From contig JACRMN010000027.1 of NCBI GenBank assembly GCA_016214955.1, positions 1-64,000 on the forward strand: a stretch of 64,000 bases of DNA, written 5' to 3'. Made by a program: the position numbers and the translations under genes. The notes under the pieces were generated by a model that saw only the letters and a program-made list of their open reading frames with translations, was not told the DNA's origin and did not search any database. The stretch is from Deltaproteobacteria bacterium. Its GTDB lineage: Bacteria; Myxococcota; Myxococcia; Myxococcales; Anaeromyxobacteraceae. Below, piece after piece: positions 1 through 64,000 of the stretch (the first letter of the stretch is position 1; each line of letters opens with the position of its first letter).

Positions 1-130
1 CGAGGTAGGTGGCTCCGGGGAGAACCTGGCGCGGGGCGGTCATGCAGAGGGCACTGGCAGGCGCCGTGCCGCAGCGGGCGAGAGGAAGGCCGCGAGGTTG
101 GAGAGCGGAGCCCGTCCGCGGCGGAGCCGG

Positions 131-237
131 GCGGTCGCCGCACGGTACTCTCGGACGGGGTCGCCCCGGTACTCTCGGACGGGGTCGCGCGGTCGCCGCA
201 CGGTACTCTCGGACGGGGTCGCCGCGGACGGGGTCGC
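131..237. repeat. Tandem GC-rich repeats (two exact 34-bp copies, three 22-bp cores)
   Basis: A 22-bp core starting CGGTACTCTCGG and ending GGGGTCGC occurs at 143-164, 167-188 and 201-222. A 34-bp unit that also takes in the preceding GCGGTCGCCGCA is identical at 131-164 and 189-222. A shortened copy (CGGACGGGGTCGC) follows at 225-237 and breaks down into GGGGTCGC iterations to about 255. The repeats lie just past the stop of the minus-strand PilZ gene. The reading frames through them are repetitive and Arg/Gly/Pro-rich, so I take the block as non-coding. It accounts for most of 1-269, where I see nothing else. Confidence 0.85.
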
Positions 238-269
238 GGGGTCGCGGGGTCGCGGTCGCCCGCGCGCAG

Positions 270-794
270 TTACCGCCGCGCGCGCCCCGACCCGCGCCGC
301 CCCGGGGCCGCTGCCGCCGGCGGGGGGAGGGCGGCGGCGTCGCCGCTCACCTTCCACTCCTCCCAGAGGTTGAGGATGAGGGAGATGTCGGTGAGCGGCA
401 TCTCGCGCTTGAGGTGCGGCAGCTCGTGGGTCAGCGAGGCGTAGAAGGAGTGGTAGCGCTCGGGGGTGAAGAAGCGCAGCAGCGTCTCGCGCCCGTGGGC
501 GTCCACCCCCAGGAACTCGAGCCCCATGCCGCTCGGCCAGTCGCGGTGATCGAGCGGCACCGAGTGGGTGACCCTGGCCCGGACGGTGAGCTTCTTGCCC
601 GGCAGCGAGAGCTCGGCCTGCAATTCCAGCCCGTCGCGCAGCAGGAAGGAACTCTCCACGAAGATGCCGCCCAGGCCCAGGTTGCGCGTGGAGGTGAAGG
701 CCTCGAAGCGCATCCCCCCGCCCTCGTCGAGGACGAAGAGGCGGCAGGGGAGCTGGATGTCGATGCGCTCGTAGCGGCGGATCTCGTCGGGCAC
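270..794 (-). CDS. PilZ-domain protein (c-di-GMP receptor family)
   Basis: A 174-residue PilZ-type protein. PilZ domains usually bind cyclic di-GMP and tune motility, exopolysaccharide or signalling. The N-terminus carries the arginine-rich motif RRYERIDI (the RxxxR equivalent). About 40 residues on comes TRNLGLGGIFVES, matching the (D/N)xSxxG beta-strand motif with Leu in place of Ser; this variant is common in myxobacterial PilZ paralogues. The last 30 residues are Ala/Pro/Arg-rich and probably disordered. I start at the GTG at 794 because GAGGAG lies 9 bases upstream and the domain begins immediately after. The open frame extends far upstream, but only antisense to pfk and hrpB. A weak -24/-12-like element lies at 822-837. 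Confidence 0.8.
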   Translation of the reverse strand: MPDEIRRYERIDIQLPCRLFVLDEGGGMRFEAFTSTRNLGLGGIFVESSFLLRDGLELQAELSLPGKKLTVRARVTHSVPLDHRDWPSGMGLEFLGVDAHGRETLLRFFTPERYHSFYASLTHELPHLKREMPLTDISLILNLWEEWKVSGDAAALPPPAAAAPGRRGSGRARR

Positions 795-821
795 GCGGCG
801 GCTCTCCTCTGTTGGGACGAG

Positions 822-837
822 AGCAAACCACAACCCC
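822..837 (-). promoter_or_regulatory. Weak candidate sigma-54 promoter for the PilZ gene
   Basis: Read on the minus strand, the site is GGGGTTGTGGTTTGCT. It has the invariant GG and GC ten bases apart and a good -12 box (TTTGCT), but the -24 box lacks the CAC of TGGCACG. The predicted start, near 812, would give a leader of about 18 bases before the GTG at 794. This is a pattern match by eye only. Confidence 0.25.
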
Positions 838-956
838 TCTCCGGCGGCCAACACCGCGGCGCCGCCCGGATGGGATCGCGCCGTCGCCTGGCCCGCCGCA
901 TCGGGAAATTGCCGCCCGGGCGGTGAGGTGGAACACTGCGGCCCGAAGGAGCATCG

Positions 957-2306
957 ATGCCCCCCAACCCGGTACCCGACTTCACGATCCGCACCCTGGG
1001 CCCGGCCCTGGTCTCTTCGCCGCTGCGGCTGGCACGCGCCGGCGGCGCCGGCGGCCAGGCCGACTTCACCGCCGACGAGGAGCGCGTCCTCTACCACGAC
1101 GACTGGGCCACCCTCCGCGGCCACTCCACGGGCGAGTCCGGTCCCCCTCCCTCGATGGAGCTGGCCGGCCCGCGCGAGAAGCTCTACTTCCGCCCCTCCG
1201 AGGTGCGGGCGGCGCTGGTCACCGCCGGCGGCCTGTGCCCGGGCATCAACGAGGTCACCCGCTCGGTGACCATGACGCTGCTCCACCACTACGGCGTCCG
1301 CGACATCCTCGGCATCCGCTACGGCCTGCGCGGCTTCGTGGCCGAGGACACGCCGCCGGTGAGGCTCTCGCACGACGCCGTGCACAACATCCACCGCCAG
1401 GGCGGCTCCGTCCTCGGCTCCTCCCGCGGCTCGCCGCCCGTGGAGCAGATCGTCCGCTACCTCGACCGCGAGGCCATCTCCATCCTGCTCATGGTCGGAG
1501 GCGACGGCACCCAGAAGGCGGCCCTGGCCATCTCCCGCGCGCTCCGGGAGGCCAACCTGCCGGTGGCGGTGGTCGGGATCCCGAAGACCATCGACAACGA
1601 CATCCTCTACGTGGACCAGACCTTCGGCTTCTCCACCGCGGTGGAGCAGGCGCGCACCTCCATCGACGCCGCCCACGCCGAGGCCAAGGGGGCCTACAAC
1701 GGCGTGGGCCTGGTGCGGCTCATGGGGCGCGACTCGGGCTTCATCGCCGCCCAGGCAGCGCTGGCGTCGGCCGAGGCCAACTTCGTGCTGGTGCCGGAGG
1801 TGCCCTTCGACATGGACGGGCCCAACGGCTTCCTGGCCCACCTGCACCGCCGCGTGGCCCGCATGCGCCACTCCCTGGTGGTGGTGGCCGAGGGCGCCGG
1901 CCAGGAGTTCCTCGAGGACGAGCGGATGAAGCAGGGGCGCGATGCCAGCGGCAACCAGATGCTCGGGGACATCGGCCGCTACCTGCGCGGCCGTATCCGC
2001 GACTACTTCGCCCAGCACAAGGTCGAGACCACGGTGCGCTACATCGACCCCGGCTACACCATCCGCTCCGCCCCGGCCGACGCCTCCGACGCGGTCTACT
2101 GCCAGGAGCTGGGCCAGAACGCGGTGCACGCCGCCATGGCCGGCAAGACCGAGATGCTGGTGGGGCGCGTCCACGGCCGCCAGGTGCACGTGCCCATCGC
2201 CCCGGTGACCAGCGGCCGAAAGCGGCTCGACCCCGAGCACCCGCTGTGGCGCGCCGTGCTCCAGGCCACTGGCCAGCCGCCCAGCATGAAGAACGCTCCG
2301 GCGTAG
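957..2306 (+). CDS. pfkA: 6-phosphofructokinase, plant-ATP-PFK-like
   Basis: This enzyme phosphorylates fructose 6-phosphate at the committed step of glycolysis in the cytosol. The 449-residue protein is longer than the ~320-residue E. coli enzyme and matches the long PFK clade. Visible motifs are GGLCPGIN at the nucleotide-binding start, GGDGTQKAA, PKTIDNDI, and MGRDSGFIA for the sugar phosphate. At the two phosphoryl-donor positions it has Gly in GGDGT (PPi enzymes have Asp) and Lys in PKTIDND (classical ATP enzymes have Gly). That pair is typical of plant-type ATP-PFKs, so ATP is the likelier donor, but this is inference. Start: ATG at 957 with AAGGAG at 946-951. It is convergent with hrpB. 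Confidence 0.92.
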   Translation: MPPNPVPDFTIRTLGPALVSSPLRLARAGGAGGQADFTADEERVLYHDDWATLRGHSTGESGPPPSMELAGPREKLYFRPSEVRAALVTAGGLCPGINEVTRSVTMTLLHHYGVRDILGIRYGLRGFVAEDTPPVRLSHDAVHNIHRQGGSVLGSSRGSPPVEQIVRYLDREAISILLMVGGDGTQKAALAISRALREANLPVAVVGIPKTIDNDILYVDQTFGFSTAVEQARTSIDAAHAEAKGAYNGVGLVRLMGRDSGFIAAQAALASAEANFVLVPEVPFDMDGPNGFLAHLHRRVARMRHSLVVVAEGAGQEFLEDERMKQGRDASGNQMLGDIGRYLRGRIRDYFAQHKVETTVRYIDPGYTIRSAPADASDAVYCQELGQNAVHAAMAGKTEMLVGRVHGRQVHVPIAPVTSGRKRLDPEHPLWRAVLQATGQPPSMKNAPA

Positions 2307-2323
2307 CGCGATCCCACGGCGAG

Positions 2324-2341
2324 GGCGCGGTCCTCCGCGCC
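2324..2341. terminator. Hairpin between convergent pfkA and hrpB
   Basis: GGCGCGG and CCGCGCC form a perfect 7-bp stem around a TCCT loop in the 41-bp gap between the convergent pfkA and hrpB stops. It could serve both strands. There is no clear T-tract, which is usual in DNA of this GC content. Confidence 0.5.
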
Positions 2342-2347
2342 GTCCCT

Positions 2348-4924
2348 CTACCGCCGCCCCCGCGGCGCCGGCGGCTGGGCCGTGCGCGGGTCCTCGGGCC
2401 AGGAGTGGCGCGGGTAGCGGCGCGAGAGCTCGCGCCGGATGGCGGGGTAGTGGCGGTCCCAGAAGCCGGAGAGGTCGGTGGTCACCTGCACCGGACGCTG
2501 GCTCGGCGCCAGGAGGTGCAGCACCAGCGGCACCTTGCCCCCGGCCACCGCCGGCCCCTGCTTCATGCCGAAGAAGTCCTGCAGGCGGCTCTCGATGAAG
2601 GGCGGCCTCTCGTCGCCGGCGTACTCCACCCGCACCGAGCGGCCCGAGGGGAGGGCGACGCGCTCGGGCGCCAGCCGCTCGAGGAGCGGGCGCCCCGCGG
2701 GCGGCAGGCGCGCCAGGAGGAGCTCGGGCAGACCGGCCTCGCGCAGGTCGGCGAAGCTGCGGCGCCCCAGGCAGGCCTGGCGAAGCGCCGCCGTCAGATC
2801 GTCCTCGGAGAGCGCCGGCAGCGCCCCGCCCGCGTGGCGGGCGGCGAAGGCGGCGCGGTGGAGCAGCCTGTCGAGGGCCCCCGCCTCGCAGAAGGAGCGC
2901 GCCCCGCGGGCCAGCGCCTGCTCGGCCAGCAGCGCCGCAGCCTCGTCGGCGTCGAGCTTCGCCGCCCGGCTCTCCTCCAGCACCAGATCCTCGTAGAGCA
3001 GCCGCTCCACGCCGTCCACGCGCTCGGCGTCGCCGTTCCACACCACCTCCTCCTCGAAGCGCAGCGCCCCGGGGAAGAGCTCCAGCAGCATCTCCTGCGT
3101 CACCGCCGAGGCCACCCGGACCACCGCGCCGCCGGGCCGCCCCCGCTCACCCCTGCGCTCCTCGGCATCCACAGCCACCAGGAGCGGTGCCTCCCGCACC
3201 ACGCTCTCCGGCGCCAGCCGCGCCGAGCCGCCGCCGGTGAGCACCACCTCGTCCGAGCCAGGCGCGCGGCGGCGCGCCACCCGGTCCGGGTAGGCAGCGA
3301 GCGTGGCCATGAGGAGCGCTTCCTCCCGGGCCGCCTCGGTGGCGGTCGCGGTCGAGGTCGTATTCCTCGCCGCGGTCACCCTCCGCAGGGCCCCCTCGAT
3401 CTGCTTCCGCGCCCGCTCCACTGCCTGCACCGCGCCGGGCACCAGCCCCCGGGCCCGCAGCCGCTCCGGCGAGAGCCGGGCGCGCCCCGACTCCTCGACG
3501 AGCGAGGCTATCTCCAGGAGGTCGGAGGGGCCGGTGGGCGGCGTGGCTCGCGGATCGCGGTCCCAGCGCTCGCGCACGTCCCGCTCGCCGAGCAGCGCCG
3601 CCAGGAGCGCCCCCTCGCGCCCGGCGCCCCGCTCCGCCGCCGCCAGGGCCAGCCGCCCGAGCCGCGGGTGGAGCGGAAGCCGCGAGAGCTGCCGGCCGAG
3701 GGGCGTGGGCACGGGCCGACCCTCGATGGCCCCCAGCCGCGCCAGCAGGCCCCGCGCCGCCTCGGCGGCGGCCGGCGGCGGCGGCGTGAGCCAGGCGAGG
3801 TCGGGGACCCCGAGCACCGCCAGCAAGAGCAGCGTCTCGCACAGGTCCTCGCGCGCCACCTCGGGCAGGTCGTGCTCCGGCCGGCCGTCGTGGTCGTGGC
3901 GGGTGTAGAGCCGCAGGCAGGTCCCGGGCCGGGTGCGGCCGGCGCGGCCGGCGCGCTGGGCCGCAGAGGCGCGGGAGATCTTCGCCAGCGCCAGCCGCGG
4001 CAGGCCGGACCAGGGCGAGTGGGAGGCCACGCGGGCCAGGCCCGAGTCCACCACCGCGGTGACGCCGTCGATGGTCACCGAGCTCTCGGCCACGTTGGTG
4101 GAGAGGATCACCTTGCGCCGCCGCGAGGGGCGCACCGCCCGGTCCTGCTCCTCGGGCGAGAGATCGCCGTGCAGCGGCAGGAGCTCCACCCCGCGCGACT
4201 CGGCCCAGGGGGCGAGCTGGTCGCGGCAGCGGCGGATCTCGGCGGCCCCCGGCAGGAAGACCAGCGCGTCCCCCTCCTCGCCGTCGGCCACGGCGCGCCG
4301 GACCGCCGAGGCCACCCGCTGCTCCAGCCGCACCTCGGGGCGGGCCGCCTCCTCGGCGGAGAGATACTCCACCTCCACGGCGAAGGCGCGCCCCTCGGAG
4401 CGCAGCGAGGAGGCGCCGAGGAAGGCGGCCACCGGGCCGGCGTCGAGGGTGGCGCTCATCACCACCAGCTTGAGGTCGGGGCGCGGCCCGGCCTGGAGGC
4501 GGCGCAGGAGCGCCAGCGCCAGGTCGCCGTGCAGGTGGCGCTCGTGGAACTCGTCGAGCACCACCGCCCCCACGCCGGCCAGGGTGGGGCTGTCGAGCAG
4601 CCGGCGCACCAGCAGCGCCTCGGTGAGGAAGCGCAGCCGGGTGCGGGGCCCGGCCACCTCCTCGAAGCGCACCTGCCAGCCCACCGTCTCTCCGGGCGCC
4701 TCGCCTCGCTCCTCGGCCACGCGCCGGGCGGCCATGCGGGCGGCCAGCCGCCGCGGCTCCAGCACCAGCACCTCGCCCCCGCCGGCAAGGCCGGCGTCGA
4801 GCAAGGCCGCCGGGACGCGGGTGGTCTTGCCGGCGCCCGGGGGTGCCTCGATCACCAGCGAGGCCCGCGCCCGCAGGGCGGATACCAGCTCCGGGATCAG
4901 AGGGTCGATGGGCAGCGGCTGCAT
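2348..4924 (-). CDS. hrpB: ATP-dependent RNA helicase HrpB
   Basis: A DEAH/RHA-type superfamily 2 helicase of about 858 residues, close to the usual HrpB length of 810-850. Order of features: Walker A APPGAGKTTRVP near residue 35; DEFHERH (motif II, DEXH); SAT (MSATLDAGPV, motif III); STNVAESSVTIDGV (motif V); QRAGRAGRTRPG (motif VI); then the HA2 winged-helix region and the HrpB-specific C-terminal domain with PLVLHLLAPSQRPVQVTTDLSGFW. Its cellular role in bacteria is poorly defined; RNA remodelling is likely. I use the ATG at 4924. A GTG at 4942 is in frame but has no better ribosome site. Confidence 0.93.
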   Translation of the reverse strand: MQPLPIDPLIPELVSALRARASLVIEAPPGAGKTTRVPAALLDAGLAGGGEVLVLEPRRLAARMAARRVAEERGEAPGETVGWQVRFEEVAGPRTRLRFLTEALLVRRLLDSPTLAGVGAVVLDEFHERHLHGDLALALLRRLQAGPRPDLKLVVMSATLDAGPVAAFLGASSLRSEGRAFAVEVEYLSAEEAARPEVRLEQRVASAVRRAVADGEEGDALVFLPGAAEIRRCRDQLAPWAESRGVELLPLHGDLSPEEQDRAVRPSRRRKVILSTNVAESSVTIDGVTAVVDSGLARVASHSPWSGLPRLALAKISRASAAQRAGRAGRTRPGTCLRLYTRHDHDGRPEHDLPEVAREDLCETLLLLAVLGVPDLAWLTPPPPAAAEAARGLLARLGAIEGRPVPTPLGRQLSRLPLHPRLGRLALAAAERGAGREGALLAALLGERDVRERWDRDPRATPPTGPSDLLEIASLVEESGRARLSPERLRARGLVPGAVQAVERARKQIEGALRRVTAARNTTSTATATEAAREEALLMATLAAYPDRVARRRAPGSDEVVLTGGGSARLAPESVVREAPLLVAVDAEERRGERGRPGGAVVRVASAVTQEMLLELFPGALRFEEEVVWNGDAERVDGVERLLYEDLVLEESRAAKLDADEAAALLAEQALARGARSFCEAGALDRLLHRAAFAARHAGGALPALSEDDLTAALRQACLGRRSFADLREAGLPELLLARLPPAGRPLLERLAPERVALPSGRSVRVEYAGDERPPFIESRLQDFFGMKQGPAVAGGKVPLVLHLLAPSQRPVQVTTDLSGFWDRHYPAIRRELSRRYPRHSWPEDPRTAQPPAPRGRR

Positions 4925-5067
4925 GGTGGGCGTTGATACCACGTGGCCGGGGGCGGGGCCGCGCCCACCCTGGGCGGCTCGCGACCCCGCGAACGCGGCA
5001 GCGTTTCCCCGCTGTCCGGCGCGGCGGGGCTGGCACGCGCTTCGCTGAGGAGCGGGCCGGAGGCCGC

Positions 5068-6054
5068 GTGCAAGAGTCCGAGCGTCCCGCCGAGATCGAA
5101 CCCGACGACCTGAAGCAGCTGCTGCGCGACCTGCTGGTGTCGCCCAGCTACAGGCCCCCCCTGCTGCCGCAGGTGGCCACCGAGCTGATGCAGCTCTCGC
5201 AGCGCGCCAACGTCCAGTTCGAGGAGGTGGTGAAGCTCCTGGAGCGGGACCCGGTGCTGGCGGCGCGCACGCTCTCCATCGCCCAGTCGGCCTTCTACGC
5301 CACCCGCTCGCCCGTCACCTCGCTCAACCAGGCGGCGGTGCGGCTGGGCCTGAAGACCCTGCGCGAGCTGGTGCTGGAGGCGGCGCTGCACCTGCGCGTC
5401 TTCCGGGTGCCGGGCATGGAGAGGCCCATGGAGCGGCTCTCGCGCCACTCCACCGCCGTCGCCCACGCCATCCGCGTCGTCTGCCGGCGCACCTCCCTCG
5501 ACGCCGAGTACGCCTTCCTCGTCGGACTGCTCCACGACGTGGGCTTCGCCGCCTGCCTGCTGGCCCTGGCCGAGGACCCGTACTGGAAGGGGGTCACCTT
5601 CGAGCAGTTCGCACCGGTGCTCGACGAGGTGCACGCCGAGGCCTCGGCGCTCCTCACCCGCATCTGGAAGCTGCCCGAGCCCATCCAGCGCTCGGTGGCC
5701 CACCACCACGACGTGAAGGTGAACGGCAAGGTGGAGCCCACCAACGCCGCGCTCATCGTCGCCGAGCAACTCTGCTGGGAGGCCGGGCTGGGCATGCTGC
5801 CGCCGCCCGAGGACGCCGACCCCTACGCCATGATCATGCCCGAGCCGCCGCTCGAGGGGCTCGACGCCAACTGGACCGGCACGGTGAACGAGGCCGCCCA
5901 GGCGCTGAAGATGGACGACCTGGCGGTGTGCGCCACACGGGCCGAGGTGTTCGGTCTGCTGGAGAAGCTCGGGCTCGCCGCGCCGCACGCGGCGAAGGCG
6001 GGTGCGCCGGCCAGGGCCGCGGCCGCCGCACCGGCCGGCGCCCCGCGTCGCTGA
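5068..6054 (+). CDS. HDOD-domain signalling protein
   Basis: About 328 residues. After a short acidic N-terminus, the HDOD domain (residues ~25-230) shows the characteristic LPPLPQVATELM-like entry (here RPPLLPQVATELMQL), VKLLERDPVLAARTLSIAQSAFY, and an LVGLLHDVGF helix. The His-Asp pair is present there, but the HD-GYP diguanylate phosphodiesterase signature is absent. HDOD proteins act as non-catalytic output modules in bacterial signalling and motility. A C-terminal Ala/Pro tail follows. The start is GTG at 5068 with GGAGG at 5059-5063; the open frame upstream is antisense to hrpB. The next gene begins 46 bases after its stop. Confidence 0.85.
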   Translation: MQESERPAEIEPDDLKQLLRDLLVSPSYRPPLLPQVATELMQLSQRANVQFEEVVKLLERDPVLAARTLSIAQSAFYATRSPVTSLNQAAVRLGLKTLRELVLEAALHLRVFRVPGMERPMERLSRHSTAVAHAIRVVCRRTSLDAEYAFLVGLLHDVGFAACLLALAEDPYWKGVTFEQFAPVLDEVHAEASALLTRIWKLPEPIQRSVAHHHDVKVNGKVEPTNAALIVAEQLCWEAGLGMLPPPEDADPYAMIMPEPPLEGLDANWTGTVNEAAQALKMDDLAVCATRAEVFGLLEKLGLAAPHAAKAGAPARAAAAAPAGAPRR

Positions 6055-6100
6055 ACGGCCCCAGGGGGGCCGTCCCCGGCCCCGGCCCGGGCGCGCGGCT

Positions 6101-6937
6101 ATGCTCCGGCACGTGACCCCGCTCGCCCTGCTCCTCGCCGCCATGCCGCTCTCGCCGGCGCCGGCCCCGGGCCGCTGGGTCGACGTCCCCGGCCTCCGCA
6201 TGTACTGCGAGGTGCAGGGGGAGGGCCGGCCGCTGGTCCTGCTGCACGGCGGGGGATCGACGGCGCAGACAAGCTTCGGCGCCATCCTCCCGCGGCTCGC
6301 CCGGCACCGCCGGGTCATCGCCCCCGAGCAGCAGGGCCACGGACACACGCCCGACGCCGACCGCCCGCTCTCCTTCGAGCAGATGGCCGACGACACCGCG
6401 GCGCTGCTGGAGCGGCTCGGCGTGCGCGGCGCCGACGTCCTCGGCTACTCCAACGGCGGCGTGGTGGCCCTGCACCTCGCCCGGCGCCACCCCGCGCTGG
6501 TGCGGCGACTGGTGCTGGCCTCCTCCTACTTCGAGCGGTCCGCGATGCCGCCCGACTTCTGGCGCGGCTTCGACACCGCGCGGCTCGACGACATGCCGGC
6601 GCCGCTCCGCCAGGCCCACCTGGCGGCGGGCCGCGGGGCCGGGGAGCTGGAGGCCATGTTCGCGAAGACGGTGGCGATGATGAGGGGCTTCCGCGACCTG
6701 CCCGAGGAGGCGCTGCGCGCGCTGCCGGGCCCGGCGCTGGTGATGGTGGGGGACCGCGACGTCATGTCGGTCGAGCACGCCGCCCGCATGGCCCGCCTGC
6801 TGCCCGGGGGCCGGCTCGCGGTCTTTCCGGGCGCGCCCCACGGGACCTACCTGGCGGCCGCCGAGGGAGCCCGGCCCGGGAGCCCGCTCCCCGACCTGGC
6901 GTTGACGATGATCGAGGCCTTCCTCGACGAGCCCTGA
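6101..6937 (+). CDS. Exported alpha/beta-fold hydrolase
   Basis: A 278-residue alpha/beta hydrolase. The N-terminus (MLRHVTPLALLLAAMPLSPAPA) looks like a signal peptide with a cleavage region near residue 22, so the enzyme is probably periplasmic. The core has the oxyanion strand LVLLHGGGST, the nucleophile elbow GYSNGG (Ser in GxSxG), the acid in MVGDRDVMS and the catalytic His in APHGTY. The substrate cannot be told from sequence; esters or lactones are typical of this class. The ATG at 6101 is chosen because it begins the signal peptide. It is convergent with gdhA across a strong hairpin. Confidence 0.82.
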   Translation: MLRHVTPLALLLAAMPLSPAPAPGRWVDVPGLRMYCEVQGEGRPLVLLHGGGSTAQTSFGAILPRLARHRRVIAPEQQGHGHTPDADRPLSFEQMADDTAALLERLGVRGADVLGYSNGGVVALHLARRHPALVRRLVLASSYFERSAMPPDFWRGFDTARLDDMPAPLRQAHLAAGRGAGELEAMFAKTVAMMRGFRDLPEEALRALPGPALVMVGDRDVMSVEHAARMARLLPGGRLAVFPGAPHGTYLAAAEGARPGSPLPDLALTMIEAFLDEP

Positions 6938-6938
6938 G

Positions 6939-6992
6939 CCCGGAGCGAGAGGAGGCGCGGCCCTCGCGGACCGCGCCTCCGGGTCGCTCGGG
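6939..6992. terminator. Bidirectional terminator-like hairpin between the hydrolase and gdhA
   Basis: A perfect 10-bp stem (GGAGGCGCGG at 6951-6960, CCGCGCCTCC at 6971-6980) is extended outward by an imperfect pairing of CCCGGAGCGA with TCGCTCGGG. It sits between two convergent genes. Confidence 0.65.
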
Positions 6993-7012
6993 CCTGCGGC
7001 CCGGGCCGCGGG

Positions 7013-8464
<1,452 letters not shown>

Positions 8465-8592
8465 AAGGCCAAACTACCACCTTGGGGCCAGTCGAATCCC
8501 GGAACGCGACAAGAAATCAGGAGAAACTGCGACGCCGGCACACCCGAAGGAGGGTGCCGAACTGATGGGATCCGGGCATCACTGCCCGTCAA

Positions 8593-10863
<2,271 letters not shown>

Positions 10864-10865
10864 CG

Positions 10866-11192
10866 CTACTCCGCCTCCACCGTCACGAGCAGCGGGAACT
10901 CCGCCGCCCGGGCGAGGGACATCGCCTTCTCGGCCTTCGTCTCCGCGATCTCGCGCGGGTAGGTGCCGGCCAGCCCGACCCCGTTGTGATGCACGTGAAG
11001 CATGATCTGCAGTGCCTGCTGCTCGTGGTGGTGGAAGACCGTCTTCAGGACCTCCACCACGAACTCCATGGTGGTGTAGTCGTCGTTGTGCAAGAGAACC
11101 TTGTAGAGCGGAGGCTTCTGGACCTTCTTCCGGGTCGCGGTCTTCGGGTCCAGGACCTCTGTCTCGCCAGGGTTCCTGGTGCGCTGCGACAT
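10866..11192 (-). CDS. clpS: ClpS adaptor for N-end rule degradation
   Basis: A 108-residue adaptor that binds N-terminal Leu, Phe, Trp or Tyr and delivers the protein to ClpA. Conserved core features are YKVLLHNDDYTTMEFVVEVL (binding-pocket Asn-Asp pair), the H-H-H/Q helix FHHHEQQA and the HHNGVGLAGTYPREIAETKA segment. The first ~25 residues are the expected flexible arm. It immediately precedes clpA. Confidence 0.96.
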   Translation of the reverse strand: MSQRTRNPGETEVLDPKTATRKKVQKPPLYKVLLHNDDYTTMEFVVEVLKTVFHHHEQQALQIMLHVHHNGVGLAGTYPREIAETKAEKAMSLARAAEFPLLVTVEAE

Positions 11193-11273
11193 GAGGACCC
11201 CATTCTAGTGCCTCCGGGCGGCCCGCGCCTGCCCGGACGCTCCCCCGGACACGGGGCCCGGCGGCCCCACCCC

Positions 11274-11960
11274 TCAGCCCCGGAGCGACCAGGGGCCGCG
11301 GCGGGTGGGGTGGCGCAGCGCCGCGGCCAGGTCGGCGAGGAAGGCGGCCCGGGGCACCTCCTGGGCGCCGAAGCGCGCCAGGTGCTCGGTGCGCACCTGG
11401 CAGTCCACGAGGTCGATGCCTTGCCCGGCGAGCCAGGTGACGGCGGTCGCGAACGCCACCTTGGAGGCATCGGGCCGCTCGGCGAACATCGACTCGCCGA
11501 AGAAGGCGCCCCCGAGCGAGACGCCGTAGAGCCCGCCGGCGAGCACGCCGTCCTCCCAGGCCTCGAAGGAGTGGGCCAGGCCGAGATGGTGCAGCCGGAC
11601 GTAGGCCTCCACCATCTCGGGGACGATCCAGGTGCCCCGCTGCCCGGGCCGGTGGACCCCGGCGCAGCGCGAGATCACCTCGGCGAAGGCGGTGTCGGCC
11701 CGGACCTGGTAGGTGCCGCGGCGCAGGGTGCGCGAGAGGGAGCGGGAGAGGTGGAGCCAGGCGGGCCGCAGCACCAGGCGCGGGTCGGGCGACCACCAGA
11801 GGATGGGCTGGTCGTCGGAGTACCAGGGAAAGATGCCGGCCGCGTAGGCCGCCACCAGCCGCTCCGGCGAGAGGTCGCCGCCCACGGCCAGGAGCCCGTC
11901 GGGCTCAGCGTCGTCTGGCGGCGGGAAGATCGGCTCGCGGGGCAGGCGGTAGAGCGCCAT
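11274..11960 (-). CDS. aat: Leucyl/phenylalanyl-tRNA-protein transferase
   Basis: This enzyme adds Leu or Phe from aminoacyl-tRNA to proteins with N-terminal Lys or Arg, creating the degron read by ClpS. It is 228 residues, normal for the family. Motifs include FPPPDDAEPDGLLAVGGDLS, YAAGIFPWYSDDQPILWWSPDPR, the catalytic region AHSFEAWEDGVLAGGLYGVSLG and FFGESMFAERPDASKVA. I use the ATG at 11960, since the ATG at 11978 adds six residues not expected in the family. It is 81 bases upstream of clpS on the same strand. Confidence 0.95.
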   Translation of the reverse strand: MALYRLPREPIFPPPDDAEPDGLLAVGGDLSPERLVAAYAAGIFPWYSDDQPILWWSPDPRLVLRPAWLHLSRSLSRTLRRGTYQVRADTAFAEVISRCAGVHRPGQRGTWIVPEMVEAYVRLHHLGLAHSFEAWEDGVLAGGLYGVSLGGAFFGESMFAERPDASKVAFATAVTWLAGQGIDLVDCQVRTEHLARFGAQEVPRAAFLADLAAALRHPTRRGPWSLRG

Positions 11961-12000
11961 GGGCGGCCAGTGTAGCAACCGCCCGACGGCGTGGCAGCGG

Positions 12001-12828
12001 CTAGGCCGGCGCCGAGAGCAGCCGCCGCAGCGCCTCGCGCACGCTCTGCTGCACCGGCTCGGGCACCTCCGGCGCCGGCGAGGAGCGGCACATGACCAGC
12101 GTCTTCTGCAGGGAGTCGCAGCGCGCCCGGCAGCGCGGGCAGGCGGCCAGGTGGCGCTCCATCTCGGCGCAGACGTCGGTGGAGATCTCGCCCTCCAGGT
12201 GGCGCGAGAAGAGCGAGACCACGTCGGGGCAGGCGGCGGCCAGCGGCGCCATGGGCTCGGGCACGCCCAGGAGCGGCGCCACGCGCTCGCGCACCGACAC
12301 CCGGGCCCGGTGGAGACGGCTCTTCACCGCCTCGACGGTGAGCCCCATGACCTCGGCCACCTCGGGCGCCGAGAGCCCCTCGACGTCGCGCAGCACCAGC
12401 ACCTCGCGGTACATCGGGTCGAGCTCGCCGATGGCCTGGTCCAGCGCCTCCTCGATCTGCCGGCCGGCCAGCGACTCGTCCGGGCCGCGGCCCGGGTCGG
12501 GGAGCTGCATCCCCTCGCCGTCGGGCCCGAGGTCGAGCGACTCCTCCTGCTCGGGGGCGAACTTGGAGCGGCGCCGCCGCTTGATGCAGAAGCTCCGCGC
12601 GATGGTGTAGAGCCACGTCGAGACCGAGGAGGCGCCCCGGAAGTCCTTGACGTTGCGCGCCACCGCCAGGAGCGTGTCCTGCAGCACGTCCTTGGCGTCC
12701 TCCGGGTCCCGGCACATCTTCAGCCCGAAGCGGTAGACCCGCCCCTGGTGGCGCGTGAGCAGCTGATCGAGCGCCGCCCGATCACCCGCCCGAGCCGCCT
12801 CGAGCAGCCCCTGATCGTCCCGTTCCAT
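12001..12828 (-). CDS. ECF sigma factor with fused zinc-finger anti-sigma-like domain
   Basis: 275 residues. Residues ~8-75 are sigma region 2 (ALDQLLTRHQGRVYRFG, EDAKDVLQDTLL, STWLYTIARSFCI). An acidic linker (~85-115) leads to region 4 (~120-175: LDPMYREVLVLRDVEGLS, EVAEVMGLTVEAVKSRLHRAR). A C-terminal extension (~200-245) carries HLEGEIS and HLAACPRCRARC, the HxxxCxxC zinc motif of ZAS-type anti-sigma domains. Most ECF factors have a separate anti-sigma protein; none is encoded next to this one. Start: ATG 12828. It is divergent from the alternative complex III operon, 181 bases from actA, so it may control it; that is inference. Confidence 0.88.
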   Translation of the reverse strand: MERDDQGLLEAARAGDRAALDQLLTRHQGRVYRFGLKMCRDPEDAKDVLQDTLLAVARNVKDFRGASSVSTWLYTIARSFCIKRRRRSKFAPEQEESLDLGPDGEGMQLPDPGRGPDESLAGRQIEEALDQAIGELDPMYREVLVLRDVEGLSAPEVAEVMGLTVEAVKSRLHRARVSVRERVAPLLGVPEPMAPLAAACPDVVSLFSRHLEGEISTDVCAEMERHLAACPRCRARCDSLQKTLVMCRSSPAPEVPEPVQQSVREALRRLLSAPA

Positions 12829-13008
12829 GCGGGGACAAGCTCTAGGCCGGATCGGGGGCCGACTCAAGCGCCGCCGCTCGAGTAGCAAATGTTTCGATCC
12901 GCCCCATCTAGGCAGTGCCGCACTTGATCTGCATCACCATTTTGGAGGCGCCGCGAGCCCGAGCGCCTGACCCGCGCTCTATGTGGAGGGCCGCACCCAG
13001 ACAGGTGC

Positions 13009-13659
13009 ATGAGCGCACTCTTCGGACGACAGGCCAACACGACGATTCGCATGGTGCTCGCCGCCGCTGGGCTGGGCGCCGTGGGCATTCTCTCCGCGCT
13101 CCTCATCTTCGCGCGGGTTCCCGCGGGTACGCGGCAGCTCGACGAGGTGGTGCAACCGGTGCAGTTCGACCACCGGCACCACGTGGTCGACGACGCCATC
13201 GACTGCCGCTACTGCCACCAGGGGGTCGAGAAGGGCGCCAGCGCCGGCATCCCCTCCACCGCGCTCTGCATGAACTGCCACGCGCAGGTGTGGAGCAAGA
13301 GCCCGCGGCTCGAGCCGGTGCGCCAGAGCTACTTCACGGGGAAGCCGATCCCCTGGGTGCGCGTGCACCAGGTCCCCGACTTCGTCTACTTCAACCACTC
13401 CATCCACGTCGCCAAGGGCGTGGGCTGCGAGACCTGCCACGGCCGCGTGGACCAGATGCCCGGCATCTGGCAGGTGGCCCCGCTGACCATGGGCTGGTGC
13501 CTCGACTGCCACCGCAACCCGGGCCCCAGCCTGCGCCCGCGCGACGCCGTCACCAAGATGGGCTGGAAGCCGGAGGGCGACCCGGCCGCGCTGGCCGCCC
13601 AGCTGATGAAGGCCCACGACGTCAAAACCCGCACGAGCTGCACGACATGCCATCGATGA
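13009..13659 (+). CDS. actA: Alternative complex III subunit ActA, pentahaem cytochrome c
   Basis: 216 residues with one N-terminal membrane helix (~13-35) and five CXXCH haem sites at residues 66-70, 87-91, 140-144, 164-168 and 211-215. The protein faces the periplasm and carries electrons from the quinol-oxidising complex toward the oxidase. The haem count and the following gene order identify it as ActA rather than a generic cytochrome c3. It overlaps actB by an ATGA at 13656-13659. The ribosome site in front of the ATG is weak (CAGG). Confidence 0.93.
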   Translation: MSALFGRQANTTIRMVLAAAGLGAVGILSALLIFARVPAGTRQLDEVVQPVQFDHRHHVVDDAIDCRYCHQGVEKGASAGIPSTALCMNCHAQVWSKSPRLEPVRQSYFTGKPIPWVRVHQVPDFVYFNHSIHVAKGVGCETCHGRVDQMPGIWQVAPLTMGWCLDCHRNPGPSLRPRDAVTKMGWKPEGDPAALAAQLMKAHDVKTRTSCTTCHR

Positions 13660-16604
13660 AGCTGCCGATCCTGGGTCAGGCACCGCAGGCGGCCGAAGGC
13701 GATCGGCTGCCCTGGCGCAGCATCGCCGGGCGCGAGGATCGCCGCGGCCACCCCTCCGAGTTCCCCGCCGGCGCCGCCGAGGCGCCCGAGGGCTTCTCCC
13801 GCCGCGGCTTCCTCCAGATCCTGGGGGCCTCGGTGGCGCTGGCCGGCCTCGAGGCCTGCAAGCCGCCGCGCGACACCATCCACCCCTACGTGCGCAACCC
13901 GGAGAAGGCGGTGGCCCCCGGCGCCGCGCTCCACTACGCCACCGCGGTGGGCTGGGGCACGGCGGCCGTGGGCCTGCTGGTCACCGTCCACGAGGGCCGG
14001 CCCACCAAGGTGGAGGGCAACCCCGACCACCCCGCCAGCCTGGGCGGCTCGGGCGCCTTCGAGCAGGCGCTGCTCCTCGACCTCTACGACCCGCGCCGGC
14101 TGCGCGGCTTCGTGAGGAAGGGGCAGCCGCTCTCGCAGCGCGCCGCGCTGCGGGCGCTGGCCCAGCTCGCCGAGTCCCACCGGGACGACGGCGGAAAGCA
14201 CCTGCGCTTCCTCACCGGCGAGAGCGGCTCGCCGCTCCTCGCCGACCTGCGCCGCCGCATCGAGGGGCGCTACCCCGGCGCCCGGTTCCACGTCTACGAG
14301 AGTCTCTCGGCCGACGAGGCGCGCGAGGGGACCCGCGCCGCCTTCGGCAGGCCCATGGAGGCCCGCCTGCGGCTCGATCGCGCCCGGGTGGTGCTGGCCC
14401 TCGACGACGACTTCCTCTCCTTCGGCGCCGAGCGCCTGCGGCTGGCCCGCGAGCTGGCGGCCTCGCGCACCCCCGGGCCGGGCATGAGCCGGCTCTACGC
14501 CGCCGAGGCCCACCTCTCCGCCACCGGGAGCCTGGCCGACCACCGCTTCCGCATGCGCCCCTCGCAGGTGCTGGCCTTCGCCCGCGCCGTGGCCCGGCGG
14601 CTCGCCGAGAAGCACGGCATGGGTGCGCTGGCCGCCGCCGGCCAGGCCTTCCCCGAGCGCGAGCGCGAGGCTTCCGCCGTCGCCGACGACCTGGCGCGCG
14701 CCGGCGCCGCGGCGCTGGTCACCGCCGGCTCCCGCCAGCCGGCCGCGGTCCACGCCCTGGCCGCCGCCATCAACGCCGCCCTGGGCGCGGCCGGCAAGAC
14801 GGTGGAGTACCGGCCCGCCGCCGACGAGCCCTCGGGCCCGGCCTCGCTGCGCGCGCTCGCGGCCGCCATCGGCGCCGGCCAGGTGGACACGCTGGTCATC
14901 ACTGCCCGCAACCCGGTCTACGGCGCCCCCGCCGACATGGACCTCGACGCCCTGCTGGCCCGGGTGCCCAACGTCGTCTACCTGGCCTCGCGCCCGGACG
15001 AGACCACCGGCCGCGCCTCCTTCCTGGTCGCAGCCTCCCACGCCTTCGAGAGCTGGGGCGACGCCCGGGCCGCCGACGGCACCGTCAGCCTGTGCCAGCC
15101 GCTCATCGAGCCGCTCTTCGAGAGCCTCTCCGAGCCGGAGCTGCTGGGCAGCTTCGTGGACGCGGGCGACAGGGGCGGCCACTTCCTGGTGCAGGAGCTC
15201 TGGAGGGCCCGTGGCCCCGCCGGCGCTCCCTTCGAGCAGAGCTGGCAGCGCTGGCTGGCGAAGGGCGTCGTCGAGGGCACGGCCGTCGCGCCCGAGGCGC
15301 CCGCGGTCCGCGCCGGCGAGGTTGCGGCCCTGCTGCGCGCCGGCACGCCGGGGCGCGAGGGGCTGGAGGCCAGCTTCGTCCCCGACCCGACGCTCGTGGA
15401 CGGCCGCTTCGCCGAGAACGCCTGGATGCAGGAGCTGCCCGACCCGATCACCAAGATGACCTGGGACAACGCCGCGCTGGTCTCGGCGGCAACCGCCAGG
15501 CGGCTGGGCCTCGAGAACGGGCGAAGGGTGGAGCTGCGCCTCCGCGGTCGCAAGGTCGAGGCGCCGATCTGGATCGCCCCGGGCCACGCCGACGACGCCG
15601 TCACCCTGCCGCTGGGCTACGGCCGCACCGTCGCCGGACCCACCGGCACCAACGTGGGCTTCGACGCCGGGCGGCTGCGCGGCTCCGACGCCTTCTGGCT
15701 CGACGGCGGCCTGGCGCTGGCGCCGGTGGGCAAGCGCAAGCACGCCTTCGCCTGCACCCAGGAGCACTTCTCCATGGAGGGGCGCGACCTGGCGCCCTCC
15801 TTCACGCTGGCGGGCCTGGCCCAGGGCCAGCACGAGCTGGAGAAGCTGCGCGGCCCGGTGGCCAGCCTCCAGGCGCCCGTGGACGCCGACTCCCCCATCC
15901 GCTGGGGCATGGCCATCGACCTCAACAAGTGCACGGGCTGCTCGGCCTGCACCATCGCCTGCCAGGCGGAGAACAACATCCCGGTGGTGGGCAAGGAGCA
16001 GGTGGCCAGAAGCCGCGAGATGCACTGGATCCGGGTGGACCGGTACTTCGAGGGGCCGGTGGAGGACCCGCAGGTGGTCACCCAGCCGGTGGCCTGCGTC
16101 CACTGCGAGAAGGCGCCCTGCGAGTACGTCTGCCCGGTGAACGCCACCGTCCACTCGGACGAGGGCCTCAACGAGATGATCTACAACCGGTGCGTCGGCA
16201 CCCGGTACTGCTCCAACAACTGCCCGTACAAGGTGCGGCGCTTCAACTTCTTCGAGTACCAGAAGCCCAAGGCGCCCACCGAGAAGATGCTGATGAACCC
16301 GGACGTCACCGTCCGGCACCGCGGCGTGATGGAGAAGTGCACCTACTGCGTGCAGCGCATCGAGCTGCACCGGGTGGCGGCGCGGGTGGCCGGCCGCGAG
16401 CTGCGCGACGGCGAGATCCAGACCGCCTGCCAGCAGGCCTGCCCGGCCCAGGCCATCCAGTTCGGCAACCTGGCCGACGGGAAGTCGGCCATCTCCGCCT
16501 GGCACGCCGACCCGCGCCGCTACGACCTGCTCCACGAGGTCGGCACCAAGCCGCGCACCGCCTACCTGGCCCGCGTCCGCAACCCCAACCCGGAGCTGGC
16601 ATGA
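13656..16604 (+). CDS. actB: Alternative complex III subunit ActB, molybdopterin-like/iron-sulfur fusion
   Basis: 982 residues. The N-terminus has a twin-arginine signal ([17 protein letters not shown], about residues 48-64), so it is exported folded. The first ~700 residues resemble the molybdopterin oxidoreductase fold, which in ActB is not known to bind cofactor. The last ~230 residues form a ferredoxin-like domain with four cysteine groups: [37 protein letters not shown] and CTYCVQR...CQQACP. These hold the [4Fe-4S]/[3Fe-4S] chain. The start at 13656 overlaps the actA stop; an ATG nine bases earlier is also in frame. Confidence 0.93.
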
Positions 16605-16634
16605 CGCCCCGCGCCCCGCTCGCGTCCACGGTGA

Positions 16635-18047
<1,413 letters not shown>

Positions 18048-18050
18048 GCC

Positions 18051-18581
18051 ATGAAGAGCTACGTCCTGGGAGAGTTCACCGAGGAGGCGGCCCTGGTGGC
18101 CGCGGCGCGGTCGCTGCGCGAGCAGGGGTGGGCCGGGCTCGACGCCCACTCGCCCGTGCCGGTGCACGGCATCGACGAGGCCCTGGGCCTCGAGCGCTCG
18201 GTGGTCCCGCTCATCGCCCTCATCGGTGCCCTCACCGGCACCGTGGCCGGCATCGCCATGCAGTGGTGGATGAACGCGGTGGACTACCCCATCAACGTCG
18301 GCGGCCGGGCCCTGGTCTCGCCGCCCACCTGGGTCCCCATCGCCTTCGAGACAACGGTGGCCCTGGCCGCCCTGTCCATCGTCTTCGGCCTGTTCGCCCT
18401 GGGCGGCTTCCCGCGCCTGCACCACCCGGTCTTCGAGGTGGAGGGCTTCCGCACCGCCAGCGTCGACGGCTTCTGGCTCAGCGCCGAGGTGGAGCCGGCC
18501 CGCGCCGAGGCGGCCGCCGAGGCGCTGCGGAAGGCCGGCGCCCGCAACGTCTCCCGCGTGGACGACGAGGAGGGGACATGA
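18051..18581 (+). CDS. actD: Alternative complex III subunit ActD (DUF3341)
   Basis: 176 residues. An N-terminal soluble domain starts YVLGEFTEEAALVAAARSLREQGW, followed by two membrane helices (around VVPLIALIGALTGTVAGIAMQWW and TTVALAALSIVFGLFALGG) and a short soluble tail. It is a small membrane subunit of unknown specific role in the complex. Its stop overlaps the actE start by ATGA at 18578-18581. Confidence 0.92.
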   Translation: MKSYVLGEFTEEAALVAAARSLREQGWAGLDAHSPVPVHGIDEALGLERSVVPLIALIGALTGTVAGIAMQWWMNAVDYPINVGGRALVSPPTWVPIAFETTVALAALSIVFGLFALGGFPRLHHPVFEVEGFRTASVDGFWLSAEVEPARAEAAAEALRKAGARNVSRVDDEEGT

Positions 18582-19164
18582 GGAAGGCCCTCCTCCTCCT
18601 GGCGGGGCTGGCCGCGGCCGGCTGCGACGTGCTCGACCCCATGATGGTCCAGCAGAAGGTGAAGACCTACCGCCCCAGCGACTTCTACGAGGACGGCATC
18701 GCCATGCGCCCGGCCCCGGCCGGCACCCTGGCGCGCGAGGAGCTGTTCGTGCCCGAGGTGGAGAGTGGGCTCGGTCCCGACGGCAAGCCGCTGCCGCGAC
18801 TGCCCGTCCCCATGACCCGCGAGCTGGTCGCCACGGGGCGGCAGCGCTTCGAGGTGGTCTGCGCCGTGTGCCACGGCCTGGTGGGCGACGGGGAGTCGCT
18901 GGTGGCCCGCAACATGTCGCTGCGGCCGCCCCCCTCGCTGCACCTCAAGGTGCAGAACCCCGACGGCTGGTTCTACCAGGTCATCTCCCAGGGCTTCGGC
19001 CTCATGCCTTCCTACGCCAGCCACCTCACGGTGGAGGAGCGCTGGGCGGTGGTCGCCTACCTGCGGGCCCTGCAGCTCAGCCAGCGGACCCGCATCGACA
19101 CCATTCCGGCCGCCGAGCGGGCGCGGCTGATGCAATCCGAGAAATCCGGGCAGGGGGTCGCTCC

Positions 19165-19168
<4 letters not shown>
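18578..19168 (+). CDS. actE: Alternative complex III subunit ActE, monohaem lipoprotein cytochrome c
   Basis: 196 residues. A lipoprotein signal (LLLLAGLAAAGC, lipidated Cys at residue 16) anchors it to the membrane on the periplasmic side. One haem site, CAVCH at residues 95-99, lies in a class I cytochrome fold; the Met in GLMPSYASHL is the likely second haem ligand. It shuttles electrons within or out of the complex. Translational coupling at both ends: ATGA with actD and GTGA with actF. Confidence 0.92.
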
Positions 19169-20342
<1,174 letters not shown>

Positions 20343-20346
<4 letters not shown>

Positions 20347-20711
20347 CCGAACACGCGCACAGCGGCCACCCGCCCGCCGAGGTGGACCGCATCCAGAGCT
20401 GGACCGTGGTGGCCGTCGGCGTCGCCTCCCTGCTCCTCTTCTTCGTGGCCGCGGCCATCACCGTCACCTACATGCGCCGCGAGGAGCTGGTGCTCAACCC
20501 GGCCCACCCCATGCTCCCGTCCGAGGCCGGCAAGCGGAAGATCGGAATCGTCGAGCAGCAGCTCTTCGAGAACGCCGACAGGGCCCGCACCCTGCAGGCG
20601 CAGAAGCAGGCGCAGCTCGGCTCCTACGGCTGGATCGACAGGCAGAAGGGGCTGGTCCACGTCCCGGTGGACCAGGCCGTGGACCGGCTACTGCAGGGGG
20701 AGCGCCCGTGA
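20343..20711 (+). CDS. Small single-span membrane protein between actF and the SCO gene
   Basis: 122 residues with one membrane helix (~20-45, WTVVAVGVASLLLFFVAAAITV) and a soluble C-terminal domain ending in SYGWIDRQKGLVHVPVDQAVDRLL. Similar small proteins with a YGWxD...V.IP.D.A motif sit between complex III and oxidase genes in other bacteria, so a role in assembly or supercomplex formation is plausible but unproven. It overlaps actF (ATGA) and the SCO gene (GTGA). I do not recognise an established name. Confidence 0.82.
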
Positions 20712-21556
20712 CCGGCTCCCTGCGCATGGCCGCCGCCGCCCTGGCTCTCTCCCTGGCCCAGGCCGCCCAGGCGTTGCCTTTCAAGCAGCGGGCCCACGGC
20801 GCCAACCCCGGCGAGGAGGCGCTCCCGCCGGGCCTCGAGGGCGTGGAGATCACCGAGCGGCTGGGCGAGAAGGTGCCGCTCGACGCGACCTTCACCGGGT
20901 CCGACGGCAAGCCGGTGAGGCTCGCCGACGTGGCCGGCAAGGGCAAGCCGGTGGTGGTGGCCCTCGTCTACTACAACTGCCCCATGCTCTGCGGGCTGGT
21001 GCTCTCGGGCATGGCCCGCGGCATGCGCGAGAGCGGCCTCGAGCTGGGGAAGGACTACCAGGCAGTGGCCATCTCCTTCGACCCGCGCGAGAGCTCCAAG
21101 CTGGCCGCCGAGCGGCAGCGGGGCTACACCCAGTCGCTGGGCCGCCCCGAGGCCGCCGCCGCCTGGCCCTTCCTCACCGGCGAGGAGCCGGAGATCCAGA
21201 AGGTCACCCGGGCCCTCGGGTTCCGCTACGCCTACGACGAGAAGACCAAGCAGTACGCCCACGCCGCGGCCATCTTCGTGCTGGCGCCCGACGGCAAGAT
21301 CTCCCGCTACCTCTATGGCGTCGAGTTCCCGGGGCGCGACCTGCGGCTGGCGCTGGTGGAGGCCGGCGAGGGGAGGGTGGGCACCAGCCTGGACAAGATC
21401 CTGCTCACCTGCTTCCGCTACGACGCCCAGAGCCGGCGCTACGAGCCGTACGTGGTGGGCTTCATCCGCATCGCCGCACTGGCCGTGCTCGGTGGCCTGG
21501 CCATCACGCTGGCGGTCTTCTGGCGGCGGGAAGTGAAGAAGGGGACCGTTCGATGA
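20708..21556 (+). CDS. SCO1/SenC copper chaperone for the CuA site
   Basis: 282 residues. A signal peptide or N-terminal anchor leads to a thioredoxin-like domain with the copper-binding CxxxC (NCPMLCG) and the conserved His (YAHAAAIFVL). A C-terminal helix (VGFIRIAALAVLGGLAITLAVF) probably anchors it in the membrane. SCO proteins load or reduce the CuA centre of cytochrome oxidase subunit II, and coxB is the next gene, joined by ATGA. The start is GTG at 20708. Confidence 0.92.
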   Translation: MTGSLRMAAAALALSLAQAAQALPFKQRAHGANPGEEALPPGLEGVEITERLGEKVPLDATFTGSDGKPVRLADVAGKGKPVVVALVYYNCPMLCGLVLSGMARGMRESGLELGKDYQAVAISFDPRESSKLAAERQRGYTQSLGRPEAAAAWPFLTGEEPEIQKVTRALGFRYAYDEKTKQYAHAAAIFVLAPDGKISRYLYGVEFPGRDLRLALVEAGEGRVGTSLDKILLTCFRYDAQSRRYEPYVVGFIRIAALAVLGGLAITLAVFWRREVKKGTVR

Positions 21557-22579
21557 ACGACCTCCTGCGGCGCATCCTCTTCCTGCCGGAGCAGGGCTCG
21601 GCCTACGCCCAGCAGGTCGATGCGCTCCACTACTTCGTCATCACCATGACCATGCTGGGCTTCGCCGGCGTGGCCAGCGCGGTGATCTGGTTCGTCATCC
21701 GCTACCGGCGGCGCTCCGAGAACGAGGCCACTCCCCGCGTCGAGCCGCGCGCCATCCACGAGGTGCTCTTCGTGGGCGGCCCGCTGGCGCTCTTCCTGCT
21801 CTGGTTCGCCATCGGCTTCCCGCTCTTCGTGCGGCTGCAGACGCCGCCCAAGGAGGCCATGGACGTCTACGTCATGGGCAAGAAGTGGATGTGGAAGTAC
21901 GCCTACGCCGGCGGCCCCAACGGCGTGGACACCCTCTACGTCCCCGCCGGCCGCCCGGTGCGGCTGCTGCTCACCTCGCGCGACGTCATCCACTCCTTCT
22001 ACCTGCCGGCCTTCCGGGTGAAGCAGGACGCGGTGCCGGGCCGCTACACCCAGACCTGGTTCCAGGCCGACAAGCCGGGCCGCTACGAGATCTTCTGCGC
22101 CGAGTACTGCGGCGTGGGCCACTCCGCCATGCTCGGCGAGCTGGTGGTGCTGCCGGCCGCCCAGTTCGACGCCTGGCTCGACGAGTCGCGCCGCTCGGCC
22201 CCGGTGGCCTCGGCCCAGGACTCGACCCAGTCCGACCCCAGCCCCGCCACCACCCTGGTGGACCAGGGGCGCAAGCTCTCCTCCGAGTACGGCTGCTTCA
22301 AGTGCCACTCGGTGGACGGCACCCGCCACATCGGCCCCTCCTGGCTGGACCTCTACCAGCGCAAGGAGCCGCTGGAGGACGGCAGCACGGCGGTGGCCGA
22401 CGAGGGCTACCTCACCGAGTCGATGATGGACCCGCGGGTCAAGGTGGTGAAGGGCTTCCAGCCCGTCATGCCCACCTACCAGGGGCGCATCCCCGGCCCG
22501 GAGATCGCCGCCATCGTCGAGTTCATCAAGTCCCTGCGCACCGATGCGGTGCACCCCGAGCCCACCAAGGGTCGCGCGT

Positions 22580-24234
<1,655 letters not shown>

Positions 24235-24235
<1 letters not shown>

Positions 24236-24870
24236 TGTCGGCCCCGGGCTCCCACGTCGCACACCACTTCCCGGATCTCGAGACCCAGGCCCACGCCGCG
24301 CGCCTGGGGATGTGGCTCTTCCTGGCCACCGAGGTGCTGCTCTTCGCCGGCCTGTTCACCGCCTACGCCCTCTACCGCATGCTCTACCCCTCGGCCTTCG
24401 CCGGGGCCTCGAAGCTCATCGAGACCAGCATGGGGGCGCTCAACACGGTGGTGCTCATCACCTCGTCCCTCACCGTGGCGCTGGCCTTCCACTACTCCAA
24501 GGAGTCGAGGAGCAAGCTGGCGGCGGCGCTGCTGCTGGTGACCCTGGCCCTGGGCGGCGTGTTCCTGGTGGTGAAGTACCTCGAGTACTCGCACCACTTC
24601 CACGACGGCCACCTGCCGGGCCGGTTCTACAGCTACGCGGCGCTGCAGGTGCCGGGCGCCTCGATGTTCTGGACCGTCTACTTCCTCATGACCGGCCTGC
24701 ACGGCATCCACGTGGTCATCGGCATGGGCGTGCTCGCCTGGCTGGCGGTGGGCGCCTGGCGCGGCAGCTACGGCGGCGCCTACTCCACGCCGCTGGAGGT
24801 GGGCGGCCTCTACTGGCACCTCGTGGATCTGGTCTGGATCTTCCTCTTCCCGCTGCTCTACCTCATCTGA
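24235..24870 (+). CDS. coxC: Cytochrome c oxidase subunit III
   Basis: 211 residues with five predicted helices. Family features include RLGMWLFLATEVLLFAGLF near the N-terminus, FHDGHLPGRFY, TGLHGIHVVIGM and the C-terminal YWHLVDLVWIFLFPLLYL. The start codon overlaps the coxA stop (TGATG at 24233-24237). It stabilises the oxidase core. Confidence 0.94.
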
Positions 24871-24880
24871 CGGCCCGTCC

Positions 24881-25273
24881 ATGTCCGCTCCCGAACACGC
24901 CTCGCACAAGCACGGCCCCGGCCGCTACGTGGCCGTCTGGGCAGCGCTGCTGGTCTTCACCGCCCTCACCGTCGGGCTGGGCCGCATCCACCTGGCCGGC
25001 GGCTGGAGCATCGTCATCGCCATGGTCATCGCCACGGTGAAGGCCAGCCTGGTGGTGCTCTTCTTCATGCACATGAAGGAGCACGGCGGCGCCAGCCGCC
25101 TGGTGCTGGCCACCACCCTGGTGTTCGTGGCCCTGCTCATGGGCCTCGTGCTCCTCGACAACGCCACCCGCTTCCCGCTGGCCAACCCGCCCACCGAGGC
25201 CACGCTGCCGCTGATGCCGCCGGGGCCGGACGCCACGCTGCCCGCGGCGGTGCCCGCCAGGGCGGCCCACTAG
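24881..25273 (+). CDS. coxD: Cytochrome c oxidase subunit IV
   Basis: 130 residues with three membrane helices; the middle one carries KASLVVLFFMHMKEH, diagnostic of the bacterial COX4 family. It is the last gene of the actA-coxD run. A short C-terminal Pro/Ala tail follows. No clear terminator is visible in the 66 bases before the next start. Confidence 0.9.
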   Translation: MSAPEHASHKHGPGRYVAVWAALLVFTALTVGLGRIHLAGGWSIVIAMVIATVKASLVVLFFMHMKEHGGASRLVLATTLVFVALLMGLVLLDNATRFPLANPPTEATLPLMPPGPDATLPAAVPARAAH

Positions 25274-25339
25274 GGCCGTCGCTGGCGCCGCCGCCACGGG
25301 CGTACGATCCCCGGCGTCGCGAGGGGCAGGAGGCGCAGC

Positions 25340-25774
25340 GTGTCTGGCGGATTGCCGCGGCTCAAGCCGCGCGTGCTGGTGGTGGACGACGACCCCACCA
25401 GCCGCTACGTCGTCGAGCACGACCTCTTGAATCTCGGCGCCGAGGTGCTGGTGGCCGCCGACGGCAAGGAGGGGCTGCGGATGCTCCTCGACAACGTCCT
25501 CGACCTCGACCTGCTGGTCACCGACCTGGAGATGCCGGGCATGGACGGCATGGCCCTGGTGCGGATGGTGCGGGCAGAGGGAGGCGAGGGAGATCTGCCC
25601 ATCCTGGTGATCTCCGGCTGGCTCGACCCCGAGGTCCGGAGCGCGCTCCACGCCCTGGGCGCCGCGGTGGTGGACAAGGGCGACGGCGCCAACACCGTCG
25701 CCGCCAGCGCCAGGCGGCTGCTGGCCTCGCGCGGCTGGCACATCGTCGACGGGAAGGCGCAGGCGCCGCGGTGA
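25340..25774 (+). CDS. Single-domain response regulator
   Basis: 144 residues, receiver domain only. Acidic pocket VVDDDPTSR, phospho-acceptor Asp in LLVTDLEMPGMDGM (residue ~59), switch residue Ser in LVISGW and Lys in VVDKGDG are all present, so it should be phosphorylatable. It has no output domain. The start is GTG 25340 with AGGAGG at 25328-25333. The nearest histidine kinase is not adjacent; a hybrid kinase lies at 42965-44473. Partner unknown. Confidence 0.85.
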   Translation: MSGGLPRLKPRVLVVDDDPTSRYVVEHDLLNLGAEVLVAADGKEGLRMLLDNVLDLDLLVTDLEMPGMDGMALVRMVRAEGGEGDLPILVISGWLDPEVRSALHALGAAVVDKGDGANTVAASARRLLASRGWHIVDGKAQAPR

Positions 25775-25790
25775 GCGGGCGGCGCGCGGC

Positions 25791-26324
<534 letters not shown>

Positions 26325-26534
26325 GGCGAGCAGTGTGCATCACCCGGAGGGGAGGGAAAAGCGTTCGCGCCGTCCGGAAAGCACTCGCTCGCGGCGCCGC
26401 AGGATTTGCAGTAGCCTGCGAAGTCGGAGCCCGCGCGCGTGAACGGATGGCGCTGCGCGGCCCAGGGGGAAGCGAACTTACGTGGGAAACCCGGTTCGAC
26501 CGACCGGTGCGCGCCGCGGCGGCCTGCCGCCGGA

Positions 26535-26550
26535 CGGTACGCACCTTGCT
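26535..26550 (+). promoter_or_regulatory. Sigma-54 promoter before the activator-like gene
   Basis: CGGTACG-CACC-TTGCT matches TGGCACG-N4-TTGCW at nine of eleven fixed positions, with GG and GC ten bases apart. The predicted start is about 26561, only four bases before the ATG at 26565, so the transcript would be nearly leaderless. The rest of 26325-26534 shows no feature I can name. Confidence 0.6.
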
Positions 26551-26564
26551 ACGCGCGTGCCCAG

Positions 26565-27962
26565 ATGAGTCGGCCCCGCATCCTCGTCCTAGACGGCGAT
26601 CAAGCCGCGCGCTCGCGCCTGCGCGACGAGCTCATCGGCGCCGGGCTCGACGCCGCCGACGTGGCCAGCGCCGACGAGGCCCTGGCAGCGGTCCCCAGCT
26701 TCCGGCCCGACGGGCTGGTGGTGGGGGTGGGCAGCGGCGTCGCCGGCTTCCTGCACGCGCTGCGCTCGGGCGGCTCCCAGGCCCCGGTGGTGCTCGTGGC
26801 CGGCGCCGAGGAGCTGCCTGCCGCGGTGCAGGCGCTGCGGCTCGGCGCCGAGAGCTTCGTCCCGCGCCCCGCCAGCGGCCCGCACGTGGCGGTGGCGCTC
26901 GAGAAGGCGCTCGCCGGGCAGCGGCTCCGGCAGGAGGCGGCGCAGCTCCGGCAGCAGGCGCGCGGCCGCCAGGCCATCGTCGGCGGGACGCAGGAGATCC
27001 AGACCGTCCACGAGGTCATCCGCCGCGCCGGGCCCACCAAGGCCACGGTGCTCATCCAGGGCGAGACCGGCACCGGCCGGGAGCTGGCGGCCCAGGCCAT
27101 CCACGAGGCCTCGCCGCGGCGCGACGGCCCCTTCGTGCGGGTGAGCTGCGCCGGCCTCTCCGAGCCGCTGGTGGAGAGCCAGCTCTTCGGCCACGAGGCG
27201 GGCGTCATCCCCCACGCGCCCTGGCGTGCCGAGGGGGCGATCGCCGCTGCCGCGGGTGGCACGCTCTTCCTGCACGAGGTCTCGAGCCTGCCCGCGCAGG
27301 CCCAGGTGCGGCTGCTGCGCTTCCTGCAGCACGGCGAGTACGAGCGGCTGGGCGGCACCGACACCCAGCGGGCCGACGTCCGGGTGGTCGCCTCGACGAT
27401 GCGCGACCTGGCCGACGAGGTGCACCGCGGCCGCTTCCGCGACGACCTCTACTACAGGCTCTCGGTGGTCAGCCTGGCGCTGCCGCCGCTCCGCTCGCGC
27501 AAGGCCGACATCCCGGCGCTGGCCGAGCACTTCCTCTCGCGGGCCGTCCGGGCCCGCGGCGGCGAGCCTCGCGCCATCTCGCCCGGCGTGCTCTCCGCCC
27601 TCTACGCCTACGAGTGGCCCGGCAACGTCCGCGAGCTGGCCGCGGCGCTGGAGGCGGCGGTGGAGCGCAGCCCGGGGCGCGAGATCGGCACCCAGCACCT
27701 GCCGCCCGTCCTCCAGGGCGCCGGCCCGGACGACGCCGGCAGCGCCCTCATCCCCGGCGCCACCCTGGCCGAGATCGAGCGCGAGGCCATCCTGCGAACG
27801 CTGGAGGAGGTGGCCGGCTCGACCGCGCGGGCCGCGCATATCCTCGGGATCAGCGTGCGAAAGATCCAGTACAAGCTGAAGGAGTACCGGGGCGGTCACC
27901 TCGGCCGCCGCCGCCGGCCAGGAGACCCGCAGGGGCTCCCTCGCGCCATCGGCAGCCAGTAG
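26565..27962 (+). CDS. Degenerate NtrC-family sigma-54 activator-like protein
   Basis: 465 residues in NtrC order: receiver (~1-115), AAA+ domain (~135-385) and Fis-type helix-turn-helix (~400-445). Key residues are changed throughout. The phospho-acceptor Asp is Gly54 (PDGLVVG) and the receiver Lys is Arg101. Walker A reads GETGTGRE with Arg172 for Lys. The GAFTGA sigma-54 contact loop is GVIPHA (213-218). Walker B reads TLFLHE with His237 for Asp. Sensor I Asn is Met. The DNA-binding helices (GSTARAAHILGISVRKIQYKL) and the WPGNVREL sensor II are intact. It is unlikely to hydrolyse ATP or open sigma-54 promoters; a DNA-binding repressor or anti-activator is more plausible. The frame is unbroken over 1.4 kb, so it is not a pseudogene. 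Confidence 0.88.
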   Translation: MSRPRILVLDGDQAARSRLRDELIGAGLDAADVASADEALAAVPSFRPDGLVVGVGSGVAGFLHALRSGGSQAPVVLVAGAEELPAAVQALRLGAESFVPRPASGPHVAVALEKALAGQRLRQEAAQLRQQARGRQAIVGGTQEIQTVHEVIRRAGPTKATVLIQGETGTGRELAAQAIHEASPRRDGPFVRVSCAGLSEPLVESQLFGHEAGVIPHAPWRAEGAIAAAAGGTLFLHEVSSLPAQAQVRLLRFLQHGEYERLGGTDTQRADVRVVASTMRDLADEVHRGRFRDDLYYRLSVVSLALPPLRSRKADIPALAEHFLSRAVRARGGEPRAISPGVLSALYAYEWPGNVRELAAALEAAVERSPGREIGTQHLPPVLQGAGPDDAGSALIPGATLAEIEREAILRTLEEVAGSTARAAHILGISVRKIQYKLKEYRGGHLGRRRRPGDPQGLPRAIGSQ

Positions 27963-28270
27963 CGACGCTGCGCCAACCTTGCGCCGGTGCTTCGCACGGG
28001 GCGGAAACCTTGCGCACGCTCCGCGCCCGGCCCCTGTTCGGCGCACCCCGGATGGCGGCGGGCCCGGCGCGCGCCCTGCGCGCATCCGCCACCCGCCCCG
28101 GCCCGGATTTGGCGAGGGAAAGCCGCAACCTTGCGTCACCACGGCCTTCTCGTGGCAACCGCAGGGCATTTCCGGAAGCTCGGTCCCGGCCGGCTGTGGA
28201 CCGCGGGATGCACGGGTGCCCGGGGCCCGGGCACGCGAGGGGTAGGCGTGTGGCCCGCTGGAGGTCCGAC
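27963..28270 (+). promoter_or_regulatory. 308-bp regulatory region before the tetrahaem operon with three AACCTTGCG repeats
   Basis: Three exact copies of AACCTTGCG occur on the plus strand at 27975-27983, 28006-28014 and 28127-28135, each preceded by a GC-rich GC-N2/3 context. A weak -24/-12 element (TGGACCG-CGGG-ATGCA, 28197-28212) would start transcription near 28223, 48 bases before the ATG. The repeats then sit about 90 to 250 bases upstream of the start, where enhancer sites normally lie. No open reading frame here is convincing. Confidence 0.5.
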
Positions 28271-28849
28271 ATGAGGATGAGCCTCGCCACGTCCCTGGCT
28301 GCGCTGGCGCTGGCCCTGCCGGCCTGGGGCTCGCCTCCGCCGCCTGCCAAGGCGCCGGAGGCGCGGAAGCCGTCCCGGAGCGCCGCCTTCGACACCCCGG
28401 CCCCGCCCTTCGAGCTGGGTCTGTTCCCGTGCATGGGCTGCCACGCCGAGCCCGGGAACCCCCAGAAGCGCGAGCTCGGCTTCCACGACGAGGTGCAGCC
28501 GCTCCAGCACGGTGAGGGGCGCTGGTGCCTCGACTGCCACGACCTCAAGAACCGCGACGTGCTCCACCTCACCAGCGGCGAGCCGGTGCCCTACGCCGAG
28601 TCCTACCGGCTCTGCGGCCAGTGCCACGGCGACAAGCTGCGCGACTGGAAGGTGGGGGTCCACGGAAAGCGCATCGGCAACTGGGACGGCAAGAAGACCT
28701 ACTTCCTCTGCGTCCACTGCCACAACCCGCACTCGCCGCGATTCAAGGGCGTGGACGTGCTGACCGTCGACGGCCAGCTCCTGCAGAAGCCCACCGCCAC
28801 CCCCACCCGGCCCGAGCCGCGGCCGCGGCGCCCCGAGGAGGCCCGATGA
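28271..28849 (+). CDS. Tetrahaem c-type cytochrome of a quinone-linked redox module
   Basis: 192 residues: an N-terminal signal peptide (MRMSLATSLAALALALPAWG) and four CXXCH sites at residues 54-58, 86-90, 115-119 and 147-151, followed by a Pro/Arg-rich tail. It is periplasmic. It overlaps the next gene by ATGA and forms a three-gene module with a twin-arginine ferredoxin and an NrfD protein, resembling DsrJ-DsrO-DsrP (DsrJ itself has three haems) and related complexes that exchange electrons between the quinone pool and periplasmic cytochromes. The substrate is unknown. Confidence 0.88.
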   Translation: MRMSLATSLAALALALPAWGSPPPPAKAPEARKPSRSAAFDTPAPPFELGLFPCMGCHAEPGNPQKRELGFHDEVQPLQHGEGRWCLDCHDLKNRDVLHLTSGEPVPYAESYRLCGQCHGDKLRDWKVGVHGKRIGNWDGKKTYFLCVHCHNPHSPRFKGVDVLTVDGQLLQKPTATPTRPEPRPRRPEEAR

Positions 28850-29781
28850 GCCCCCGCCGCCCCCCGCCGCTGCCCGTGGTCCAGGACGCCGAGTCCGCCG
28901 AGGCCGCCCCGCTCTCCCGCCGCTCCTTCCTCCAGGTGGCCGGCGGCGCCGTGGCCGCCGCGGGCCTCTCGGCCTGCGAGATCGAGGGGACGCTGCGCCG
29001 TCACTTCAAGGAGCTCGGGAAGCCGGAGCTGGCCAAGATCCTGGAGAGCGCCAGGCGCGAGCACGAGAAGCGCTTCGGCGCCAAGGACTGGAAGGTGGGC
29101 GCCGAGGCGGCCCGGCCCGGCGTCGAGCTCGGGTACGGCCTCGACCTGTCGCGATGCATCGGCTGCCGCCGCTGCGTCTATGCCTGCGTGAAGGAGAACA
29201 ACCAGTCCCGCGATCCGCAGGTGCAGTGGATCAAGGTGCTGGAGATGGACAAGGCGCGGGGCGTGGACATCATGGAGGCCGACCCCTACTACGAGGCCGA
29301 CGAGGTGCCCCGCCCCGGCAAGTTCTACATGCCGGTGCAGTGCCACCAGTGCCGCAATCCACCGTGCGTGAAGGTGTGCCCGGTGCAGGCCACCTGGACG
29401 GAGCCCGACGGCATCACCGTGGTGGACTACGACTGGTGCCTGGGCTGCCGCTGCTGCATGTCGGCCTGCCCCTACGGTGCGCGCCGCTTCAACTGGGCGG
29501 CGCCGGGCATCAAGGCCGAGGAGGTCAACCCCGACATCCACCTGCTGGGCAACCGGGTGCGCCCCAAGGGCGTTGTGGAGAAGTGCACCTTCTGCATCCA
29601 GCGCGCCCGCGCTGGCCGCTACACCGCCTGCGTCGAGGTCTGCCCGGTGGGCGCCCGCAAGTTCGGCAACCTCCTCGATCCCGAATCGGAGATCCGCTAC
29701 GTGATGGAGAACAAGCGGGTGTTCGTGTTCAAGGAGGAGCTCGCCACCCATCCGCGCTTCTACTACTTCTATGCGACCTGA
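28846..29781 (+). CDS. Twin-arginine exported ferredoxin-type iron-sulfur protein (DsrO/NrfC-like)
   Basis: 311 residues. Twin-arginine signal SRRSFLQVAGGAVAAAG near residue 24. Sixteen cysteines in four groups fit four [4Fe-4S] clusters: CIGCRRCVYAC, CHQCRNPPCVKVCP, CLGCRCCMSACP and CTFCIQ...CVEVCP. It should relay electrons between the NrfD membrane subunit and the tetrahaem cytochrome. It is coupled to the preceding gene by ATGA and followed by nrfD after 16 bases. Confidence 0.9.
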   Translation: MSPRRPPPLPVVQDAESAEAAPLSRRSFLQVAGGAVAAAGLSACEIEGTLRRHFKELGKPELAKILESARREHEKRFGAKDWKVGAEAARPGVELGYGLDLSRCIGCRRCVYACVKENNQSRDPQVQWIKVLEMDKARGVDIMEADPYYEADEVPRPGKFYMPVQCHQCRNPPCVKVCPVQATWTEPDGITVVDYDWCLGCRCCMSACPYGARRFNWAAPGIKAEEVNPDIHLLGNRVRPKGVVEKCTFCIQRARAGRYTACVEVCPVGARKFGNLLDPESEIRYVMENKRVFVFKEELATHPRFYYFYAT

Positions 29782-29797
29782 GAGCCAGGGGACCCCG

Positions 29798-31054
29798 ATG
29801 CGCATCAACCGGATTGCCCTCTTCCTCAAGGGCTGCGCCCGGCTCGTCACCAGCGGCGGCCGCTGGTACTGGGCGTGGATGGCCCTGCTGGGGCTGATGA
29901 TCCTGGTGGGCGCCGCCGGCTACGCCCGCCAGTTCGGGCGCGGCCTCATCGCCACCAACATGCGGGACCAGGTCTCTTGGGCCTTCTACATCGGCAACTT
30001 CACCTTCCTGGTGGGCGTGGCGGCGGCGGCGGTGCTCCTGGTGGTGCCGGCCTACGTCTACGCCTGGAAGCCCATCAAGGAGGTGGTGGTGCTGGGCGAG
30101 ATGCTGGCGGTCTCGGCCCTGGTGATGTGCCTGCTCTTCGTGCTGGTGGACACCGGCAGCCCGCAGAACATGTGGCACATGCTCCCCTTCGTGGGCACGC
30201 CCAACTTCCCGCGCTCGATGCTGGTGTGGGACGCGCTGGTGCTCAACGGCTACCTGCTCATCAACGGCACGGTGGTGATCCACATCCTCTACCGGCTCTT
30301 CAACGGGAAGGAGTACGACAAGCGCATCGTGGTGCCGCTGGTGCTCCTCTCCATCCCCTGGGCGGTGGGGATCCACACCGTCACCGCCTACCTCTACGCC
30401 GGTACCCCGGCGCGCCCGTTCTGGAACGCCTCCATCCTGGCGCCCCGCTTCCTGGCCAGCGCCTTCTGCTCCGGCCCGGCCATCCTGCTGGTGCTCTTCC
30501 AGGTGCTGCGCAAGACCACCAAGTTCCCCATCAGCGACGAGGCCATCTCCAAGATCGCGGAGATCATGTCGTACGCGATGTTCGTGAACCTGTTCCTCCT
30601 GGCCGCCGAGGTCTTCAAGGAGTTCTACTCGGCCACCGAGCACATCGTCTTCACCCGCTACCTGTTCTTCGGGCTGCACGGCCACCGGGCGCTCGTGCCC
30701 TACGCCTGGGCGGCGGTGATCTGCAGCGTGGTGGCCTTCCTGCTGTTCGTCATCCCCCGCACCCGCAAGAACGTCTACACCCTCAACCTCGGATGCCTGC
30801 TCATCTTCTCCGGCGTCTACATCGAGAAGGGCATCGGGCTCGTCATCCCGGGCATGACCCCCGACACCCTGGGCGAGATCTACGAGTACACGCCCACCGT
30901 GAACGAGTGGATGGTGGCGGCCGGCGTGTTCGGCATCGGCTTCCTGGTCTACACCGTGCTGGTGAAGATCGCGGTGCCCATCCTCGACGGCCGTTTCCAG
31001 GTGGGCATGGACAAGCCGCTCGAGGTGGCGCCCGAGGGCCGGCCGGCGCACTAG
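29798..31054 (+). CDS. NrfD/DsrP-type quinone-interacting membrane subunit
   Basis: About 418 residues with around ten membrane helices in the NrfD/PsrC family, closest in pattern to DsrP/HybB. Visible segments include SWAFYIGNFTFLVGVAAAAVLLV, PWAVGIHTVTAYLYAG, FLASAFCSGPAILLVLF and FSGVYIEKGIGLVIPG. It should oxidise or reduce menaquinone and pass electrons to the iron-sulfur partner. I start at ATG 29798, with AGGGGA seven bases upstream; ATG 29771, inside the previous gene, is an alternative. Confidence 0.9.
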   Translation: MRINRIALFLKGCARLVTSGGRWYWAWMALLGLMILVGAAGYARQFGRGLIATNMRDQVSWAFYIGNFTFLVGVAAAAVLLVVPAYVYAWKPIKEVVVLGEMLAVSALVMCLLFVLVDTGSPQNMWHMLPFVGTPNFPRSMLVWDALVLNGYLLINGTVVIHILYRLFNGKEYDKRIVVPLVLLSIPWAVGIHTVTAYLYAGTPARPFWNASILAPRFLASAFCSGPAILLVLFQVLRKTTKFPISDEAISKIAEIMSYAMFVNLFLLAAEVFKEFYSATEHIVFTRYLFFGLHGHRALVPYAWAAVICSVVAFLLFVIPRTRKNVYTLNLGCLLIFSGVYIEKGIGLVIPGMTPDTLGEIYEYTPTVNEWMVAAGVFGIGFLVYTVLVKIAVPILDGRFQVGMDKPLEVAPEGRPAH

Positions 31055-31391
31055 CGCGCGGGCCCCGCCTTCGCCGCCCGGTACGCCGCTCCGCCGGGCA
31101 AACCTGCCGCCGCCGCTGGTCCTCGGGCGGGCGCTGCCTGAGAGCCGCGCGAACGCTCTCGGCCCGGGGCGTCTCGCAAACGTCGGGGCGCGGATGACGG
31201 GCAACCGCTCGCCGTTGCCGCGCCCACGACGGCTTGCTCGACGCGGACGGGCTCGCGAGCCGCGCGGACGGCTGGTGCTCCCTTGCGCCCTGCGGATGCG
31301 GCTGCGGCCGGTGTGCCGGCTGCGCGGCTGTGTGGCTGCGCGGCCGCTCGGCAGACGGCTCGCCGGCGGACGGGGGGCCGGGCGTGCGCGG
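31055..31391. other. 337-bp convergent intergenic region
   Basis: Lies between the stops of the convergent NrfD and small cytochrome genes. It is very GC-rich with short CGG/GCTG-type iterations around 31290-31370 and a perfect 12-bp palindrome GGCTCGCGAGCC at 31250-31261. I see no open reading frame with coding character and no clear terminator. Confidence 0.5.
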
Positions 31392-31685
31392 CTACCGCTT
31401 CAGCGTCCGCAGGTGCTCCACCGCCGCCTTGATCTCGGCGTCGGCGAGCCTGCCGCGGAAGCCGGCCATCTTCCGGTCGGGCGTGCCCCTGGCCACGGCG
31501 TCGAAGAGCTCCTGGTCGCCCTTGCCCTGCACCTCCGGCGAGGCCAGGTCCTTGAGCTTCCGCGGCCCGCCGCCGCCGTCCGCGCCGTGGCAGCCGGCGC
31601 ACCTGCGGCGGTAGATCTCGGCGCCGTCGGCGGCGCGGGAGGGGGTGGGGGCGAGGAGGGCGAGGAGGAGGAGGGCGCGGACCAT
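31392..31685 (-). CDS. Small periplasmic monohaem cytochrome c
   Basis: 97 residues: signal peptide to about residue 18 (LLLLALLAPTPSRA), one CAGCH site at 29-33, and a Met in RKMAGF (~residue 73) as likely sixth ligand. A short class I cytochrome c of the kind that shuttles electrons in the periplasm. It lies directly downstream of the cytochrome maturation genes ccsA/resB on the same strand, 121 bases away. Confidence 0.88.
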   Translation of the reverse strand: MVRALLLLALLAPTPSRAADGAEIYRRRCAGCHGADGGGGPRKLKDLASPEVQGKGDQELFDAVARGTPDRKMAGFRGRLADAEIKAAVEHLRTLKR

Positions 31686-31806
31686 CCGCGGAGCGTAGCC
31701 CGCCGCGGGCCTCGGCGCGAAGCCCCGGGCCCCGAATGCCGACGCGCCGGGCCGCCCCTCCCACTGGTGAGGGGCGAGCCGGCGCGCGGTGTCCCGGAGC
31801 GGTCGG

Positions 31807-32664
31807 CTACTGTCCGGTGTAGACGTGGTTCGAGGCCTCGGCGGTGGGCAGCATCGACATGCCCAGGTAGGTGAACATCACCACCGCGAAGCCGGCGATC
31901 ACCAGCCAGGCGCCCTTCTCGCCGCGCCAGCCCTTCACCTTGCGCAGGTGCAGGTAGGCGCCGTAGACGAGCCAGGTGACCAGCGACCAGTTCTCCTTCG
32001 GATCCCAGACCCAGAAGTCGCCCCAGGCGCTCTTGGCCCAGACCGAGCCGGCCAGCAGGCCCAGGGTCAGCATCACGAACGAGAACTTGATGGCGTCGTA
32101 GGTGATCTTCTCGAGGTCGAGCGCCTCGCCGGAGAGGATGGACCCGGCCTTGACGCTGAGGAGCCGGTTCACGAAGGGAACGCGGGTGGAGAGGATCTGC
32201 ACCAGGGCCACGCCGGTGGCGAAGGCGGCGGCGCCGTAGCCCACGAAGTAGACCACCACGTGGGGCACGAACCAGCCCGACTGGAGCGCCGGCGGCAGCT
32301 TGACGATCTCGGCGTCCCACTTGGTGACGGCGTAGGCCAGGCCGCCGAAGGAGCCCAGGGCGCAGATGGCCCCGAACACCCGCGTCCGGTAGAGCCACTC
32401 CATCGCCAGGTAGACGACGCCCATGGTGAAGGAGAAGAAGACCAGCGACTCGAAGAGCGACTTGAAGGGCGCGCGGTCGGCCTCGATCCAGCGGGCGGCG
32501 ATGAGCGAGGCGTTGAGGGCGATGGCCGCCACCATGATGCCGGTGGCGATGCGGCCGACGATGGCCCGGGTGGAGCGCCAGGCGGCGGCGTAGAGCCCCA
32601 TGGCCGCGGCGTAGGCGGCGCTGGTGGCCACGAACCAGGGGTGCTCGGCGAGGATGTAGAACAT
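31807..32664 (-). CDS. ccsA: Cytochrome c biogenesis protein CcsA (System II haem handling)
   Basis: 285 residues with about eight membrane helices. The tryptophan-rich WWD motif reads AKSAWGDFWVWDPKENWSLVTW, flanked by conserved His residues (PHVVVYFVGY and the C-terminal region), which position haem for attachment to apocytochromes. With ResB it forms the System II synthase. It starts 12 bases after resB, so the two share an operon. Confidence 0.93.
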   Translation of the reverse strand: MFYILAEHPWFVATSAAYAAAMGLYAAAWRSTRAIVGRIATGIMVAAIALNASLIAARWIEADRAPFKSLFESLVFFSFTMGVVYLAMEWLYRTRVFGAICALGSFGGLAYAVTKWDAEIVKLPPALQSGWFVPHVVVYFVGYGAAAFATGVALVQILSTRVPFVNRLLSVKAGSILSGEALDLEKITYDAIKFSFVMLTLGLLAGSVWAKSAWGDFWVWDPKENWSLVTWLVYGAYLHLRKVKGWRGEKGAWLVIAGFAVVMFTYLGMSMLPTAEASNHVYTGQ

Positions 32665-32676
32665 GGTCCGCTCTCC

Positions 32677-34017
32677 TTAGGCCTTCACCGCGACGGGGGC
32701 CTTGCGCTTCTTGAACCGGTCCTCGAGGTAGAACATGTAGAAGACCCCGAGGCAGATGAGGCCGAAGCCCAGGAAGACCCAGTTGACGCCCGGGTCGCGC
32801 ACCGCCTCCAGGCCGGAGTAGCTCGGGTCCTTGGGGTCGTAGTTCACCTGGTAGAAGGTCCAGCCGTTGTAGGTGAACGGATCGTTGACGCTGACGAGCG
32901 CCTTGCGGGTATCGGTGCCGGTGCCGGCGGTGACGTGCGACTGGAAGGCCTTCACCTCGTCCTCGCGCCGCTCGAACACCAGCGCGCCCTGGCGGGTGCG
33001 GACGTGGTCGTGGCGGGCGGCGAGCATGAGCCCGGTCTCGCGGGGGTCGCCGTCCACCGTGACCTCCAGCACCGCGGCCGGGTTCTTCATCTGGTCGCTC
33101 AGGCTGGCGTACTCCAGCCGCGGGGTCTCGCCCGGCCCGGCCGCCACCGGGCGGGTGGTGAACTCGGGGAAGAGCTTCTTGATCTTGAAGGAGTCGCCGC
33201 CGGGGAGCAGGTGCTTCACGCCCACCTCGGGGTCGAAGCTGGCCTTGAGCCGCGCCTGGCTGCCGGTGAGGTCGTAGTAGGCCACCCGGTACTCGGGCGT
33301 GTAGCGGACCAGGTCGAACCGGTCGAGCTTGAGGTCGAAGCCCAGCGCCGCGGCCTCGCCGGTGGGGAGGCCGTTCTTGGTGACCATCACCTGGCGGGCC
33401 ACCTCGCCGCCGGCGTGCAGGTCCACCCGGCCGCGCACCGAGAAGACGGCCGAGGCGCCGGCGCCGAGCAGCGAGGTCAGCAGGCCGGCGTGGCAGGTCC
33501 AGTAGCCGACGTTCTTGAGCCGCACCGGCCAGCGGACGATGGCCGAGTTGGCCACCGAGGCGAAGAACAGGGCCACGAAGCCGGCGAACCAGAGGCTGTG
33601 GAAGATGTCGTCGAGGCGCAGGGCCACGATGAGCGAGCCCACCAGGCCGTAGCGCTGCTCGTACCAGGCCATGGGCTTGTTCTGGAGGATGAGCGTGCCC
33701 CCCACCGCCGCCAGCGACAGGGCGAAGAGCAGCACCGCGATGAAGCGGAAGCTCACCAGCGTGTCGCGCCACTTCCCCGGCATCACCTGGGAGAGGCCGA
33801 AGAGGAATGCGCCGGCGAGGACGCTCCCCAGCACCAGGGCCCAGGGGCCGGGCGCGATGAAGATCTGCAGGGCACCGCCCAGGCCCAGCGCACCGAACAC
33901 CAGCCAGGTGGCCTGGCGGGACTCCCGCTCGGCGGTGGACAGGGCAGGCGATGCGGCGGCGGGCGCGTCACCGCCCTTGGGCGCAGCGACGGCGGCTGAA
34001 GACGAGGAAGGGCTCAC
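32677..34017 (-). CDS. resB: Cytochrome c biogenesis protein ResB
   Basis: 446 residues. Four membrane helices: two near residues 35-80, one after LRLDDIFHSLWFAGF, and one at the C-terminus (WVFLGFGLICLGVFYMFYL). Between the third and fourth is a large periplasmic ResB domain with FTYNGWTFYQVNYDP, a family signature. It works with CcsA to ligate haem to CXXCH sites; the window encodes at least eight c-type cytochrome or cytochrome-domain proteins that would need it. Start: GTG 34017 with GGAGG seven bases upstream. A TTG at 34041 is in frame but has no ribosome site. Confidence 0.92.
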   Translation of the reverse strand: MSPSSSSAAVAAPKGGDAPAAASPALSTAERESRQATWLVFGALGLGGALQIFIAPGPWALVLGSVLAGAFLFGLSQVMPGKWRDTLVSFRFIAVLLFALSLAAVGGTLILQNKPMAWYEQRYGLVGSLIVALRLDDIFHSLWFAGFVALFFASVANSAIVRWPVRLKNVGYWTCHAGLLTSLLGAGASAVFSVRGRVDLHAGGEVARQVMVTKNGLPTGEAAALGFDLKLDRFDLVRYTPEYRVAYYDLTGSQARLKASFDPEVGVKHLLPGGDSFKIKKLFPEFTTRPVAAGPGETPRLEYASLSDQMKNPAAVLEVTVDGDPRETGLMLAARHDHVRTRQGALVFERREDEVKAFQSHVTAGTGTDTRKALVSVNDPFTYNGWTFYQVNYDPKDPSYSGLEAVRDPGVNWVFLGFGLICLGVFYMFYLEDRFKKRKAPVAVKA

Positions 34018-34055
34018 GGAACGACCTCCAGGCTGCGGCAATGCTGGCCGCGTTG

Positions 34056-34071
34056 AGCAAGGGTCGTGCCT
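34056..34071 (-). promoter_or_regulatory. Sigma-54 promoter for resB-ccsA
   Basis: Minus strand AGGCACG-ACCC-TTGCT differs from TGGCACG-N4-TTGCW only at the first base, with GG and GC ten bases apart. The predicted start is near 34046, about 29 bases before the resB GTG. One of the best -24/-12 matches in the window. Confidence 0.75.
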
Positions 34072-34101
34072 CCGGAGGGTGTGCGGAACCGCCCGTGATC
34101 C

Positions 34102-34206
34102 AAAGCAATCCGGCGAGACCCCCGCGATCGGGGCTCAGCCCTGCAGCGCAGGAATGGCCCAGGCCCTCCGGGACAGCGCAAAGCTTTCGCGGGGTTGGAT
34201 TGCTTT
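34102..34206. promoter_or_regulatory. AAAGC-type repeat array upstream of resB (possible enhancer sites)
   Basis: AAAGCAATCC at 34102-34111 and its exact reverse complement GGATTGCTTT at 34197-34206 flank a palindrome AAAGCTTT at 34180-34187. Relative to the predicted resB start (about 34046) they lie at roughly -56, -134 and -151. That distance is typical for binding sites of sigma-54 activators. Confidence 0.5.
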
Positions 34207-34269
34207 CCTGACAGCGATCATTCGGCCCAGCGAAGCGATCGGCCGGCCCCGAGCTGCGGCCCGCGGGCG

Positions 34270-35688
34270 TCAGCTCCCCGCGGCCACGCCCGGTGGGCGC
34301 AGCGGACGGGGCTGCTCCTCCACCGGCTCGAGGTCGGGCACCTCGATCGAGCGCGTGCCCGCCCCCAGCTCCTTGAGCTTGCGGGCGGCGGGCATGACCC
34401 GCGACTCCAGCGAGCCGACGAAGTCGTTGTAGGAGCGGACCGAGCCGGAGAGGTTCTTGCCGAGCCGCTCCAGGTGCTCGCCGAGCCTGGCGAGCCGGTC
34501 GTGCAGCTCCTGGCCGGCGTCGGAGACCTTGCGGGCGTTCTCGGCCACCGCCTCCTCGCGCCAGCCGCGCTCCACGGTGCGCAGGAAGCCGATGAGGGTC
34601 ATGGGCGTGGCCAGGAGCACGCCGGCCTCGGCGGCCCGCTCCATGAGGCGAGGGTCCTGGTCGAGGGCGGCGTAGAGGAAGGCCTCGCCGGGGAGGAAGA
34701 GGACCACGAACTCCGGCGAGCCCAGCGCCTCGTGGTAGGCCTTGGCGGCCAGCTTCCCCACGTGGTCGCGGAGCTGGCGGGCGTGGTCGGCGAGCCGCAG
34801 GAGCCGGGCGGCCTCGTCGGGCGCCTCCAGCGAGTCGAGGTAGGCGGAGAGCGGCGCCTTGGCGTCGACGGGGATCTGGCGGCCGCCGGGCATGCGCACC
34901 AGCATGTCGGGCCGCTGCTTGTTGCCGGCGAGGCCCTCGACCGTCCCCTGCTCGACGAAGTCGCAGTGGGCCTGCATGCCGGCGATCTCGGCCACGCGCC
35001 GCAGCTGCATCTCGCCCCAGCGGCCGCGCACCTGCGGGGCCCGCAGTGCCTGGACGAGCCGCGCCGCCTCCTGGCGCACCATGCTCTGGCCCTCGCCCAG
35101 GGTGCGCACCTGCTGGCGCAGCTCGGAGTAGGCGTCCACCCGCGAGCGCTCCAGCTCGCCCAGCCGCTCCCCGAGCTTGCCCACCGTCTCGCGCACCGGC
35201 GCCAGGAGCTCGGCGATGGCCGTCTGCCGCCTGGTGAGGTCGCCCTGGGCCCCCTCCTGGAAGCGGGCGAGCGACTCCTGGGCCAGCTCCAGGAACTGGC
35301 GGCTCTGGGCCTGGAGGACGTCGGCCGAGAGCGCCTTGAAGGCCTGGGAGAGCCGCTCCTGGGCCTCGGCCAGCAGCAGCGCCTTCTCGGCGGAGCCGCG
35401 GCGCTCCTCGTCGAGCGCCGCCTCCAGGCCGGCGCGCTGCTCCGCCTGGGCCCGCGCCTCGGCCCGCGCCTCCAGGGCCTCGGCCTCGCGCCGGGCCCGC
35501 TCCACCCGCTCGGCGGCGAGCTGCCCGTCCCGCTCGGCGAGGCGGGTGCCGAGCTCGACCCGCGTGGCCTCGGCCGCGAGCTCGGCCTGGTGGCGCGCGG
35601 CCGCGGCCTGCCCCCGGAGGAGCAGCCAGGCGACGCCGGCCCCGAGGAGGGCCGCCGCCAGGAGCGCGACGAGGGCGGTGGTGTCCAC
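34270..35688 (-). CDS. rmuC: DNA recombination protein RmuC
   Basis: 472 residues. An N-terminal membrane helix (ALVALLAAALLGAGVAWLLL) is followed by a long Ala/Glu/Arg-rich coiled coil (~25-150), then the RmuC nuclease-like domain (~170-400) with VRGRWGEMQLRRVAEIAGM, DMLVRMPGG, IPVDAKAPLSAY and EFVVLFLPGEAFLYAAL. RmuC limits sequence inversions at inverted repeats. The start is at 35688. Confidence 0.92.
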   Translation of the reverse strand: MDTTALVALLAAALLGAGVAWLLLRGQAAAARHQAELAAEATRVELGTRLAERDGQLAAERVERARREAEALEARAEARAQAEQRAGLEAALDEERRGSAEKALLLAEAQERLSQAFKALSADVLQAQSRQFLELAQESLARFQEGAQGDLTRRQTAIAELLAPVRETVGKLGERLGELERSRVDAYSELRQQVRTLGEGQSMVRQEAARLVQALRAPQVRGRWGEMQLRRVAEIAGMQAHCDFVEQGTVEGLAGNKQRPDMLVRMPGGRQIPVDAKAPLSAYLDSLEAPDEAARLLRLADHARQLRDHVGKLAAKAYHEALGSPEFVVLFLPGEAFLYAALDQDPRLMERAAEAGVLLATPMTLIGFLRTVERGWREEAVAENARKVSDAGQELHDRLARLGEHLERLGKNLSGSVRSYNDFVGSLESRVMPAARKLKELGAGTRSIEVPDLEPVEEQPRPLRPPGVAAGS

Positions 35689-36114
35689 GAGCGGAGGGTA
35701 GCAGGGGGGACCGACACGATCGGCCGGGCCCGGCGGCCCGTCCCTTCACCCTGCGCCGGCGGGCACCGAGCCTCGTCGCCTGCCTGGCCGCAGCCGGCCG
35801 CTCCCGGCGCTGCCCACAAACCGCGCAGCGTGCCCGGTTCCCGTGCAGGCCGGCGCGGGAAACGGCTTGTGGTCCCTTGACCTTGCCCGGGCCGATCCTC
35901 GACACTGGCGAGTCCCATGTCTCCTCGTGAGTCTCGCGCCGGCACCGCCGGCGGCGGGGTGTGCGCCGGCCCCGACAGGCGCGCCGAGGCCGCCGAGAGG
36001 CCGGCCCGAAAGCGCGGGATCGAGCGTCGAAAGCGCTCTTCCGCGCCGCGCGCAGCCTGAGCCCGAGGAGTCACGCCGCTTCACTTCCCCGAGCAGCAAG
36101 AAGGACGCAGACCG
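35689..36114. other. 426-bp region between divergent rmuC and gltB
   Basis: No convincing gene. A possible plus-strand promoter has TTGACC at 35877-35882 and a poor -10 (GACACT, 35901-35906) with an 18-base spacer. TTCCCG and CGGGAA half-sites face each other near 35838-35861. The gltB leader would then be about 200 bases. The promoter call is weak. Confidence 0.35.
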
Positions 36115-40722
<4,608 letters not shown>

Positions 40723-40725
40723 GCC

Positions 40726-42216
40726 GTGGGAAAGCCGACCGGGTTCATGGAGTTCGCCCGCGAGCCCGCGCACACGCGCGATCCGCTGGTGCGCATCAAG
40801 GACTGGAGCGAGGAGCACCCGCCCTACGCCGAGGAGACGCTGAAGCAGCAGGGGGCGCGCTGCATGGACTGCGGCGTCCCCTTCTGCCACACCGGCAAGC
40901 TCATCGCCGGCATGGCCTCGGGCTGCCCGGTGAACAACCTCATCCCGGAGTGGAACGACCTCATCTACCGGGGCCAGTGGCGCGAGGCCAGCATCCGCCT
41001 CCACAAGACCAACAACTTCCCCGAGTTCACCGGGCGCGTCTGCCCGGCCCCGTGCGAGGGCTCCTGCACGCTCGGCATCAACGCGCCCCCGGTGACCATC
41101 AAGAGCATCGAGTGCGAGATCGCCGACCACGCCTGGGCCCACGGCTGGCTCAAGCCCGAGCCCCCGCTGGCCCGCACCGGGAAGCGGGTGGCCATCGTCG
41201 GCAGCGGCCCGGCGGGCCTGGCGGCGGCAGCGCAGCTCAACCGCGCCGGCCACTACGTCACCGTCTTCGAGCGGGCCGACCGCATCGGCGGCCTGCTGAT
41301 GTACGGCATCCCCAACATGAAGCTCGACAAGCAGGTGGTCGAGCGGCGCGTCCGCAACATGGCCGACGAGGGGGTGCGCTTCGTCTCGGGCATGGACGTG
41401 GGCAAGCACTTCCCCGCCAGCCGCCTCCTCAGCGACTTCGACGCCGCGGTGCTGTGCATGGGGGCCACCCAGGCGCGCGACCTGGCGGTCGAGGGGCGCA
41501 AGCTCCAGGGCGTCCACCTGGCCATGGAGTTCCTGGGCAAGAACACCAAGAGCCTGCTCGACTCCAACCTGGCCGACGGCAACTACATCTCCGCCAAGGG
41601 CAAGCACGTGGTGGTCATCGGCGGCGGCGACACCGGCACCGACTGCGTCGGCACCGCCATCCGCCACGGGGCCCGGAGCGTCACCCAGCTCGAGATCCTG
41701 CCGCGGCCGCCCGACACCCGGGCCGCCGACAACCCGTGGCCCCAGTGGCCCAAGGTCTACAAGCTGGACTACGGCCAGGAGGAGGCCAAGGCGCTCTGGG
41801 GCGCCGACCCGCGCCAGTACTGCGTGCAGACCCGGCGCTTCCTGGGCGACGCCTCCGGCAAGGTCACCGGCATGGAGATCTTCCAGATCGAGTGGGCGCG
41901 CGGCGCCGACGGCAAGCCGCCGGCCCCCAGGGAGATCGAGGGGACGCAGAGGACCCTGCCCGCCGACCTGGTGCTCCTGGCGCTGGGCTTCCTGGGGCCG
42001 GAGCGGCCGCTGCCCGAGGAGCTGGGCTGCAAGATCGACCCCCGCGGCAACGTGGCCGTGGACGAGCAGCGCATGACCAGCGTCCCCGGCATCTTCGCCG
42101 CTGGCGACTGCTCCCGCGGCCAGTCGCTGGTGGTCTGGGCCATCCACGAGGGGCGCCAGGCGGCCCGCGAGGTGGACCGGTACCTGATGCACGGCGAGAC
42201 GGTACTCCCCCCGTAG
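40726..42216 (+). CDS. gltD: Glutamate synthase small subunit
   Basis: 496 residues. It supplies electrons from NAD(P)H to GltB. N-terminal iron-sulfur cysteines ([36 protein letters not shown]), FAD-binding [20 protein letters not shown](P)-binding [17 protein letters not shown], and a C-terminal [19 protein letters not shown]. Start GTG at 40726 with GGAGGG at 40711-40716, three bases after gltB. Confidence 0.96.
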
Positions 42217-42339
42217 GGGCTGGCCGTCGCCGGATGCGCCCGAGGAGATCCGGGAAGTTGCTGTGATCCGCGTCACGCCGGGCGAGTTGCGTACTCCCTC
42301 CCCCGAGCCCCCTTCCTTCCCCGGGGCTCCGGAGTGGGG

Positions 42340-42918
42340 ATGCGGTTCGTCGTCTGCGAGGCCACCACCGAGGACGAGGTGCAGCGCTGCCGGAAGCTGG
42401 CGGCGAGCGTGCACCAGATCGCCGCCGAGCCTGCCGACGGCTGGCCGGACCGGTGGCTCATGGGGCTCGCCGAGAACCAGCTGGTGGCCACCATCGGGCT
42501 CACCCGCCGCGAGGGCTGCGTGCGCTGGTTCCTGGGCCCCCACGCCTTCTCGCTGGCCCAGGCCCTCACCGAGGCCGACGCCCGCGAGCTGGTGGAGCTG
42601 CGGCTGCTGGCGGTGGCTCCGGGCCTGCGCGGCTACCGCTTCGCCCGGCTGCTGGTGGCGGTGGCCTACTCGCGCGGGTTCCTGGCGCCGTCGGGCCACG
42701 TGCCCGCGGTGATCCAGTTCGGGCCGCCGGCGGTCTTCAGGGCGCTGGAGCGGCTCTTCCAGGTGCAGACCAAGCTCGTGGGCCGCTGCGGAGACGGCGA
42801 GCTCCGCGTGCTGGTGCCGGAGCGGGACGTGCCGCGCCCCATCCTGGATCAGGTGCTCCCCGCCGAGCTGGGCGCCGCCGCCTTCGGGCGCCCGCGGCGC
42901 CTGGTGCTGGTGAGCTAG
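42340..42918 (+). CDS. Putative acyltransferase, GNAT/autoinducer-synthase-like fold
   Basis: 192 residues, not confidently recognised. The order of elements resembles GNAT-fold and N-acyl amino-acid/acyl-homoserine-lactone synthase-like proteins: VQRCRKLAASVHQI near the N-terminus, a strand VATIGLTRR, then ELVELRLLAVAPGLRGYRFARLLV (Glu-Leu-Arg followed by the acyl-CoA loop and helix) and VIQFGPPAVFRALERLF. I use ATG 42340 with GGAG five bases upstream; GTG 42334 is also in frame. Substrate unknown. It follows gltD after 123 bases. Confidence 0.5.
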   Translation: MRFVVCEATTEDEVQRCRKLAASVHQIAAEPADGWPDRWLMGLAENQLVATIGLTRREGCVRWFLGPHAFSLAQALTEADARELVELRLLAVAPGLRGYRFARLLVAVAYSRGFLAPSGHVPAVIQFGPPAVFRALERLFQVQTKLVGRCGDGELRVLVPERDVPRPILDQVLPAELGAAAFGRPRRLVLVS

Positions 42919-42964
42919 AGCCCCGCACAGGCCACGGCGCGGCCAGGTCCGCGACGCGCCCGGC

Positions 42965-44473
42965 TCACGCCTGCAGGCCGCCCTCGGCCCCGGCGGCGGC
43001 CGAGGCGCCCTGGTCGAGCAGCCGGCGCACCCGGCTGCCGAGCAGCTCGGGGGTGAAGGGCTTGCGGAGCAGCTCCACGCCGTCGCCGATGATCCCGCCC
43101 TCGTCCACGAAGACCTGCGGGTAGCCGGAGAGGTAGAGGATGCGCAGGTCGGGCCGCAGCTGCAGCGCCCGCATGGCCACGTCGGGGCCGGAGAGGCCCG
43201 GCATCACCACGTCGGCCACCAGGAGGTCGATGCGCCCGGCGTGCTGCTGCACGAGCTGCAGCGCCTCGCAGCCGTCGCGGGCCACCAGCACCTCGTAGCC
43301 CAGGCGGTGGAGCACCTTGGAGGCGGTGTAGCGCACCAGCGGGTCGTCCTCGGCCAGGAGCAAGGTCTCGCGCCCGCCGCGGCCCAGGCCCGGCGCCGGA
43401 GTGAGCCGGCGGGGCACGGGCGGCGCGTCGGCGACGGGCAGGAAGAGGTGGAAGGCGGAGCCCTGGCCCAGCTCCGACTCCACCCTCACCCAGCCTCCGT
43501 GCTGCTCGACGATGCCCTGCACCGTCGCCAGGCCGATGCCGGTGCCCTCACCCCGCGGCTTGGTGGTGAAGAAGGGCTCGAAGAGCCGCGACTTCACCTC
43601 CGGTGTCATGCCCGGTCCGTCGTCCTCCACCGAGAGCCGCACGAAGCCGGCCGGGGCCGTCGCGCCGGGGCGCAGCTCCTCGGGCCGGGCCCGCCGGGCG
43701 CTGATGCGAAGGTGGCCGCCGGACTGCATGGCGTCGCGGGCGTTCACGGCCAGGTTGAGGATCACCTGCTCGACCTGCCCCGCGTCGGCGAGCAGCGGCG
43801 GGAGGCCGGCCGGCAGGTCCACCGAGAGGGCCAGCTGCTCGCCGAGCACGCGGGAGAGGAGCCGGTGCATGTCGGGCAGGAGGTCGGCGAGGGCCATCGG
43901 CCGCTTCTCCAGCGGCTGGCGCCGGCCGAAGGCCAGGAGCTGGCGGGTGAGGCCGGCGGCCCGCTGCCCGGCCAGCCCCACGTCGGCCACGTACTCGCGC
44001 ACCGGGTGGCCCTCGGGCAGGTCGCGGAGCGCCAGCTCGACGTTGGAGGTGATGACCGAGAGCAGGTTGTTGAAGTCGTGGGCCACGCCGCTGGCGAGCC
44101 GGCCCACCGCCTCCATGCGCCGCGCCTCGCGCAGCCGCTGCTCGTCGGGGGCGGGCGAGGGCACGGGGCGCGCCGGGGTGAGCGCCGGCCCCGGCACGGC
44201 GGCCGGCGGCGCGGAGAGCCGGGGCTCGCCGGGGCGCACGAGCGCCAGCGCGGTGAAGGGCACGGCGGTGGCGAGCGCCACCTGCAGCACCACCAGCGGC
44301 CAGGGCAGTCCCGGGGCCAGCGCCACCAGCGCCACCGCGAGGAGCAGCCCGCTGGCGCAGGCCACGAGGGCGTGGCGCCAGGTGACCGGCGAAGGTGTCG
44401 GTTGCGATGCCGTCGTCGCTCCCCGTGGCCGCGTCGCGCGGTGCTCGGCCCCCCGCGGGCGTGAGGAGGACAT
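42965..44473 (-). CDS. Hybrid histidine kinase with C-terminal receiver
   Basis: 502 residues. Two closely spaced N-terminal membrane helices (~30-75), a Pro/Ala linker, HisKA with the H-box GVAHDFNNLLSVIT (~residue 130), HATPase with NLAVNARDAMQSGG, DDGPGM and GEGTGIGLATVQGIVEQHGG, then a receiver (~370-485) with LAEDDPLV and phospho-acceptor Asp in DLLVADVVMPGLSG. There is no sensory domain beyond the membrane hairpin. It has no partner regulator next to it; the receiver-only protein at 25340 is one candidate. Confidence 0.9.
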   Translation of the reverse strand: MSSSRPRGAEHRATRPRGATTASQPTPSPVTWRHALVACASGLLLAVALVALAPGLPWPLVVLQVALATAVPFTALALVRPGEPRLSAPPAAVPGPALTPARPVPSPAPDEQRLREARRMEAVGRLASGVAHDFNNLLSVITSNVELALRDLPEGHPVREYVADVGLAGQRAAGLTRQLLAFGRRQPLEKRPMALADLLPDMHRLLSRVLGEQLALSVDLPAGLPPLLADAGQVEQVILNLAVNARDAMQSGGHLRISARRARPEELRPGATAPAGFVRLSVEDDGPGMTPEVKSRLFEPFFTTKPRGEGTGIGLATVQGIVEQHGGWVRVESELGQGSAFHLFLPVADAPPVPRRLTPAPGLGRGGRETLLLAEDDPLVRYTASKVLHRLGYEVLVARDGCEALQLVQQHAGRIDLLVADVVMPGLSGPDVAMRALQLRPDLRILYLSGYPQVFVDEGGIIGDGVELLRKPFTPELLGSRVRRLLDQGASAAAGAEGGLQA

Positions 44474-44601
44474 TGTCCACCCTGCAACACGTTGGGTGAA
44501 GCATCAAAACACACTCATCCCCAGGTTACCCGACAGGCCAGATGTCGAGCCCCGGGGGCCAGCAATCGAGCCCCGCGGGAACAGCCGCAGCGATTCCGCG
44601 G

Positions 44602-45612
44602 CTATCCGCCGATGCCCATCATGGGGAGCGTGACCAGGCGGGCCCCGGCCTCGTCCATGTGGTGGCGCGGATCCTTGCGCGAGAGCGCGCCGTGGATGGC
44701 CGCGGCCAGCTCCTCCTCGCCGGCGCCGGCGCGCAGCAGGTCCCGCAGGCTCACGCGGTCGCGCCCTCCCAGGCAGGCCTGGAAGCCGCCCTCGGCGGTG
44801 AGGCGGGCCCGGTTGCAGCTCTCGCAGAAGTTCTCGGTGATGGCGCCGATGAAGCCCACCAGGCCGCCCTCGCCCCGCATGTAGTGGGCCGGGCCCCAGC
44901 CGCGCTTGGGGTCGGGGGCCAGCGGGACGCCCTGGGCCGCCAGCCGCTCCTTCACCGCCGCGGTGGGCACGGGCACCCCGTCGCCGAAGGGCATGAGCTC
45001 GATGAAGCGCGGCGTGGCGCCGAGCCCCCAGGCGAAGCGCACCAGGTCGCCCAGCTCGCCGTCGTTGACCCCGCCCATCACCACCGTGTTGACCTTGAGT
45101 GACGGGAAGCCGGCCCGGGCCGCCACCCGGATGCCCTCGAGCACCGGCTCGAGGAAGGCCCCCCTGCCGCTCACGCGCCGGAGGGTGGCGGCGTCGAGGG
45201 TGTCGAGGGAGACGTTGAGCGCGGTGAGACCGGCCTCCCGCAGCGGCGCCGAGAGCTCGGCCAGCTTGTGGGCGTTGGTGGTGAGGGCCACCTCGTCGAT
45301 GCCGGGCGTGGCGCGGAGGTCGGCGACGATGGCGGTGAGCTCGCGGCGCAGGGTGGGCTCGCCGCCGGTCAGGCGGATGCGGCGGACGCCGAGCCGGGCG
45401 AAGACGGCCGCGATGCGGGCGATCTCGGCGCGCGAGAGGATGCGGTCCCCGTCCTCGTAGTCCGAGACCGAGCAGTAGCTGCAGCGGAAGTTGCAGCGGT
45501 CGGTGAGGGAGAGGCGCAGGTACTGGATGAGCCTGCCCTGGGCGTCGCTGAGCCGGGCCGGCGCGCAGGCGCCGGCTCGCTCGAGCCGCAGGCCGAGAAC
45601 GTCGTCGCGCAC
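44602..45612 (-). CDS. moaA: GTP 3',8-cyclase MoaA (molybdenum cofactor biosynthesis)
   Basis: 336 residues. A radical SAM enzyme making 3',8-cH2GTP, the first step of molybdopterin synthesis. N-terminal cluster CNFRCSYC, LTGGEPTLRREL, then the second cluster FCESCNRARLTAEGGFQACL, and the conserved C-terminal Gly-Gly (MGIGG) that takes part in catalysis. Start is GTG 45612 with GAGGAG upstream. No other moa genes are nearby. A short inverted repeat (AGCCGC / GCGGCT) overlaps the stop. Confidence 0.95.
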   Translation of the reverse strand: MRDDVLGLRLERAGACAPARLSDAQGRLIQYLRLSLTDRCNFRCSYCSVSDYEDGDRILSRAEIARIAAVFARLGVRRIRLTGGEPTLRRELTAIVADLRATPGIDEVALTTNAHKLAELSAPLREAGLTALNVSLDTLDAATLRRVSGRGAFLEPVLEGIRVAARAGFPSLKVNTVVMGGVNDGELGDLVRFAWGLGATPRFIELMPFGDGVPVPTAAVKERLAAQGVPLAPDPKRGWGPAHYMRGEGGLVGFIGAITENFCESCNRARLTAEGGFQACLGGRDRVSLRDLLRAGAGEEELAAAIHGALSRKDPRHHMDEAGARLVTLPMMGIGG

Positions 45613-45699
45613 GCTGCTCCTCGCGACGCCCGCGGCCCTCCCGGCCCGGGCGGAGGCGTCTGGTGTAACCGAAGGGGGCGGAATGCGCCGCGGTTTCGC

Positions 45700-46944
45700 C
45701 TAGGCCCGCGCGGTCCGCCGGGGCGGCGCAGAGGCCCCCACCCGGAGGGCGGTGAGCACCGCGAGGATCTGGAGCAGGGCCACGCCGCCGAGCACCCATC
45801 GGGGCTGGCCCCGGTCCATGAAGGCGCCGAAGACGAGGGGCGCCGCCGAGAGCCCGACGTCGAGCCCCGAGTAGACGAAGCCGTAGATGCGGCCGAAGGA
45901 GCGCTGGCCGAAGCGCTCCATGGAGGCGCGGCGCACCAGCAGGTCGCGGGAGGGGCCGGCAGAACCGGTGAGGAAGCCCACCGCCGCGAGCAGTGGGACC
46001 ACGGCCCCGGGCGGGAAGGCACCGCTCGCCAGCGCCACCGCCGAGAGGGCGGCGAGCCCCAGCACCACCGCCACCACCCGCTCGTGGGCAGGGAAGCGGG
46101 TGGCCATCCAGCCGCCCACGGCCACCCCGGCGGCCCCGCCCAGGAGGTAGACGGTGAGGGCCGAGGCGCCCGACTCCAGGGAGAGGCCGTACACCTGCTG
46201 CAGCACCGGCGACCCGAAGCTCTGCACGCCGCCGAAGGCCATGGTGGCCAGCAGGAAGAAGGCGAAGCACATCCAGACGGCGGGCGTGGCCAGGAAGCCG
46301 AAGGTGGTGCCCACCGGCTCCGGCCCGGCGCCGGCGGGCGAGGGGAGGGCGCGCGACATGGCCGCGCCGCGGAGCAGCAGCACCGCCAGCGAGCCGGCCG
46401 CCACCAGGGCCGCGCCGAAGGCGGCGGCCCGCCAGCCCCCGGTGCCGGCCAGGAAGGTGAGGAAGACGGGCGCCGCGGCCCAGCCCAGGTTGCCCGAGAG
46501 GCCGTGCACCGAGAAGGCGATGCCGAGCCGCGGCGGCGAGACGCTGCGGTTGAGGATGGTGAAGTCGGCGGGGTGGAAGACCGAGTTGCCGGCGCCGGCC
46601 AGGATCGCCGCCGCCAGCAGCGCCGGGTAGCCGGAGGCCAGCGCCAGGGTGACGGAGGCCACGCCGAAGAGGCCGATGCCGGCGAGGAGCACGCGGCGGG
46701 CGCCGAGCCGGTCCACGACGAAGCCGGCCGCCGCCTGGCCCACCCCCGAGACGACGAAGAAGGCGGTGACCAGCGACCCTACCCTGACGAAGCTGAGGCC
46801 GAAGTCCCTCATGAGCCAGGGGAAGAGGGGCGCCAGCAGCAGGTGGAAGAAGTGGGAGGTACCGTGGGCCAGGCCGACGAGGGAGATGACCTCCAGGTCG
46901 CCGGCCGGTGGGGCGGCGGGAATGGCCTCGGTCGCCGGTTGCAT
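45700..46944 (-). CDS. Major facilitator superfamily transporter
   Basis: 414 residues with twelve hydrophobic segments. An MFS A-motif-like loop follows helix 2 (VDRLGARRVLLAG). HGTSHFFHLLLAPLFPWL and AGAGNSVFHPADFTILN resemble the fosmidomycin-resistance (Fsr) branch, so export of a small molecule is a reasonable guess. The substrate is unknown. The start is ATG 46944. It is preceded by the ABC-F gene on the same strand, separated by a hairpin. Confidence 0.85.
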   Translation of the reverse strand: MQPATEAIPAAPPAGDLEVISLVGLAHGTSHFFHLLLAPLFPWLMRDFGLSFVRVGSLVTAFFVVSGVGQAAAGFVVDRLGARRVLLAGIGLFGVASVTLALASGYPALLAAAILAGAGNSVFHPADFTILNRSVSPPRLGIAFSVHGLSGNLGWAAAPVFLTFLAGTGGWRAAAFGAALVAAGSLAVLLLRGAAMSRALPSPAGAGPEPVGTTFGFLATPAVWMCFAFFLLATMAFGGVQSFGSPVLQQVYGLSLESGASALTVYLLGGAAGVAVGGWMATRFPAHERVVAVVLGLAALSAVALASGAFPPGAVVPLLAAVGFLTGSAGPSRDLLVRRASMERFGQRSFGRIYGFVYSGLDVGLSAAPLVFGAFMDRGQPRWVLGGVALLQILAVLTALRVGASAPPRRTARA

Positions 46945-46997
46945 CCCGGCATCATGGAGGGCCCGGCGGCGGAAGCCAACCCGCCCCGGCGGGCGGC

Positions 46998-47022
46998 GGT
47001 GGGTCGGTTCGACGGACCCACC
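46998..47022 (-). terminator. Hairpin after the ABC-F gene
   Basis: GGTGGGTC (46998-47005) pairs with GACCCACC (47015-47022) around a nine-base loop, 18 bases past the ABC-F stop. There is no T-tract. Confidence 0.45.
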
Positions 47023-47039
47023 ACCCGGCGGCGGGCCGG

Positions 47040-49052
<2,013 letters not shown>

Positions 49053-49162
49053 GGGGAGGGGTGCTTAACCTTTCTTCACGCCGGCAACAAGCGGGCGACA
49101 CCGGGTGGCCGCAGTCTCCACCCTGCGGCGCCACCCTTTCCCCGGCGCCCGGGAGAACCACC

Positions 49163-49621
49163 ATGTGGAAGAAGACCCTGCTGACCGTCGCCGGCGTCGC
49201 GGCCATCGCCGTCGGCTACCTGGCCCTCACCGGCTTCCGCGGCCACGGTCACGGCTGCGGCGGGCGCGGCGACCCCGCCCGGATGGAGCGGATGATCTCC
49301 TCGCACCTCGACGACGTGCTCGACGACCTCGACGCCACCGCCGAGCAGCGGGCCAAGATCACCGCCGTTAAGGACCGCCTGGTCGCCGAGGGCAAGGCCC
49401 TGCGCGAGGGCAAGGAGGGGCTGCACCAGGACCTCGTCGCCCAGTGGGAGTCGCCCAACCCCGACGTCGCGCGCCTCCACGCCCTCGTCGACCAGAAGGG
49501 CGACGCCATGAAGGGCTTCGCCCACAAGGTCGCCGACGGGCTCGCCGAGGTGCACGGCATCCTCACCCCCGAGCAGCGGGCCAAGCTGTCCAAGAAGATG
49601 AAGCGGCACCACGAGGAGTAG
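49163..49621 (+). CDS. Spy/CpxP-like periplasmic protein
   Basis: 152 residues. N-terminal signal or anchor (KKTLLTVAGVAAIAVGYLAL), a short His/Gly stretch (GFRGHGHGCGGRG) that could bind metal, then a helical domain with two LTxxQ-like motifs (LDATAEQRAKI near 65 and LTPEQRAKL near 137). Such proteins act as periplasmic chaperones or metal-stress sensors. The OmpR/EnvZ-type pair downstream (49803-51910) parallels the cpxP-cpxRA arrangement, so it may be part of an envelope-stress circuit. Confidence 0.8.
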   Translation: MWKKTLLTVAGVAAIAVGYLALTGFRGHGHGCGGRGDPARMERMISSHLDDVLDDLDATAEQRAKITAVKDRLVAEGKALREGKEGLHQDLVAQWESPNPDVARLHALVDQKGDAMKGFAHKVADGLAEVHGILTPEQRAKLSKKMKRHHEE

Positions 49622-49726
49622 CGCGTGCTGGCCCGGTCCTCCGCGCCCCTCGGCGGGCCGGGTCTTCACGGCAAGGAACTGCGACCGCCTCCGTGCGCAG
49701 ACCCCGAGCACTGCCGCTGGGCCGCG

Positions 49727-49789
49727 CTCCCCCCTCACCCCGCCCCTCTCCCCCGCGAAGCGGGGGAGAGGGGCGGGGTGAGGGGGGAG
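49727..49789. repeat. Perfect 30-bp inverted repeat (REP-like hairpin)
   Basis: Arms at 49727-49756 and 49760-49789 are perfectly complementary over 30 bp with a GAA loop. The left arm begins CTCCCCCCTCACCCCG and the right arm ends GGGGTGAGGGGGGAG. Similar CTCACCCC/GGGGTGAG elements are dispersed in GC-rich bacterial genomes. The right arm overlaps the GGAGGGAG ribosome site (49786-49793) of the response regulator starting at 49803. Confidence 0.92.
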
Positions 49790-49802
49790 GGAGAACCTCG
49801 CT

Positions 49803-50528
49803 ATGATGCCCTCCGTGCCCACCCCCTCCGCCGAGCCCTCCCTCTCCGCCCTCCTCGTCGAGGACGACGCCCGGCTCGCCGCGCTCACCCGTGCGTACCT
49901 CGAGTCGCACGGCGTGATCGTGGCCGTGGCCGGCGACGGCAAGCAGGGGCTGGCCGAGGCGCTGCGCGGCCGCCACGACGTGGTGCTGCTCGACCTCATG
50001 CTCCCGGGCATGCCCGGCCTGGAAGTATGCCGCGAGCTGCGCGCCCGCAGCGACGTGCCCATCATCGTGCTCACCGCCCGCGGCGAGGAGGCCGACCGGG
50101 TGATGGGGCTCGAGACCGGCGCCGACGACTACCTGGCGAAGCCCTTCGCCCCGCGGGAGCTCCTGGCCCGCATCCGCGCCGTGACCCGGCGCGCCCGGGG
50201 CCGGGCCGGGCCCGCCCTGAAGCTGGTGGCGGTGGGGTCGCTGCGCATCGACCCGGGCGCCATGCGGGCCACGCTCCACGGCAAGGAGCTGGCGCTCACC
50301 GGCTACGAGTTCGCCCTGCTCCGGGCGCTGGCCGAGCGGGCCGGCCGGGTGCTCTCCCGCGAGCAGCTCATGGAGCTGGCCCGCGGCAACTCCGAGGAGG
50401 CCTTCGACCGCTCCATCGACGTGCACGTCTCGCGGCTGCGCGCCAAGCTGGGCGACGACCCCAGGCGCCCCCGGCTCCTGAAGACGGTGCGCGGCGCCGG
50501 CTACGTGCTGGCCGCCGAGGAGGGGTAG
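49803..50528 (+). CDS. OmpR/CpxR-type response regulator
   Basis: 241 residues. Receiver (~15-125) with LVEDDARL, phospho-acceptor Asp in DVVLLDLMLPGMPGL and Lys in YLAKPF; winged-helix output (~140-238) with TGYEFALLRALAERAGRVLSREQLME and DRSIDVHVSRLRAKLGDD. ATG codons at 49803 and 49806 are both possible. The ribosome site lies in the right arm of a 30-bp hairpin. It overlaps the kinase gene by TAGTG. Confidence 0.93.
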   Translation: MMPSVPTPSAEPSLSALLVEDDARLAALTRAYLESHGVIVAVAGDGKQGLAEALRGRHDVVLLDLMLPGMPGLEVCRELRARSDVPIIVLTARGEEADRVMGLETGADDYLAKPFAPRELLARIRAVTRRARGRAGPALKLVAVGSLRIDPGAMRATLHGKELALTGYEFALLRALAERAGRVLSREQLMELARGNSEEAFDRSIDVHVSRLRAKLGDDPRRPRLLKTVRGAGYVLAAEEG

Positions 50529-51910
50529 TGGGGCGGCACGGCCACCTCCACGAGCGCCACCCGCACCACCGCCGCGCGCGGCTCTTCTGGCGCGTCTACC
50601 TGAACGGCCTGCTGCTCCTCCTGCTGGTGGCGGTGGGCCTGGCTGCGGTGGGCTGGGCGTCGGGCGGCGGCTCGCCCCCGGGGCGGCCCGAGCGCACCGC
50701 CGAGCTGGCGGCCAGGCTCTTCGAGGCCGACCTCTCGGACCCGGCCCGCCTGAAGGCCGCGCTGGTCCGCGCCCAGGAGACCTTCGGGGTGGACGTGACC
50801 GCCTGGGGGCCGGAGGGCGTGATGGCCAGCAACGTGGAGCCGCCCATCCCCTCCCTATCGGCCCAGGACCAGCGCCGGCTCGCCGGCGGGGCCATCCGGG
50901 TGCGCGGCCGCCACTGGACCTTCGCCGCCGCGCTGGCGCGGCCGGAGAGCTACCTGGTGGTGCGCAGCGCCTGGCGCCCCTTCGCCTGGGAGAAGGCCGC
51001 CGCCTTCGCCGGTGCGGTGCTGCTGGCGGTGGCCCTGGCCTCCATCCCCCTGGCCCACGCCATCGCCCGGCCCATCGAGCGGCTCACCCGCGCCGCGCGG
51101 CAGCTCGGCGCCGGCGACCTCACGGCCCGCGCCGGAGGCCCGGGCCGCGGCGAGGTGGGCGAGCTCTCGCGCGCCTTCGACGAGATGGCCGAGCGGCTGG
51201 AGCGGCAGGTGAAGGCGGAGCGGGAGCTGCTGGCCAACGTGAGCCACGAGCTGCGCACGCCTCTCTCGCGCATCCGGGTGGCGCTGGAGCTGGCGGCGCA
51301 GGGGGACCACGAGGCCTCGCGCCGCTACCTGGGGGAGATCGACGCCGACCTCGGGGAGCTGGAGCGGCTCCTGGAGGACGTGCTCACCGCCGCGCGGCTG
51401 CAGGCCGGGCAGGGGGCGGAGCTGCCGCTGCACCCCGAGCCGCTGGCCGCCGAGGAGCTGGTGCGGCGCGCCGCCGAGCGCTTCCGGGCCGCATGGCCGG
51501 GCCGCGCGCTGGAGGTCCGGAGCGAGGGGGCGCTGCCGGAGCTCCGGGCCGACCCGGCGCTGCTGCGCCGCGCCCTCGACAACCTGCTCGACAACGCCCG
51601 CAAGTACTCGGAGGCGCCGGCGCCGGTGGTGCTGGCGGCCCGCGCCGACGGGGGCGCGCTGCTCCTCGAGGTGCGCGACCAGGGCATCGGCATCGACGCG
51701 GCCGACATGCCCCGGCTCTTCACGCCCTTCTTCCGCACCGATCGCAGCCGCGCCCGCGGCACCGGCGGCGTGGGGCTGGGGCTCCTGCTGGCGCGCCGCA
51801 TCGTCGAGGCCCACGGCGGCAGCGTGGCGGTGGAGAGCGCGCCGGGCCAGGGGACCACGGTCCGGCTGCGCATCCCCGCCGCCGGGTCGGAGGCGGGCGG
51901 GGCCGGCTAG
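50528..51910 (+). CDS. Membrane sensor histidine kinase, EnvZ/CpxA type
   Basis: 460 residues. First helix ~20-45 (VYLNGLLLLLLVAVGLAAVGW), a periplasmic domain of about 100 residues, second helix ~155-178, HAMP linker (IARPIERLTRAARQLGAGDL), H-box NVSHELRTPLSRIRVAL, and HATPase with NLLDNARKYS, DQGIGID and GTGGVGLGLLLARRI. The GTG start at 50528 overlaps the regulator stop. The first residues are His/Arg-rich (GRHGHLHERHPHH), cytoplasmic and possibly metal-binding. The two are a cognate pair. Confidence 0.93.
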   Translation: MGRHGHLHERHPHHRRARLFWRVYLNGLLLLLLVAVGLAAVGWASGGGSPPGRPERTAELAARLFEADLSDPARLKAALVRAQETFGVDVTAWGPEGVMASNVEPPIPSLSAQDQRRLAGGAIRVRGRHWTFAAALARPESYLVVRSAWRPFAWEKAAAFAGAVLLAVALASIPLAHAIARPIERLTRAARQLGAGDLTARAGGPGRGEVGELSRAFDEMAERLERQVKAERELLANVSHELRTPLSRIRVALELAAQGDHEASRRYLGEIDADLGELERLLEDVLTAARLQAGQGAELPLHPEPLAAEELVRRAAERFRAAWPGRALEVRSEGALPELRADPALLRRALDNLLDNARKYSEAPAPVVLAARADGGALLLEVRDQGIGIDAADMPRLFTPFFRTDRSRARGTGGVGLGLLLARRIVEAHGGSVAVESAPGQGTTVRLRIPAAGSEAGGAG

Positions 51911-51922
51911 CTCACGGCGAGC

Positions 51923-52378
51923 TCACCACACCTCGCCGCACTTGCGGCAGCGGGCCTGGCGGAAGAGGAAGTCGGCCCCCATGCGGCTGGGCGTGCCGCA
52001 GGCCGGGCACAGGAGGTCGAACCAGCCGAGGGCCGAGCGCCGCCCCAGCGCCAGGAAGGCCACCAGGAACGCGGCGCTGACGCCGGAGAGCGTCAGCGCC
52101 ACCTGCCAGGGCACCGCGGCGCCGCGCCACCAGGCCAGGCCCAGGGTGGCCGCCTGGATGATCGCCAGGAAGAGCGAGAGGTAGTGGCCCCAGAGCCAGG
52201 CCAGGCGGCGCTTCCCCAGGACGCCGCCCACGATCAGCACCGCCAGCAGGCCGGCGAAGGCCAGCTGGCCCCAGGCCGGCCGGCGCGTGGCGCCGGCGGT
52301 GAGCAGGGTGAGCGCGGCGATGGCCAGGAAGAGGGCGGCGCCTGCCACCCAGATGCTGGCCGGGAGCCCCTTCTTCAC
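51923..52378 (-). CDS. Membrane protein with C-terminal zinc ribbon, function unknown
   Basis: 151 residues with about four hydrophobic helices (starting ASIWVAGAALFLAIAALTLL) and a C-terminal CPAC...CRKC pair (about residues 124-148) that looks like a rubredoxin-type zinc ribbon. I do not recognise a named family. It lies four bases after the P5C dehydrogenase stop on the same strand, so they are probably co-transcribed. Confidence 0.75.
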   Translation of the reverse strand: MKKGLPASIWVAGAALFLAIAALTLLTAGATRRPAWGQLAFAGLLAVLIVGGVLGKRRLAWLWGHYLSLFLAIIQAATLGLAWWRGAAVPWQVALTLSGVSAAFLVAFLALGRRSALGWFDLLCPACGTPSRMGADFLFRQARCRKCGEVW

Positions 52379-52382
52379 GCGG

Positions 52383-54017
<1,635 letters not shown>

Positions 54018-54191
54018 GGGGTCGCCTCCGGGCGCGGAAGATAGCGCGAGACGGTCCGGCTCGCCCCGGGAAAGGAGTCGCGCGGCGGGAGGGGAGAGGA
54101 ACTTTCCGGGTGCGCCCAGGCAGCACCCTTGGTAGCAGTGGGGCGCCGCGGCCGCGCCCCCGAGGGCGCACGCGAGACGAGGGGGAGCACC

Positions 54192-55115
54192 ATGACCGCA
54201 GTCGCCGCCGTTGCATGCGCCCTGGCCCTGGCCCAGGCGCCCGCCGCCGATCCTGCCAGCCGCGCCGCCGCCGCTGCCGAGAAGGCCGCCGCCGCCGCCC
54301 AGACCGCCGCCGAGGCAGCCGCCCGCGCCGCCGCCGCCGCCGAGAAGGCGCTGGAGAGGCCGGCAGCCGCGGCGCCTGCGGCCCCCGCTGCCGCGCCGGC
54401 TCCGGCACCCGCCGCCTGGGCCGGCACCGCCGGCCTGGGGCTCATCTCCCTCACCGGCAACTCCTCCAGCGTCGTCTTCAACGGCGCCGCCACGGTGGAG
54501 CGCAAGGGGCCGCTCTGGATCCACGCCGGCAAGGCGTCCGCGGCCTACGGCCAGACCCGCACCCCGAGCACCGGCGTCCACGAGACCACCGCGCTCGCGG
54601 CCGGCGCCTTCCTGCGGAGCGACCGCCGCTTCACCCCCTCCACCAGCGCCTACCTGCTGGCGGGCGTCGAGACCGACCACGTGAAGAGCGTGGAGGTCCG
54701 GTACTCGGGCGAGCTCGGCACCGCCATCGCCTGGATCGACTCGGCCGAGGGCGAGCGGAAGACCTTCCTGCGCACCGACCTGGGGCTCCGCATCGCCGAG
54801 GAGAAGCGCTTCCGCTACTACCCGGTGGGGCAGGGGCTGCACCTGCCCGAGGCGGTCATCGTGGCCCCGCGCGCCGCGGTGGCCTTCAAGCACGCCCTGA
54901 GCAAGGACGTCTCCTTCACCGACGACCTCGAGGTGCTGCCCAGCGTCTGGGGCGGCTCGCGGGTGCTGGTGAACAACGCCGCCCGCGTCGCCGCCCGGCT
55001 GACGGCGACCTTCCAGCTGGGGGTCACCTTCGCGCTGACCCACGACTCGGCCCCGGCCGCCGGCAGGAAGCAGACCGACACCGCGCTGGGCGTGAGCGTC
55101 GAGTACGGCTTCTAG
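54192..55115 (+). CDS. DUF481-type outer-membrane barrel with Ala-rich N-terminal coiled coil
   Basis: 307 residues. A signal peptide (~1-18) leads into a helical Ala/Glu/Lys-rich stretch (~20-60, AAAAAEKAAAAAQTAAEAAA) and an Ala/Pro linker (~60-78). The rest (~80-307) has alternating polar/hydrophobic strands and ends in EYGF, the terminal aromatic expected of an outer-membrane beta-barrel. GLGLISLTGNSSSVVFNGAATVER is a DUF481-like start. Function unknown. The ATG at 54192 has GGGGGAG just upstream. Confidence 0.75.
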   Translation: MTAVAAVACALALAQAPAADPASRAAAAAEKAAAAAQTAAEAAARAAAAAEKALERPAAAAPAAPAAAPAPAPAAWAGTAGLGLISLTGNSSSVVFNGAATVERKGPLWIHAGKASAAYGQTRTPSTGVHETTALAAGAFLRSDRRFTPSTSAYLLAGVETDHVKSVEVRYSGELGTAIAWIDSAEGERKTFLRTDLGLRIAEEKRFRYYPVGQGLHLPEAVIVAPRAAVAFKHALSKDVSFTDDLEVLPSVWGGSRVLVNNAARVAARLTATFQLGVTFALTHDSAPAAGRKQTDTALGVSVEYGF

Positions 55116-55168
55116 CTCCGCGCGTAAGCGCTGGTTCCGCCGCCCGCTCCGGACTAGGTAGGGACCCG

Positions 55169-55618
55169 ATGACGAGCTACGGGGTCCTGGAGAAGGCGGA
55201 GCAGGTGGAGCGTGCAGCGGCCCTCGCCTACCGGGCCGGGGCCACCGCGCTCCAGGGCCTGCCGCAGGGAGCGCTCCTGCTGCGGCTCGCCGAGGAAGAG
55301 GACCAGCACGCCACCCGCGTGCGGCTGCTGGCGGCCCGGTACCGGCACGACGCCCGCCTCTTCCAGAACGTCCACTTCAAGCTGGTGATGCTGGACGCCG
55401 AGCTGGCGCGCTGGGGCGAGGTGCGCCAGGAGATCGAGGCGGGCCGCTACGCGGGCGACGCGCCCGGTCTCCTCGCCCGCCTGGCGGCGCTGGAGGAGCA
55501 GAGCGCCCAGTCCCACGCCCAGGTGCTGGCTGCCGCCGCCGATCCGGTGGTGGCCGAGTTCTTCCTCAAGCTGGCCGAGCAGGATCGCGCCCACCGCGAG
55601 CTGCTGGGGGTGGGGTAG
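55169..55618 (+). CDS. Ferritin-like (rubrerythrin-type) four-helix protein
   Basis: 149 residues, predicted all-helical. Possible di-iron ligands occur in the usual four-helix spacing: Glu in EKAEQVERAAALAYR, EEEDQHATRVR (ExxH-like), EEQSAQSHAQV and EQDRAHRELL (ExxxH-like). A rubredoxin domain is absent. It may bind iron or handle peroxide; direct evidence is only the helix/ligand pattern. It sits 53 bases after the DUF481 gene. Confidence 0.65.
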   Translation: MTSYGVLEKAEQVERAAALAYRAGATALQGLPQGALLLRLAEEEDQHATRVRLLAARYRHDARLFQNVHFKLVMLDAELARWGEVRQEIEAGRYAGDAPGLLARLAALEEQSAQSHAQVLAAAADPVVAEFFLKLAEQDRAHRELLGVG

Positions 55619-55691
55619 CGCCGCCGCTGGGTCGAGGCGCGGGTCGAGGTCGAGGTCAGGGTCGAACGTTCGACGAGCGTCCGGCGGCGCT
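55617..55691 (+). terminator. Stem-loop after the ferritin-like gene with internal GGTCGAG repeats
   Basis: AGCGCCGCCG (55617-55626) pairs with CGGCGGCGCT (55682-55691). The loop contains several GGTCGAG repeats (55630-55657) and a perfect 14-bp palindrome GTCGAACGTTCGAC (55661-55674). It could be a terminator for the upstream gene or part of the control region for the dihaem cytochrome, whose predicted promoter lies 42 bases on. Confidence 0.45.
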
Positions 55692-55732
55692 CCCCTTCCT
55701 CCCAGGGGCGCTGAATTGCCTGGCCTCTCGCA

Positions 55733-55748
55733 TGGCACCGCGCGTGCT
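55733..55748 (+). promoter_or_regulatory. Sigma-54 promoter for the dihaem cytochrome
   Basis: TGGCACC-GCGC-GTGCT has the full TGGCAC of the -24 box and GG/GC ten bases apart; the -12 box has one mismatch (G for T). The predicted start is near 55759, about 31 bases before the ATG. The palindrome at 55661-55674 would lie at about -90, an enhancer-like position. Confidence 0.55.
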
Positions 55749-55789
55749 TCCTCACGCTGCCACGTCCAGCGGCGTAGCCGGAGGAACCC

Positions 55790-57160
55790 ATGGGCCGTTT
55801 GCCGCGAGCCGTGTCAATCACCGTTTGCTTCGCCCTCTTGCTCGGAGTCGCCGCGTGCCGGAACGCCTCGGCGGAGACCACGGCGAGCGCCGAGAGCAGG
55901 GCGGGCGCCCCCGCCCGAGGCCAGCCCGACGCCGCCTCGGCGAATGCGGCGCTCATGGTCCAGGAGGGCCGCCGCATCTTCCGCTTCGACACGTTCGGTG
56001 ACGAGGCGTTCTGGACGGGCGTCCTGCGGCTCCACGAGCCGCTCTCGCAGGTGAGCCCGAGGACCGCGCTGGCAGTGGGGCTCAAGGTCGACGTCGACGC
56101 GCTGCCCCGGAAGGTGGTCGCCGCCCTGAAGGCCGGCCGGGTGGATCTCGACGACCCGGCCGTGACGCTGGCCTTGCTGGAGGCCGACGCCGTGCTCGGG
56201 GTCAAGGGCGTGGTCGAGGGCGGGGCGTTGCGCTCCATCGGCCTCACCTGCGCGCTCTGCCACTCGACGGTGGACGACTCGCTCGCTCCCGGCGTCGGCC
56301 GGCGGCTCGACGGCTGGGCAAACCAGGACCTGAACGTCGGCGCCATCGTGGGCCTCTCCCCCAACCTCGAGGCGATCGCCGACCTGCTGAGCAAGGGCGG
56401 CACTCCGGTGGACGTCGCCACCGTGAAGGTGGTCCTCGGGAGCTGGGGACCGGGGATGTACGACGCCGAGCTGAACCTGGACGCCAAGGGGCTGCGCCCC
56501 GACGGGAAGGCGGCGGCCACGCGCATCCCGCCGGCCTTCGGCCTGGCGGGCGTGAACCTCCACACCTGGACCGGCTGGGGCTCGGTGCCCTACTGGAACG
56601 CCTACGTCGCCGTCACCCAGATGCGCGGGATCGGGACGTTCTTCGACCCCCGGCTCGACGATGCGGCCCGGTTCCCGGTGGCCGCGGCCACCGGGCTCGC
56701 CGACGTGCGCCCGGGTCCGGGGCAGGAGGACCTGGTGACGCCGAAGCTGGGGGCGCTCCACCTCTACCAGCTCTCGCTCCGGTCTCCTCCGGCGCCCGCC
56801 GGCAGCTTCGACCCAGGCGCGGCGGCGAGCGGGAAGGCCCTGTTCGCCGGCAAGGCGAGGTGCGCGACCTGCCACGTGGCTCCCCTCTTCACCGAGCCGG
56901 GCTGGGCCCTGCACACCGCCGCGGAGATGGCCATCGACGACTTCCAGGCGCAGCGCTCGCCCGACGGGCGCTACCGGACCGCTCCGCTCCGGGGGCTCTG
57001 GACCCACATGAAGCGCGGCTTCTACCACGACGGCCGGTTCGGGACCCTGGCCGAGGTGGTGGACCACTACGATCGCAACGGCATCGGGAACGGGGGCGTC
57101 CCCCTCGGGCTCGACGCCGGCGAGAAGGCCGCGCTCGCGGAGTACCTCAAGTCGCTCTGA
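55790..57160 (+). CDS. Dihaem cytochrome c lipoprotein, cytochrome-c-peroxidase-like
   Basis: 456 residues. A lipoprotein signal (FALLLGVAAC, lipidated Cys at residue 23) and two haem sites, CALCH (154-158) and CATCH (358-362). The C-terminal half has TAPLRGLWTHMKRGFYHDGRFGTLAEVVDHYDR, a segment shared by bacterial cytochrome c peroxidases and MauG-like proteins. The N-terminal 150 residues are unusual for CcpA, so peroxidase activity is only a guess; an electron-transfer or dehydrogenase role is possible. Preceded by a likely sigma-54 promoter. Confidence 0.82.
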   Translation: MGRLPRAVSITVCFALLLGVAACRNASAETTASAESRAGAPARGQPDAASANAALMVQEGRRIFRFDTFGDEAFWTGVLRLHEPLSQVSPRTALAVGLKVDVDALPRKVVAALKAGRVDLDDPAVTLALLEADAVLGVKGVVEGGALRSIGLTCALCHSTVDDSLAPGVGRRLDGWANQDLNVGAIVGLSPNLEAIADLLSKGGTPVDVATVKVVLGSWGPGMYDAELNLDAKGLRPDGKAAATRIPPAFGLAGVNLHTWTGWGSVPYWNAYVAVTQMRGIGTFFDPRLDDAARFPVAAATGLADVRPGPGQEDLVTPKLGALHLYQLSLRSPPAPAGSFDPGAAASGKALFAGKARCATCHVAPLFTEPGWALHTAAEMAIDDFQAQRSPDGRYRTAPLRGLWTHMKRGFYHDGRFGTLAEVVDHYDRNGIGNGGVPLGLDAGEKAALAEYLKSL

Positions 57161-57234
57161 TCCGGTCGGACGAGCCCCAAGGAGGCGCTGGAAACGGACT
57201 GGCGCGGCCGCCCGTGCCGCGCCAGCATCGACCC

Positions 57235-57630
57235 ATGTCCACCGACCCCATCACCCGCTGGCACGCCCTGGCCGCCGCACGCGACGCCGCCGCGCTCGAC
57301 GACCTGGTCGCCGACGACGCCGTCTTCCAGTCGCCGGCCGTCCACACGCCCCAGGCCGGCAAGCCCTTGGTCCTCGCCTACCTGAAGGCGGCGCTGGCGG
57401 TGCTGGGCAACGACTCGTTCCGCTACCTCGGCGAGTGGCGCGGGGAGCGCTCGGCGGTGCTGGAGTTCGAGGCCACCCTCGACGGCATGTACGTGAACGG
57501 CGTGGACATGATCCGCTGGAACGAGGCCGGCCGGATCACCCACTTCAAGGTGATGGTGCGGCCGGTGAAGGGGCTGCAGGCGCTCATCGCCCGCATGGCG
57601 GAGCGGCTCCAGGCGCTGCAGAAAGGGTAG
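57235..57630 (+). CDS. SnoaL/NTF2-like small protein
   Basis: 131 residues with the SnoaL-like (nuclear transport factor 2) pattern: an N-terminal helix pair (ITRWHALAAARDAAALDDLVADDAVFQSP), the strand YVNGVDMIRWNEAGRITHFKVMVRP and a C-terminal helix. These folds serve as isomerases, hydrolases or binding proteins, and the function here is unknown. It lies 74 bases after the dihaem gene. Confidence 0.78.
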   Translation: MSTDPITRWHALAAARDAAALDDLVADDAVFQSPAVHTPQAGKPLVLAYLKAALAVLGNDSFRYLGEWRGERSAVLEFEATLDGMYVNGVDMIRWNEAGRITHFKVMVRPVKGLQALIARMAERLQALQKG

Positions 57631-57642
57631 AGCAGCGGCCCC

Positions 57643-58290
57643 TCACGCCCGCGCCGCGATCACGTGGGCCTGGATCTTCCCGTTCACCGGACCCTTGCCG
57701 AAGCGGCGGGCGATGGCCTCGGCGCAGGCCTCCGTGGCCGCGAGGAGGTCGCCGCGGGCCTCGATCTCGGTGCGCAGCGGCGTGCCCTGGCAGTGGGCCA
57801 CGGCCGGCACCCGCGGCCCCGGCGCGCGGCTCCGCTCCGCGAGCGTGCGCGCCTCGGGCGCCTGGAAACCGGCCGAGGCGAGATCGGCGACCAGGCGCCG
57901 GAGGTCGTGGTGGCCGTGGGGCGTGCGCGCGAGGAACCGCGGCGGGTCGGACGGGTGGAGGCGCGCCAGCTCCTGGGTCACCACGTCGGCGAACTCGTTC
58001 TCCTCGATGCGGTCCCAGACGCTGAGGAGCAGCGCGCCTCCGGGCCGGAGCACCCGGCGCGCCTCGGCCATGGCCCGCGGGCAGTCGGGGAAGAACATCA
58101 CCCCGAACTGGCAGACCACCAGGTCGAAGCTCGCCAGCGCGAAGGGCAGGGCCAGGGCGTCGGCCTGGCGCCACTCCACCGGCCGGGCGGTGCCGCCTGG
58201 CGGCGGCCCTGTCGAGCATGGGCTGGTTGAGGTCGGTGGCCACGAGGCGCGCGCCCGCGGGCAGCGTCCGCGCGGCTCCTCTAGCGGCCG
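57643..58290 (-). pseudogene. Broken SAM-dependent methyltransferase
   Basis: Residues VEWRQADALALPF, SFDLVVCQFGVMFFPDCP and RVLRPGGALLLSVWDR (frame ending at 57643) are class I methyltransferase motifs II-IV. The preceding segment LVATDLNQPMLDRAAAR is in the other frame, one base off, so a single-base indel lies near 58195-58215. The SAM-binding motif I (VLDVGCGTG type) that should precede LPAGARLVATD is missing altogether; upstream sequence does not encode it. Thus it is frameshifted and truncated at the 5' end. An assembly error could explain the shift but not the missing start. Confidence 0.75.
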
Positions 58291-58354
58291 GGTGGCAGGC
58301 GCGGAAGGCCCGGGAGGGGCGGGCGGGGAAAGGCGGGGTCGGGGTCCCCCCGCC

Positions 58355-59697
<1,343 letters not shown>

Positions 59698-59698
<1 letters not shown>

Positions 59699-61101
59699 CA
59701 GGCCGCCTCCCCAGGCTGTCCCTGCCCCTCGGGCGGCGCCAGCGGCAGCCGGAGCTCGGCCACGGCGCCGCCGCCGGGCCGCGGCCCGAGCGTCAGATCC
59801 CCGCCGTGCTGCCGCGCGAGCTGCCGGGCGATGGGCAGCCCCAGCCCGGAGCCGCGGGGCTTGGTGGTGACGCCGGCCTCGAAGAGCCGCTCTCCCAGCG
59901 TCGGGTCGGGCCCCCGGCCGCGATCCAGCACCCGCACCTGCGCCCCGTCGGCTCCGCCGCTGGTCTCCAGCTCCACCGACCCGCCGGCCTGGCTGGCCTC
60001 GATGGCGTTCTGCACCAGGTTGATGAGCAGCTGCTTCACCTTGCGCGGGTCGCACCGCACCGTGGCCGCCGCCGCCCGGACCTCGATCTGCACGCCCCGC
60101 TCCCGCGCCAGCCCCTCGTGCAGCGCCGCCACCTCGCGGGCCACGGCCGCCAGGTCCACGCGCCCCAGCGCCAGCGGCACCAGCGGCCGCGAGAAGTTGA
60201 GGAACTCGTCGAGGATGCCCTGCATCCGGTCCACCTCGCGGCGCAGCACCCCGAGCCGTTCGGCCCCCTTGCCCGGCGCCACGCCCGCCTCCAGCAGCCC
60301 GGCCAGCCCCTTGACGCTGGCCAGCGGGTTCTTCAGCTCGTGGGCGATCTCGGCGGAGAGGGCCGTCAGCTCCTCGCTGCGCTCGGCGTGGCTGGTGCGG
60401 GCGTCCTCCTGCGCGGCCAGCGCCCGGCGCAGCATGGCGTCGAACATCTTGCGGATGATCCGCCCCACGCCGCGCCCCACCGCCAGGAAGAACGAGAGCA
60501 GGATGGCGTTGGCCCAGAGCAGCGCCTGGGAGTGGCCGGCCCGCGGCCCGCCGCCGAAGGCGGCCGGGTTGAGGTCGGGCACCGGGGCGGCCAGGGCCAG
60601 CGCCGCCAGCGTCCAGAGCCCGGCGAGCTGGCCGAAGAGCAGGAGGTAGGAGAGGCCGCGGGAGACGAAGAGGCCCACGAAGAGCGAGAAGACCACCGCC
60701 AGAGGCAGGAGCGGGCTCTCCAGGCCGCCGCTGGCGCCGGCCACCACCATCTGGCCCAGCGCCGCCACCGCCAGGTTGCGCTCCACCGTGCCCTGGGTGA
60801 AGCCCTCGCGCCGGTAGCGCCGCCACTCCGCCCAGACGAAGGCCGCGGCCATCGGGATGAAGACCAGCAGGAAGGCCTGGCGCCAGCGGGTGCGGTCGGT
60901 GAAGGCCAGCCAGGCCATGAAGGCGAAGAGCACCGGGAGGGCCACCAGCCGGGCCCGGCCCATGAGGCCGAAGAGCCGCGACAGCTCCTGCCGCTGGATC
61001 TCCTCGAAGCCGGGCGGGTTCGGCGGGCTGGCGTTCAGGCACTCCTCCGGCCCCGCGTCGCGGGGGGAGGACAGGATACGCCCGGCGGGTGGCGGCTGCA
61101 C
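59698..61101 (-). CDS. Membrane histidine kinase paired with the sigma-54 regulator
   Basis: 467 residues. Six or so membrane helices (~50-215) form the sensor region, with little periplasmic domain, so the signal may be in the membrane. A short linker is followed by the H-box EIAHELKNPLASVKGLAGLLEA (~residue 255), the HATPase with NLVQNAIEASQAGG, DRGRGPD and GSGLGLPIARQLARQHGG. Its stop overlaps the regulator start, as usual for a cognate pair. It begins 12 bases after the tolC-like gene ends, which suggests that exporter and regulators share a transcript. Confidence 0.93.
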
Positions 61102-61113
61102 GGCGGGCTCCGG

Positions 61114-62397
61114 CTAGATGCGGCCCGCGGCCCGGTCGAGCGCGGCGGCCGACTGACCGAGCTGGGCGCGGGCCCGGGCCAGCCCCACCTCGGCCTGGAA
61201 GAGCTCGTCGTTGGCGCCGAGGACCTCCACGTTGCCGGTGACGCCGGCGTCGAAGCCTCGCCTGGCGGTGGCGGCGGCGTCGGCGGCCAGCGCCCGCTGC
61301 TGCTCGGCGAGGCGAAGCCGCTCGGCCGAGACCGAGAGGTCGCGCGCCCCGTCCTCCACCTCCTGCAGCACCGAGAGCCGCGCGGCCTCGGCGGCGGCCC
61401 GGGCGCCGGCGATGCGCGCCTGCGCCTCGCGCTCCTTGCCGTAGCGCAGGCCGCCGTCGTAGAGGGGCCAGGTGAGCTGCACCAGCACCTGCCACCCGTC
61501 CTTGTGGCCGGTGGGCAGGGGCACGTCCTGGGCGAAGAGGCTGCCCGAGGCGGCGAGCTGGGGCAGGAGGCGGAGGCGGGCCGAGGTCCGCTGGCTCTCG
61601 GCGGCGGCCAGCGCCTCGGCCTGGGCCCTCACCTCGGGCCGGCGCTCCAGCGCGGCGGCGCCGAGCGCCGCGGCCTCCTCGCGGGGCGGAGCGGCGGGGA
61701 GCGCCATGGGGATGCGCACCCGCTCGGACCGCCCCAGCAGCACACCCAGCGCCAGCTGCGCCTTCTCCAGCGCCGCGCGGGCGCTCACCAGGTCGCCCTC
61801 GCGGCGCACCGCCTGGGTCTCCGAGGCCAGGGCCGAGAGCGGCGGCTGCAGGCCGGCGTCCACGGCGCGGCGGGCGCTGCGGGCCTGGTCGCGGGCGGTG
61901 GCCAGCGCCCGCTCGGCGGCCGCCAGCACCTCCTCCGCCGAGGTCTCCATCCAGGCCCCCTGCACCACCGCCAGCCGGAGCCCGGCGCGTGCCGCCTCGG
62001 CGCCGGCCTCGGCCGAGGCGGCGCCGTGCCGCGCGGCCGCCAGGTCGGCCCAGGCGCTGGGGACGAGCAGCGGGACGCGGAGGGTCCCGGCCACCGCCAG
62101 CGTCTCGTAGGCCTGGATGTAGAGGAGCTGTCCCGAAGGCGGGCGGGCGATGGCCGCCTGGTCGCGGTTGGCGGTGAAGCTCCCGGCGGCGGTGAGGGTG
62201 GGCAGGAGCGCCGAGGCCGACTGGCGCACCAGCGCACTCGCCTCCTCGGCGCGGCTCCGGGCCAAGGCGGCGGCCGGTGCCTGGGCCTCCAGCGCCTGCA
62301 GGGCGTCGGGCAGGCCGAGGGTGACCGGCTCGGCGGCGAACGCCCACGGCGGGGCGAGGGCGAGCAGGGTGGCGAGGGGGGCGAGGCGTGGGCGCAT
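61114..62397 (-). CDS. TolC-family outer-membrane efflux protein
   Basis: 427 residues. Signal peptide (~1-22, PRLAPLATLLALAPPWAFA), then two OEP repeats rich in Ala/Arg/Glu heptads (coiled-coil alpha-barrel), with family features such as PLLVPSAWADL, AGLQPPLSALASETQ and WPLYDGGLRYGKEREAQARI. It should form the outer-membrane channel for the HlyD/ABC components encoded divergently. I start at ATG 62397, which begins the signal peptide; ATG 62436 is in frame. Predicted sigma-54 promoter at 62487-62502. Confidence 0.9.
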   Translation of the reverse strand: MRPRLAPLATLLALAPPWAFAAEPVTLGLPDALQALEAQAPAAALARSRAEEASALVRQSASALLPTLTAAGSFTANRDQAAIARPPSGQLLYIQAYETLAVAGTLRVPLLVPSAWADLAAARHGAASAEAGAEAARAGLRLAVVQGAWMETSAEEVLAAAERALATARDQARSARRAVDAGLQPPLSALASETQAVRREGDLVSARAALEKAQLALGVLLGRSERVRIPMALPAAPPREEAAALGAAALERRPEVRAQAEALAAAESQRTSARLRLLPQLAASGSLFAQDVPLPTGHKDGWQVLVQLTWPLYDGGLRYGKEREAQARIAGARAAAEAARLSVLQEVEDGARDLSVSAERLRLAEQQRALAADAAATARRGFDAGVTGNVEVLGANDELFQAEVGLARARAQLGQSAAALDRAAGRI

Positions 62398-62486
62398 GGG
62401 GAGCTCCGCGGGGCCTTTCCCGGAGGGGGCCGGCACTGGGCCGCGTGCGAGGCAGCAAGCCGGGTTGCTTGCTGGGCCGCTGCCAG

Positions 62487-62502
62487 AGCAAGGACGGTGC
62501 CG
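62487..62502 (-). promoter_or_regulatory. Sigma-54 promoter for the tolC-like gene
   Basis: Minus strand CGGCACC-GTCC-TTGCT: GG and GC ten bases apart, five of seven -24 positions and a perfect -12 box. The predicted start is about 62477, giving an ~80-base leader before ATG 62397. Confidence 0.7.
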
Positions 62503-62652
62503 CCGGGCGACGGCAGCGGTGTCGCACCGATTCGAGCACGGTTCGAGCCCCGGTGGTGGACCCCGGGCCCTCCCGCCCTTCGGGACTCCGTACGGCCGCG
62601 TCGGATCTCCTTACATGCGCGGCGCCCCTGAACGGAGCAGGATGCGGGCAAG

Positions 62653-62668
62653 CCCTCGAATTCGAGGG
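62653..62668. promoter_or_regulatory. Perfect 16-bp palindrome, candidate activator site
   Basis: CCCTCGAATTCGAGGG is fully symmetric. Its TTCGAG core recurs at 62531 and 62542. It is about 47-62 bases upstream of the predicted hlyD start and about 175 bases upstream of the tolC start. Confidence 0.55.
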
Positions 62669-62688
62669 GGCCGCCGCGTCCCGCCGTC

Positions 62689-62704
62689 CGGCACGCACCT
62701 TGCC
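62689..62704 (+). promoter_or_regulatory. Sigma-54 promoter for the hlyD-ABC genes
   Basis: CGGCACG-CACC-TTGCC: GG and GC ten bases apart; matches TGGCACG-N4-TTGCW at every position except the first and last. The predicted start is about 62715, 73 bases before the ATG at 62788. Confidence 0.75.
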
Positions 62705-62787
62705 CTAGGCGCGGCCAGCGCGGCCGCCGAGCCGCACGGCGCCACCGGCGATGTCCGCCGGGACCGCCGCCGCCCAGGAGCCTGCCG

Positions 62788-63828
62788 ATGCGCCGATTCG
62801 TCATCGCCCTCGCTGCCGTGGTCCTCGTGCTCTCCGCGCTGCTCTTCGTCCGGCTGCGGCTGCAGCGGGCCCAGGCGGCCGGCCCGTCGGGCGGGTCGGG
62901 GGAGATCGAGGGGACCCAGGTGGACCTCTCGGCGCGAATCAGCGCCCGGGTCGAGTCGCAGCCGGTGAAGAAGGGCGCCTCGGTGAAGAAGGGCGACCTG
63001 CTCCTGACGCTGGACTGCGCCGACACCCGCGCCGCCCTGGCCGAGGCCGAGGCGCGGCTCGGCGCCGCCGAGGCGCAGGCGGCGGCGGCCGGGGCCTCCA
63101 CCGAGGCCTCGCGCCGTCAGCGCGAGGCGGCGGCGGCGGGCCAGATGGCGGCGAAGGCGCAGGCCGAGGCGCTGGCGGCCCAGCGCGACGCGGCGGTGCG
63201 GCAGGCAGGCCGCCTCGACGCCGTGCAGGGCGACGTGGCGGTCTCGAGCCGCGACCAGACGCGGGCCTCTGCCGAGGGGCTCACGCGCCAGACCGAGGCG
63301 GCGCTGGCCCAGGCCAGGGCCAGCGAGCAGCAGGCCACCGCCGCCGGCGCCCAGATCCGCGCCGCCGGCGCCCAGGCGGTGGCGGCCGAGGCGCAGCGCC
63401 GGGCGGCCGAGGCCTCGGTGGCCCGGGCCCGGCTGCTGGCCGACGAGTGCCGGGTGGTGGCTCCGCGGGACGCGGTGGTGGAGGAGCTTCCCCGCGAGCC
63501 GGGCGAGCTGGTGGCCGCCGGGCAGGTGCTGGTGCGCCTGGTGGACCTGGCGGAGGTGAAGGCGGTCTTCTACCTGCCCAACGCCGAGCTGGCCGCCGCC
63601 CGCCCCGGCGGCAAGGCGCAGGTGGTGGCCGACGCCTGGCCGGGCCAGGTGTTCGAGGGCGAGGTGCGCACCGTGGCGGTGAAGGCCGAGTTCACTCCGC
63701 GCAACATCCAGACCCGCACCGACAGGGACCGGCTCGTCTACCCGGTGGAGGTCTGGGTCTCGAACCGCGAGGGCAAGCTCCGGCCCGGCATGCCGGTGCA
63801 GGTCACGCTGGCGGGCGCGGAGCGGTAG
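62788..63828 (+). CDS. HlyD/YbhG-type membrane fusion protein
   Basis: 346 residues. One N-terminal membrane helix (~5-25), biotinyl-lipoyl-like domain halves ([22 protein letters not shown] and [25 protein letters not shown]) split by a long Ala/Glu/Arg coiled coil (~80-215), then a beta-barrel domain ([15 protein letters not shown]) ending with the [10 protein letters not shown] strand. It bridges the inner-membrane ABC transporter and the TolC channel. The stop overlaps the next start (TAGTG). Confidence 0.9.
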
Positions 63829-64000
63829 TGGACGCCGAGCTCTCCGAGAGCGGCGCCCCGGCGCTGGAGGCCCTGGGGCTCGCCAAGCGCTTCGGCGCGG
63901 TGGAGGCGCTGCGCGGCCTCTCCTTCGCGGTGCGGCCCGGCGAGCTCTACGGCCTCGTCGGCCCCGACGGCGCCGGCAAGACCACCGCCATCCGGGCGCT
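63828..64000 (+). CDS. ABC transporter ATP-binding protein (YbhF-like), cut by window end
   Basis: Only the first 57 residues are in the window. GTG start at 63828 overlaps the hlyD-like stop. The visible sequence has [19 protein letters not shown] and the Walker [10 protein letters not shown]; Asp in place of Asn in the GPDGAGKTT form is typical of YbhF-type drug exporters. The family usually has two fused ATPase domains and partners with two ABC-2 permeases, which probably follow outside the window. Confidence 0.88.

Follow-up and report, generated by a model that had tools for sequence, protein, structure and literature searches.

A degenerate NmpR paralogue as a possible negative-feedback brake on the low-oxygen and cytochrome response of Anaeromyxobacteraceae

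TyrR of E. coli is an NtrC-like regulator with a different sensory domain, which represses and does not activate sigma-54 promoters, and we know of no intact partner that shares its site. NtrC of R. capsulatus, NtrC of Caulobacter and VpsR of V. cholerae lack the GAFTGA motif and act at sigma-70 promoters (PMC10274813); each is the sole or principal copy, and activators are among them. A different starting point is NmpR of Myxococcus xanthus and its Anaeromyxobacter orthologue (PMC11841059, PMC6211767). In the relay that controls NmpR, the presence of oxygen goes with an active NmpU and an inactive NmpS, and the last step is phosphorylation of NmpR by NmpS (PMC11841059). The rise of the target mxan_4236 in hypoxia depends on NmpR. 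In gel shifts, M. xanthus NmpR binds GCGCA-N5-TGCGC, a box that is needed for sigma-54-dependent expression, and its non-phosphorylatable D54A variant binds DNA like the wild type (PMC11841059). The NmpR regulon of Anaeromyxobacter was stated to be unknown (PMC11841059).

In this study, we analysed a degenerate paralogue of NmpR encoded at 26565..27962 (+) of the window, i.e., the whole 64-kb stretch of DNA under analysis. As the preliminary description reported, the frame is open, with a length of 465 aa. In Pfam, the protein has a sigma-54 AAA+ domain (PF00158, E 7e-56) plus an AAA lid, a helix-turn-helix of the HTH_8 family (PF02954, E 4e-10) and a receiver domain with a weak score (27.7 bits, below the gathering cut-off of 30.2). 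An AlphaFold2 model retains the fold (mean pLDDT 79, pTM 0.49), and in Foldseek it resembles NtrX, NtrC1, NtrC4 and VpsR (NtrX 5m7o, E 3e-35). With its AAA+ domain and Fis-type helix-turn-helix, the protein is an NtrC-family enhancer-binding protein by descent.

Alignment places G54 (26724-26726) at the phospho-acceptor position of the receiver domain (26565..26918, +), where the second acidic residue D11 and Lys101 are also lost; the features of a phospho-regulated response regulator (acceptor Asp, acidic pair and Lys) are absent. In the AAA+ core (26976..27476, +), R172 replaces the Walker A Lys (GETGTGRE), GVIPHA occupies the GAFTGA position (residues 213-218, 27201-27218), H237 replaces the Walker B Asp (TLFLHE) and M279 replaces the sensor I Asn (DVRVVASTMR). 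The preliminary description listed the five changes D54G, K172R, GAFTGA to GVIPHA, D237H and N279M, all of which are present in the alignment, but its claim that every residue required for activation had been lost was too broad. Although GAFTGA, the Walker A Lys and the Walker B Asp of a functional sigma-54 activator are missing, the arginine fingers (FRDDLYYRL with both arginines, 27435-27461, +, inside the AAA+ core) and Glu238 are kept and are invariant across the aligned orthologues. The Fis-type helix-turn-helix lies at 27762..27893 (+), and its recognition helix, SVRKIQYKLKEY, is nearly that of NmpR.

Orthologues of the degenerate protein were found in 19 of 24 Anaeromyxobacteraceae genomes and are located in related cytochrome-oxidase neighbourhoods. 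The caa3 oxidase genes coxBACD recur upstream, and resB/ccsA or a cytochrome/Fe-S/NrfD operon recurs downstream, often with a macro-domain gene between. All 19 frames are open, the one in G014 reaching the contig end. GAFTGA and the sensor-I Asn, as well as Lys101 and Asp11 of the receiver, are lost in every orthologue, and the losses of Asp54, the Walker A Lys and the Walker B Asp are lineage-specific. The preliminary description had named orthologues with intact motifs as a refutation, and the outcome was mostly in favour of its reading: none has GAFTGA, but many retain D54 and some retain the Walker A Lys, the Walker B Asp or both. In genus g3, Asp54 and the Walker A Lys are retained in most orthologues, and the Walker B Asp in some. 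Since the motif losses recur in orthologues and none of the motifs is missing from the full-length intact paralogue of the same genome, the losses are not due to chance. No degenerate copy was detected in the remaining five genomes, two of which are >90% complete; the gene is absent from both species of genus g2 (one represented by a complete chromosome) and from G010, and G017 and G018 are incomplete genomes. The degenerate gene is therefore dispensable. Two observations were made elsewhere. Myxococcaceae bacterium Chersky_835 encodes an NmpR-like protein (L154:3001-4344) with intact Walker motifs and a broken receiver and GAFTGA (HE-GSPGGATG), perhaps an independent degenerate paralogue, and in another family of the order (G024, L219:3198-7724), two more NmpR-like proteins with intact GAFTGA are encoded close together.

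The degenerate proteins share, on average, 49% identity in the receiver, 70% in the AAA+ core and 86% in the helix-turn-helix; among the intact paralogues of the same genomes, the corresponding values are 90%, 93% and 95%. Rough pairwise dN/dS estimates (NG86) for the degenerate gene range from 0.10-0.85 in the receiver and 0.04-0.48 in the AAA+ and lid to 0.00-0.14 in the helix-turn-helix. By these estimates, purifying selection on the degenerate protein is strongest at the DNA-binding domain. Taken with the loss of GAFTGA and sensor I throughout the clade, this agrees with the earlier suggestion of selection for DNA binding without sigma-54 activation. Asp293 and Ser344 (both 19/19) and Tyr349 (18/19) are fixed in the degenerate clade only, which argues for a maintained function because plain decay would not yield such residues. 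The clade evolves fast, with a stem of ~0.85 changes per site and a progressive loss of motifs. These features and the receiver dN/dS of up to 0.85 would be expected if a redundant copy were slowly decaying with its frame still kept, but we consider this very improbable, because all 19 frames are open, clade-specific residues are fixed, the promoter and box described below are conserved and the helix-turn-helix dN/dS is near 0. A strain-specific pseudogene was ruled out by the open frames, the helix-turn-helix dN/dS of 0.00-0.14 and the presence of orthologues in 19/24 genomes. The duplication may be older than the family or specific to it: the tree places the degenerate clade outside all NmpRs with a support of 100/100, but a family-specific origin was not rejected by an AU test (p 0.10).

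The intact paralogue is present in 23 of the 24 genomes, in one of them (G012) only as a fragment at a contig end. It has all motifs intact and shares 50-54% full-length identity with the degenerate protein. In the source genome, it is encoded on another contig (C19:32929-34296, L058), convergent to genes for a receiver/kinase hybrid, a double-receiver protein and a globin-coupled kinase that matches AfGcHK (PDB 5ohe, E 8.7e-65). Because it adjoins this oxygen-sensing kinase (AfGcHK/NmpU) and the gene order is that described for nmpRSTU in Anaeromyxobacter (PMC11841059), we identify the intact paralogue as NmpR. The degenerate protein has the domain order of the M. xanthus and Anaeromyxobacter proteins (PMC11841059, PMC6211767), and its helix-turn-helix is nearly that of the family's NmpR. 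The degenerate gene is located apart from nmpSTU, in the vicinity of oxidase or cytochrome-maturation genes, and its motifs are broken; it is thus a paralogue of NmpR rather than NmpR itself. Unlike NmpR, its product lacks GAFTGA, the sensor-I Asn and the receiver chemistry and, in the source genome, also the Walker A Lys and Walker B Asp. The two proteins share 84% identity in the helix-turn-helix in the same genome, and the next best enhancer-binding protein among the 25 matches reaches 50%. The true activator postulated in the preliminary description has thereby been found: an intact NmpR with nearly the same recognition helix.

The palindrome CGCA-N5-TGCG was derived from upstream regions alone, before the published NmpR box was known to the analysis, and it equals the EMSA-proven consensus GCGCA-N5-TGCGC. 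Counted within 150 nt upstream, with C/T and G/A allowed at the box ends and dinucleotide shuffling as the control, the box was found upstream of 17/19 degenerate genes (shuffled mean 0.26) and 22/23 nmpR genes (shuffled mean 0.39). Its arms are conserved and its five spacer bases vary; the G005 orthologue has no box upstream. Tandem boxes are spaced 19-20, 28-30 or 40 bp start to start, which agrees with the NmpR 15-mers described earlier, whose gaps of 5, 14-15 and 24 nt amount to 20, 29-30 and 39 bp start to start (PMC11841059). In the source genome, an NmpR-type box with one mismatch to CGCA-N5-TGCG, CGCAGGATTTGCA, lies at 26398..26410 (+), at -167 from the degenerate gene. Both other species of the genus have the same box with a perfect right arm, CGCAGGATTTGCG, upstream of the gene. 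The distance from box to promoter is 138 bp in the source genome versus 56-57 bp for the perfect box in these relatives.

The case for the box rests on comparative data, because boxes are not enriched within the 64-kb window alone, where the observed count is below the shuffled mean and the box at 26398..26410 is not significant by itself. The region 27963-28270, singled out in the preliminary description, holds two NmpR-like boxes, each with one mismatch and weak alone, since single one-mismatch boxes are expected by chance in this GC-rich window. They are GCGCCAACCTTGCGC at 27970..27984 (+), a possible NmpR box upstream of the cytochrome/Fe-S/NrfD operon with a similar box at the matching place in G002, and GCGGAAACCTTGCGC at 28001..28015 (+), which is 31 bp from the first, near a tandem NmpR spacing. 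In genus g6 (L049, L055 and L048), NmpR-like boxes are absent between the degenerate and cytochrome genes, and an Fnr-like palindrome, TGATC..GATCAA, is present instead.

The degenerate gene has a predicted sigma-54 promoter, GGTACGCACCTTGCTA, at 26536..26551 (+). A strict sigma-54 form occurs ~30 nt before the start of 15/19 degenerate genes (shuffled mean 0.005), and all 19 show GG-N10-GC by eye at about -26 to -43. Transcription from this promoter would begin ~5 nt ahead of the ATG, giving a nearly leaderless transcript. Most orthologues likewise have a very short leader, as do three nmpR genes from other families (G035, G036 and G040). Since the nmpR orthologues of G035 and G036, in other families of the order, carry sigma-54 promoters with boxes, the degenerate gene may have inherited an ancestral activator-driven promoter. 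Like NmpR targets, the degenerate gene and the predicted targets share the same DNA box and have sigma-54 promoters (PMC11841059, PMC6211767). We strongly infer from these patterns that the box is shared and that the degenerate gene is controlled by NmpR. With the sigma-54 promoter and the NmpR-type box, neither of which appeared in the preliminary description, its generic idea of a decoy becomes that of a specific feedback loop.

A search for a box followed by a sigma-54 site with 45-105 nt between them gave 29 matches in the 24 genomes; the reversed pattern matched only twice. The genes behind the matches, named by reading the translation of the first ORF and thus resting on patterns, include resB (7), multihaem cytochromes, peptidyl-prolyl isomerases and, in two genomes, hemA. 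Upstream of resB-ccsA (cytochrome c maturation, system II) in the window, a predicted NmpR box with one mismatch, GCGAAAGCTTTGCGC, is located at 34176..34190 (-) and a putative sigma-54 promoter, GGCACGACCCTTGCT, at 34056..34070 (-). In six relatives, a perfect or near-perfect box precedes the resB sigma-54 site by 106-108 nt, and in most of these a second box follows at a distance of 30 bp. In L112 (G022) and L113 (G021), hemA (glutamyl-tRNA reductase) is preceded by an NmpR box and a sigma-54 promoter, and haem synthesis may belong to the NmpR regulon. The window also contains a sigma-54-like site, GGCACCGTCCTTGCT, at 62487-62501 (-), with no NmpR box.

Boxes also occur in settings of a different kind. 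In many genomes of the family, the nmpR boxes lie on or just behind a -10-like sequence, TGCATAAC, which suggests autorepression of nmpR. In L058 (2208-2312), a pair of NmpR boxes ~40 bp apart precedes a Crp/Fnr-type regulator gene near nmpSTU. Such pairs are found at matching places in L061, L065, L066, L067, L070, L072 and L074, and in most genomes an Fnr-type box, TTGATC..CAA, lies between the paired boxes, which suggests cross-talk of two oxygen regulators at this gene. As in R. capsulatus NtrC, Caulobacter NtrC and VpsR, the sigma-54-contacting loop is missing from the degenerate protein and the DNA-binding domain is kept, and regulation at sigma-70 promoters is conceivable. The protein could be a conventional repressor or activator at nmpR, the Fnr-type gene and the adjacent oxidase or cytochrome operons. 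Enhancer-binding proteins without GAFTGA do act in this way (PMC10274813), the boxes overlap or follow the -10-like sequence at the sigma-70-like nmpR promoter and flank the Fnr-type box, and the degenerate gene is close to the caa3 oxidase operon in most genomes. We nevertheless regard such a sigma-70 role as unlikely. The genomes without a detected degenerate gene (G003, G008, G010 and G017) keep the boxes at nmpR and the targets, so the boxes belong to NmpR, are not specific to the degenerate protein and make the latter an add-on. Furthermore, a search of the caa3 oxidase promoter for a box gave no conserved one. The NtrC and VpsR cases also differ in that here an intact paralogue reading nearly the same DNA coexists with the degenerate protein and, apparently, controls its gene.

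We propose that the degenerate protein is a non-activating NmpR paralogue that serves as a negative-feedback brake on the low-oxygen/cytochrome response, an explanation to which we give about an even chance. It builds on features read from the sequences themselves: the degeneracy and its conservation, the shared helix-turn-helix, the boxes and the sigma-54 promoters. From published work on NmpR, we infer that NmpR binds and activates the promoters of the degenerate gene and of the regulon. In low oxygen, NmpR with sigma-54 would turn on cytochrome-maturation, multihaem-cytochrome and haem genes and, through the box and sigma-54 promoter, also its degenerate paralogue. The paralogue would undergo no normal phosphorylation and would neither contact nor remodel sigma-54, but it would read CGCA-N5-TGCG. 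It is reasonable that it binds without phosphorylation, because NmpR D54A still binds DNA. The paralogue would then compete with NmpR at the regulon boxes, the nmpR promoter and its own promoter, and/or mix into NmpR oligomers, for which the well-kept AAA+ surface leaves room. Occupation of the boxes without activation would damp or time the response. Antagonism of NmpR is plausible, and the loop as a whole, in which NmpR and sigma-54 induce a paralogue that takes up the shared enhancers without activating, conserved across the family, is put forward tentatively, at slightly less than even confidence.

Several points count against the brake: the gene is dispensable, its box in the source genome is imperfect and farther from the promoter than in relatives, the G005 orthologue has no box, and the AAA+ domain is conserved beyond the needs of simple DNA occupation, leaving room for another activity. 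Mixed rings of enhancer-binding proteins are known, e.g., HrpR/HrpS, and the paralogue might instead be an accessory subunit of NmpR hexamers, modulating their action or even assisting it by contributing arginine fingers in trans. The invariance of FRDDLYYRL and the Walker A glycines and the predicted integrity of the AAA+ fold point in this direction. However, the best-conserved part of the protein is the helix-turn-helix, which a pure subunit would not need, and the Walker A Lys is lost too in some lineages; a subunit role is accordingly doubtful in our view.

A literature search that covered few subscription journals found no described enhancer-binding protein antagonised by its own paralogue, nor this protein or pair. 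If true, the negative-feedback brake would be a clear natural example of an enhancer-binding activator that governs its own brake, a degenerate paralogue acting against it at shared enhancers. Our analysis further yields a predicted regulon of NmpR in Anaeromyxobacter, comprising cytochrome c maturation, multihaem cytochromes, peptidyl-prolyl isomerases, hemA and an Fnr-type regulator, and bears on respiration and cytochrome supply in Anaeromyxobacter.
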